Assembly (NCBI GenBank): GCA_014190895.1
Contig: BJGV01000001.1
Location: forward strand, 177,845-226,034
DNA length: 48,190 nucleotides
DNA from: Nitrosomonadaceae bacterium
Lineage (GTDB): Bacteria; Pseudomonadota; Gammaproteobacteria; Burkholderiales; Nitrosomonadaceae
Direction of reading: 5' to 3'
Below are positions 1 through 48,190 of the stretch, in pieces. The notes under the pieces are model-generated. The model was not told the origin of the DNA and made no database searches. It was given only the letters and a program-made list of their open reading frames with translations. A program made the position numbers and the translations under genes. Each line of letters starts with the position of its first letter. Position 1 is the first letter of the stretch.

Positions 1-222
1 CATCTTTTCTGCGGAAATTAGGTAGTGTGCTTTGCTACTATGATTGACGCTAATAGTCGAGAAATTTTCTATGACATAATCAAAATTTTTATCAGAATTA
101 CTATTCTTACTATTTTTTTCTGAAGATGGCGACTGTATTCCTGTTTTATCCATAAAAAATGTGAGCATTGCTAGGAAAATGAGGAGAATTAAGGAGAATT
201 TAGTAGGTAGATAACGAAGCAT
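1..222 (-). CDS. lptC: LptC, LPS export periplasmic protein (5' part only)
   Basis: The first 74 codons of a gene that runs off the left edge of the window. The protein starts MLRYLPTKF, has one hydrophobic N-terminal helix (about residues 9-24), a Ser/Asn-rich linker, then the pattern DYVIENFSTI and HYLISAEKM. This matches LptC of the Lpt transenvelope bridge, an inner-membrane-anchored periplasmic protein that passes lipopolysaccharide from LptB2FG to LptA. The N-terminal anchor and the start of the jellyroll (VENFS...SAEKM) are seen directly; the rest is outside the window. The ATG at 222 has only an A-rich leader and no clear ribosome binding site. In relatives lptA and lptB follow downstream, which would be left of position 1. 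Confidence 0.8.
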   Translation of the reverse strand, partial: MLRYLPTKFSLILLIFLAMLTFFMDKTGIQSPSSEKNSKNSNSDKNFDYVIENFSTISVNHSSKAHYLISAEKM

Positions 223-479
223 ATAAATTTTTTTAGTAGTCGATTACAAGGTATAGATTTTTAGCAGCTATATTCTTTTATTTCGTTTGTGATTCTAATG
301 TATTTAATTTTTTTTGATGGCAGTATGTAGATATTACTATTATTTCTGATGCCTAGTTACCATTAAATTGATAATAACTTACGTACGGTAAATTTGAATA
401 CAGTTTATTGACCGATGACAGAAAGACTTTTCAAAGGGCTTTAATATCACCGAACGTATCAGTATAATGCAGGTTCTTT
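223..479. other. AT-rich intergenic region between lptC and tRNA-Lys
   Basis: No open frame of note. It must carry the lptC promoter (minus strand) and the tRNA promoter (plus strand). The only strong element I see is the -10 hexamer in front of the tRNA gene. Confidence 0.5.
463..468 (+). promoter_or_regulatory. -10 element of the tRNA-Lys promoter
   Basis: A perfect TATAAT lies 11 bases before the first tRNA base, which puts transcription start a few bases upstream of the mature 5' end. The matching -35 region (about 440-445, TTTAAT) is poor. Confidence 0.5.
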
Positions 480-555
480 GGGTCGTTAGCTCAGCCGGTA
501 GAGCAGCGGACTTTTAATCCGTTGGTCGGCGGTTCGATCCCGCCACGGCCTACCA
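480..555 (+). tRNA. tRNA-Lys (anticodon TTT)
   Basis: A full 76-nt cloverleaf can be folded: acceptor GGGTCGT (480-486) with ACGGCCT (545-551), D stem GCTC/GAGC, anticodon stem GCGGA/TCCGT, loop CTTTTAA with TTT at 513-515, and T stem GGCGG/CCGCC with loop TTCGATC. The CCA end is encoded (553-555). U34 with U35 and U36 identifies lysine. Confidence 0.97.
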
Positions 556-562
556 AATAATC

Positions 563-598
563 AAGGGGTTACAGGCTTTTGCTTGTGACTCCTTTTTT
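563..598 (+). terminator. Intrinsic terminator after tRNA-Lys
   Basis: A 14-bp stem, AAGGGGTTACAGGC (563-576) with GCTTGTGACTCCTT (581-594), closed by G-C, A-U and three G-U pairs. The loop is TTTT and a T-rich tail follows. Confidence 0.8.
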
Positions 599-739
599 AT
601 TTAAAGTAAATGTCACCGCGTAATGTATTCTTCCTAACTCCATGTCAGCATGTATTAAGACCGTAGGCTGTTGGGTTACCACAGGCTAGTTTCGTTCTCT
701 TGTTCAGGGCAGCACATCTCTTAGTCCTAATGAATTCTT

Positions 740-1987
740 TTATACGCGTTGGGCGATGAGTACCGCATTTGAGCCGCCGAATGCGAATGAATTAGACAGT
801 GCGTATTTAAGCGTAGGGGATAGGCGACCAACATGAGGAATGCAATCAAGAGCACAATCAGGATCTGGTTGAGAAAGGTGAGCAGTTGGGGGGATTTTTC
901 CTTTCTGAAGCGCCATGACTGTTATTGCGAATTCTAGCGCACCAGCAGCACCAAGTAAATGTCCATGCATGGATTTAGTAGAACTGATTGCGATGCGCTT
1001 AGCGTGTTCAGCAAATACTAGTTTGATTGCTTCAATTTCAATCTTATCTCCAGCTTGTGTACCGGTAGCATGAGCATTGATGTACCCAATAGCGGTTGGA
1101 TCTAACTTCGCATCAACAAGCGCTAAACGCATTGCGCGCACCTGACCTTCTGCCGCTGGCTGCGTTAGGTTATGTGAATCGCTTGAAGCCCCATAACCAA
1201 TAATTTCTGCAAGCGGTTGAATGTTGCGTGCGGTTACAAGTGCTTCAGATTCCAGTATAAGCATTGCCGCGCCCTCACCGAGTACAAGACCGTTACGATC
1301 TTTCGAGAATGGACGGCATGATGCATACGCACCCTCTGGATGTTCTTTTGCGAGTACTGTAAGTGCGTCCCAACTAGCCATAGAACCAAAATTGAGCATT
1401 GCTTCTGTTCCACCAGCAATGACACGCCCCAGATAACCATCACGAATTGCACGGAAAGCTTCACCAATTGCAATTGATGAGGATGCGCATGCGACTGAAT
1501 AAGTTTGTGACGGCCCACCCAATTTATGGTACATCGAGATGTGTCCAGCCGAGGCATTCGGCATAATAAGAGGGACTGACGCGGGTCTTACTGCACAACT
1601 TTTTTTAACAAAGAGGGTGTGATAGACATTTTCTATTGTTTGTGAACCACCAAGTCCGCAGCCTAGATAAATACCTGTTGAAGCTAATTTAGTGTTATTA
1701 GATAATAACTGAGCATTTTCAAGTGCTTGATTGGCGGCCAGTAAAGCCATTTGTGAAACTCGATCCATAAGTAGAAGTTGTGTTTTTGGAATCTTTCCTA
1801 CGGGATCAAAATTGGCGGGAGCGACAAGAGAAGATCTTTTGATCCCCAGCGTTTCGGTACATACGAGATCTATTGCAGACTTTCCGCAGTATAGTTTGTC
1901 AAAAATCTGATTTGCATCGTCGCAACCATGTGGAGAGACAAGACCAATACCAGTGACAAAAACGCGACATTGTCCCAAGTTTGTCAC
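740..1987 (-). CDS. Beta-ketoacyl-ACP synthase, KAS II type
   Basis: A 415-residue condensing enzyme of the FabF family, which joins malonyl-ACP to an acyl chain. The catalytic triad is intact: Cys167 in VACASSS, His306 in NAHATGT and His343 in KSMHGHLLGAAG, with Lys338 also present. The C-terminal NSFAFGGSN gate motif is present. The length is normal for FabF. The gene starts one base after the stop of an acyl carrier protein gene, so the two are almost certainly co-transcribed and translationally coupled. No other fab genes (fabD, fabG, fabH) are adjacent, so this may be a dedicated ketosynthase for a special acyl product rather than the housekeeping FabF. The family is certain; the specific product is not visible. 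Confidence 0.93.
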   Translation of the reverse strand: MTNLGQCRVFVTGIGLVSPHGCDDANQIFDKLYCGKSAIDLVCTETLGIKRSSLVAPANFDPVGKIPKTQLLLMDRVSQMALLAANQALENAQLLSNNTKLASTGIYLGCGLGGSQTIENVYHTLFVKKSCAVRPASVPLIMPNASAGHISMYHKLGGPSQTYSVACASSSIAIGEAFRAIRDGYLGRVIAGGTEAMLNFGSMASWDALTVLAKEHPEGAYASCRPFSKDRNGLVLGEGAAMLILESEALVTARNIQPLAEIIGYGASSDSHNLTQPAAEGQVRAMRLALVDAKLDPTAIGYINAHATGTQAGDKIEIEAIKLVFAEHAKRIAISSTKSMHGHLLGAAGALEFAITVMALQKGKIPPTAHLSQPDPDCALDCIPHVGRLSPTLKYALSNSFAFGGSNAVLIAQRV

Positions 1988-1988
1988 C

Positions 1989-2228
1989 TCATATATTTTG
2001 GGCGTTTAGCATATCATCTATGAGCACAACTACTTCTCCTAGAGTTTTAAAATCTAACCGGTCGGTTGGAATTTCGATACCATATTTCTCAGAGACGTCA
2101 AACATTAACTCTACCATTGTAAGTGAGTCAAGCCCCAAATTTTCGAAAGTTGCTTCTGAGGTAATAACATCAGCTTCAATTTCATATTTATCGATAAGAA
2201 CTTGACGAATATAATCAAATGAAGTCAT
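1989..2228 (-). CDS. Acyl carrier protein, paired with the KAS gene
   Basis: A 79-residue acidic four-helix acyl carrier protein. The phosphopantetheine attachment motif is NLGLDSLTMVE with Ser35 as the attachment residue, followed by the usual FDVSEKYGIEIP helix. It differs clearly from housekeeping AcpP, which has GADSLDTVELVM in this place. It lies directly upstream of the ketosynthase gene with one base between them. The bases just before its ATG on the minus strand read CTCCTCCCA, a pyrimidine tract rather than a Shine-Dalgarno sequence. The role is to carry the growing acyl chain for the partner ketosynthase; the product is unknown. Confidence 0.92.
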   Translation of the reverse strand: MTSFDYIRQVLIDKYEIEADVITSEATFENLGLDSLTMVELMFDVSEKYGIEIPTDRLDFKTLGEVVVLIDDMLNAQNI

Positions 2229-2685
2229 TGGGAGGAGTGTGCTAATTTTTAGTTAATCAATAGATCGTGAGCGCAGGACGGATAAAAACTTTATTCTGCA
2301 TGCTAAATTTTTGCATAGCAATACTACCTTCTCCTAACTTTAATGGCAACTCTATATTATTGATCGGTATAGAAGTGTGGCGCCGAATACTAAATTATGT
2401 GAATTATGTTCCGAGTTATTACCGGGGTATAATATTTGACTGTCATCTAAATATCTTATAAGAAAATGATAAGTATCTTTGGTTGGGTGTTATAGATACG
2501 ATAAGAAGTTTGGCGTGACACGTAATTCTCTATAATCAGGCACGTATCCCGTCATTGACACTAACTTTGTAGACACTCGATTTTGCCATTTTTAACTTGC
2601 TTCCTGCTCATTCGGTGAAGTTCGCTTAGTATGCTGAGAACTGTCTTTATGAGTCAATTTTTTTGATTTTTGGTAAAAATAGAGT
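2229..2685. other. 457-bp intergenic region
   Basis: This gap separates the ACP gene (minus) from the YheT-like gene (plus). A 64-codon open frame at 2267-2461 has no ribosome binding site and no recognisable protein features, so I do not call it. The gap holds a promoter-like element (2509-2536), about 150 bases before the next start codon. Confidence 0.4.
2509..2536 (+). promoter_or_regulatory. Candidate sigma-70 promoter upstream of the YheT-like gene
   Basis: TTTGGC (2509-2514), a 16-bp spacer, and a perfect -10 TATAAT (2531-2536). It would give the downstream hydrolase a leader of about 140 nt, or drive a small RNA. The -35 match is modest. Confidence 0.4.
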
Positions 2686-3696
2686 ATGAAAACCATGTTT
2701 TCACCATTGGATGTCAAGTCTTATGTCGCCCCTACCTGGTTGTTAGGAGGTAATGCACAGACTATCTATCCATTTTTACTTGGCTCTTCGTCCATAGTTT
2801 CTTATCGGCGAGAACGTTGGGAGTTGAATGATGGGGACTTTATTGATATCGATTGGTTAGATAATGTAGCTGAAGCGCCAATGGTAGTCCTGTTCCATGG
2901 TCTTGAAGGAAACTCATACAGTCATTACGCACAAAGTATTATGAGTATGCTGCGTGATTTTGGGTGGCGTGGCGCCGTTGTGCATTTTCGTGGCTGCTCT
3001 GGGTCGCCTAATCGGTTAGCGCGCGCTTATCACGCTGGTGATTCTGTTGAGATTGATTGGGTGCTGCGAAAAATTATTAGACAAAATGCATTACTAAATT
3101 CTATTGCACCTCTCTATGCGGTCGGCGTATCGTTAGGCGGCAATGCCTTATTAAAATGGCTAGGTGAGCAAGGAGAACAGGCTTGTCACATACTTAATGG
3201 CGTTGTGGCCGTTTCTGTTCCACTTGATCTGACGGTAACCGGACGGGTTTTAGATTCTGGTTTTAATCGGTTCTATACCCGTCATTTTCTAAATAGCTTG
3301 AAACGCAAAGCATTTGAAAAATTAGATCGTTTCCATGGACTGTTTGATGCTAGTGCAATGAAAGAGTGTAGCACGTTGTATCAATTTGATAATCTCATAA
3401 CTGCACCACTACATGGCTTTGCTGATACCGATGAGTACTGGAGACTTTCTAGTAGCAAACCATGGCTTAAATATATTCAGATTCCAACGCTCATCATTAA
3501 TGCCCGTAACGATCCTTTTATGCCGGCATCTGCACTGCCTACAATAGATGATGTGCCACCTCTAGTGACATTAGAGTTCCCAGAACAAGGTGGGCATGTT
3601 GGATTCATGAGTTCTCCATTCCCGGGCAGATTGACTTGGCTACCAAAGAGAATAATTAAATTTTTTTATATTCAAAGTGGGTCTGTTAGGAGCTAA
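2686..3696 (+). CDS. YheT-family alpha/beta hydrolase
   Basis: A 336-residue protein of the YheT (YMC0/Eht1-like) alpha/beta hydrolase family. The N-terminal signature APTWLLGGNAQTIYP is typical. The oxyanion-type motif FHGLEGNSYSHYA (about 69-81), nucleophile elbow GVSLGGN (about residues 148-154), the acid in NARNDPFMP and the histidine in EQGGHVGFM complete the triad. Family members are esterase- or acyltransferase-like; the physiological substrate is not established. The gene is alone. It starts at ATG 2686 or the in-frame ATG 2695, and no strong ribosome binding site favours either. A hairpin follows the stop. Confidence 0.88.
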   Translation: MKTMFSPLDVKSYVAPTWLLGGNAQTIYPFLLGSSSIVSYRRERWELNDGDFIDIDWLDNVAEAPMVVLFHGLEGNSYSHYAQSIMSMLRDFGWRGAVVHFRGCSGSPNRLARAYHAGDSVEIDWVLRKIIRQNALLNSIAPLYAVGVSLGGNALLKWLGEQGEQACHILNGVVAVSVPLDLTVTGRVLDSGFNRFYTRHFLNSLKRKAFEKLDRFHGLFDASAMKECSTLYQFDNLITAPLHGFADTDEYWRLSSSKPWLKYIQIPTLIINARNDPFMPASALPTIDDVPPLVTLEFPEQGGHVGFMSSPFPGRLTWLPKRIIKFFYIQSGSVRS

Positions 3697-3698
3697 GG

Positions 3699-3739
3699 AA
3701 TTCTGTTGATATTTTTTGCTGCGTAAAACAGAATTTTTT
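3699..3739 (+). terminator. Candidate terminator of the YheT-like gene
   Basis: A 9-bp perfect stem, AATTCTGTT (3699-3707) with AACAGAATT (3727-3735), followed by a short T run. The loop is long (19 nt), so the structure is moderate. It lies between two convergent genes. Confidence 0.5.
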
Positions 3740-3771
3740 AAAATAAGTTCTACTTTTATACCGACAGATTA

Positions 3772-5127
3772 CTATAAAAATCTTGCTAGGAAACCGTCTT
3801 TAAGGTTATTAGTCAGAGGAATTTTGACAAAATGACCGCTACCAGGTGCAACACTAACCGGTTTACCATTAAGATTTTGCATTTTCGTAAGTTCGATGGT
3901 GCGATTACCGGAAGGATGTATAATTTCCAGTCGGTCGCCAATTTGAAATTTGTTTTTAACCAGAACTTCTGCCATACCACTGGCCTCATCAAAACCGATG
4001 ATGTCACCTACGTATTGACTACGGTTTGATTCCGAGTGTCCTCTTAGATAATTCTGAGTTTCGTTGGTATGATGCCGCTGAAAAAACCCATCAGTATAGC
4101 CACGATTAGCCAATCCCTCCAGCTCACCCAAGAGAGAGGGATCTAAAGCATTTCCTGCCATAGCATCATTTATCGCTTTGCGGTAAATTTGTGCGGTACG
4201 GGCAACGTAATATAATGACTTGGTGCGTCCCTCAATTTTTAGGGAATTTATTCCAATTTTGATTAAACGTTCAACGTGCTCAATTGCTCTTAGGTCTTTA
4301 GAATTCATAATGTAGGTGCCGTGCTCATCTTCCATTATCGGCATTAGTTCGCCTGGGCGCTCTTTCTCTTCTATTAGATAAACTTGATCGGCAGCGGGAT
4401 GACGTTTTACGTTGTTATTGGGAGTAGAGTCAGATGAGGTTAACGCCTGATTAAAACTGAAATCAATTTTTTCTGTTCCCAGTGCATCACTATCAGTATC
4501 CCCTTGAGCTCCTTTAATCTTGTAATCCCAACGACAGGAGTTGGTACATGCGCCCTGATTGGGATCACGGTGATTAAAATAACCAGATAACAGGCAGCGT
4601 CCAGAATAAGCGATACATAATGCACCATGGACAAATACTTCAAGCTCTATATCAGGGCAAAGTTGACGGATCTGTTCCACTTCATCGAGTGATAATTCAC
4701 GAGATAAGATGATCCGTGTTAGTCCAATTGCCTGCCAGAATTTTACTGCCGCATAATTTACTGTATTAGCTTGGACAGACAGATGAATGGGTATCTCCGG
4801 CCATTTTTCTCGTACCATCATGATGAGCCCAGGATCAGCCATGATAAGCGCATCTGGGCGCAGAGAAATAACTGGCTCCATATCTTTCATGTAAGTTTTT
4901 ACCTTCGCGTTGTGGGGCACAATATTACTCGCGACAAAAAATCTTTTTCCTGCAGAACGTGCTTCGGTGATGCCAATATGCAGCTGCTCTATTCCAAATT
5001 CATTGTTGCGTGCACGCATGGAATAACGTGGTTGACCAGCATAGACCGCATCTGCGCCAAAGGCATAGGCAGCACGCATTTTTTCAAGCGAACCGGCAGG
5101 GAGGAGAAGTTCTGGAGATTTCAACAT
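3772..5127 (-). CDS. trhP: TrhP (YegQ), U32-family tRNA 5-hydroxyuridine synthesis protein
   Basis: A 451-residue U32 'peptidase' family protein, about the same length as E. coli YegQ (TrhP), which acts in prephenate-dependent 5-hydroxylation of uridine 34 in tRNA. The start ELLLPAGSLEKMRAAYAFGADAVYAG is the TIM-barrel opening of the family. The diagnostic block EVFVHGALCIAYSGRC, followed by SGYFNHRDPNQGACTNSCRWDY, carries the conserved cysteines thought to bind an iron-sulphur cluster. The C-terminal half (RGYTDGFF..., then a small beta domain) also fits. The gene is transcribed divergently from dnaE with 89 bp between the starts. The family is sure; the exact reaction follows from the E. 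coli orthologue. Confidence 0.9.
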   Translation of the reverse strand: MLKSPELLLPAGSLEKMRAAYAFGADAVYAGQPRYSMRARNNEFGIEQLHIGITEARSAGKRFFVASNIVPHNAKVKTYMKDMEPVISLRPDALIMADPGLIMMVREKWPEIPIHLSVQANTVNYAAVKFWQAIGLTRIILSRELSLDEVEQIRQLCPDIELEVFVHGALCIAYSGRCLLSGYFNHRDPNQGACTNSCRWDYKIKGAQGDTDSDALGTEKIDFSFNQALTSSDSTPNNNVKRHPAADQVYLIEEKERPGELMPIMEDEHGTYIMNSKDLRAIEHVERLIKIGINSLKIEGRTKSLYYVARTAQIYRKAINDAMAGNALDPSLLGELEGLANRGYTDGFFQRHHTNETQNYLRGHSESNRSQYVGDIIGFDEASGMAEVLVKNKFQIGDRLEIIHPSGNRTIELTKMQNLNGKPVSVAPGSGHFVKIPLTNNLKDGFLARFL

Positions 5128-5216
5128 AGTGTAGAATTAAGGTAGTTTTTACCGTTAAATTGAATTTTTAATGAAATATTATTACAGTTAGTCACCTAAC
5201 ATCGAATTATATCATC

Positions 5217-8200
5217 ATGTCAACTGTTCCGGCTTTCATTCATCTACGCGTACATAGCGAGTATTCTATCGTTGATGGCATCGTACGCATTGATAGCGCA
5301 GTGGAGAAAGCAAATGCCGACAGTATGCCAGCATTTGCTTTGACTGATCTTTCTAACTTATTTGGCATGGTAAAATTTTATCAGAGTGCTCGTAATAAGG
5401 GTATTAAACCAATTATCGGTTGTGAGGTTTGGGTTAGCAATGAGGTAGACCGCAACAAACCTGTAAGAATCTTGTTGTTGTGTCAATCCTATGTAGGCTA
5501 CCTACTGTTCTGTCGTTTGTTATCAAGAGCTTACCGTGAAAATCAATATCGAGGTCGAGCTGAAATTAAAAAGTCTTGGTTTCATAGAAACGAAGATGGG
5601 ACGGATGGTTTAATTGCTTTATCTGGAGCGCAACTTGGTGATATTGGCCTGGCCTTGATGCAAGAAAAAGTCTTGCAGGCTAAGACATTGGCAGCAGAAT
5701 GGGCAGAATTATTTCCAGATCGTTTCTATATTGAGATACAAAGAGTCGGACGCATGAGTGAAGAAGTTTTTTTACAACGCTCTTTGGTATTAGCATCAGA
5801 TTTACGTTTACCAGTAGTAGCAACGCAGCCAGTGCAATTTCTAGATCCAGATGACTATAAGGCGCATGAAGCAAGGGTATGTATTGCCGAAGGTTATGTT
5901 TTAGGCGATCATCGTCGCCCAAAAAATTTTACCGAACAACAGTATTTTAAGACTCAAGCAGAAATGGCAGTGTTGTTCGCTGACATCCCAGCGGCGCTGA
6001 CGAACAGCGTGGAAATTGCGAAACGCTGTAATCTTGTCCTGAAATTAGGAGTTAATTGTTTACCATTATTCCCTACTCCAAATAACGAAAGTCTTGAGCA
6101 GTATCTGCATAATCAAGCATTGACAGGCCTTAAGAGTCGTATGGAGGTGCTATTTTCTGACTCAATTATGCGTGATACACAGATACAGAAATATCGTGAG
6201 CGATTAGATTTCGAAGTCGCTACTATCGTGCAGATGGGGTTTGCTGGATATTTTTTAATTGTTGCAGATTTCATTAATTGGGCTAAAAAAAATAACGTAC
6301 CAGTAGGTCCGGGACGTGGCTCCGGTGCAGGCTCATTAGTCGCATACTCTCTTGGCATTACTGATATTGACCCCCTACGCTATGATTTGTTATTTGAGCG
6401 TTTTCTTAATCCAGAACGGGTGTCCATGCCTGACTTCGATATCGATTTTTGTCAAGATGGGCGGGAGCACGTCATAGAGTATGTAAAGAGAAAATACGGC
6501 CCTGAGAGCGTTTCACAAATTGTTACTTTCGGCACTATGGCTGCAAGAGCAGTCGTACGTGACGTTGGACGAGTGTTGGATCTGCCCTATAATTTTGTTG
6601 ATCAATTAGCAAAATTAGTACCGCCTGAGCCAGGCATGACTTTAGAAAAAGCTCGCCAAGTCGAACCACAATTAGATCAGCGTGCACAAGAGGAGGAAGT
6701 GCGTAACTTGCTGGAATTAGCTGGGCGTCTTGAGGGCTTGACTCGGAATGTTGGCATGCATGCTGGCGGGGTACTTATTGCCTCTGGAAAGATCACTGAT
6801 TTTTGTCCAATTTACTGTGCTGGTCCCGCTGATGCAGTAGTGAGTCAACTTGATAAAGATGATGTAGAGAAGATAGGTTTAGTCAAGTTCGATTTCTTAG
6901 GGTTACGGACCCTAACCATACTTGATTGGACTATAAGATATATTAAACAATTGAATCTGGAGACAAGAGAGCAGAAAATCGCTCATGTCGCAGATGATAT
7001 TAAACAAGAAATTGCCGTCTCTAAAATTCAAAATTCTAGATTTCCTAAACTAGAAGAATTTCCTCTGGATGATCCCGATACTTATGTATTATTGCAACAA
7101 GGAAATGTCACAGGAGTATTTCAATTTGAATCACGTGGCATGAGAGATCTATTGCAAAAGACAAGACCAGATTGTTTTGAAGATATTATCGCGTTAGTAG
7201 CCTTGTACCGTCCAGGTCCAATGGATTTAATCCCAGAATTCATTGAGCGCAAGCATGGTAAACGTGTGGAATATATTGATCCGCGTTTACAACCTATACT
7301 CGGTTCTACATACGGTGTGATGATTTATCAAGAGCAAGTTATGCAAATCGCTCAGGTGATAGGAGGCTATAGTCTTGGTGGTGCCGATTTATTGCGACGA
7401 GCTATGGGCAAGAAAAAGATTGAGGAAATGGCGCAACAAAGAGATATCTTTGTTGCTGGAGCAATAAAGAATGGTTTAATTTCGCGTAAAGCCATTGAGC
7501 TCTTTAGTTTAATGGAGAAGTTTGCGGGTTATGGTTTTAATAAATCACATGCCGCTGCTTATGCTCTCATTGCATTTCAGACCGCTTATCTTAAAGCGCA
7601 CCACCTAGCAGAATTTATGGCAGCTACTCTCTCTGCTGATATGGATGATACCGATAAAGTGCATACGTTTTTTGAGGATTGTGTGACTAATGAACTCACC
7701 ATTCTTCCACCTGATATTAATATGTCGATCTATCGATTCTTGCCGATAGATCAGAAAGTTATACGTTATGGTTTAGGGGCCATCAAGGGAACGGGGGAAT
7801 CAGCAATTACATTGATTATTAAGGAGCGTGATAAAAATGGATTATATGTTGATTTATTTGATTTATGTCGTCGCGTAGATAAGCGGATTGTTAATCGTCG
7901 GGTTGTGGAATCATTGATTCGTGCTGGTGCGTTTGATCCTATTAATAAGCATCGAGCTGCTTTATTGGCGTCAGTTGATATCGGATTGGAATCAGCCGAT
8001 CAGATCAGTCGCGAGATTAACCAAGTAAATTTATTTGATGAAAGTGAGAGAATATCAGAAAAAATACAGTTGGTTAATGTTCTGCAGTGGACGGAAAAAG
8101 ATAAATTAAAAAATGAGAAATTGGCGCTAGGATTCTATTTAAGCGGGCATCCGTTTTATGCTTATGCAATTGAGTTAAAGAAATTTGTGCATACCCAGCT

Positions 8201-8762
8201 AGACAAATTAAGTCCTCAAAAAGAGCCACAGCTCTTGGCAGGCATTATTCATTCCATTCGCATGCAAATGACCCGACGAGGTAAAATGGGCGTAGTTGTA
8301 TTAGATGATGGAGAGGCCCGTTTGGAACTCGTGATACACAACGAGTTGTTTATCGCAAATCGTCACTGGCTCAAGGAAGATCAGCTACTCATAGTTGAGG
8401 CCAAAGTTAGCAATAAAAGCAATAATGAGAGAGATGACGGCGGTCTGCGCATATCCGCCGAGAGACTTTTTAACTTAGCCGATGCTCGTTCCTACTATGC
8501 TAAAAGTATCAAGATTTACTGCAATAATCTATCGGATGTTGCCAAACTAAGAGAATCACTCTCACCTTACCGCAATACCGATATACCCAATAAAAATCCA
8601 GAGCGCAGCAGTTATTATTGTCCAGTACTCATGATCTATCACAATAAAGATTCAATTTGTGAGCTAGAACTAGGGAATGCATGGGAGGTAAATTTGCATG
8701 AGAATCTGTTAGAATCTTTATCAGTAGACTTTAAAGCCGAGGATGTGGTAGTGACCTACTGA
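5217..8762 (+). CDS. dnaE: DNA polymerase III subunit alpha
   Basis: A 1181-residue replicative polymerase catalytic subunit, close to the usual length of about 1160. It opens with a PHP domain (FIHLRVHSEYSIVDG, residues 7-21). The palm follows, with the catalytic acidic cluster PDFDIDF (Asp406, Asp408, Asp410). The fingers region contains GPGRGSGAGSLVAY before it and GVMIYQEQVMQIAQ, LRRAMGKKK and GYGFNKSHAAAYALIAFQTAYLK after it. A helix-hairpin-helix region (AIKGTGESAI) and a C-terminal OB fold (from about residue 1020, RRGKMGVVVLDD) complete the protein. The ATG at 5217 lies in an AT-rich leader without a good ribosome binding site. The gene stands alone, between divergent trhP and the rplM promoter. 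Confidence 0.98.
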   Translation: MSTVPAFIHLRVHSEYSIVDGIVRIDSAVEKANADSMPAFALTDLSNLFGMVKFYQSARNKGIKPIIGCEVWVSNEVDRNKPVRILLLCQSYVGYLLFCRLLSRAYRENQYRGRAEIKKSWFHRNEDGTDGLIALSGAQLGDIGLALMQEKVLQAKTLAAEWAELFPDRFYIEIQRVGRMSEEVFLQRSLVLASDLRLPVVATQPVQFLDPDDYKAHEARVCIAEGYVLGDHRRPKNFTEQQYFKTQAEMAVLFADIPAALTNSVEIAKRCNLVLKLGVNCLPLFPTPNNESLEQYLHNQALTGLKSRMEVLFSDSIMRDTQIQKYRERLDFEVATIVQMGFAGYFLIVADFINWAKKNNVPVGPGRGSGAGSLVAYSLGITDIDPLRYDLLFERFLNPERVSMPDFDIDFCQDGREHVIEYVKRKYGPESVSQIVTFGTMAARAVVRDVGRVLDLPYNFVDQLAKLVPPEPGMTLEKARQVEPQLDQRAQEEEVRNLLELAGRLEGLTRNVGMHAGGVLIASGKITDFCPIYCAGPADAVVSQLDKDDVEKIGLVKFDFLGLRTLTILDWTIRYIKQLNLETREQKIAHVADDIKQEIAVSKIQNSRFPKLEEFPLDDPDTYVLLQQGNVTGVFQFESRGMRDLLQKTRPDCFEDIIALVALYRPGPMDLIPEFIERKHGKRVEYIDPRLQPILGSTYGVMIYQEQVMQIAQVIGGYSLGGADLLRRAMGKKKIEEMAQQRDIFVAGAIKNGLISRKAIELFSLMEKFAGYGFNKSHAAAYALIAFQTAYLKAHHLAEFMAATLSADMDDTDKVHTFFEDCVTNELTILPPDINMSIYRFLPIDQKVIRYGLGAIKGTGESAITLIIKERDKNGLYVDLFDLCRRVDKRIVNRRVVESLIRAGAFDPINKHRAALLASVDIGLESADQISREINQVNLFDESERISEKIQLVNVLQWTEKDKLKNEKLALGFYLSGHPFYAYAIELKKFVHTQLDKLSPQKEPQLLAGIIHSIRMQMTRRGKMGVVVLDDGEARLELVIHNELFIANRHWLKEDQLLIVEAKVSNKSNNERDDGGLRISAERLFNLADARSYYAKSIKIYCNNLSDVAKLRESLSPYRNTDIPNKNPERSSYYCPVLMIYHNKDSICELELGNAWEVNLHENLLESLSVDFKAEDVVVTY

Positions 8763-8843
8763 TAGTGAACGTTTGTCAGGTATAATTAATACTAATACTG
8801 CAAGGTATTAAGAGCTTCATTGGCTAACTACAAGAATGTAGGT

Positions 8844-8872
8844 TTGACATTTGAGCGCGTCTAGCATAAAAT
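8844..8872 (+). promoter_or_regulatory. Sigma-70 promoter of rplM-rpsI
   Basis: A perfect -35 TTGACA (8844-8849), a 17-bp spacer, and TAAAAT (8867-8872, five of six consensus bases). It lies 34 bp before the rplM start, which is typical of a strong ribosomal protein promoter. Confidence 0.8.
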
Positions 8873-8905
8873 TTGCCCCTTTCCTTGAATGAGTAGAATA
8901 GCTCT

Positions 8906-9340
8906 GTGAAAACATTTTCAGCTAAACCACATGAAGTAAATCATGACTGGTTCGTAATTGATGCGACCGATAAAGTATTGGGCCGATTAGCCGCTTTGAT
9001 TGCACATCGTTTACGCGGGAAACATAGACCAATATTTACTCCACATGTGGATACCGGAGACTTTATTGTTGTTGTTAATGTTGATAAGTTACGGGTTACT
9101 GGAAATAAATCAGAAGACAAAGTGTACTATCGACATAGTGGCTATCCTGGCGGTATTTATGAAACTAATTTTCAGAAAATGCATGCACGTTTCCCTGAAC
9201 GACCTCTAGAGAAAGCAGTGAAAGGCATGTTACCAAAAGGTCCTCTCGGATACGCCATGCTAAAAAAACTTAAAATTTATGTTGGCGCTACTCATCCTCA
9301 CGCAGCACAACAGCCACAACAACTCGAAGTTAGAATATAA
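8906..9340 (+). CDS. rplM: 50S ribosomal protein L13
   Basis: A 144-residue L13. The start [28 protein letters not shown], then [22 protein letters not shown] and [20 protein letters not shown], are all conserved family blocks, and the C-terminus HAAQQPQ is typical. The start codon is GTG at 8906, giving the expected MKTF N-terminus. L13 is an early assembly protein of the large subunit. The gene is followed after five bases by rpsI, the universal order, and the pair has its own promoter and a strong terminator. Confidence 0.98.
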
Positions 9341-9345
9341 ATATT

Positions 9346-9738
9346 ATGAGCATGTATTATAGTTATGGCACCGGACGTCGCAAAAGCGCAGTAGCGCGAG
9401 TTTTTATTAAACCAGGAAAGGGAAAAATTGTTGTTAACAACAAACCCTTGGACGAATTTTTTTCGCGTGAAACTGGTCGTATGGTAGTTCGTCAACCACT
9501 CGAGTTAACCGATAATCTGACTACCTTCGATATTATGGTTAATACCCATGGGGGTGGTGAATCGGGTCAGGCTGGCGCGGTGCGCCACGGTATTACTCGT
9601 GCATTAATTGATTTTGATCCAGAACTGAAACCAATACTAAGTAAAGCAGGATTAGTTACACGTGATGCGCGTGAAGTAGAGCGGAAAAAAGTTGGTTTGC
9701 GTAAGGCGCGTAGACGTAAACAATTCTCAAAACGCTAA
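9346..9738 (+). CDS. rpsI: 30S ribosomal protein S9
   Basis: A 130-residue S9. It contains [14 protein letters not shown] near the N-terminus, [20 protein letters not shown] in the middle, and the basic C-terminal tail [14 protein letters not shown] that reaches the P-site tRNA. It is cotranscribed with rplM. No Shine-Dalgarno sequence is visible before the ATG, which suggests coupling to rplM translation. Confidence 0.98.
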
Positions 9739-9744
9739 GTTCTT

Positions 9745-9795
9745 GACAATAGGCAGAAAAGCCACCATATTTTGGTGGCTTTTCTGCCTATTGTC
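9745..9795. terminator. Strong terminator after rpsI, 23-bp perfect inverted repeat
   Basis: The arms 9745-9767 and 9773-9795 are perfectly complementary (23 bp) around a 5-nt loop (TATTT). The core is AGCCACCA/TGGTGGCT flanked by AAAA on the left and TTTT on the right, so it can work as a terminator in both directions. The outer part (GACAATAGGCAG and its complement) makes the stem unusually long. Confidence 0.88.
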
Positions 9796-9888
9796 TGTCA
9801 GTATTAAATAACTTTTTTCTCATAAAGCGAGTCAGAAGTAGCGAATAATGCAGATGCAATTTTCGCTATTAATTTTTTATGGAATTTT

Positions 9889-10917
9889 ATGATTAAAGTT
9901 GGTATTGTTGGTGGAACAGGCTATACAGGGGTAGAGTTGCTACGTATTTTGTCACAGCACCCTGAAATAAGCATACAGGAAATCACATCCAGAAAAGAGG
10001 CAGGTATGCCTGTATCAGATTTATTTCCTAGTCTACGTGGCCAAGTGACTCTTAAATACTGTGATCCAGCAGAGACCAAATTAGATCAATGTGATATTGT
10101 TTTTTTTGCAACACCGAATGGTGTTGCAATGCAACAAACTCGAGCCTTATTGAATCGAGGCATACGGGTGATAGATTTGGCAGCCGATTTTCGTATTAAA
10201 GATGTATCGGTGTGGGAAAAATGGTACGGTATGCCCCATGCCTGTCCTGAGTTGGTAGAAGAGGCTGTCTATGGTTTGCCAGAAATTAATCGTGATAAAA
10301 TTAAACAGGCTCGATTAGTTGCTAATCCAGGTTGTTATCCAACTGCAGTGCAACTAGGATTCTTACCTTTAATTAAAGCTAAAATTGTAGATACAGACCA
10401 TCTTGTGGCTGATGTAAAATCTGGCATCTCTGGCGCTGGACGCAATGCTGAGGTACACACCTTATTTGCCGAAGCTTCTGATAATTTTAAAGCCTATAGT
10501 GTAACAGGTCACCGTCATTTACCCGAGATCAGACAAGGTTTATCTGATGCCGCTGCTCAGTTAGTTAATTTAACTTTTGTGCCTCATCTTACCCCAATGA
10601 TACGAGGCATACACGCTACACTTTATGCTAGGCTACTCGCAAATGTTGATCTGCAAGTCTTGTTTGAAGGGCATTATGCCAATGAACCGTTTGTCGATGT
10701 ATTACCTGCGGGTAGTCACCCAGAAACTCGTTCAGTGAGGGGCTCTAACCTCTGCCGTATTGCAGTACATCGTCCTCAAGATGGTGATATGGTGGTGGTA
10801 TTGTCAGTCACAGATAATTTAATCAAGGGCGCGGCTGGGCAGGCAGTGCAGAATATGAATCTTATGTTTGGTTTACCAGAATCTCTTGGTATCAACCACA
10901 TTCCATTACTGCCCTAA
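9889..10917 (+). CDS. argC: N-acetyl-gamma-glutamyl-phosphate reductase
   Basis: A 342-residue type 1 ArgC, third enzyme of arginine synthesis, reducing N-acetylglutamyl phosphate with NADPH. The N-terminal Rossmann motif is [15 protein letters not shown] (5-19). The active-site cysteine is Cys149 in ANPGCYPTA, and the histidine lies in [11 protein letters not shown]. Middle blocks FFATPNGVA and DLAADFR fit. It sits between rpsI and erpA as in many betaproteobacteria. A weak GGA lies upstream of the ATG at 9889. The window also has argH at 44 kb, so arginine genes are scattered. Confidence 0.97.
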
Positions 10918-11016
10918 CAGACCATTTTTTATTGAGACAGCTCCGTATCAGTAATAATTATTGTGTAATAATGGACGGATATTTATTTTTCATAAACAAT
11001 TATATAAGAGCTCAAC

Positions 11017-11385
11017 ATGAATATAACTCTTGAATCAAATGCCTCTACGGAAACTGCAGTGCCGCTAATTTTTACCGAGAGTGCGGCAAATAAAGTTAGA
11101 CAACTGATCGAAGAAGAGGATAACAAGGATCTCAAGCTAAGAGTTTTTGTAAGCGGGGGAGGGTGCTCCGGTTTTAAGTATGGTTTCTCCTTCGATGAAT
11201 TAATAAATGAGGATGATACTGTAGTAGAAAAAAACGGGGTAAAACTGTTAGTCGATTTTGTAAGTTTTCAGTACCTAGCTGGCGCTGAGATTGATTATCA
11301 AGAAAATTTAGAAGGCTCTCAATTCATAATTAAGAATCCCAGTGCCGCAAGTACCTGTGGTTGTGGTTCTTCATTCTCGGCCTAG
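11017..11385 (+). CDS. erpA: Iron-sulphur cluster insertion protein ErpA
   Basis: A 122-residue A-type carrier. The three cluster-binding cysteines are Cys50 in [12 protein letters not shown], and Cys114 and Cys116 in [11 protein letters not shown] at the C-terminus. The extended N-terminus and its place after argC fit ErpA rather than IscA or SufA; a SufA is encoded separately at 37.75 kb. It passes [4Fe-4S] or [2Fe-2S] clusters from the SUF machinery to target proteins. The gene starts about 100 bp after argC and may have its own promoter. A short pentanucleotide tandem repeat lies just after the stop. Confidence 0.95.
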
Positions 11386-11393
11386 TCTATGCA

Positions 11394-11413
11394 AGCTAAG
11401 CTAAGCTAAGCTA
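11394..11413. repeat. AGCTA pentanucleotide tandem repeat, four copies
   Basis: Four exact copies of AGCTA, with a partial fifth (AG), begin nine bases after the erpA stop codon. It is a short microsatellite in the erpA/anmK convergent intergenic region. Nothing is encoded by it. Confidence 0.85.
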
Positions 11414-11476
11414 AGTAAAACAGGCAGGATAAATTCTTATTAAATAGTCGGCTTTGTAATTAAAAAAGAAACTGTA

Positions 11477-11508
11477 CTAGATTCGTATCACGAGAGTAAC
11501 GGATCTAG
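11477..11508 (-). terminator. Candidate terminator of anmK
   Basis: On the minus strand a 10-bp stem (CTAGATCCGT with ACGAATCTAG, one G-U pair, 12-nt loop) spans the anmK stop codon. It is followed after a few bases by TTTCTTTTTT. The T run is slightly offset, so this is moderate. Confidence 0.4.
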
Positions 11509-12623
11509 GCATGATAAATCGCACCAAGAATTCTTTCACCTTTTGCACCAGTAATAGAGCAGAGATTACTTGGAATTTTCAAAATAGTTTGTCTGGATAA
11601 CCAAGCAAAAGCGAATGCCTCTAACCAATCAGCATTAATACCAAGAGTATCTGTTGTCTCAACTTTTTTGCCTAAAAATGCGACTTGTAATCCAGAAACC
11701 AGCTCCCCATTACGAGCACCGCCCCCACATAAATAAATTTCCATAACATCTGGAAAATTTATAAGTATTGATTTAACAATTGTTGTAATAGTAAGTTGTA
11801 ACAGGGTTGCTTGTACATCTACTGGTCTTTCATTTCCAGATAAGCAGCTTTCTAGCCAGAGCATATTGAATAATTCCCTACCTGTACTCTTGGGTGGTGG
11901 CAGAGAGAAGAATTGAAGTGTCGTAAGTCTCTCAAGCACCGATGGGATTATTGTTCCTAATTTGGCCCACTTCCCATTTTCATCATACGATTGACCGGTA
12001 TGACGCAGACACCATGCATCCATTAATAAATTACCGGGACCACAATCGAAGCCGGTAACTTCTTTACCTGGCATTAGATTGGTCACATTGGAGATCCCTC
12101 CAATATTAACAATGACACGATGCACTTTCGGATTTTGAAATAACATTTGGTGAAATATTGGGACTATAGGTGCGCCCTGGCCACCGGCAGCGATATCACG
12201 ACTTCTAAAGTCTGACACCACAGTAATCCCTGTAAGCTCAGCCAGTAAAGCAGAATTACCTAGCTGGATGGTGTAACCCATCCCCAGTTGGGGGCAATGA
12301 CGAATGGTTTGGCCGTGACAACCAATTGCGCTAATGTCCGTTGATTTTAATTTATTTTTATGGAGCAAGTTGGAAACAGCTTGGGCGTAACATCGTGCCA
12401 AGGTGTTTCCAAGCATAGCTGCACGGTGTAATTCATCATTCTCAGAGTGATGTAAACTTAGTAACTGATCACGTAAGCTCTGATCATAAGGAAGGTATAG
12501 GGTATGTAGAAGCGACGGGGATGAAGAACTAAAATCGGCAAGAGCTACATCAATTCCATCCAAACTACTGCCTGACATGATACCGATATAATAGGCTTGT
12601 TTCAGAGACTTTCTGAACTCCAT
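11505..12623 (-). CDS. anmK: Anhydro-N-acetylmuramic acid kinase
   Basis: A 372-residue AnmK, which opens and phosphorylates 1,6-anhydro-MurNAc from peptidoglycan turnover to give MurNAc-6-phosphate. The N-terminus YYIGIMSGSSLDGIDVALADF is the family hallmark. Other blocks are GCHGQTIRH, VSDFRSRDIAAGGQGAPIVP, VNIGGISNVT, GFDCGPGNLLMDAW and YLCGGGARNG. Length is usual. The gene lies 27 bp after an M23 endopeptidase gene on the same strand, so one transcript links wall cleavage to recycling. Confidence 0.96.
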   Translation of the reverse strand: MEFRKSLKQAYYIGIMSGSSLDGIDVALADFSSSSPSLLHTLYLPYDQSLRDQLLSLHHSENDELHRAAMLGNTLARCYAQAVSNLLHKNKLKSTDISAIGCHGQTIRHCPQLGMGYTIQLGNSALLAELTGITVVSDFRSRDIAAGGQGAPIVPIFHQMLFQNPKVHRVIVNIGGISNVTNLMPGKEVTGFDCGPGNLLMDAWCLRHTGQSYDENGKWAKLGTIIPSVLERLTTLQFFSLPPPKSTGRELFNMLWLESCLSGNERPVDVQATLLQLTITTIVKSILINFPDVMEIYLCGGGARNGELVSGLQVAFLGKKVETTDTLGINADWLEAFAFAWLSRQTILKIPSNLCSITGAKGERILGAIYHA

Positions 12624-12650
12624 GGCCTTGTCATTGATTAGTTTTTAAAT

Positions 12651-13943
12651 TTAGTCTAAGAAGGCAAGACTGACATCACGTAGCATATTCAACCTATTCA
12701 TCAGTGGTTCTGTATTCTCGTGGAATGCAGTCATGTTCTGAGTTGTAAGCGGAGTTGCGGCAGGCATCGCTACTCGTAGTGGATCTTTTTGAGCACCATT
12801 GATACGAAATTCGTAGTGTAGATGCGGTCCAGTAGCCATCCCAGTTGCGCCGACATAGCCAATCACATCGCCCTGATTAACACGCTGTCCTTTATGCAAG
12901 CCTTTAGTGAAAGATGATAGGTGTCCATAAGCAGTAGAGTATTGTCCTTGGTGCTGCAGAATAATCAGATTCCCATATCCATTCTGCCAGCCAGAAAATG
13001 CCACTTTTCCATCGGAAGTTGCCTTTATTTGAGTTCCTGTAGGGGCAGCATAGTCAATGCCGTTATGGGAACGCCAAGTTTTTAGTACAGGATGAAGGCG
13101 TGAATTTGAGAAACCAGAGCTAATACGAGAAAATGCAAGTGGTGATCGTAAGAATGTTTTACGTAAACTTTTGCCATCTGGAGCATAGTAACCGCCATTT
13201 TCAGCATTTTTTTGAAAGTATAGCGCCTGATAAGATTTCTTTTGATTGATAAATTCAACTGCTAATACCCGTCCAGCTTGAACCAATTCACCGTTAGCGT
13301 AGAGCGATTCATACACTACAGTAAAACGATCTCCTTGATGTAAATCCCGGTGGAAATCGATGTCAGAGGAGAAGATATCAACGATCTGGGTGGCAACGCT
13401 ATCTGGTACACCCGCATTATCAGTAGCGGCAAATAGAGAGCTATCTATTACGCCAGATTTCATATGAATCTGTGTTTCCATTTTAACGGATTGCTCACTT
13501 AGTTTGAAGGTGTCAGCTGTTCTTTCTATTAGGAACTGTTCTTCGTTAGAAAGGAAATAACGTAATTTGAGTAATTGGCCGCTGGTAGTGGTTTGTGCAT
13601 GAATAGCCTTACCTGGAACTAGTTTTCGCATTGCTTTGATATTATTAGCTTCAAGCAGAAAATTTGTTGTATCTTGATAATTTACTTCGAGTCGAGCAAG
13701 CAAAGATGCGGAGGTATCTCCACGCTGAATGCGTTCCTGACGCCAGAGCGTTATGTCGGTATTATCTATTTGTGTAATATCTGGTAAAGGTAGATTAAGA
13801 ATCACTTTTTGTACGGGCAACTCTTCTAAGAAAGAAGAATTGGGAGCAATGCCAAAGGCGGCAACTATACCAAATAGTGGTAAGCTAGATAATACAATGA
13901 AAAAGCGTAAGCTTTTCTGGGTTAATATGGCTGGTTTCTTCAT
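12651..13943 (-). CDS. M23-family peptidoglycan DD-endopeptidase (MepM-like)
   Basis: An envelope-anchored metallopeptidase that cuts peptide cross-links in the wall. Counted from the ATG at 13943 (430 residues), it has one N-terminal membrane segment (about 15-33), a LysM-like/OapA-type region (RIQRGDTSASLLARLEVN), and a C-terminal LytM domain. Zinc ligands lie in RSHNGIDYAAPTG (HxxxD) and GPHLHYEF (HxH). An upstream in-frame ATG at 14078 would add 45 residues that do not look like a signal and would leave only 61 bp to divergent uup, so I prefer 13943. The preferred start also leaves room for a weak promoter (-10 at 13990-13995, minus strand). It is cotranscribed with anmK. Confidence 0.92.
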   Translation of the reverse strand: MKKPAILTQKSLRFFIVLSSLPLFGIVAAFGIAPNSSFLEELPVQKVILNLPLPDITQIDNTDITLWRQERIQRGDTSASLLARLEVNYQDTTNFLLEANNIKAMRKLVPGKAIHAQTTTSGQLLKLRYFLSNEEQFLIERTADTFKLSEQSVKMETQIHMKSGVIDSSLFAATDNAGVPDSVATQIVDIFSSDIDFHRDLHQGDRFTVVYESLYANGELVQAGRVLAVEFINQKKSYQALYFQKNAENGGYYAPDGKSLRKTFLRSPLAFSRISSGFSNSRLHPVLKTWRSHNGIDYAAPTGTQIKATSDGKVAFSGWQNGYGNLIILQHQGQYSTAYGHLSSFTKGLHKGQRVNQGDVIGYVGATGMATGPHLHYEFRINGAQKDPLRVAMPAATPLTTQNMTAFHENTEPLMNRLNMLRDVSLAFLD

Positions 13944-14139
13944 TTTTTTACTGCTAAGGACACTTTTTAACGATTGTAGAATGAAGAAAATTGTATCATA
14001 AAGACGTGTAAGTTGCACATAATCTTGAGTTCGTATCTTTGTATTAATAGACATGAATAGATAATACGTTGATACCAAATATCAAGAAACATAGCATATC
14101 ACTTTTATCGACTCAACTAGCTTATCTCAAGGTCTCTCT

Positions 14140-16056
14140 ATGCCCCTTGTAACTCTTGATAAAGTTTCCCTTGCTTTCGGCCATCATACACTACTAGATC
14201 ATATCGATTTACAGCTCGATTCTGGCGAACGTATTGGTCTCATAGGTAGGAATGGTGGTGGTAAATCTAGCTTATTACGTGCTTTAGCCGGACAAATTAA
14301 ACTGGATGATGGCAAGATTTGGTATGCACCTGGATTAAAGTTAGCTTATGTACCACAGGAACCGGATCTCAATGCGGCTAATACCGTATTCCAAGAAGTT
14401 TCTAATGGGTTAGGTGAGATTAGCCAGATATTATTTGATTATCACAAGATTTCTCATGCCCTGAGTGACGGTAGTGGCGACATTGAAAAGCTTCTTGCCC
14501 AGTTACAACACTTACAAGGAGAACTAGAAACTCAGGATGGTTGGCGTATTCAGGGAAAAGTAGAGACTGTCATCCAAAAACTTAATCTGCCTGAAGACAC
14601 TCTAGTCGGGCATTTATCTGGGGGTTTAAAGAAAAGGGTGGCTCTTGCGCGTGCATTGGTGGTGTCGCCAGATCTATTGATGCTAGATGAGCCGACCAAT
14701 CATTTAGACTTCTTTTCTATTGAGTGGCTGGAAAAGCTGTTACAGGATTTCAGCGGGAGTGTATTATTTATTACCCATGACCGATGTTTTCTAGATAATG
14801 TGGCGACACGAATTATTGAACTAGATCGCGGTAAATTATTGACTTTTAATGGTAATTTTAAAAATTATCAGTTAAAAAAAGTGGAGATTTTAGAAGTTGA
14901 GACTATTCATAATCAGAAATTTGACAAGGTTCTCGAACAGGAAGAAGTATGGATACGTAAAGGAATACAGGCGCGACGTACCCGTAACGAAGGTAGGGTT
15001 AGACAATTAGAAGCGTTACGTGAGGAGCGAGCTGTTCGTCGTGAGCGAGTCGGCGCAGTTCATATTAATGTAGATGAGGGAGTAAAATCTGGACGAATGG
15101 TAGCTGAGTTAGAGTGCATTAGTAAGAATTACAACGATAAGATCGTCATTAGAAATTTCTCTTGTCGCATTATGCGGGGTGATCGAGTAGGTTTATTGGG
15201 ACCCAATGGCATAGGCAAATCTACTTTATTAAAATTGATATTAGGCGAATTGCAACCTGACTCTGGTACTGTACGGCAAGGTACTAAGCTCGCAGTGGCT
15301 TACTTTGATCAAATGCGAGAACAATTAGACGAGGAGGCGACATTAGTAGAAACAATCAGTCAGGGTTCTCATTTTATCGAGATTGGAGGAGTTAAGAAAC
15401 ATGTCATCAGTTATTTAGAAGACTTTCTTTTCTCACCAGCACGTGCGCGCTCACCTGTGAAATCGCTCTCCGGCGGTGAGCGTAACCGACTTTTGCTAGC
15501 ACGTTTATTTACACGTCCAACAAATGTGCTGGTGTTAGATGAGCCTACGAATGATTTAGACATAGAGACTCTTGAGTTACTGGAAAGAGTTCTGCAAGAT
15601 TATTCCGGCACGCTATTTTTAGTTAGTCATGATCGTGCATTTCTCGACAATGTGGTGACTCAGGTAATCGCATTTGAGGGTGATGGTGTGTTACGAGAGT
15701 ACGTTGGAGGTTATGAGGATTGGATAAGAGCTAAGAGTTCTGTAAAAATTTTCGAAAAACAAGAGATTGTGCAGTCACAGCATAAAATTCTGCCCGTAAA
15801 ATCACCTGAGTTAACTTCTAAAATTAATTTAAATCACAACGAGACATTAGAGTTGAATGTGTTATTAAAAAAAATAGAGCTTCTTGAGCGGGAGATTACC
15901 AGTATTGCTCTTAAATTAGCCGATGAAAATACTTACCGCAATAACCCTACAGAAGTAGGGGGACTGAAGATACGTCTTGTTGTTATCGAGAAAGAGCTTG
16001 CGGTTCTTATAATTCGTTGGGGAGAATTGGAAACAAAACGATCTAGTGTGAAGTAA
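14140..16056 (+). CDS. uup: ABC-F family ATPase Uup
   Basis: A 638-residue soluble protein with two ABC domains and no membrane segments. Domain 1 has Walker A GRNGGGKSS, signature LSGGLKKRVALARAL and Walker B LLMLDEPTNHLD. Domain 2 has GPNGIGKST, LSGGERNRLLLARL and VLVLDEPTNDLD. The linker EVWIRKGIQARRTRNEGRV is the Uup-type interdomain signature, and a C-terminal coiled coil (about 555-638) binds nucleic acid in Uup. ABC-F proteins act on ribosomes; Uup also affects transposon excision and stalled replication forks. An AAGG lies about ten bases before the ATG. It is transcribed divergently from the M23 peptidase gene. Confidence 0.93.
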   Translation: MPLVTLDKVSLAFGHHTLLDHIDLQLDSGERIGLIGRNGGGKSSLLRALAGQIKLDDGKIWYAPGLKLAYVPQEPDLNAANTVFQEVSNGLGEISQILFDYHKISHALSDGSGDIEKLLAQLQHLQGELETQDGWRIQGKVETVIQKLNLPEDTLVGHLSGGLKKRVALARALVVSPDLLMLDEPTNHLDFFSIEWLEKLLQDFSGSVLFITHDRCFLDNVATRIIELDRGKLLTFNGNFKNYQLKKVEILEVETIHNQKFDKVLEQEEVWIRKGIQARRTRNEGRVRQLEALREERAVRRERVGAVHINVDEGVKSGRMVAELECISKNYNDKIVIRNFSCRIMRGDRVGLLGPNGIGKSTLLKLILGELQPDSGTVRQGTKLAVAYFDQMREQLDEEATLVETISQGSHFIEIGGVKKHVISYLEDFLFSPARARSPVKSLSGGERNRLLLARLFTRPTNVLVLDEPTNDLDIETLELLERVLQDYSGTLFLVSHDRAFLDNVVTQVIAFEGDGVLREYVGGYEDWIRAKSSVKIFEKQEIVQSQHKILPVKSPELTSKINLNHNETLELNVLLKKIELLEREITSIALKLADENTYRNNPTEVGGLKIRLVVIEKELAVLIIRWGELETKRSSVK

Positions 16057-16073
16057 AAATAGAAACAAGATCG

Positions 16074-16092
16074 ATGCTATTGGTAGCATTTG
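16074..16092 (+). terminator. Weak hairpin after uup
   Basis: A 6-bp perfect stem ATGCTA/TAGCAT with loop TTGG, followed only by TT. It is a possible weak terminator, or just a palindrome. Confidence 0.25.
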
Positions 16093-16186
16093 TATAGAAA
16101 CAATATGTGCCAATTTTAATAGCTGTCTATTGACCAAAATCAATACATCGTTTAGAGTCACCTATTTTTAGAGGCATGGCGAGCAT

Positions 16187-16519
16187 ATGAGGAAATCAGC
16201 TATAGTGAAAATATTCGCATGGAGCGCGTTTCTAATCATTTCTAGTGCGGCATGGGCGGCTGGTGATCCTGTTGCGGGCGAGAAAAAAACAACCATGTGC
16301 ATTGGGTGTCATGGTATAGATGGATATCGCACAGCATATCCAAAAGTATATAATGTTCCTAAGCTCGGCGGACAACATAACGAGTATCTGATTAATGCAT
16401 TACAAGCATATAAGACTGGTGCTCGTAATCATCCCAGTATGAAAGCTATTGCAGCAACTCTTTCCGTACAAGATATCGAAGACCTGTCTGTCTACTATGC
16501 TACTTCTAGTAGTAAATAA
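16187..16519 (+). CDS. Small periplasmic class I cytochrome c
   Basis: A 110-residue exported cytochrome. The signal peptide (about residues 1-24) ends SSAAWA-AGDP. The haem is attached at CIGCH (about residues 38-42), and the likely axial methionine is in HPSMKAIAATLS. The pattern LGGQHNEYLINALQAYKTG is typical of the c553/c4-like group. It probably carries electrons between periplasmic or membrane complexes. A second similar cytochrome gene follows after 27 bp. Compared with its neighbour it has a short insertion after the haem (GYRTAYPKVYNV). The donor and acceptor cannot be told from this window. Confidence 0.93.
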   Translation: MRKSAIVKIFAWSAFLIISSAAWAAGDPVAGEKKTTMCIGCHGIDGYRTAYPKVYNVPKLGGQHNEYLINALQAYKTGARNHPSMKAIAATLSVQDIEDLSVYYATSSSK

Positions 16520-16546
16520 TCGCGTCATTTACGCAAGGAAAGTATT

Positions 16547-16873
16547 ATGAAAAAATTTATAATTAGCGTAGTCACTAGTGCGCTTATTTTGATCTCAGGA
16601 CAAGGAATTGCAGCTGATATTGAAGCAGGAAAAAAGAAGGCAATAGAAGTTTGTGCCGCATGCCATGGACCCGATGGTAACAGCCTTGCCCCGGCCTTTC
16701 CAAAGCTGGCTGGTCAACATGCAACCTATATTGAAAATACCCTAAATGGCTATAAATCAGGTGATCGAAAGAACCTTATCATGAATGGTTTGGCAGCAAA
16801 TCTTAGCAAAGAAGATATTCAGAATTTGGCACTCTATTTTTCTCGTCAATCCGGCCTGAGTACAAAAAAATAA
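16547..16873 (+). CDS. Small periplasmic class I cytochrome c, second of the pair
   Basis: A 108-residue exported cytochrome with a signal peptide (about 1-22, cleavage near GIAA-DIEAG). The haem motif is CAACH, and the axial Met is in LIMNGLAANLS. The blocks FPKLAGQHATYIENTLNGYKSGDR match c553/c4-type single domains. A good ribosome binding site (AAGGAAA) lies before the ATG. The pair looks like a tandem duplication that has diverged, and each half resembles one domain of a dihaem cytochrome c4. Confidence 0.94.
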   Translation: MKKFIISVVTSALILISGQGIAADIEAGKKKAIEVCAACHGPDGNSLAPAFPKLAGQHATYIENTLNGYKSGDRKNLIMNGLAANLSKEDIQNLALYFSRQSGLSTKK

Positions 16874-16891
16874 TCAGTTAGATGAGTAAGA

Positions 16892-17341
16892 TTACTTCTC
16901 TGTCATCCCTAATTTTCTCTCTCGTTTTTCTAGACAGTTAAGATACACTGTTGCATCTGGTGCTGATTGATTACGCTGTGCTTGCCAGAGCATCTCCGCA
17001 AGACACTCTATGTTTTGATGAACAGTATCGTGCTCATTGCCGATTTTATTGAGTAGACGATTAAATTGATCGCGAATTCCAATGGGTTGATCTATAGAAA
17101 GCTGCTCTTTAACGGCAATGTGCATACTCATATGTAAAAAAGGGTTGGTACTACCGATTTCGGGTAAGTAATCTTTATCAAGGTAGTGATCTGCATCGTC
17201 TAATATAGATTGATACTCTGGATGCAACAGAATTACCTCGAGTGCGATACCCTCCATGCCGGAGAGATTTTCTTGATGACAATATTTTCGCCAAGTATCA
17301 AAGAGAAATTGGCGTGCCTGGCATCTGGAAAGATTGAACAT
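16892..17341 (-). CDS. DUF1841 family protein
   Basis: A 149-residue cytosolic protein of unknown function. The family is recognised from the opening MFNLSRCQARQFLFDTWRKY, the middle NPFLHMSMHIAVKEQLSIDQP, and the end ECLAEMLWQAQRN. It has no membrane segments or known catalytic motif; it is rich in histidine and acidic residues (HMSMHIA, HDTVH), which could bind a metal, but that is inference. It follows nth by six bases. The rsxB-nth-DUF1841 order is common in betaproteobacteria, suggesting a shared transcript. Confidence 0.88.
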   Translation of the reverse strand: MFNLSRCQARQFLFDTWRKYCHQENLSGMEGIALEVILLHPEYQSILDDADHYLDKDYLPEIGSTNPFLHMSMHIAVKEQLSIDQPIGIRDQFNRLLNKIGNEHDTVHQNIECLAEMLWQAQRNQSAPDATVYLNCLEKRERKLGMTEK

Positions 17342-17347
17342 CTGAGA

Positions 17348-18007
17348 TTAGAATGGTGTAATAGAATTATTATTTTTTAGGATATTTCTTTTGTAATCAC
17401 AAAGATCGTTGATACTACATAGAGCACATTCTGGTTTTCCGGCCTTACAGACATAACGCCCATGGAGGATTAACCAGTGATGAGCATTTTGGTGAAATTC
17501 CTTCGGAATGAACTTGATAAGTTTTATTTCTACTTCTAGTACGTTCTTTCCAACCGCAATACCAGTTCGGTTTGCAACACGGAAGACATGTGTATCCACG
17601 GCAATAACGGGTAAATTAAATACGGTATTTAGAATTACATTCGCAGTTTTACGACCAACACCAGGAAGTGATTCTAGATGATCCTTAGTTCTTGGTACTT
17701 GGCTACCATGGCAAAGAATGAGTAGTTTGCAAGTAGCTAAAATATTTCTTGCTTTGGTTCTATATAGACCAATATTTTTTATAGCATCGCATAATTTAAT
17801 TTCCCCCATGACAAGAAAATTTTCCGGTGTATTAACTTTTACAAAGAGCTTTCTAGTTGCCAAATTTACACTCTTGTCGGTAGCTTGCGCGGAAAGCATA
17901 ACTGCTATTAATAACTCGAATGGTGTTCTGTATTCTAGTTCGGTGCTCGGATGGGGGTTGGCCTTCTTAAAGCGGGTAAAAATCTCATGTCGTTTAGATA
18001 AATTCAT
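17348..18007 (-). CDS. nth: Endonuclease III
   Basis: A 219-residue DNA glycosylase/AP lyase that removes oxidised pyrimidines. The helix-hairpin-helix LPGVGRKTANVIL carries catalytic Lys120, and Asp138 lies in AVDTHVFRV; both positions are the same as in the E. coli enzyme. The [4Fe-4S] loop is intact with spacing C-X6-C-X2-C-X5-C (CKAGKPECALCSINDLC). It is cotranscribed with DUF1841 downstream, and rsxB lies 139 bp upstream on the same strand. Its cluster makes it a client of the SUF/ErpA system in this window. Confidence 0.97.
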   Translation of the reverse strand: MNLSKRHEIFTRFKKANPHPSTELEYRTPFELLIAVMLSAQATDKSVNLATRKLFVKVNTPENFLVMGEIKLCDAIKNIGLYRTKARNILATCKLLILCHGSQVPRTKDHLESLPGVGRKTANVILNTVFNLPVIAVDTHVFRVANRTGIAVGKNVLEVEIKLIKFIPKEFHQNAHHWLILHGRYVCKAGKPECALCSINDLCDYKRNILKNNNSITPF

Positions 18008-18146
18008 AAATTACGAGGATAGGTGTGGGCAAATTCACAGAATCAGTATTTTAAACGACTAAGATTTAATTTACCTATATTTTATCCGGTATAATTTTTT
18101 TACTAAAATGCACATCTTCAGATGCAGTCTGAATTGATCTAATTTT

Positions 18147-18725
18147 TTAGTCTATCTTTGTATGATTCATTCTTTGTAACCTGAACTCATAACGTTTTTT
18201 GGCATAATCTGCAGCTTTCTTTTTCTCTACATTTGTACCCAGTGATGAGGTATGGTTGACCCTATAAGGATCATGCTGCATATTATTTATTTCTTTTTTG
18301 GGCGGAATCATAGTGATGCAGTCTATAGGACATGGTGCGATGCAGAGTTCACACCCCGTACATTCTAGAGAAATTACCGTGTGCATTTGTTTTGTTGCGC
18401 CAATGATAGCGTCAACTGGACAAGCCTGAATACAAAATGTGCAACCAATGCAGATTTGCTCATCTATCTGTGCAATTAATCTTGGTTTTGACATACCGTA
18501 AAAAATGTTCAAAGATTTCGGTTTTACTCCCATAATTTTGGCGAGTTTCTGAACCCCTTCTTCATCACCAGGCGGACATTGATTAATATCGGCAAGACCT
18601 TTTGTGATAGCTACGGCATAAGGTTTACAGCCAGCGAAGCCACATTGACGACATTGAATCTGTGGTAGAACAGCATTAATCTCCTCTATTAGTACATCTA
18701 TATCTACCAAATTCCGATCAAACAT
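18147..18725 (-). CDS. rsxB: Soluble RsxB/RnfB-type ferredoxin
   Basis: A 192-residue iron-sulphur protein. The N-terminal Fe4S domain is [13 protein letters not shown]...CPPG (C-X2-C-X4-C, then a fourth cysteine), followed by two ferredoxin motifs, [12 protein letters not shown] and [12 protein letters not shown]. It is RnfB-like but has no N-terminal membrane helix, and no rnfA, C, D, G or E genes are nearby. The C-terminal tail is basic. It may be a free electron carrier; pairing with nth is widespread and suggests a link to the cluster of endonuclease III, which is inference. The annotation 'electron transport complex subunit RsxB' would overstate what is seen. Confidence 0.9.
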
Positions 18726-18763
18726 TTTTTTAACGTCTCTAAAAATAATGGCCTAGTTATTAT

Positions 18764-19774
18764 TTATGTATGTATCGCTTGTACTGCTTCACGTATTAGA
18801 CTAGGCCCACGGTAAATTAATCCAGTATAAATTTGCACCAAACTTGCACCAGCATCCATTTTCTCTTTTGCATCTATTGCGGACATAACACCCCCAACGC
18901 CGATGATGGGCATAGCACCTTGCAAAATGCCATATAGTTGACGAATAATTTTGTTAGCACGTTGTGTGAGAGGTGCACCACTCAACCCTCCCGTCTCTTT
19001 CGCATAAGGCAAGTTCTCTACACCTGTACGGGAGAGCGTGCTATTAGTTGCAATGACACCATCAATGCGGTGTTTAATAAGTAAATTAGAGATTGTCTGA
19101 ATTTGCAATGTTTCTAAATCAGGAGCAATTTTTACCACCAAAGGCGTGTATTTTCCATGCTGGTCACTTAATTTTTTTTGTTCTATTTTTAACGTGTCTA
19201 GCAAGTAATCTAATGCTTCATTATCCTGTAATTGTCTTAAATTGAGAGTGTTGGGAGAGGAGATGTTAATTGCAACATAACTAGCGTAGCAATAAACTTT
19301 TCTTAGACAGATTAAGTAGTCATCAACTGCATTTTCTATTGGAGTGTCTGCATTTTTGCCAATGTTGATACCGAGCACACCTTTATAGTTTGAGCGTTTC
19401 ACGTTTATTATTAGCTCATCTACCCCATGATTATTAAATCCCAAGCGGTTAATGATAGCGCCGGCTTGTGGAATCCTAAACACTCGAGGCCGTTGATTAC
19501 CAGTTTGAGGGCGTGGCGTAGTTGTACCAATTTCTATAAAACCAAAACCAAGTGTCGCAAGTGTATTAATATGCTCACCGTTTTTATCTAATCCGGCAGC
19601 TAATCCAATAGAGTTGGGAAAATTAAGACCCATAATATTACGATGTTGGCAGGTGACAGTGTGATTTGCTAGTAATCCAAATCGGTGAGCATTCTTTAGT
19701 GCACCAAGTGTAAGACTATGTGCAGTTTCTGGATTAAGATTAAAAAGTAAAGGGCGGAGTAAAGAGTAGAGCAT
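18764..19774 (-). CDS. pyrD: Dihydroorotate dehydrogenase (quinone), class 2
   Basis: A 336-residue membrane-associated flavoenzyme that oxidises dihydroorotate to orotate and reduces quinone. The N-terminal amphipathic helices ([21 protein letters not shown]) mark class 2. FMN and substrate blocks include [35 protein letters not shown] and [10 protein letters not shown] with the catalytic Ser, plus ATNSTLSR and [13 protein letters not shown]. It is upstream of rsxB on the same strand with 38 bp between, and may share its transcript. Confidence 0.97.
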
Positions 19775-20047
19775 TAAATTAATTTAAATCCGAAAGGATT
19801 ATTAAATCTCTGTGAACACTAATTATAGTGGATTTAGATGAAAATAAACGCATCAGTTTTTTTACAGCATAAATTAATGTATCTAACATTCTCTTAGCAG
19901 TATCTTTAAACTCTTTACGAAGGTCTATAAATTAAGTCTAATATTTTAATTAATCTTATCCGATTGCTTATTACTGAGATCAGAATTATTATTTATTTTT
20001 TCAGTGAGTCTAGCATCTAATTTTTCAGTGCACATCTGTATTCTTTA
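19775..20047. other. AT-rich intergenic region before the TPR gene
   Basis: Divergent pyrD and TPR promoters must lie here. I see no strong hexamers, no tRNA and no credible small gene. The bases are strongly A/T. Confidence 0.4.
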
Positions 20048-20062
20048 TTGACAGGTATTTTT

Positions 20063-20998
20063 TTGAGAACATTAATTTTTTTCTTTTTTTTCTTTTTTTC
20101 CTCATATATTGGGCATGTTTATGCTGATTCTGAGTGGGAGAGTCTCAACCAAGAAATAGAATTAAAGTACCAACAGGGAAATTATGCCGACGCCCTTACA
20201 GCGGCAAAAAAAGCTTTACAATCTGCTGAGAGTACCTTTGGTCAGGATCATCTTAATGTAGCAATGAGTTTAAATAACTTAGCAGAAGTGTATCGCATGC
20301 AGGGACAATATGTAGAAGCAGAAAAACTTTTTAAACGTGCGCTAAATATTCATGAGGCAACTCTTGGCTTAGATCATCTTGATGTCTCTATGAATCTGAA
20401 TAATCTTGCATTGTTGTATCAGGCGCAGGAGAGAGATAAAGAGGCAGAGTCATTGTATAAACGTGCAATAAAGATTAAAGAGAATATTTTGGGCCCGGAT
20501 CATCCAGATTTGGCAACAAGCCTAAACAACTTAGCATCTCTCTATCAATTTCAAAGAGAATATGTTCAAGCCGAGTCTTTCTATAGCCGTGCGCTAGAGA
20601 TTAATATTAGAATTTTTGGTGTAAATCATCTAAGTGTCGCTACAGGGTTAAGTGGTTTAGCGGCCATTCACAGCGAAAAAGAAGAATATACTCAGGCCAC
20701 CTCTCTCTCCCTAAAAGCGTTGGAAACTGTTGAGAAGGTTCTTGGTCCTAATCATCCGGCTGTAGCGGCAAGCTTGAATAATCTGGCAGTTCTTTACACT
20801 CTTCAATCGCGATACTCCGAAGCCAGGCCACTAGTAAAACGTGCATTAAAGATCTGGGTAGATACTCTTGGTCCAGAACACCCCGATGTAGCTACTGGAC
20901 TTGAAAATTTAGCACAATTACATCGTAAAACTCATCAAGAAAAAGAAGCAAAATTATTAGAAGATCGCGCAACAGCTATACGAGCGATGCATCGCTAA
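20063..20998 (+). CDS. Exported kinesin-light-chain-type TPR protein
   Basis: About 311 residues. The N-terminus is a signal peptide with a run of phenylalanines (FFFFFFF) and probable cleavage after HVYA. Six 42-residue TPR units follow, each with the pattern (N/D/E)HxxVAxSLNNLA...YxEAExLxKRAL...LG, as in kinesin light chain and TPR_12 proteins. There is no catalytic domain, so a scaffold or binding role in the periplasm or outside is likely. Two TTG starts are possible. I prefer 20063, since ACAGG lies seven bases upstream; the other is at 20048. No ATG is available. The gene stands alone in an AT-rich stretch next to a TonB-dependent receptor. Function unknown. Confidence 0.85.
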   Translation: MRTLIFFFFFFFSSYIGHVYADSEWESLNQEIELKYQQGNYADALTAAKKALQSAESTFGQDHLNVAMSLNNLAEVYRMQGQYVEAEKLFKRALNIHEATLGLDHLDVSMNLNNLALLYQAQERDKEAESLYKRAIKIKENILGPDHPDLATSLNNLASLYQFQREYVQAESFYSRALEINIRIFGVNHLSVATGLSGLAAIHSEKEEYTQATSLSLKALETVEKVLGPNHPAVAASLNNLAVLYTLQSRYSEARPLVKRALKIWVDTLGPEHPDVATGLENLAQLHRKTHQEKEAKLLEDRATAIRAMHR

Positions 20999-21427
20999 TT
21001 CTTTTTTTTGAGTATTTCTGCAGTATAGAATTGAAATAATCCCATCTTTTATTCAGCTAACTCAATCTGTGCCATTACTATTTTAATCTACGCGTAAGAT
21101 TTACTGGACGTCAAATTCTTAACTGCGGTTCCAGATACTAGCCCATTTTTTACTTTTTTTCTCGCGAATTTTCTGGGCCGGATCACGTATCTTGATCCAG
21201 AATTCTTATTATTTAGAACAAAAATCTTAATGTATGTAGGAATAATTTTTTGGGAGAAATTAGTATTAATAATGCCATCTAAGATTAACTATTATATTAA
21301 CGTGAATAATTCTCAATTAGAAGTATCTATATTTACCTTAGCGTGAAATTTATTTGTAAGTTATAGTATGACGTACTTATTGGGCTTATACCGTGTATAT
21401 CTTTTTTTATGGAGTAGTATTATTCAT
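20999..21427. other. Long AT-rich intergenic region before the TonB receptor
   Basis: No coding potential seen. It contains an imperfect hairpin (21167-21204, arms AATTTTCTGG...ATCA and TGATCCAGAATT) that could end the TPR transcript, though it lies about 170 bases after the stop. I see no cobalamin or other riboswitch core. The right end carries the receptor control region. Confidence 0.4.
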
Positions 21428-21444
21428 ATGAGAATAAGTCTCAT
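21418..21444 (+). promoter_or_regulatory. Candidate Fur box and -10 element of the TonB receptor gene
   Basis: TATTAT (21418-21423) resembles a -10 element. Just after it, 21428-21444 is a palindrome, ATGAGA-ATAAG-TCTCAT. Read as the Fur 7-1-7 unit it is TGAGAAT-A-AGTCTCA, against the consensus TGATAAT-N-ATTATCA (11 of 14 positions). Its place in front of a TonB-dependent receptor fits iron repression. Confidence 0.45.
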
Positions 21445-21485
21445 CTTATAAGTTATTTTTTGTAAAAAATTTACCAGGTATTTGG

Positions 21486-23576
21486 ATTAATAAACTTCAT
21501 ATAATTTTTAGTTGCCAGTTTTTCTGTGTATCGGCAATTTTCTCGACGCAGATTTATGCTAGTGACATACCGATATTAAATTCGGTGGAGGTGACTGCTA
21601 AATCTGAAGATTTGATTGGCACCGCAGATAGTTCAAGTGAGGGCACTGTTCAAGGCACGCAACTTCTTGCTCGACCAATGTTGCGTCCAGGTGGGGTACT
21701 TGAGGCCGTACCTGGTCTGATTGTTACTCAACATTCTTCTGATGGAAAGGCGAATCAGTTATTCTTACGCGGATTTAATCTTGACCATGGAACGGACTTT
21801 CTAACTACTGTGGGTGGTATGCAGGTTAATCAACGTAGTCATGTGCATGGTCAAGGATATACGGATCTTAATTTTTTAATTCCAGAATTACTTGAAAGCA
21901 TACGTTACAAGAAAGGGCCATATTCTGCAGAGGAGGGAAATTTTTCTTCGGCTGGGGCTGCATATTTAGATTTTGTGCGAGTGCTCCCAAAGACTGTAGC
22001 TGAGATTACCATGGGTCAGTTTGGACACGGTAGTATATTACTTGCAGGCTCACCTAAGATCGGCAAAGGTAATCTTTTATTTGGCATTAAGTTTATGAAG
22101 TATGATGGACCGTGGGATGTGAAGCAGAATCTCCATAATTTAAATTTAATCACACGGTATAGTCAGGGATCCCCTGATAATGGTTTTGAGGTGACTGGTA
22201 TGGCGTATCAAGCCAGTGGTCATGCGACAAATCAGATTCCTGAGCGCGTTGTAAATAGTGGGGTAATTGGTCGTTTTGGTTCATTAGACCCTAGTGACGA
22301 TATAACCACATCACGTTACAGTTTATCAAGTCAATGGGCGCGTAAAAGTGAATCAAATTCAACAAGAGTTAATGCTTATTATGTTCATTCGCAGTTGAAG
22401 CTAGACTCCAATTTCACTTATTTCCGTGATTTTCCTATTGCAGGGGATCAATTTCAACAGAGAGAGAATCGTAATACTGTTGGTCTTAATAGCGCCCATT
22501 CTTGGTTTGGACAGTTTTGGAATCGACAGATGGAGAATGCGATTGGTTTTCAGATGCGATATGATAATATTTCTCCACTTGGAATATTTCGTACACAAGA
22601 AGGCGCATTTACAGTCAAGACCGATAATAACGGAACTCTTCAATCGGACACTATGCGTCGGGATATTGTGAATGAATACAATATTTCTTTTTATGCAGAG
22701 AACCGTATGCAATGGTTTTCTTGGTTTCGATCAGTATCTGGGTTGCGCAACGATTTCTATCATTTTGATGTAGCAAGTAATCTCGGCGCTAACTCTGGTA
22801 AAGCAAGCGCTAACATGATAAGTCCAAAATTGGCACTTGTTTTTGGGCCATGGGCTAAGACCGAGTTTTATCTAAATGGCGGTGGTGGTTTTCACAGTAA
22901 TGATGCGCGTGGAACCACAAGTAAAGTTGATCCAAATAATCCAACAATTCCAATTCAGAGTGTTACGCCGTTAGTTCGTACTTGGGGCTATGAAACTGGT
23001 TTTCGTACCGGGATCGTATCTGGTTTGCAGAGTTCTGTATCACTTTGGCAGTTACTGATTGATTCTGAACTTTTATTTATTGGTGATTCTGGTAGCACAG
23101 AAGCTACTCGCCCAAGTCGACGAAGTGGAATTGAGTTCACAAATTATTGGAACCCAATTAATGGTTTAGTTATCGATACGAATCTTTCCTTGTCGCGCGC
23201 GCGTTTCCGTGATGCGAACTCTTTGGGAAATTTTATTCCAGGTTCTATGCAACGAGTTGCGTCAATTGGTGTATCCATAGACAAGAACAATTGGTTTGGC
23301 ACTCTACGGATGCGTCATTTTGGGCCGCGACCGTTAGTTGGGGATAACTCACAAATTGGATCGAGCTCTATGTTAGTAAATATGCGTGCTGGATATCGTT
23401 TCACAGAGCATATTCAAGTGTCATTAGATGTGTTTAATCTAATAGATAGTAAACCCAAAGATATGCAATATTTTTATTCATCTCAGTTGCGCAACGAGGT
23501 AACGCCTGCTGCAGATAGGAATTCGCATCCATCAGAGCCACGTAATTTTCGTTTTACGGTGCGTGCAAATTTCTAA
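21486..23576 (+). CDS. TonB-dependent outer-membrane receptor, non-canonical start
   Basis: A gated 22-strand outer-membrane transporter. The plug domain begins LNSVEVTAKSEDL (TonB-box-like), then GGVLEAVPGLIVTQHS, NQLFLRGFNLDHGTDF and GQGYTDLNFLIPEL; the barrel ends in the aromatic FRFTVRANF. The subfamily (RGFNLDHGTDF type) has no substrate that I can name with confidence; the Fur-like box suggests iron or another metal. The first canonical start is GTG at 21585 (663 residues), but the frame upstream encodes a convincing signal peptide, INKLHIIFSCQFFCV then cleavage near IYA-SD. No ATG, GTG or TTG occurs there between the TAA at 21435 and 21585. I place the start at ATT 21486, seven bases after AGG. 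Alternatively the start has been lost or is a sequence error. Confidence 0.85.
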   Translation: MNKLHIIFSCQFFCVSAIFSTQIYASDIPILNSVEVTAKSEDLIGTADSSSEGTVQGTQLLARPMLRPGGVLEAVPGLIVTQHSSDGKANQLFLRGFNLDHGTDFLTTVGGMQVNQRSHVHGQGYTDLNFLIPELLESIRYKKGPYSAEEGNFSSAGAAYLDFVRVLPKTVAEITMGQFGHGSILLAGSPKIGKGNLLFGIKFMKYDGPWDVKQNLHNLNLITRYSQGSPDNGFEVTGMAYQASGHATNQIPERVVNSGVIGRFGSLDPSDDITTSRYSLSSQWARKSESNSTRVNAYYVHSQLKLDSNFTYFRDFPIAGDQFQQRENRNTVGLNSAHSWFGQFWNRQMENAIGFQMRYDNISPLGIFRTQEGAFTVKTDNNGTLQSDTMRRDIVNEYNISFYAENRMQWFSWFRSVSGLRNDFYHFDVASNLGANSGKASANMISPKLALVFGPWAKTEFYLNGGGGFHSNDARGTTSKVDPNNPTIPIQSVTPLVRTWGYETGFRTGIVSGLQSSVSLWQLLIDSELLFIGDSGSTEATRPSRRSGIEFTNYWNPINGLVIDTNLSLSRARFRDANSLGNFIPGSMQRVASIGVSIDKNNWFGTLRMRHFGPRPLVGDNSQIGSSSMLVNMRAGYRFTEHIQVSLDVFNLIDSKPKDMQYFYSSQLRNEVTPAADRNSHPSEPRNFRFTVRANF

Positions 23577-23951
23577 TCATTTTATCTAGCTCAACGGCAC
23601 GTCATTTCTTAGAAATATTGTTATTTATAGATACAGGGAAGTTCTCGCTACCTATCTACAATAGCTGAATAGTTATCAGGTTGATGTAGATAGCATTCTA
23701 ATTCGTCATGTGGCCCAGTATTTTTCTGCCCTATTTACTTAGGTTATTAGACAGATATTCTGGGCATCACAGGGTAAGGGATATTTTTCTATTTTTTAAT
23801 TATTTACATAGATCTACTAGCAAGGTAACGTAGAATTCGTTGTAAAATACGAGTTACTTTTTTTATATCTTGTATATGAGCTCATAGAGTAAAAAACATA
23901 AGTAGTAAATTTACTCGCCTGATTTGTAAGCGGGAGGGAGATAGTGAAAGT
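23577..23951. other. 375-bp intergenic region before the Sel1 gene
   Basis: No coding potential seen. TTGTAA (about 23840) followed 17 bp later by TTATAT is a weak promoter candidate. A GGAGGGA lies about a dozen bases before the next ATG, an unusually long spacing for a ribosome binding site. Confidence 0.4.
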
Positions 23952-24986
23952 ATGAGCCAGTTATTAAAATATTTATTACTAAGTTTTTTATTTTTATCTG
24001 TATTATCCAATCAGTCATTTGCTGATTCATTATCAGATGCCGAACGTGCTTATTTTACAGGTGATTACGAAAAAGCAGAGAAACTAATTCGTCCTATGGC
24101 GGATCAAGGAAACGCATCCGCACAAAATACTCTTGGTGTGATGTATCTGAACGGTCAAGGCGTCTCTCAGGATTATAAAGAAGCTGTAAATTGGTATCAG
24201 CTTGCTGCAGCAAGAGAAAATGTTGATGCACAATATAATCTTGGTTTATTGTATGAAAATGGTCAAGGCGTCTCTCAGGATTATCAAGAAGCGGTGAAAT
24301 GGTATCGATTGGCTGCAGCTCAAGGAAATGCTCTTGCACAGAATAATCTTGGTGTGATGTATGCACGGGGGAAAGGTGTCCCTCAGGATTATCAAGAAGC
24401 CGCGAAATGGCATCGATTATCTGCGAAGCAAGGACATGTCGACGCACAATACAATCTTGGTCTTTTATACAAACGTGGTCAGGGTGTCTCTCAGGATAAT
24501 CAAGAAGCTGTGAAATGGTATCGATTGGCTGCGGATCAAGGAAATGCACTTGCACAGAATAATCTTGGTTTACTATATGCCAACGGCAAAGGTGCAGAAC
24601 AAGATTACGAGGGAGCGGTGAAATGGTACCGATTGTCTGCAGCTCAAGGAAATGCTCTTGCACAGTATAATCTTGGCTTGCTTTATTTTAATGGAAAAGG
24701 TGTCGCCCAAAACCATCAAGAAGCATTGAGGTTGTACCAACTCGCTGCAGAACAAGGGCTTGTATCAGCGCAGTATGTTATCGGTTGGATGTATGCTAAT
24801 GGTCAAGGTGTTCAGAAAGACCTTATTCGTGCGCAGATGCGATTTAATCTAGCGACAGATAAAGGAAATAACGATGCACAGAAATGGCGGACTCTAGTGG
24901 CCAAAGAGATGACATCTATACAAATTAATCAAGCACAAAAAATGGCAGAGGATTGTGAAAAGCGTAGTTATAAGAACTGTGATTAG
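23952..24986 (+). CDS. Exported Sel1-repeat protein
   Basis: A 344-residue protein with a signal peptide (about 1-24, cleavage after SFA) and seven full Sel1-like repeats of 36 residues plus a partial eighth. The unit pattern is A(V)KWYRLAAxQGNAxAQxNLGxxYxxGxGVxQDYxE. The C-terminal tail (KMAEDCEKRSYKNCD) has two cysteines that may form a disulphide. Sel1 proteins are helical adaptors that bind partners; no catalytic residues are expected. At the DNA level the 108-bp units are very similar (for example around 24160, 24260 and 24480), so copy number can change by recombination. The neighbours are the TonB receptor upstream and convergent ubiE. Function unknown. Confidence 0.9.
   Translation: MSQLLKYLLLSFLFLSVLSNQSFADSLSDAERAYFTGDYEKAEKLIRPMADQGNASAQNTLGVMYLNGQGVSQDYKEAVNWYQLAAARENVDAQYNLGLLYENGQGVSQDYQEAVKWYRLAAAQGNALAQNNLGVMYARGKGVPQDYQEAAKWHRLSAKQGHVDAQYNLGLLYKRGQGVSQDNQEAVKWYRLAADQGNALAQNNLGLLYANGKGAEQDYEGAVKWYRLSAAQGNALAQYNLGLLYFNGKGVAQNHQEALRLYQLAAEQGLVSAQYVIGWMYANGQGVQKDLIRAQMRFNLATDKGNNDAQKWRTLVAKEMTSIQINQAQKMAEDCEKRSYKNCD
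24070..24860 (+). repeat. Tandem 108-bp coding repeats (Sel1 units)
   Basis: About seven head-to-tail units encoding 36 residues each. Blocks such as GTCTCTCAGGATTATCAAG recur nearly unchanged, more alike than protein constraint requires. This points to recent duplication or gene conversion among the units. Confidence 0.8.
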
Positions 24987-25035
24987 AGTACATTGTAAAC
25001 GTACATATCTAACCGTGTCTTAGTGATTCTAGACT

Positions 25036-25770
25036 TTAGAACTTATAACCTCGATGTATGGCAACCACGCCGGCAGATAGATTAAAATACTCTACCCTCC
25101 TGAAACCAGTCTGTTGCATTAATTGTTCTAATTCTTCCTGGGATAGATGCATGCGAATGGATTCTGCAAGATAACGATAACTATGCTCGTCATTAGTAAC
25201 AAGTTTTCCTATTACTGGCAATGCTCTAGATAGATAATTATTGTAAAGTGGCTCCAGTGATTTCGGTACTTTAGAGAATTCCAGTACTATGACACATCCT
25301 CCGGGACGAAGGACGCGTAACATTTCTTTAAGAGCCGCATCTTTATGAGTCATATTTCTAAGACCAAAAGCAACGCTCACGCAATCAAAATAATTATTAG
25401 GGAATGGTAATTTTTCTGCGTCGCACTGTGCTGTCGGAATAACCACACCAGCATCCAGCATTCGGTCACGACCTATAGTAAGCATAGAATTATTGATATC
25501 GGTAAGCCAAATTTCGCCATTTACTCCGATGTATTTAGTAAAAAGTATACTTAAATCGGCAGTGCCTCCGGCAATATCAAGTATTCGACTATCTGCCCTG
25601 ATTCCAGCGATTTCTACAGCAAATTTCTTCCATAAGCGGTGCAAGCCCGCCGACAGAAGATCATTCATTAAATTGTAACGTCCAGCCACCGAATCAAATA
25701 CACCGGCTACTTTGTGGGCTTTATCTATTTCTGAGACAGTACTGAAGCCGAAATGAGTAGTTTTAATCAT
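25036..25770 (-). CDS. ubiE: Ubiquinone/menaquinone C-methyltransferase UbiE
   Basis: A 244-residue SAM-dependent methyltransferase of quinone synthesis. The family blocks are [28 protein letters not shown], the SAM motif [46 protein letters not shown], and ending [15 protein letters not shown]. In a betaproteobacterium it would methylate the C2 position in ubiquinone synthesis. A DUF971 gene is upstream on the same strand with 85 bp between, a common pairing. Confidence 0.97.
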
Positions 25771-25855
25771 AGATATTTAAGCTCTTAATTTTACGGCAGA
25801 AGCTTCTTTGTTTATTCTAAGAGATAGAGTTGCTTCTTACTGGCCACATAATCAA

Positions 25856-26224
25856 TTAACGATCTTTATTTTGCTCTTTCATTCTTTGTAGATATTTTTC
25901 CCACATCTCATCTTGATGTATACCGTAGTCGTAGAGTAGATCCCACGAATAGAGACCTGTGTTGTGACCATCAGAAAAGATTAGTTGAATTGCGTAATTG
26001 CCAACCGGTTCAATGTGACTGATACTGACTTCCCGTTTACCAATTTGCAATATCTCTCCATTGGGACCATGTCCACGAACTTCTGCAGAAGGGGAATGAA
26101 CTCGCAGAAATTCACAAGAGAATTCAAAGTTCTTGCCATCTACAAAGGAAATTTTTAGCAGCTTAGATTTTTGATGTAATTCTATCTTGACGGGGCTGGG
26201 AGTATCTTTTTTCAACCCTGCCAT
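25856..26224 (-). CDS. DUF971 protein (gamma-butyrobetaine hydroxylase-like N-terminal domain)
   Basis: A 122-residue single-domain protein. The pattern LLKISFVDGKNFEFSCEFLRVHSPSAEVRGHG, then VSISHIEPVGNYAIQLIFSDGHNTGLYSWDLLYD, is the DUF971 fold, also found at the N-terminus of gamma-butyrobetaine hydroxylase. There it binds zinc; here the usual cysteines are not obvious, so metal binding is uncertain. The gene has a GAGGAC ribosome binding site ten bases before ATG 26224 and precedes ubiE. Function unknown; related domains occur in Fe-S biology (Mrp/ApbC fusions), which is a weak hint. Confidence 0.88.
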   Translation of the reverse strand: MAGLKKDTPSPVKIELHQKSKLLKISFVDGKNFEFSCEFLRVHSPSAEVRGHGPNGEILQIGKREVSISHIEPVGNYAIQLIFSDGHNTGLYSWDLLYDYGIHQDEMWEKYLQRMKEQNKDR

Positions 26225-26344
26225 AATGATGTGTCCTCAGTGTAAATTTGCCTATAATGAACAAGTCTAGATATGTCCCAGTAATAACAACAGATCTTTT
26301 AAATATACGGGTAACACCCAGTTATTAATTTACATGTTGCGCTC

Positions 26345-26794
26345 TTAGTGGAAACCGAGTAATTCAACATCAAAGATTAATGTTGCATTTGGAGGGATAA
26401 CATCCCCGGCTCCACGTGAACCGTAAGCAAGTTCAGCCGGAATAATTAAGGTGCGTTGCCCTCCAATTTTCATGCCGCTAACGCCTTTATCCCAACCTTT
26501 AATTACACGTCCAGAGCCTAGTAAGAAAGAGAATGGGGTTCCACGATCAAGCGAACTATCAAATTTTGCACCTTTCTTTTGCGGCGCAGTAGCGCTATAA
26601 AGCCAGCCTGTATAGTGAACTTCGACCGTATGTCCACCACTCGCCGCTTCACCTGATCCGATTTTGGTATCAGTTTGTATGAGTTCTGTCACTTTAATTG
26701 CTCCTTGTTTGGTCTGAGAGAATGCAGTTTGAGAAAGTAATGCCATACCAAGAATGAATGCACTTAAATTAAGTATGGCGCTTATTTTGTTCAT
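26345..26794 (-). CDS. FKBP-type peptidyl-prolyl isomerase, exported
   Basis: A 149-residue protein: a signal peptide ([27 protein letters not shown]) and one FKBP domain. Domain motifs are [76 protein letters not shown]. These include the Tyr, Phe, Asp and Trp of the proline-binding pocket. It should speed prolyl isomerisation of periplasmic proteins. I choose the ATG at 26794 because TGAGGC lies a few bases upstream and the signal peptide begins there. A start 66 bases further upstream would add a non-signal extension. Confidence 0.93.
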
Positions 26795-27107
26795 ATATGC
26801 CTCAAAGATAAAGAAAATTGGTAAATTATAATCTAGAATAAAATCTAATTCTACCACCAAACAAATTTTCTCTTTCCTGAAAAAAACACATGAGTTATAT
26901 TAATTCTCAAGAATAATTGAAATTCTGTGGTTGCGAGTTTGCATAGTGCATTTACTTTATTTTTTTACTTAAGAATTTAATGAGATAATTTATCAGATTG
27001 GCGAGCACCAAGAACATGAATTTAAAATTTACATATGTGGGAGGCGTATCAGAAAAATACAACAGACAAAGCTCGGTACAGGTCTAGTTCATCCGCATGG
27101 TTCTCAT

Positions 27108-27491
27108 CTGGCACGTATTGCATATTCAGGACTAGGGATTTTTTTTCTAATTTTAGCCGGCGTAGGGGTGCTATTGCCAATAGTGCCCACCACCCCTTTT
27201 ATATTACTATCCGCGACCTGTTTTGCGCGCAGCTCAACACGATTATATAATAGATTGCTGGCCAACTCTATTGCTGGTCCAATTATTCATGAGTGGTTTG
27301 TGCACCGTAGTATGCGGCGTCGCGTTAAACACTGGGTTTATTTTTTAGTGCTACTATCATTTAGTGGTTCGATTTTAATGATGCCGTCTGCTCTTGAGAA
27401 AGGAATATTAATTATATTAGGCGTTGTTCTGATATTCTTTATCTGGCGCATACCGGTCAGGGATATCAATGCTCATCGTATACCAGATTAG
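27108..27491 (+). CDS. YbaN-like inner-membrane protein (DUF454), start unclear
   Basis: A small inner-membrane protein with about three helices. The family signature LLPIVPTTPFILLSATCFARSSTRLYNRLL is present, followed by GPIIHEWF and a C-terminal hydrophobic pair. The first usual start is GTG at 27168, but the conserved first helix (RIAYSGLGIFFLILAGVG) is encoded upstream of it. That frame has no ATG, GTG or TTG back to the stop at 26970. A CTG at 27108 would give 127 residues, the normal family size, but has no clear ribosome binding site. A good GGGAGG lies at 27039-27044, too far from that codon. The last bases overlap the stop of the convergent pbpG gene. Function of the family unknown. 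Confidence 0.7.
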   Translation: MARIAYSGLGIFFLILAGVGVLLPIVPTTPFILLSATCFARSSTRLYNRLLANSIAGPIIHEWFVHRSMRRRVKHWVYFLVLLSFSGSILMMPSALEKGILIILGVVLIFFIWRIPVRDINAHRIPD

Positions 27492-28318
27492 CCTGATGTT
27501 ATTGTTCTGTGATAAGTAGTTTCTAGCCATTTTTTAATGCGATTGGCGTCGCCAATACGGGCACTTTTTCCAAATGAATCAAGTAGAACAATTATAATTG
27601 GCTTACCAGTGATTTGTGTATACATCACAAGACAACGACCAGCCTCATTTAAGAAACCTGTTTTTGATACAGCAATCTCCCATGTCCCACTTCGCACCAG
27701 ACTATTGGAGTTATTGAACTTAATGAGTTTTCTATAAGGGAGCGCCACTGCATGCGCAACAGTGGTAGAAAATTCACGAATAGTTTCATAACTGTACGCA
27801 GCTAGAACCATTTTTGTTAGATCACGTGCAGTAGAAACGTTGGCACCACTCAATCCGGTTGAGTCAACAAAGTAACTGTTCCCCATGCCAAGTTCAAATG
27901 CTTTGCTATTCATTGCCTCAACGAATGCTTTCATGCCACCAGGATAGGTACGCCCTAGCGCTGCCGCTGCACGATTCTCGGAAGCCATTAACGCTAGTCT
28001 TAACATCTCTTCGCGAGGAAGACTCGATCCTACTAATAAACGTGAGTGGGTGTTTCTAAGAGAATCAATATCTGCAGGTTGAATAGTAATTTTTTCAATT
28101 AGTGGTAATTGTGCATCAAGTACCACCATTGCTGTCATTAATTTTGTTATAGAAGCAATTGGCATAACGTTATCTGCTTTCTTATCGTATATAGTGTGTT
28201 CCTGCTGTGCGTCAAAAATAAGCACAGCTTGCGATTTCAGACTCAAATTACCCTGTTGCGCAAGGGTCGTTCCAATAAACATGGGCATAAGAAAGAATGC
28301 GTAAATTATTTTATTCAT
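27488..28318 (-). CDS. pbpG: D-alanyl-D-alanine endopeptidase (PBP7-like)
   Basis: A 276-residue exported serine peptidase of family S11. The signal peptide is about 1-20. The three active-site motifs are SITK (Ser56, Lys59), SEN (113-115) and KTG (219-221). It lacks the long C-terminal domain and amphipathic anchor of PBP5, so it resembles PBP7, which cuts D-Ala-meso-DAP cross-links in the periplasm. The gene is downstream of the Atm1-type exporter gene on the same strand, with 96 bp between. Confidence 0.93.
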   Translation of the reverse strand: MNKIIYAFFLMPMFIGTTLAQQGNLSLKSQAVLIFDAQQEHTIYDKKADNVMPIASITKLMTAMVVLDAQLPLIEKITIQPADIDSLRNTHSRLLVGSSLPREEMLRLALMASENRAAAALGRTYPGGMKAFVEAMNSKAFELGMGNSYFVDSTGLSGANVSTARDLTKMVLAAYSYETIREFSTTVAHAVALPYRKLIKFNNSNSLVRSGTWEIAVSKTGFLNEAGRCLVMYTQITGKPIIIVLLDSFGKSARIGDANRIKKWLETTYHRTITSG

Positions 28319-28414
28319 TATTTTTTACAGGTTTGAGTAATTTGTTGAATATCGGTAGATTTATAAATTAACAAATATAAGTAAATAGTAAAAAAATTTA
28401 TATCAAAGCTAATT

Positions 28415-30211
28415 CTATATTAATTTCAAATGTATTTGTTCTTCTTGTTGTTGTAATTCCCACATGTGCGCATAAGAGCCATTTAATGCAAGAAGTTCTG
28501 AATGATTGCCGCGTTCAATGATGCGACCTTCGTTCATGACTAGTATCTGATCGGCATCAGCGATAGTAGAGAGACGATGGGCGATGGTAAGCGTGGTGCG
28601 ATCCTTTGCAACGCGTTTCAGTTCTGTTTGTATGACCTTCTCTGACCTAGAATCTAGGGCTGAGGTGGCTTCGTCAAAGATAATAATAATTGGTTTTTTC
28701 AAAATTGCTCGGGCGATAGCAACCCGCTGCTTTTCTCCCCCGGAGAGCTTTAATCCACGCTCGCCTACAGTGGTTTCATATTTATTAGGAAGACTTTCAA
28801 TGAAATCATGAATATGTGCCGACCTAGCAGCTTCAAATACTTCTTCGCGATTTGCGCTGGGTCGACCGTAAGCAATGTTGTAATAGATGCTATCATTGAA
28901 TAACACTGTGTCTTGCGGAACGATACCAATACATGCCCTTAAGCTTTTTTGAGTAACATCACGAATATCTTGGCCATTTATCAGAACACAACCAGCAGAT
29001 ACATCGTAGAAACGAAATAATAGGCGCGCTAATGTAGATTTACCAGACCCGCTATGCCCAACTATAGCTACGTTATGACCGATAGGAATATCAAAGCTTA
29101 TATTGAATAGAATTTGACGACTAGGATCGTAACTAAAATTTACTTTTTTGAAGCAAATGGCTGCTTCTGTTGTAACGAGATCGATGGTATTTGGCTTATC
29201 TTTGATTTCTTCGTTTTCAGCTAGCAGGTCAAACATTTTTTCCATATCAGCCAGTGAGTGTTTTATTTCACGATAAACGAAACCAAGGAAATGTAGTGGC
29301 ATATATAGCTGTAGCATGAAAGCATTCACTAGCACCAGATCGCCCAATGACATAGTACCTTTTACTACACCATCGGCGGCTAGTAACATCAAGAGAGTTA
29401 CTCCAATCGCAATAATGGCGCTCTGACCAGCGTTGAGTGCAGCAAGTGAAGTTTGGTTATGCACTGCTGCAATCTCCCAACTCTGCATGTGCTCATCGTA
29501 ACGACGTTCTTCCCAAGTTTCATTGCCAAAGTATTTCACTGTTTCATAGTTTAATAAGCTGTCAATAGCACGGGTATTCGCTTTTGAATCCATATCGTTC
29601 ATCGTGCGACGAAAAATCATACGCCATTCAGTAATAAAGAGCGTGAATACCACGTAGGTTATTAGTGTCGAAAAAATAGTTATCGAAAACCAAATATCAT
29701 ATTTGGAGAGAAGAATTATCGCCACCAGTCCGATTTCTAATAGTGTCGGTAGGATATTGAACAGCATAAAATTGAGCAGGAAAGAGATGCCACGCGTGCC
29801 ACGTTCAATATCTCGAGACACCCCACCTGTCTGACGTTCCAAGTGAAATCGTAGAGATAGGGCATGTAAATGACCGAATACTTTGAGGGCTACTCGCCGG
29901 ATTGCTCTCTGCGTGACTTTGGCAAATACCGCATCACGTAATTCTCCAAATAGCGTACTACATAGGCGTAACGCCCCATACCCTATTAGTAATAGCACTG
30001 GCATAACTAACATAGCCCGTGGTTGGTCAAGTGCATCGACAATTTCTTTGAGTAGCAAGGGTACGGCGACACTAGCAAGTTTGGCCATTACTAACAATAT
30101 TAATGCCGATGCAACTCGAACCTTGAATTCCCATAGATAAGGCAGAAGGGTGCGGATAACCTGCCAGTCATTTCGGCTAGACGTAAATTTTTTTAAATGA
30201 GTTGAGGGCAT
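28415..30211 (-). CDS. Atm1/ABCB7-type ABC exporter
   Basis: A 598-residue half-transporter with six membrane helices (about 30-310) and a C-terminal ATPase domain. Nucleotide motifs are GHSGSGKST (Walker A), LSGGEKQRVAIARA (signature) and IIIIFDEATSALD (Walker B), with His in IAHRLST. The substrate-cavity region TRAIDSLLNYETVKYFGNE is diagnostic of the Atm1/HMT1 group. Bacterial members export glutathione derivatives of metals or persulphides; mitochondrial Atm1 supplies a sulphur species for cytosolic Fe-S assembly. This fits the Fe-S theme of the window, though the substrate here is inferred. It starts at ATG 30211 and precedes pbpG. Confidence 0.9.
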   Translation of the reverse strand: MPSTHLKKFTSSRNDWQVIRTLLPYLWEFKVRVASALILLVMAKLASVAVPLLLKEIVDALDQPRAMLVMPVLLLIGYGALRLCSTLFGELRDAVFAKVTQRAIRRVALKVFGHLHALSLRFHLERQTGGVSRDIERGTRGISFLLNFMLFNILPTLLEIGLVAIILLSKYDIWFSITIFSTLITYVVFTLFITEWRMIFRRTMNDMDSKANTRAIDSLLNYETVKYFGNETWEERRYDEHMQSWEIAAVHNQTSLAALNAGQSAIIAIGVTLLMLLAADGVVKGTMSLGDLVLVNAFMLQLYMPLHFLGFVYREIKHSLADMEKMFDLLAENEEIKDKPNTIDLVTTEAAICFKKVNFSYDPSRQILFNISFDIPIGHNVAIVGHSGSGKSTLARLLFRFYDVSAGCVLINGQDIRDVTQKSLRACIGIVPQDTVLFNDSIYYNIAYGRPSANREEVFEAARSAHIHDFIESLPNKYETTVGERGLKLSGGEKQRVAIARAILKKPIIIIFDEATSALDSRSEKVIQTELKRVAKDRTTLTIAHRLSTIADADQILVMNEGRIIERGNHSELLALNGSYAHMWELQQQEEQIHLKLI

Positions 30212-30484
30212 TAATTATTTTTATTCTTGTTGGGTTTCGTGTTCTGAAAATTTATTACACACCCTTCTGCTCCATACGTTTTATGTGTATCTTAGATCCT
30301 TTGATGGTCGTGCTATATATCTAAAATTAATGAATCAATCCCCATCATATAGACTTTTGTTAGACCCTTTTGCTCGAGTGATCGATCTTTTTCAAATGAA
30401 ATTAATTTTTTATATTTTTAAACAGAGAACAAATGAATTTGTTAGAACAACGAATGTTATAGCATAAGCCTACGCATATTCAGC
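30212..30484. other. Intergenic region between the exporter and efflux channel genes
   Basis: No supported gene; a 60-codon open frame here lacks a start context and protein features. A small palindrome (30426-30441, AACAAAT-GA-ATTTGTT) could be part of a terminator for the efflux operon on the minus strand, but its T run is poor. Confidence 0.35.
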
Positions 30485-31909
30485 CTATTCATACTTCCAG
30501 CCGCCACCTAGCGCTTTAAATAAATCAACAGTTGCCACTAATCGATCCTGACGACTCTGGATAACTGCCAAGGTTGCATCGTTGTGAGTTCTTTGTGAGT
30601 CTAATATCTCAATGTACGCTGAATAGCCATGTTTGTAGCGATTTTCTGCAACTTCTAAGGCTTTTTTCGCGAACTGTTCGCTAATCTGTAGAGTGTTCTC
30701 ACGTTCATTTCCTTGGCGTACATTGATTAACGCATCATTTACTTCTCTAAATGCTGTTCTTATTGAACCCTCATAAGAAGCCAGAGCCTGTTTCTGCTGG
30801 GCATTAACTTGATCTAAACGAGCCAATAATCTACCGGCATTAAAAATAGGCATATTAAAACTCAAGCCAGCTGTCCATATGTTTGCAGCCGATTTAATTA
30901 AATTGCCTAGTGTTATGCTTTCTGTACCAAAGCTGGACGTAAGCATAATGCTGGGGAAGAGTGCAGCTTTAGCAACGCCAATGTTGGCATTTGTCGCTAT
31001 TACTTGCTCTTCAGCTTCACGTATATCCGGACGCGCTTCAAGTAAGCTAGAAGGTAATCCTTCTGGTGGGATAGGTGGTATTGGTAAAGTCTTGATGTCA
31101 CCTTCTGCTAGTCGCAGGTCGAGTACTCCCGTCAGAACAGCAAGTTGATGTTCGCTGATGGAACGTTGACGTATTATTTCAGCAATTTGAGCAGTTAAAT
31201 TAGAGTAGGCTATTTCAGATTGATGAACGTCTAGCGCCGAGATAATACCAATCTCTAAGCGTCGCTTGGTAATTTTTAAACTATCATCACGGTTGCGCAA
31301 GGTGTTACGGGAAACGAAGAGTTGTGCGTCCAGACTCCGCAAAAGTAAGTAATTAGTAGCGACTAAGCCGGCAATTGATAAATAAACAGTATCTCTAGCA
31401 TAGTATGTTGCTAAAGCTTCCGCCTGAGCAGCTTCCTTGGCGCGACGTACTTTGCCCCAGAAATCTAGTTCAAATGCGGTGCCGAGAGAGACATTGTAAA
31501 TTTGACGCACAGCATTCAATCCTGGAAAAACAGGGATTACGCTGACTTTTGAAATACGTGAACGTAGTGCATTCGATCTTAGATCAATACTGGGAAATAG
31601 TGCAGCACCCACTTCTCGTAAATGCGCGTCAGCTTCTTCTACGCGTGCTACAGCTATCTTTATGTCTGTGTTATTTTGTAAGGCGCTGGTTATTAAGTTA
31701 TTAAGTATAGGATCTTGATAATGTTCCCACCAGGCAGTTGGTATGAATGCTGCTAGTATCTGATCCGGCCCGCTATCATTCTTTCCGGAGACGGTGAATT
31801 TTTCCGGGAGTAAGTTATTGGGGCGATTATAGTCTGGCCCAACTGATGAACATCCTGAAATTAGGGCGATTGTTATTAAAAAAATAGTTGATTGTAGATG
31901 GGTACTCAT
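30485..31909 (-). CDS. RND efflux outer-membrane channel lipoprotein (OprM/NodT family)
   Basis: A 474-residue outer-membrane factor. The signal peptide ends in lipobox LISGC (Cys20), then SSVGPDYNRP, typical of OprM-type lipoproteins. Two OEP domains follow (WWEHYQDPILNNLI... and RPDIREAEEQVIATNANIGVAKAALFPSI). The trimer forms the beta-barrel and long helical tunnel that connects to the RND pump. Its ATG overlaps the stop of the pump gene (ATGA), so the two are translationally coupled. It is the last gene of the adaptor-pump-channel operon. Confidence 0.95.
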   Translation of the reverse strand: MSTHLQSTIFLITIALISGCSSVGPDYNRPNNLLPEKFTVSGKNDSGPDQILAAFIPTAWWEHYQDPILNNLITSALQNNTDIKIAVARVEEADAHLREVGAALFPSIDLRSNALRSRISKVSVIPVFPGLNAVRQIYNVSLGTAFELDFWGKVRRAKEAAQAEALATYYARDTVYLSIAGLVATNYLLLRSLDAQLFVSRNTLRNRDDSLKITKRRLEIGIISALDVHQSEIAYSNLTAQIAEIIRQRSISEHQLAVLTGVLDLRLAEGDIKTLPIPPIPPEGLPSSLLEARPDIREAEEQVIATNANIGVAKAALFPSIMLTSSFGTESITLGNLIKSAANIWTAGLSFNMPIFNAGRLLARLDQVNAQQKQALASYEGSIRTAFREVNDALINVRQGNERENTLQISEQFAKKALEVAENRYKHGYSAYIEILDSQRTHNDATLAVIQSRQDRLVATVDLFKALGGGWKYE

Positions 31910-34900
31910 GTTGGTTTTCTAACCGCATTATTGGTGATATTTTTTGAGTTTTTTTGGGTCAACCAAACAAAGAATAATGGAATAAATATAGTAGCAATGA
32001 AAGTAGCTAATATCATTCCACCAAATACCCCGGTGCCCATAGATTGACGTGCAGCTGATCCAGCCCCTGTGGCGATTGTGAGTGGAATGATACCTAATAC
32101 AAACGCCATCGAAGTCATTACAATCGGACGAAAACGTAAGCGTGCCGCTTCAATAGCAGCCTCTGCAATCGGCATTCCTTCCTTTATCTTCTGGTTGGCA
32201 AATTCTGCAATTAAAATAGCGTTTTTTGCGGCTAATCCTATAAGGGTAATCAAACCTACTTGGAAATAGATATCATTAGGCATACCACGTAATAGGATTG
32301 CAAATAGAGCCCCCACCAATGCGAATGGAACAGCCATAATTACTGCTAGCGGTAAGGACCATGTTTCAAATTGTGCAGCTAAAATTAGAAATACCATGAT
32401 AATAGCAAAACTAAAAGCAAAGATTGCAGATGAACCGGTACGTTTCTCTTGATAAGCTTGCCCTGTCCAAGAAATCTGATAATGATTTGGTAGATGTCTC
32501 GTAGCAATTTCTTCCACTAATTTAATGGCGTCACCAGAACTTACACCAGAGGCTCCGCTTCCTAATATTTTTGCAGAGAGTAAGCCGTTATAACGCTCTA
32601 ACTGCTCTGCACCAACTACGGTACTAATTTTACTTAAAGCCGACAAAGGTATCATTGTTCCCGATTTTGAGCGTACATAAACTCTGCCAAGATCCTCTGG
32701 TTTCATGCGATATTGTGGTTCTGCCTGCAACTGAACGCGGTAAGTTCGCCCGGATCGATTGAAATCATTGACGTAGAGTGAGCCCATAGTGCTTTGTAAC
32801 GTGGCATATATTTCAGTAATTGGAACACCTTGAGAGATTGCTTTAGCCTCATCTACTTCAACAAAGAATTGCGGTACTGTGGGACGAAAGAAGGTATTAA
32901 TGTTGGCAAGACGAGGCTCTTTGCTTAAGGCTTCAATGAAGTCATTAATTACAGCAGATAAATGCAAAGGACTGGAATCATCGCGACTCTGCACATAGAC
33001 CTCGAACCCTCCCGAATTTCCTAAACCACGAATAGCAGGTGGGTTAAATGCAATCGCTAGGCCATCAGGCTGCATCATGCCGATACCAGTTAGTTTTTTG
33101 ACAATGTCTTCTGCTGTGGCCGTGCGCTCTGACCAGTCCTTAAAGGCAACAAACATAGTTGCCGAGCTGGTTTTGTTACCGCCGCCGATGAGGTCAAAAC
33201 CATTGACGACAAATTGGTGCGAAACTGCGGGATCTTTTGCAATGGCGGATCGCACAGCTTCTGCGGTTTTAGTGGTTCGTGCCAGTGTTGCTCCATCTGG
33301 CAGGATGGTCGATGCAACCACATAACCTTGATCTTCAGGCGGCACAAAACTACTAGGAATTACTTGAAGTAGGTAGATTGCGGTAGCGATGATACTGATA
33401 AATAGTAATGCACCGATAGTCCTGTGATGCAAGGTGAGATCGACAGTTTTAGTATAAAATTTTGTTAGACGCCTAAATTCATAATTAAATCTCTGGAAAG
33501 ATGTAGATTTATTATGAGAGCTTTTTAATAGAATAGCGCAAAGAGCGGGTGTTAGGGTTAATGCCACTAAGCCAGAAATTACCACAGCAATAGTTATAGT
33601 TACCGCAAATTGTCGATATAATTCGCCGGCAATGCCTCCAAGAAAAGCTACGGGTAAGAAAACAGCACATAGCACCAGTACAATTGCAACGACTGCACGT
33701 GAAACTTGCTTCATAGATTTGATGGCAGCATTCATTGGAGACAGTCCCTCTTCTTCCATTAAACGCTCAGTATTTTCTAGCACCACAATTGCATCATCTA
33801 CTACTATGCCAATAGATAAAATCATAGCAAAAAGAGTCAGCGTATTAATTGAGAAACCAAAAAGCCATAAACCGGCAAAGGTACCAACTAAAGAGATAGG
33901 CACCGCAATTAATGGAATCAACGTGGCGCGCCAATTTTGCAAGAATATATATACAACTAAGATCACCAAAATCATCGCCTCACCAAGTGTCTTAATTACC
34001 TCCCACATTGAGGCCCTAACAAACTTACTGGTATCGTAAGGGACCACATAGTCCATTCCTTCTGGAAAATTTTTTTTCAGCTCATCCATTCTAATTTTAA
34101 TAGCATTTGCTGTGTCAAGCGCATTCGCGCCAGATTGCATAAAAATTGGAATACCTATTCCAGATTGACCATTAAGCGTAGTACGTACATTGTAATTTTG
34201 TGCACCTAGTTCGATGCGGGCAATGTCTTTAAGGTAGAGAACACCGCGTGGTCCACTGGCACGTATGACTATATTGCCGAATTGTTCCGGTCCCAGTAGC
34301 CGTCCCTTAGTTGTAACAGTGTAAGCAAGTTGTTGATCAACGGGTGCTGGTTCCTGGCCTATCTTGCCGGCAGCATATTGTGCATTTTGTGATTGAATGG
34401 CGCTGGTGATATCTGATGATGTCACTCCTAGTTGAGCCATCCGATCTGGGCGCAACCAAATTCGCATAGAGTAGTCTTGTCCCCCAAAAATTGTTGCGTC
34501 ACCAACGCCCTTAGTCCGCTTCAATTCATCCAATACATTAAGCGTAGCGTAGTTGCTTAAATACAATGTGTTATGCCTCTCCTCTTTAGAGATCAACATA
34601 ATGACTATTAAGATGTCATTAGAGCGTTTCTGAATTACTAGACCGGTGCGTCGAACATCTTCAGGTAAGCGTGGCAGGGAAATATTCACACGGTTGCTCA
34701 CGTTAAAAATCGCTTGATTGATATCCGTGCCAATTTCAAACGTTATGGTAATTGTTAACGTCCCACTAGAGTCAGCACTGGAACTAAAGTACAGTAAATT
34801 CTCAATGCCACTCAGTTGTTCCTCAATGGGTGTGGCAACTGTTTTGGATAGAGTTTCTGCACTTGCACCTGGGTAGGTTGCAGTTATCAGTACAGTAGGG

Positions 34901-35019
34901 GGGGCAATTTGCGGATACTGTGCAACAGGAAGCTGCATTGCTGAAGCCAATCCCGCTAATAATATAATAATAGACAGTACTGACGCAAAAATTGGCCGTG
35001 TAATGAAGAATGCCGACAT
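31906..35019 (-). CDS. RND multidrug efflux permease (AcrB/MexB type, HAE1)
   Basis: A 1037-residue inner-membrane proton/drug antiporter, normal HAE1 length. It begins MSAFFITRPIFASVLSIIILLAGL (TM1). The proton-relay residues are present: the Asp pair in SIGIVVDDAIVVLENTERL (TM4) and Lys in GLAAKNAILIAEFA (TM10). The porter-domain blocks QLPVAQYPQIAPP, SGIENLLYFSSSAD and GVSSGDAIKLVEE are typical. It should export hydrophobic drugs, detergents or dyes; substrates cannot be read from sequence. It lies 11 bp after the adaptor gene and overlaps the channel gene by four bases. Confidence 0.97.
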   Translation of the reverse strand: MSAFFITRPIFASVLSIIILLAGLASAMQLPVAQYPQIAPPTVLITATYPGASAETLSKTVATPIEEQLSGIENLLYFSSSADSSGTLTITITFEIGTDINQAIFNVSNRVNISLPRLPEDVRRTGLVIQKRSNDILIVIMLISKEERHNTLYLSNYATLNVLDELKRTKGVGDATIFGGQDYSMRIWLRPDRMAQLGVTSSDITSAIQSQNAQYAAGKIGQEPAPVDQQLAYTVTTKGRLLGPEQFGNIVIRASGPRGVLYLKDIARIELGAQNYNVRTTLNGQSGIGIPIFMQSGANALDTANAIKIRMDELKKNFPEGMDYVVPYDTSKFVRASMWEVIKTLGEAMILVILVVYIFLQNWRATLIPLIAVPISLVGTFAGLWLFGFSINTLTLFAMILSIGIVVDDAIVVLENTERLMEEEGLSPMNAAIKSMKQVSRAVVAIVLVLCAVFLPVAFLGGIAGELYRQFAVTITIAVVISGLVALTLTPALCAILLKSSHNKSTSFQRFNYEFRRLTKFYTKTVDLTLHHRTIGALLFISIIATAIYLLQVIPSSFVPPEDQGYVVASTILPDGATLARTTKTAEAVRSAIAKDPAVSHQFVVNGFDLIGGGNKTSSATMFVAFKDWSERTATAEDIVKKLTGIGMMQPDGLAIAFNPPAIRGLGNSGGFEVYVQSRDDSSPLHLSAVINDFIEALSKEPRLANINTFFRPTVPQFFVEVDEAKAISQGVPITEIYATLQSTMGSLYVNDFNRSGRTYRVQLQAEPQYRMKPEDLGRVYVRSKSGTMIPLSALSKISTVVGAEQLERYNGLLSAKILGSGASGVSSGDAIKLVEEIATRHLPNHYQISWTGQAYQEKRTGSSAIFAFSFAIIMVFLILAAQFETWSLPLAVIMAVPFALVGALFAILLRGMPNDIYFQVGLITLIGLAAKNAILIAEFANQKIKEGMPIAEAAIEAARLRFRPIVMTSMAFVLGIIPLTIATGAGSAARQSMGTGVFGGMILATFIATIFIPLFFVWLTQKNSKNITNNAVRKPT

Positions 35020-35030
35020 AATAATTTTGC

Positions 35031-36200
35031 TTATCGCTTCTCGTTCAGTTTGTATTGTAAAGAGGGCTGTGAAATTTCTTGAATTACCGGCCGAGGGGAA
35101 ACAAAAGTACCTGGACGAATTTTAATGAGATTATCAACAATAACCTTGTCACCTGATTTAAGTCCTTGAAGGATTATCCAGTCTTTCCCCAGCCAATTAC
35201 CAGTGATAACTGGCCGCATAATAGCCTCGTTCTTTTCACTAACCACATAGACTGATTGACCTAGATCAGAGGTCATTACTGCAGTTTGGGGGACAAGAAA
35301 AATACCTTCGCGTTCTCCTGTGATGACGCGGGCACGGACAAATTGCCCTGGTAATAGGCGTTTGTCAGCATTTTCAAATGTAGCCCGCAATTGTTGAGTA
35401 CCAAGTGATGGATCGATCTGACTAGCGGCAAAATTTAATCTGCCCTTTTGATTATATTCTGTGCCGTCTGGAAGTATTAGTATAACTTGGTGGGCATTTT
35501 TCTCATCTAAATGCCCACCAAGTTGCGCTAATTCATTATCGGAAAGACTAAAACGTACCCAAATTGGCGATAATTGAACAAGTGTTGTCAGTAGACTAGT
35601 GTTTGCTGAGATCAATGCCCCTTCAGAGAATTGGAATCGGCCCGATATACCATCTACAGGCGCAGTAACGGTTGTGTAAGAAAGATTTAATTCGGCATCA
35701 CGTACACGAATCTGAGCCTGTTGTAGAGTTGCATTGAAAGCCGCATTATCAGATACTGCATTATCATATTCACGTTGACTGATGGACTGTGTAATGAGTA
35801 ATTCTTTTAAGCGATCCGCTTCTCGTTTTGTTTGTTCAATGCGAACTCTCTGTTCGGTGAATTGAGCTTTTGCTTGTGCAAGCGCATTTTGATAGGGTAT
35901 TGGATCAATTAGAAACATTGGTTGGCCCGCCCTAATCGCGGCACCTTCTTCATACAGACGTTTGAGTAGAATACCCCCTACACGAGGACGGATCTCAACT
36001 TCCTTGGCGCCTTCTGTTTGCGCAACAGATTCAACGCTAATCGGTGCATTAGTGGGTTGAACCTGAATGATACTAACAGGCATCATTATTCCAGCAGCGG
36101 ATTTACTGGGTATCTCCTGATCACTCTTATTGCATGCAGCTAATATAAAGCCAGCGGCTAATAAGAGTTTAATTCTTGCCCAGTATTGAAATATATTCAA
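35031..36200 (-). CDS. RND efflux periplasmic adaptor (AcrA/MexA type lipoprotein)
   Basis: A 389-residue membrane-fusion protein. The lipobox is FILAAC (Cys23). It has a barrel-sandwich/lipoyl half (VEIRPRVGGILLKRLYEEGAAIRAGQPMF), a helical hairpin (about 105-165), the second lipoyl half (APVDGISGRFQFSEGALI) and a membrane-proximal domain. It links the RND pump to the outer-membrane channel. The start is TTG at 36200, and no ATG in the right frame replaces it; the ribosome binding site is poor. It is the first gene of the operon and faces the divergent repressor gene across a 151-bp control region. Confidence 0.95.
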   Translation of the reverse strand: MNIFQYWARIKLLLAAGFILAACNKSDQEIPSKSAAGIMMPVSIIQVQPTNAPISVESVAQTEGAKEVEIRPRVGGILLKRLYEEGAAIRAGQPMFLIDPIPYQNALAQAKAQFTEQRVRIEQTKREADRLKELLITQSISQREYDNAVSDNAAFNATLQQAQIRVRDAELNLSYTTVTAPVDGISGRFQFSEGALISANTSLLTTLVQLSPIWVRFSLSDNELAQLGGHLDEKNAHQVILILPDGTEYNQKGRLNFAASQIDPSLGTQQLRATFENADKRLLPGQFVRARVITGEREGIFLVPQTAVMTSDLGQSVYVVSEKNEAIMRPVITGNWLGKDWIILQGLKSGDKVIVDNLIKIRPGTFVSPRPVIQEISQPSLQYKLNEKR

Positions 36201-36266
36201 TGAGTTGGTTTAATTAGAGTTGAACGAGATTATTAGTTATCTAGTATTTTAAGACTTTAAATAAAT

Positions 36267-36290
36267 TGCATCCATTCTTGAATGTATGTA
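36267..36290. promoter_or_regulatory. AcrR-type operator between efflux operon and repressor
   Basis: A 24-bp imperfect palindrome, left half TGCATCCATTCT and right half TGAATGTATGTA. The E. coli AcrR operator has the halves TACATACATTTG and TGAATGTATGTA. I count 20 of 24 identical positions, the right half being identical. It lies midway between the divergent starts, so one site could control both transcripts. Confidence 0.75.
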
Positions 36291-36351
36291 GATTGTACAC
36301 CAAAGTGGAAACAACATTGCGTGTTAATTAGAATTGAAGGATATAAGTGCC

Positions 36352-36969
36352 GTGGTACGAAGAACTAAAAAAGATGCCGAGTTAACACGGCAAAGCATTA
36401 TTAACGCAGCCCGTGAAGTATTTTTAGTGCGCGGTGTTAGTCGCACTACGATGGATCATATTGCAACCCAAGCTAACGTTACTCGTGGGGCTATTTACTG
36501 GTATTTTAATAATAAAAAGGAATTATTTCATGCTATGCGCCAGCAAGTATTTTTGCCGTTGATAGACCGTATGGATGATACCTTGTTAGTCGAAGACTCC
36601 GAGAATCCCCTTGCTCGCATAGAGAATTTTTTGCGTGAAACTATTCAGATCCTGAGTGAGAACATTGAAACGCGTCAGATTTATGAAATTATGATGATTA
36701 AATGTGAATACGTAGATGAGTTTTCCGGTGTCTTAAAGCAAATCTTATTTACCTGCTCTGGTATTGCAGAAAAAATGCAATTGGCCTATAGATACGCACA
36801 AGAGAGAGGACAGTTAAATCCTTCACATGATCCGGTGGATTTAGCCATGGACACGCATCTATTTTTTATTGGATTGCTACATATGTGGGTAAAAGACATT
36901 GATGGCAACTATTTTCGAAGTCAGGCAATTGAATTAATTAAAGCACATATGCGCCTCCGTTATTGTTGA
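36352..36969 (+). CDS. TetR-family repressor, AcrR/TtgR type
   Basis: A 205-residue transcription repressor. The N-terminal helix-turn-helix is ARE VFLVRGVSRTTMDHIATQANVTRGAIYWYFNNKKELFHAM (about residues 22-62), nearly the AcrR consensus. The C-terminal ligand-binding region (about 80-205) fits the AcrR_C group. I prefer GTG 36352, giving MVRRTKKDAELTR as in AcrR, with GAAGGA ten bases upstream; TTG 36334 would add six residues. It should bind the palindrome in the divergent region and be released by efflux substrates. Confidence 0.93.
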   Translation: MVRRTKKDAELTRQSIINAAREVFLVRGVSRTTMDHIATQANVTRGAIYWYFNNKKELFHAMRQQVFLPLIDRMDDTLLVEDSENPLARIENFLRETIQILSENIETRQIYEIMMIKCEYVDEFSGVLKQILFTCSGIAEKMQLAYRYAQERGQLNPSHDPVDLAMDTHLFFIGLLHMWVKDIDGNYFRSQAIELIKAHMRLRYC

Positions 36970-37078
36970 AAACTCTCTTCTGAGAGTAATTCTAATGACT
37001 CCATTTGCTTAGTTTAATCCCGTACAGCAATATTTACGTCCCATGGCTTGTCAATCAATACAGTCACCATGGATCTAT

Positions 37079-37103
37079 ATAGTTGACAAAATTAATCAAC
37101 TAT
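37079..37103. promoter_or_regulatory. IscR type 1 binding site
   Basis: A 25-bp site with perfect 8-bp inverted arms ATAGTTGA and TCAACTAT. Against the E. coli type 1 consensus (ATASYYGACTRwwwYAGTCRRSTAT) I count 23 of 25 positions matching. It covers the -35 hexamer of the iscR promoter, so [2Fe-2S]-IscR binding should repress the operon. Confidence 0.8.
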
Positions 37104-37111
37104 ACTATAGT
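37083..37111 (+). promoter_or_regulatory. Sigma-70 promoter of the iscR-suf operon
   Basis: A perfect TTGACA (37083-37088), 17-bp spacer, and TATAGT (37106-37111). The -35 and most of the spacer lie inside the IscR site. The leader to iscR is about 80 nt. Confidence 0.8.
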
Positions 37112-37196
37112 GTACCGTTCTAGTAGGATATTAGTACTGTCATTAATTTCTTTTTTCTTATATGCCCATTCAATTGATTTTATTTGAGTTTTTAAT

Positions 37197-37691
37197 ATGA
37201 AATTAACGACCAAAGGTCGGTTTGCTGTGACGGCGCTGCTTGATCTTGCAATGCAGCCCAGTAATCCGGTAGCGCTTGCTGATATCAGTAGACGTCAAGA
37301 TATTTCTTTATCTTATCTTGAGCAGCTATTTGCTAAACTGCGCCGAGGAGAGATTGTTGACAGTGTGCGCGGTCCAGGAGGCGGCTATTGTCTTGCTAAA
37401 GATGTGGAACAGATTTCATTAGCCGACATCATTTTAGCTGTTGACGAGCCTATTGATTCAACACGGTGCGCAGGGAAGGAGAATTGTGGCTGGAATGAAA
37501 CGAAATGCATAACCCATGATCTTTGGCAAGGTCTTAATAAAACCATTCTTGATCATCTTAAAGGAATTACATTACAGCAAGTAGTTAATGACCAAAGATT
37601 AAAACAATCAATAAAACAGGCTAGCGCTATAAAGATTCAAACCGTACAGAGAATGCTGTCAAAGAATGAGAAGAATGTAATCCCTATGTAA
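37197..37691 (+). CDS. iscR: Fe-S assembly regulator IscR (Rrf2 family)
   Basis: A 164-residue Rrf2-type regulator. The winged helix is MKLTTKGRFAVTALLDLA...ISLSYLEQLFAKLRR with wing VRGPGGGYCLA. The [2Fe-2S] ligands are Cys91, Cys97, Cys104 and His107, spaced C-X5-C-X6-C-X2-H, one residue longer than the C-X5-C-X5-C of E. coli IscR. It should sense cluster supply and repress its own operon when loaded. It is the first gene of the SUF operon, and the type 1 site in front supports autoregulation. Confidence 0.95.
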   Translation: MKLTTKGRFAVTALLDLAMQPSNPVALADISRRQDISLSYLEQLFAKLRRGEIVDSVRGPGGGYCLAKDVEQISLADIILAVDEPIDSTRCAGKENCGWNETKCITHDLWQGLNKTILDHLKGITLQQVVNDQRLKQSIKQASAIKIQTVQRMLSKNEKNVIPM

Positions 37692-37750
37692 CCTGCAAGT
37701 AAAGATCTTTTGTTTTTCAGTCAGGGGATAAACAATAAACGGAGTTGTTC

Positions 37751-38092
37751 ATGGCAATTATACTGAGCGAGAGGGCAGCAAAACACATTTGTCAACAGAT
37801 CACAAGGCGTGGCAAAGGATTAGCTCTGCGTGTTGGTATGAAAAAAGTTGGCTGTTCGGGTTTTGCTTATACTTTCGACTATGCTGATGAGATACAAATT
37901 GGTGATCAATTGTTTGAATCATATGATGCTCACATAGTCATTGATGCCCACAACTTACCCTTCCTTGATGGATCACACATTGATTTTGTGAGAGAGGGAT
38001 TAAATGATTTATTTAAGTTAGATAATCCTAACGTCGCAAATATGTGCGGCTGTGGCGAGAGTTTTAGTTTAAAAGAATCGGCAGAAATTTAA
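37751..38092 (+). CDS. sufA: SufA, A-type Fe-S carrier
   Basis: A 113-residue A-type carrier with Cys35 in KKVGCSGFAYTF, and Cys99 and Cys101 in NMCGCGESF. It receives clusters from SufBCD and passes them on. I choose ATG 37751 because CGGAG lies six bases upstream; a TTG at 37745 is also in frame. It follows iscR by about 60 bp. The second A-type protein in the window is ErpA. Confidence 0.92.
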   Translation: MAIILSERAAKHICQQITRRGKGLALRVGMKKVGCSGFAYTFDYADEIQIGDQLFESYDAHIVIDAHNLPFLDGSHIDFVREGLNDLFKLDNPNVANMCGCGESFSLKESAEI

Positions 38093-38100
38093 TCACAAAG

Positions 38101-38137
38101 AATGTTCAGAAATTTCTAAATTATTTTCTTGAACATT
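38101..38137 (+). other. Hairpin between sufA and sufB
   Basis: Arms AATGTTCA and TGAACATT (8 bp) around a 21-nt loop that itself contains GAAATTTC. There is no T run after it. It could stabilise the upstream or downstream mRNA segment or cause partial termination. Confidence 0.35.
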
Positions 38138-38172
38138 ATTCATTCTAACCTGATAGCGCCGGAGTAAATTTA

Positions 38173-39609
38173 ATGAGTGCTGTACTAAAGAATTTAATTA
38201 ACCAACCCTATAAACATGGTTTTGTTACTGAAATTGAGTCTGATATTGCGCCAAAAGGACTCAATGAGGACACTATTCGACTGATTTCAACTAAGAAGAA
38301 TGAGCCTGAGTGGCTGCTCGAGTTTCGCCTCAAGGCTTATCAGCAATGGCTCAAGATGACAGAGCCGACGTGGCCCAACGTCAAATATCCCAAGATAGAT
38401 TTCCAGGCTATCAGCTACTATGCCGCGCCGAAGCAAAAGCCGAAGCTGAAAAGCATGGACGAGGTTGATCCGGAGTTGCTGCGCACTTTCGAAAAGCTGG
38501 GCGTGCCGATGCATGAGCGTGCGGTGCTGGCTGGCGTGGCAGTTGACGTTATTTTTGACAGTGTATCGGTGGCCACGACCTATAAGCACAAGCTGGCCGA
38601 AGTTGGAATTATTTTTGGCTCATTTTCAGAAGCAGTGCAAGAGCATCCCGAGTTAGTCAAAAAATATTTGGGCACAGTCGTTCCGGTCGGCGACAATTAT
38701 TACGCTGCACTCAACTCGGCGGTGTTTACCGACGGCTCGTTCTGTTTTATCCCCAAGGGTGTCAAGTGTCCGATGGACCTTTCAACTTATTTTCGTATCA
38801 ATACTCAAGAGTCCGGACAATTTGAGCGCACTTTAATTATCGCGGAAGAAGGAGCATCAGTTTCTTACCTTGAAGGGTGTACCGCGCCCAAGTTTGACAC
38901 TAATCAACTACATGCAGCAGTAGTTGAGTTGATTGCGCTTGACAACGCCGATATAAAATATTCGACGGTACAGAACTGGTACGCGGGAGACGAGAATGGT
39001 ATTGGTGGCATTTACAATTTCGTTACTAAACGTGGTTTGGCGAAAGGCATCAATTCTCGAATTTCATGGACTCAAGTCGAGACTGGTTCGGCAATCACAT
39101 GGAAATATCCTTCTTGCGTACTACAGGGAGAGAATTCAGTTGGTGAATTTTATTCAGTAGCCGTGACTAACAATTATCAACAGGCCGACACCGGCACCAA
39201 GATGGTCCACATCGGAAAAAACACGCGCAGCACCATCGTCAGCAAAGGCATCTCGGCCGGCCACTCCAACAACAGCTACCGCGGACTGGTCAGGATTGCC
39301 CCTACTGCCACCGGTGCTCACAATTATTCACAATGTGACTCAATGTTAATCGGTAATCAGTGTAGCGCGAGTACCTTCCCTTATATTCAAGTGCTTAATA
39401 ACGGTGCTAAGGTTGAGCATGAAGCATCAACATCTAAGATAGGCGAAGAACAGTTGTTTTACTTTGCCCAACGTGGCATTAACAATGAAGAAGCGGTCTC
39501 GATGATTATTAATGGATTTTGTAAAGATGTATTTCAACAATTGCCAATGGAATTTGCAGTTGAGGCAACTCAGTTACTTGGTTTTAAGCTTGAGGGGAGC
39601 GTTGGATGA
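38173..39609 (+). CDS. sufB: Fe-S scaffold subunit SufB
   Basis: A 478-residue SufB, core of the SufBC2D scaffold on which [4Fe-4S] clusters are built. Diagnostic blocks are [82 protein letters not shown] and [16 protein letters not shown]. Length is normal. The stop overlaps the sufC start (ATGA). Base composition is patchy: 38295-38575, about 38660-38780 and 39180-39310 are 50-62% GC with mostly G or C in third positions, unlike the rest of the gene and operon. The reading frame is intact throughout. Confidence 0.97.
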
Positions 39610-40394
39610 TTTATCAGGATAGCGAAACGTTGCTTGAGGTATGCGGACTAAGAGCCAACGTTAATAACATTGAGATACTAAAAGGAATTGATCTCGTAGT
39701 GCGTAGTGGAGAAGTGCATGCCATTATGGGAACAAACGGTTCTGGTAAAAGCACCCTTGCTAAAGTTCTTGCCGGCCATGTTGCTTATGAAATTACAAGC
39801 GGCACAGTATTTTTTAAGGGTAAAAATTTACTTAATCTTGCACCAGAGGACCGTGCTCGTGAGGGAGTTTTTCTTGGTTTTCAGTACCCAATCGAGATTC
39901 CTGGCGTTGCTAATAACCAGTTCTTGCGACTTATTTACAACACAATGCGAATTCAGCATGGTAAGGATGAATTAGACCCTCTTGAATTTGATGATTTTGT
40001 ACGCGAGAAGATGCGTCTACTTGAGATAAACCCTGATTTTCTGGACCGTAGTGTTAATGAAGGTTTCTCTGGAGGCGAGAAGAAGCGCAATGAGATATTA
40101 CAAATGGCGTTACTCAGTCCCAAGCTTGCTATTCTTGATGAGACTGACTCCGGTCTTGATATAGATGCTCTTAGAGTCGTCGCTCAAGGTATTAATCAGC
40201 TTACTAATAGAGACAATGCGACCATATTAGTGACGCACTATCAACGTCTATTGAATCATATCGTGCCAGATTATGTGCACGTAATGGACTCAGGTCGTAT
40301 CATTAGGACTGGTGACAAGGAGCTTGCACTTGAGCTTGAGGCGCATGGTTATGATTGGATCGGTACCGAGCACTGTGCCATATTAGGGACATGA
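39606..40394 (+). CDS. sufC: SUF complex ATPase SufC
   Basis: A 262-residue soluble ABC-type ATPase that drives conformational change in SufBC2D. Motifs: [16 protein letters not shown] (Walker A), [14 protein letters not shown] (signature) and [14 protein letters not shown] (Walker B), with His in THYQRLL. The signature [13 protein letters not shown] is specific to SufC. Translational coupling to both neighbours is seen: its ATG overlaps the sufB stop, and its TGA overlaps the sufD ATG. Confidence 0.97.
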
Positions 40395-41704
40395 ATATAG
40401 CTAACAATGATGACTGTTTTAGAAGCATGCTTCAAGGACAGTCACAATTACCCGTAAGCCCGCTAATGTGGCTTAATAAACTAAGAGCCAGTGCTGTTGA
40501 CCGTGTTAGCGCGTTAAAAATTCCAACTACGCGTGATGAGGAATGGCGTTTTACAGATATAGCGCCGCTCACTAAATTTTTATTCCAACCTGCGGACGTT
40601 GTACCGTACCCGCAAACTGCTAATGTAAGCAGATTCTATCTTACAGAGGCGTCAATCAGGCTTGTTTTTATTGATGGCGTGTATACGTCACAATTATCCA
40701 GTAATTTATCAGATTTGACTAAAAATTCTGGCGTGATCGTTTCAAATTTGTCAACAGGAATACCGGAATATGCGGCAATGATAAAACCCCATCTAGGTGG
40801 CTATGTTGAGTTTGGGGACAATATCTTTTCTGCACTCAATACTGCATTCTTGCATGATGGAGCTCTGGTTATCGTACCGCGTGATGCGCAAGTTAAGATG
40901 CCAGTACATCTATTATTTATAACAACACAAGCAAAAGTAGTAAGTTATCCACGTTGTCTTATAGTTACCGAACCCAATAGTGCCGTGACAATCTTTGAAG
41001 ATTACGTCGCATTGCAACAAGGAACCTATGTTAATAATGCGGTGACTGAGATAACGCTTGCTAACAATGCGTCTTTAAACCATATTCGCGTGCAGCGTGA
41101 TAGTCATCAAGCATTTCATATCGGGAGTTGTGCGGTATCGCTTGCGCGATCTAGTCGCTACCAATCAGTTAATGTTGCGCTTGGTGCACGCATCTCACGT
41201 TATAACTTAAATGTTTTATTGGCCGATACGAGTGCTGAGGCTACGGTTGACGGACTGACATTGATTGCAGAACGGCAACTTGCTGATATCCATACTTGCA
41301 TTGACCATGCAAAATCAAATGGCACAAGTCGTCAATTGCATAAATGTATTGTTGGTGGCAATGCGCGTGCAGTGTTCAGTGGTAAAATTATGGTGCGTCC
41401 GGATGCTCAACACACTAACTCTTTTCAGTCGAGCCGTAATCTTTTATTAACCCTCAAGGCTCGAGTCGACACTAAACCACAGCTTGAAATTTTCGCAGAT
41501 GATGTAAAGTGTGTTCATGGTGCAACCGTTGGTCAACTTAATAATGAAGAAGTGTTTTATCTCAAAAGTCGAGGGCTATCAGATACCATGGCACGTAACT
41601 TATTAACTTATGCGTTTGGTGCAGAAATTATTGACCGCATACCTATTGCATCCCTTAGGTGTCAGTTAGAGCAAATAGTGCTCGAACAAACTCAAGGAGG
41701 CTAA
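40391..41704 (+). CDS. sufD: SUF scaffold subunit SufD
   Basis: A 437-residue SufD, partner of SufB in the scaffold. It is recognised from TRDEEWRFTDIAPL near the N-terminus, ALNTAFLHDGALVIVP in the middle, and the C-terminal FSGKIMVRPDAQHTNSFQSSRNLLL with QLEIFADDVKCVHGATVG, where the Cys and His near the end are conserved. I choose ATG 40391, which overlaps the sufC stop (ATGA); an upstream in-frame ATG at 40355 lies inside sufC. Confidence 0.95.
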   Translation: MNIANNDDCFRSMLQGQSQLPVSPLMWLNKLRASAVDRVSALKIPTTRDEEWRFTDIAPLTKFLFQPADVVPYPQTANVSRFYLTEASIRLVFIDGVYTSQLSSNLSDLTKNSGVIVSNLSTGIPEYAAMIKPHLGGYVEFGDNIFSALNTAFLHDGALVIVPRDAQVKMPVHLLFITTQAKVVSYPRCLIVTEPNSAVTIFEDYVALQQGTYVNNAVTEITLANNASLNHIRVQRDSHQAFHIGSCAVSLARSSRYQSVNVALGARISRYNLNVLLADTSAEATVDGLTLIAERQLADIHTCIDHAKSNGTSRQLHKCIVGGNARAVFSGKIMVRPDAQHTNSFQSSRNLLLTLKARVDTKPQLEIFADDVKCVHGATVGQLNNEEVFYLKSRGLSDTMARNLLTYAFGAEIIDRIPIASLRCQLEQIVLEQTQGG

Positions 41705-41707
41705 ACT

Positions 41708-42967
41708 ATGAAACTTGTCGAACCTTCTTTAAAATCATCACCTATTTCAACATTTAATATAGAGCGCATACGTTCTGATTTTCCCATCCTAAAACTTACC
41801 ATCAATGATAAGCCATTAGTTTATCTGGATAATGCAGCCTCCAGCCAGATGCCGCAATTGGTGATAGATCGCTTAGTAAGATACCAAGCTACTCAGCATG
41901 CCAATATTAATCGTGCAGTGCATTATTTGTCTGAAATAGCCACTTCAGAGTACGAAAATGCTCGTCGTAAATTACAATTTTTTATTAACGCACAAGAAGA
42001 TCGAGAGATAATTTTTACAAGTGGTGCTACTGATGCAATTAATCTGGTTGCGCATGGTTATGGCCGTAAATTTATTGGTGCCGGCGACGAAATTATTCTA
42101 ACTACGCTTGAGCATCATTCAAATATTGTACCGTGGCAAATGTTAGCTGATGAGAGAGGTGCAAAGATTCGTGTAGCACCAATTAACGATAAAGGCGAGC
42201 TAATAATTGATGCTTACGAAAGACTTTTTAATCAGCATACAAAATTTGTTAGCATGACTCATGTATCAAATGCTCTTGGCACTATAAATCCAATCAAGAA
42301 AATGATCAGATTTGCACATGCTTGTGGTGTACCAGTAATGATTGATGGCGCGCAATCTGCTCCACATATAAAAATAGACGTTCAGGATCTCGATTGCGAT
42401 TTCTATACATTTTCTGGTCATAAGTTATGTGGCCCAACTGGTATCGGTGTTCTTTATGGCAAAGCTGAGTTACTTGAACGCATGCAACCATTTAAGGGCG
42501 GTGGTGACATGATAATTTCGGTGACATTTGAGAAAACTACTTACAATACGATTCCGCATAAATTTGAAGCCGGTACGCCACCAATTGCTGCTGCAATCGC
42601 CCTTGGTGCTGCAATTGATTATTTATCAACTATCGGAATGAATGCAATCGCTGCACATGAGCTTGATTTACTCAATTACGCGACCGAGCAAATAAATTAT
42701 ATACCCGGTGTGCGCATTATCGGTAACGCTACGGAGAAAGTCGCGGTTTTGTCATTTGTCATTGATGGTATACATCCTCATGACATTGGTACACTCCTAA
42801 ATCAAGAAGGTATCGCCGTTCGTACTGGACATCATTGTGCCCAGCCAGTGATGCAGTATTTTAAAGTACCAGCAACTTCACGCGCTTCGTTTGCATTTTA
42901 TAATAACATGACTGAAGTTGATGCATTAATTGCAGGCATACGGAACGTACAGGAGGTTTTTTTATAA
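41708..42967 (+). CDS. sufS: Cysteine desulfurase SufS
   Basis: A 419-residue PLP enzyme (group II desulfurase) that takes sulphur from cysteine as a persulphide. The PLP lysine is Lys239 in TFSGHKLCGPTG and the persulphide cysteine is Cys377 in RTGHHCAQPVM. Blocks YLDNAASSQ, TSGATDAINLVA, LEHHSNIVPWQ and IDGAQSAPH fit. An AGGAGG lies at the end of sufD before the ATG. Its TAA shares one base with the ATG of the next gene, a SufU-type protein, the usual sulphur acceptor in Gram-positive bacteria. Confidence 0.97.
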   Translation: MKLVEPSLKSSPISTFNIERIRSDFPILKLTINDKPLVYLDNAASSQMPQLVIDRLVRYQATQHANINRAVHYLSEIATSEYENARRKLQFFINAQEDREIIFTSGATDAINLVAHGYGRKFIGAGDEIILTTLEHHSNIVPWQMLADERGAKIRVAPINDKGELIIDAYERLFNQHTKFVSMTHVSNALGTINPIKKMIRFAHACGVPVMIDGAQSAPHIKIDVQDLDCDFYTFSGHKLCGPTGIGVLYGKAELLERMQPFKGGGDMIISVTFEKTTYNTIPHKFEAGTPPIAAAIALGAAIDYLSTIGMNAIAAHELDLLNYATEQINYIPGVRIIGNATEKVAVLSFVIDGIHPHDIGTLLNQEGIAVRTGHHCAQPVMQYFKVPATSRASFAFYNNMTEVDALIAGIRNVQEVFL

Positions 42968-43452
42968 TGAGCACAGTTTCTTTGTATCAAGAGGTAATCT
43001 TGGATCACAATAGAAAACCTCGTAATTACGGCACTGTAGAGAATGCAAGTCACCAAGCTGAGGGTCACAATCCACTTTGTGGCGATCACTTAAGTATTAC
43101 ACTTAATCTTAGCAATCAATGTATTGATAGCATTGCATTTCAAGGAGAGTCATGCGCAATATGTAAAGCATCGGCATCAATGATGACCGTGAGCGTTATA
43201 GGAAAAATGTATGGGGATGTTGAGACGTTAGTGAAGGAATTTCGTGACATGGTGATGGGCAATCTGAACATCAATGATAGCCATCATCTTGGACGTCTAA
43301 CTATTTTTTCTGGCATACGTGATCTACCAACTCGTGTAAAGTGCGCGATCCTTCCGTGGCACACACTGCATGCAGCACTTAATTCTATAACTAATATTTC
43401 AACCGAAACTAAGAATGATTCAATACATACTATGATCAGCAAAATAGGATAA
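42967..43452 (+). CDS. sufU: SufU-type sulphur acceptor / Fe-S scaffold protein
   Basis: A 161-residue IscU/SufU-fold protein. Ligand residues are Cys38 with Asp40 (NPLCGDH), Cys63 and Cys66 (ESCAICKAS) and Cys126 (RVKCAILPW). The order LYQEVILDHNRKPRNYG and the insertion between the second and third ligands (about 80-110) mark SufU rather than IscU; the LPPVK motif of IscU is missing. In Firmicutes SufU binds zinc and takes sulphur from SufS. It is coupled to sufS by a one-base overlap. Confidence 0.93.
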   Translation: MSTVSLYQEVILDHNRKPRNYGTVENASHQAEGHNPLCGDHLSITLNLSNQCIDSIAFQGESCAICKASASMMTVSVIGKMYGDVETLVKEFRDMVMGNLNINDSHHLGRLTIFSGIRDLPTRVKCAILPWHTLHAALNSITNISTETKNDSIHTMISKIG

Positions 43453-43461
43453 AACGGGAAT

Positions 43462-44022
43462 ATGCCAAAAATCGCTGAGATAGAAGGTACGCCTAATCCC
43501 AATGCTTTGAAATTTACTCTCAAAGAGCCGTTAACCTGGGGAATTACTCGTTCCTATGACAACGCCGAACAAGCAAAAGATGACCTGCTAGCGACAGAGT
43601 TGTTTGAGATTGATCATGTAACGAATGTATTTTATGTGGATCATTGGATTACTATCACGCAAGACGGAGGAGCGAATTGGCAAGATCTGGCACGCGAGGT
43701 TGCTGATCCAATTCGTGCCGCACCAGCGGCAGATGCACAAACAGTCGCATTGGTTGCCAAAGCAATCAATGTTAGTAATGATTTAAGTCCAGCCGACCAA
43801 CTGCGTCTTAACAGAATTAACGATCTGCTTAATGAGGAAATAAGACCATATTTGCAAGGTGATGGCGGCGACCTTCATGTTCTTAGTTTGGAAGGTAATC
43901 TACTAAGCGTGCATTATCAGGGCGCATGTGGCACCTGTCCAAGTTCTATATCGGGCACGCTAAGGGGCATTGAAAATTTATTAAAATCAATAGAACCTAA
44001 TATTGAGGTTATTGCAATCTAA
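43462..44022 (+). CDS. Nfu-type Fe-S carrier (N-terminal Nfu domain plus NifU C-domain)
   Basis: A 186-residue two-domain Fe-S carrier. The N-terminal half (EIEGTPNPNALKFTL...) is the Nfu_N domain, as in mitochondrial Nfu1. The C-terminal half has LNEEIRPYLQGDGGDLHV and the cluster motif GACGTCPSS (Cys156, Cys159). It does not have the degenerate A-type N-domain of E. coli NfuA. It probably receives clusters from SufBCD and delivers them to apo-proteins. It follows sufU by nine bases and is the last gene of the operon. Confidence 0.93.
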   Translation: MPKIAEIEGTPNPNALKFTLKEPLTWGITRSYDNAEQAKDDLLATELFEIDHVTNVFYVDHWITITQDGGANWQDLAREVADPIRAAPAADAQTVALVAKAINVSNDLSPADQLRLNRINDLLNEEIRPYLQGDGGDLHVLSLEGNLLSVHYQGACGTCPSSISGTLRGIENLLKSIEPNIEVIAI

Positions 44023-44256
44023 GTGGGTACATTGCATTTAAGTTGACAAATAGAGCAAATTAAAAGTTGTCGAAAAGCATACTTGTTCCTATGAGATAAC
44101 AAAAAATTAGTGACGACACTATGTTGATATCTTTAGGTAATAAAAAAGATAGGCGTGTATAGACCACAGACTATTAATTCATAATGATTACTTTAAAAGT
44201 ATGGAAGGATAATTTTGGAAGAATCGAACATAGTTTAATATTTTTGATAAGGCATT
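44023..44256. other. AT-rich intergenic region between nfu and argH
   Basis: A TTGACA occurs at 44043-44048 but I see no good -10 at the right distance. No terminator hairpin is clear. An AAGG shortly before the argH ATG is its likely ribosome binding site. Confidence 0.35.
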
Positions 44257-45669
44257 ATGACAACTTCTAAAAAAAAGAATTTAGTAATCAAGGGCAATAA
44301 AAAAATCTGGTCCGGACGTTTTTCTGAACCAGTCTCAGAACTGGTGCAGCGCTATACTGCTTCGGTGCACTTTGATCAGCGTCTAGCAGAATATGATATT
44401 CAGGGATCGATTGCGCATGCTGAAATGCTTTCTGCTACAGGTATTATTAGTAAGAAAGATTTAATTGCCATTAAGCAAGGTCTGGAACAGATTCGCAATG
44501 AAATTTATAATGGTGAATTTATTTGGCTTTCAGAGCTAGAGGATGTGCATCTCAATATTGAGATGCGCCTCACTTCGCTTATTGGAGATGCTGGGAAAAA
44601 AATGCATACAGCCCGTTCACGTAATGATCAAATAGCCACTGATATTCGTCTTTATCTCCGTTTCTCAATTGACGACATCATCGCTCATATCAAAATTATG
44701 CAAAAAGCGTTATTAGATTTAGCTGAGAAACATATAGATACAGTAATGCCTGGTTTTACTCATTTGCAAGTAGCCCAACCAATTTCTTTTGGTCATCACC
44801 TCATGGCCTACTTTGAGATGTTAAAGCGGGATACAGAAAGGCTGGTTGATTGTAGAAAGCGTCTAAACAAACTACCACTTGGCTCAGCAGCATTGGCTGG
44901 AACTAGCTATCCAATTAATCGCAGAATGGTTGCAAAAAAACTTGGCTTTGATGGTGTTTGTAAGAACTCACTTGATGCAGTTTCTGACAGAGATTTTGCT
45001 ATTGAATTCTGTGCCTGCGCGGCGTTAATCATGACCCACCTGTCAAGGTTATCTGAAGAATTTGTATTATGGATGAATCCATCGTTCGGCTTTATTAGTC
45101 TTGCAGATCGTTTTTGTACTGGTTCATCTATCATGCCACAAAAGAAAAATCCAGACGTACCAGAATTGGTACGGGGAAAAACTGGCCGCGTTAATGGCCA
45201 TCTTGTTGCTCTCTTAACAGTAATGAAAGCTCAGCCACTTGCTTATAATAAGGATAATCAAGAAGATAAGGAGCCCATATTTGATACTATAGATACGCTA
45301 AATGATACATTACGCATCTATGCCGACATGCTAACTGGTATTAATGTTAATAAAGATGCAATGCGTAACGCTGCAATGCATGGCTACGCTACCGCCACCG
45401 ATTTTGCAGATTACCTTGTAAAGAAAGGATTGCCATTCCGTGACGCGCACGAGGTAGTAGCTAAGGCGGTGCGTTTTGCTGAGAATAAGAATCTTGATTT
45501 AAGTAAGCTTACTCTTCCAGAATTGAAAAATTTTTCCCGGTTGGTCGAGAAAGATATTTTTATGGTGTTGACTTTAGAAGGCTCAATACAGAGCAGAGAT
45601 CATATTGGAGGTACAGCGCCATCACAAGTGCGCATAGCGATTAAGCAAGCAAGAAAAGAACTTCTATAA
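44257..45669 (+). CDS. argH: Argininosuccinate lyase
   Basis: A 470-residue enzyme of the fumarase/aspartase superfamily, cutting argininosuccinate to arginine and fumarate, the last step of arginine synthesis. Signature [24 protein letters not shown] carries the flexible-loop catalytic Ser; other blocks are [11 protein letters not shown] near the N-terminus, [29 protein letters not shown] and [14 protein letters not shown]. Length is normal. It stands alone and converges with priA, 12 bp apart. Confidence 0.98.
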
Positions 45670-45681
45670 AATACATCTGAA

Positions 45682-47865
45682 TTAAAATTCTAATGGATCT
45701 ACGTCTATTAACCATCTTACATTACGAGCAGGAAGCATTTGGATTTTTTTATACCAAAGAGCAAGGAATTCTTGTAATTTCTTGCGTGATGTAGATTGCG
45801 TTAACAGGTGAGCTCTTTCCATCCCTTTAAATCTTGTCATTTGCGCTGGAACCGGATCGAATATCTCAACATATTTAAACGGAATTGCTGTTGCTGCCGC
45901 ATTCTTAAGAAAATCTAACGCAGTAGAAATTTGTGTAGCCTCAGCTCGCAACAAAGCTTGATAAGTGAATGGTGGAAAACAAGCCATTTCTCTTTCTGAT
46001 AGAAGAATTTTTGTAAGCGAGTCATAATTGTTTTGATGTAGTGCACAGTATAGTGGGTGATCTGGGAATCTTGTTTGAATCAGTACTTCCCCGGCAATAT
46101 CAGAGCGTCCCGCGCGACCAGCGACTTGTATTAATTGTGCAAATAAATGTTCAGCTGCACGAAAACTAGTACTATAAAGAGAAGCATCAGAATTCAAGAT
46201 ACCTACCAGTGCTAAGTTCGGAAAATCATGTCCTTTGGCAAGAATTTGTGTGCCAACTAGAATGTCCACACGTTGTTCTTGAATGTCCTTGAGCATTCCT
46301 CCCCATATATTTTTTTTGCGGGTACTGTCATGATCAATGCGCAGAATACGTGCGTTAGGAAAAAATTCAGTTAGCGCAGTTTCTACTCGTTGGGTGCCAT
46401 AACCAAAAGGTGCGATATCTTGGTCGCCACATTTGGGACAAGCATGACCGATAAGCTCCTCATGACCACAGTAATGACAGCGCAATTTTTTTTCGCGCAA
46501 GTGCACTACGAGACGACTTGTGCAGCGCTGACAAGTTGCCATCCACGCACAAGATTTACACATAAGTACCGGTGCATAACCACGACGATTAATAAAAACT
46601 AAACTTTGTTGTTTTAATGAAAGACACTTTTCTAGAGATGTGATCAGTGTTTCAGATAAACCTTCTTTAACTTTGATAGTCCGGATATCAATGCAACGAA
46701 CAGTTGGGAGCGCTGCATTTGTAACGGCACGAGATGACAAACGAAGCATACGATAGCGACCATTGATCGCGTTGTAATAACTTTCAAGTGAAGGTGTAGC
46801 AGAGCCGAGAATGATTGGTACGTTTGTATATTTAGCCCGGAAGATTGCCATGTCCCTTGCTGAATAACATAGTCCATCTTGTTGTTTAAAAGAGCTATCT
46901 TGTTCCTCATCCACAATAATTAAACCAAGTTTTGGAAGTGGTGTAAATACAGCCAAGCGGGTTCCTAATATTATTTCCGCTTTGCCTTCTTGTGCCTGTA
47001 ACCAACCGTTTGTTCGTTCAGATGCATTGAGTCTGCTATGTAGATTTATTAGGATACTAGTGGGAAAGCGTTTACGAAAAATGCCTTCTAATTGAGGAGT
47101 TAGACTAATTTCTGGTATTAGCACCAGCGTTTGTTTTCCTTGCAACAATTGTAATGAGATTAGTCGAAGATAAATCTCAGTCTTACCGCTGCCAGTTATG
47201 CCGTGTAATAGCCAGGTATTGAACCGATTAATTTCAGCAGAGACGGTATTAAAAACCAATTCTTGCTCTAAAGTAAGCGTAGGTTCCAATGAGATTGTAA
47301 CAGGAGAGATCAAGATATTAGGGATCTTCTCTACCCAGCCCAATGTGATAAATTCCTCTAGTATTTTAAATGCATTTAATCCGAGTTTTTTTACCTCTGA
47401 ATCTTTAATAACATCAGATTTATTTAGTAAAGTTAGTAGGCGACATCTGATAATGCCTCGTATAGCAGCAGGTGATGTATTTGCGATACGTCCTGCATTA
47501 GTTAATCGAAACCAAGAGATAGTGTTAGGTTTTTGAATAAAGGGCTTAACGTTACGTAATCTACTTGGGAATATACTCATTACCACCTCTCCTAGTGGAC
47601 GGTGGTAATAATTACTACAGAATCTGAGTAGATCTAATGACGCTATAGATAATGGTGGGATATCGCTAAAAACATGTGTGGCAGCTTTAAGTTTACTAAG
47701 AGGTACAGAGGAATTAGCCGCAATTTCTATGACGACCCCTACTACTAGCTTCTTTCCAAAGGGTACTTGCACACGAGTACCAATAATTTGTGTTGATGCG
47801 CCCGGCAACAAATAGTCGAACAATGTATCAATAGGAATATCAAGAGCGACGCGAATGATGTGCAT
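45682..47865 (-). CDS. priA: Primosomal replication restart helicase PriA
   Basis: A 727-residue 3'-5' helicase that reloads the replisome at stalled forks. The N-terminal 3'-end-binding domain begins MHIIRVALDIPIDTLFDYLLP. Helicase motifs include GITGSGKTEIYL (Walker A), IVDEEQDSSFKQQ (DEEx box) and GRAGRSDIAGEVLIQT (motif VI). Two zinc sites are formed by eight cysteines: CKSC, CQRC, CHYC and CPKC. Length is normal. It starts at ATG 47865 and faces a 325-bp region to the right edge. Confidence 0.98.
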   Translation of the reverse strand: MHIIRVALDIPIDTLFDYLLPGASTQIIGTRVQVPFGKKLVVGVVIEIAANSSVPLSKLKAATHVFSDIPPLSIASLDLLRFCSNYYHRPLGEVVMSIFPSRLRNVKPFIQKPNTISWFRLTNAGRIANTSPAAIRGIIRCRLLTLLNKSDVIKDSEVKKLGLNAFKILEEFITLGWVEKIPNILISPVTISLEPTLTLEQELVFNTVSAEINRFNTWLLHGITGSGKTEIYLRLISLQLLQGKQTLVLIPEISLTPQLEGIFRKRFPTSILINLHSRLNASERTNGWLQAQEGKAEIILGTRLAVFTPLPKLGLIIVDEEQDSSFKQQDGLCYSARDMAIFRAKYTNVPIILGSATPSLESYYNAINGRYRMLRLSSRAVTNAALPTVRCIDIRTIKVKEGLSETLITSLEKCLSLKQQSLVFINRRGYAPVLMCKSCAWMATCQRCTSRLVVHLREKKLRCHYCGHEELIGHACPKCGDQDIAPFGYGTQRVETALTEFFPNARILRIDHDSTRKKNIWGGMLKDIQEQRVDILVGTQILAKGHDFPNLALVGILNSDASLYSTSFRAAEHLFAQLIQVAGRAGRSDIAGEVLIQTRFPDHPLYCALHQNNYDSLTKILLSEREMACFPPFTYQALLRAEATQISTALDFLKNAAATAIPFKYVEIFDPVPAQMTRFKGMERAHLLTQSTSRKKLQEFLALWYKKIQMLPARNVRWLIDVDPLEF

Positions 47866-48190
47866 ATTAGATTAATCTACTGTATGCAAATTTTTCCAAA
47901 TAAGGTCAGAAGCATTACTTGTAAAAATAGACAGTCAGTCCTTCATATTTTTTAAGTTGACAATATTACATTATCAAAAACAAGAAAACTCGAGAGCATT
48001 AGAATAAAATAACTCAAATTTCTTCATGTATTTCTATGCACAATCATACGAGCAATCTACTTCCGAATAAAGGGCTTGGTCTGAGGCGGTATAAATAAAA
48101 ATATAGCCATTAGCGGACAAATGACTTGACTCAAAGTACTTTTCTCAGATAATCTGCCTAGACAGATGGTCAGTTAAGGCCACAGGAGCA
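47866..48190. other. Right-edge intergenic region
   Basis: No gene is visible in these 325 bases. It must hold the priA promoter. Near the right edge there is a promoter-like element and a purine-rich CAGGAG (48182-48187) that looks like the ribosome binding site of a plus-strand gene starting just beyond the window. Confidence 0.4.
48126..48155 (+). promoter_or_regulatory. Candidate promoter at the right edge
   Basis: TTGACT (48126-48131) with either GATAAT (48148-48153, 16-bp spacer) or TAATCT (48150-48155, 18-bp spacer). It points out of the window towards an unseen gene. Confidence 0.4.

Follow-up and report, generated by a model that had tools for sequence, protein, structure and literature searches.

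A predicted IscR type 1 operator over the iscR-suf genes of a Nitrosomonadaceae bacterium, conserved as a tandem pair in its relatives

In Escherichia coli, iscR is the first gene of the iscR-iscSUA-hscBA-fdx operon and is preceded by two type 1 sites, which in strain MG1655 score 24/25 and 22/25 and served here as the yardstick for the consensus. The SUF genes of E. coli form a separate operon that, according to a review, is activated via a type 2 site (PMC8593673). The same review states that IscR goes with species having the ISC machinery (PMC8593673). In Rhodobacter sphaeroides and Caulobacter crescentus, iscR leads an isc-suf operon, and its repression by IscR is already established according to papers on these two bacteria (PMC4618611, PMC11475020). 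In the betaproteobacterium Comamonas testosteroni S44, two type I sites are located upstream of iscR in the iscRSUA operon, and binding of IscR was shown there by EMSA (PMC4683182).

The locus described here belongs to a Nitrosomonadaceae bacterium and lies in a stretch of 48,190 nucleotides, the whole of which is called the window below (Table 1). It resembles the E. coli isc locus in that iscR comes first and two type 1 sites stand before it; however, the machinery of E. coli is ISC and not SUF, and its sites start 25 bp apart, not 28. With the isc-suf operons of Rhodobacter and Caulobacter it shares an iscR that leads suf genes, but Rhodobacter has a 19-bp Iron-Rhodo-box and a single-Cys IscR, whereas Nitrosomonadaceae have E. 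coli-like 25-bp tandem type 1 sites and an IscR with three cysteines and one histidine. Comamonas is like the family in its paired sites and differs from it in its ISC machinery and in the distance between the sites, which start 30 bp apart by the coordinates of the paper (PMC4683182). SUF operons led by a SufR-like Rrf2 gene (genomes G044 and G051 of our sample) also have an Rrf2 gene at their head, but this regulator is ~30% identical to the window IscR and no type 1 site scoring at least 19 accompanies it. We take these regulators to be of the TIGR02944 type.

Table 1. Predicted regulatory elements and genes of the iscR-suf locus (positions in the window)
Feature	Position	Strand	Remarks
9-bp inverted arms of site 1	37078-37086/37096-37104		
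IscR type 1 site 1	37079..37103	+	23/25 consensus match; predicted operator
-35 hexamer TTGACA	37083..37088	+	inside site 1
-10 hexamer TATAGT	37106..37111	+	overlaps left arm of site 2
Degraded second type 1 site	37107..37131	+	19/25; 28 bp start-to-start from site 1
iscR	37197..37691	+	Rrf2 regulator; C-x5-C-x6-C-x2-H; Glu of SYLEQ present
iscA/sufA-like A-type carrier	37751..38092	+	
sufB	38173..39609	+	over cut-off
sufC	39606..40394	+	over TIGR01978 cut-off
sufD	40391..41704	+	over TIGR01981 cut-off; start is the ATG overlapping sufC
sufS	41708..42967	+	over TIGR01979 cut-off
sufU	42967..43452	+	over TIGR01994 cut-off; Pfam NifU_N
nfu-like carrier	43462..44022	+	Nfu_N and NifU C-terminal domain

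From iscR through the nfu-like gene, all genes lie on a single strand with short gaps or overlaps, and we infer from this arrangement that they are transcribed as one operon. The SUF set is complete, with sufB, sufC, sufD and sufS each over its curated cut-off and the sulfur-transfer partner SufU in addition. The argH gene follows 234 bases after the nfu-like gene, and no terminator or promoter was called between the two.

Upstream of iscR, the sequence ATAGTTGACAAAATTAATCAACTAT is identical at 23 of 25 positions to ATASYYGACTRWWWYAGTCRRSTAT, which we take to be the 25-bp type 1 consensus of E. coli IscR. Its arms are perfect over 8 bp inside the 25-mer and over 9 bp when the repeat is extended by one base at both ends (TATAGTTGA/TCAACTATA). 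Site 1 is a 25-bp inverted repeat close to the consensus of its operator class, and by its sequence it overlaps a promoter of Fe-S biogenesis genes, iscR-suf being located downstream. A sequence-only reading of the window had already claimed such a site with the same arms and score, both of which were reproduced on recomputation, and had placed a -35 TTGACA inside it, where the hexamer indeed maps. Site 1 was the one match with at most three mismatches in the window (mean of 0.01 in 100 dinucleotide shuffles). A search of the whole genome (1,321,229 bases) for further type 1 sites yielded none beyond it at the same threshold, and the reversed-pattern control gave 0. A relaxed pattern with one mismatch found 6 more forward and 6 more reverse places in this genome (control: 1 each), which we do not claim as sites. 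At the level of at least 19, 4 of the 48166 plus-strand positions of the window score, the main site among them. An Rfam search of 36900-38200 returned no family. Two CCATGG palindromes, 20 bases apart, are present at 37041-37072, between the tetR gene and the IscR site.

The hexamers TTGACA and TATAGT, separated by a 17-nt spacer, match the sigma-70 promoter at 11 of 12 positions, and this predicted promoter stands 85 nt ahead of iscR; the promoter scan is weak when taken alone, as shuffles of the short region give 1.5 promoter-like hits at its looser threshold. A second type 1 site, absent from the sequence-only reading, begins exactly 28 bp after the first. In all seven sibling genomes of the genus (7/7) two sites with at most three mismatches are found, and in the window genome site 1 and the -10 have been kept and site 2 has decayed. 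Judging from this comparison, the ancestral operator was a tandem pair, and one good site of it is left in the window genome.

The conservation of this arrangement was analysed in 93 loci with a strong iscR, which gave 85 distinct upstream regions, the window counted. The best type 1 score was at least 19 in all 85, a value that mononucleotide shuffles reach in ~1.6% of cases. In 67 of the 85 regions the two top-scoring sites stand at a distance of exactly 28 bp, against 1% of mononucleotide shuffles; under the other rule applied, by which both sites had to score at least 18 at 28 bp, there were likewise 67 pairs, and 18/85 regions with a single site. For the -35 of site 1, the best -10 stands at a spacer of 17 in 67 of 67 pairs, the hexamer being TATAGT in 56, TATACT in 8 and TAAAGT in 3, and the mean number of -10 mismatches is 1.04 with the -35 placed in site 1 compared with 3.48 with the -35 in site 2. 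A single T and the left arm of site 2 together make up the conserved -10 hexamer. As this arm itself belongs to the IscR consensus, the T outside the arm, which is the first position of the -10, is the telling base: it is invariant in 64 aligned pairs, and the equivalent T before site 1 occurs in 67%. Read by eye, a -10-like sequence is also kept at this place in several of the relatives with a single site. The tandem operator appears from these alignments to supply its own -35 and -10, which would explain the spacing of 28 bp.

The family pattern, allowed up to three mismatches, was found in 23 family genomes almost only upstream of iscR-suf and of the second iscR (iscR2) discussed below; the exceptions seen were one place in G002 and, in G003, one site beside a rubrerythrin-like gene. 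Since the matches are almost confined to these upstream regions, the IscR of the family looks like a local autoregulator. In E. coli, according to the review, erpA and nfuA are served by type 1 sites as well (PMC8593673). In the sibling genome G003, a type 1 site with one mismatch to the family pattern is located at 661-685 of contig C142 (locus L193), upstream of a rubrerythrin-like gene named by eye.

The regulator encoded in the window contains the Rrf2 winged-helix domain (PF02082, 133.5 bits), and its best match among solved structures is E. coli IscR (4hf1, E 1.3e-39). It scores 198.2 bits against the TIGR02010 equivalog model, below the cut-off of 207.55; 9 of 14 control genomes gave a match to this model, and only one of them exceeded the cut-off. 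By its clade and operon position the protein is an IscR-type regulator, not a TIGR02010 equivalog. In a tree of the quick kind, in which 45 of 90 inner branches are open and the deep order is unsure, it falls inside a 30-row clade of Nitrosomonadaceae iscR1 (SH-aLRT 96). The Glu of SYLEQ and the first two cysteines are present in 91/91 IscR proteins, and so is the motif C-x5-C-xN-C-x2-H. The loop between the second and third cysteines (residues 91-107) has one extra residue in the window IscR alone (1/91), the other 90 proteins having C-x5-C-x5-C-x2-H; this residue could alter cluster binding. The recognition residues are unchanged. The end branch of the window IscR is long (0.96). A special acceleration of IscR in the window genome was considered and is unsupported, as its divergence ratio is 1.47 compared with 1.07-1.55 for the other genes of the operon. 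A second Rrf2 gene of the same genome (G000:C14:6842-7231, locus L002) is nearest to the SUF regulator and IscR models and lies below the cut-offs of all specific regulator models.

No separate isc operon with an iscR of its own was detected. The window genome, a 25-contig draft that is 99.97% complete, has one strong IscR, and a profile search for ISC and SUF genes found none of IscS, IscU and HscA over the curated cut-offs in it. The search covered this genome and 60 relatives, 37 of the 61 being Nitrosomonadaceae, and each of the three was likewise found in 0/37 family genomes; IscU (16 genomes), HscA (14) and IscS (16) were over cut-off exclusively outside the family. The IscS-like gene that remains in the window genome is below the IscS cut-off. 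SufB was over cut-off in 43/61 genomes and in 35/37 of the family, the two misses being G014 and the 51%-complete G032. By these profile matches, no complete Fe-S assembly system other than SUF was found in the genome. The amoA profile PF02461 had no match in the same near-complete 1.32 Mb genome, which may reflect an assembly gap. As it is also without a match in 5 of 11 other Nitrosomonadaceae genomes (G002, G003, G004, G007 and G011), we did not use its absence as context.

Gene order offers a view of how this combination came about. Genome comparison gives the order suhB, trmJ, iscR, ISC in E. coli, and in the bacterial order to which the window belongs the regions upstream of ISC-led iscR have a best type 1 score of at least 20 in 14 of 14 loci. 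In G047, G048 and G058, SUF genes stand behind trmJ-iscR, in the place of ISC. Of 80 loci fetched, 61 are named SUF loci next to a strong iscR, and in 24 of these SUF occupies the ISC slot behind trmJ-iscR; the others have the unit in another place or too little flanking sequence to tell. The iscR-SUF unit of Nitrosomonadaceae stands away from trmJ, and in the window and several relatives it is beside acrA/tetR. In 16 of the 17 second-iscR loci fetched, a trmJ-iscR2-IscS-like group is intact, and in the 17th (G004) iscR2 is broken; in the window genome (G000) as well as in G005 and G006, iscR2 is missing between trmJ and the IscS-like gene. At locus L153 of the window genome, suhB, trmJ and an IscS/NifS-like gene are found together, without the iscR that separates them in relatives. 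Regions upstream of iscR2 carry sites of at least 21 in 16/16 cases and the 28-bp pair in 12/16. In the tree, where many branches are open, other betaproteobacterial iscR genes that are linked to SUF join iscR1 (58 rows, SH-aLRT 83), and iscR2 is placed in a separate group (99).

These patterns fit an exchange of the machinery under one switch, either because ISC was replaced on the spot or because an iscR-SUF unit arrived, and on gene order the trmJ-iscR2-IscS-like group is best read as a remnant at the old place in Nitrosomonadaceae. A fuller scenario is proposed tentatively, at somewhat less than even odds: ISC would have been exchanged for SUF in betaproteobacteria under a conserved trmJ-iscR type 1 feedback promoter, IscR becoming a SUF-loaded sensor; in Nitrosomonadaceae the 28-bp tandem itself would supply the -35 and -10, and the window genome would have been re-tuned to one good site and a longer IscR cluster loop.

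SUF operons without an adjacent strong iscR were used as a negative control, and this control was not clean. Of 15 such loci 13 were taken, and one of them, L076, yielded no score from its 59 upstream bases. Among the remaining 12, five (L058, L071, L077, L081 and L110) have type 1 sites scoring 22-25, and the other seven have nothing above 17. Four of the five belong to Polaromonas, and the sites are located upstream of the A-type gene or sufB. Good sites in 5/12 indicate that a type 1 site over SUF needs no iscR beside it, and at these five loci IscR likely acts in trans.

We propose, with a probability of about 0.8, that the site serves as operator in a negative feedback loop: holo-IscR would repress the SUF operon to which its own gene belongs, just as isc is repressed by IscR in E. 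coli. [2Fe-2S]-IscR would bind the type 1 site covering the -35 and, in most relatives, also the second site starting at the -10; the bound protein would block RNA polymerase and so repress iscR and the entire SUF operon. When clusters or iron are short, IscR would lose its cluster and leave the site, and the SUF operon would be induced. As SUF is the sole complete Fe-S system found, SUF itself would have to load the repressing IscR. The review describes E. coli IscR as a poor SUF substrate (PMC8593673), which argues against feedback fed by SUF unless the window IscR differs in this respect. The sequence-only reading had proposed the logic of isc with SUF machinery in its place, and this view gains from the lone IscR, the absence of ISC, the complete SUF set, the conservation of the site and the synteny of the slot; binding, repression and cluster dependence at the site are predicted from sequence.

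The window genome might instead be losing the loop, with IscR as a weak or iron-blind repressor and SUF nearly constitutive. The score of 19/25 for site 2, where 7/7 siblings have two good sites, the C-x6-C spacing peculiar to the window IscR and its long end branch could all be understood in this way. However, site 1 still matches at 23/25 with perfect arms, the recognition residues are intact and the divergence of IscR lies within the range of the other operon genes, so that loss of the loop seems unlikely to us. Within the preferred reading of negative feedback, the degraded site 2 may make repression weaker here than in relatives.

A still less probable explanation is that the IscR-bound site activates SUF or acts on it dually, SUF rising with apo-IscR, as papers report for E. 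coli, where apo-IscR activates suf via a type 2 site at sufA (PMC8593673, PMC12594620). Against it, the sequence matches type 1 and spans the -35, and the -10 falls within its partner. Upstream of iscR the highest type 2 score is 19/26 against what we take to be the type 2 consensus, below unrelated places of the window that reach 22, so this search gave nothing over background there. The Glu of SYLEQ, which in E. coli prevents apo-IscR from binding type 1 sites, is also retained throughout the IscR proteins compared. Finally, a strong promoter could resemble a type 1 site by chance, given that TTGACA and an A/T-rich context raise the score, but we regard this as close to negligible: 0.01 such matches are expected per window, the right arm, unneeded by any promoter, is conserved in relatives, the tandem spacing is fixed at 28 bp, and no such site is found at SUF operons headed by another, weak Rrf2 regulator (0/6 at 19 or more).

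Our literature search turned up no account of SUF being controlled by IscR in Nitrosomonadaceae, although RegPrecise, which was outside the search, may list betaproteobacterial sites. In the Caulobacter paper the iscRS genes of betaproteobacteria are described as belonging to the isc operon, and the present loci indicate that this is not general. The betaproteobacterial form with SUF as the sole system and a tandem operator embedded in the promoter is a variant that we did not find in print. An E. coli-like IscR with type 1 sites over a sole SUF system makes it possible to test directly what allows IscR to sense the product of SUF. The family also provides a natural series of operators, with two sites, one good and one degraded site, or one site, for testing the role of tandem type 1 sites. 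More broadly, these loci suggest that a regulatory module can outlive the machine it controls.
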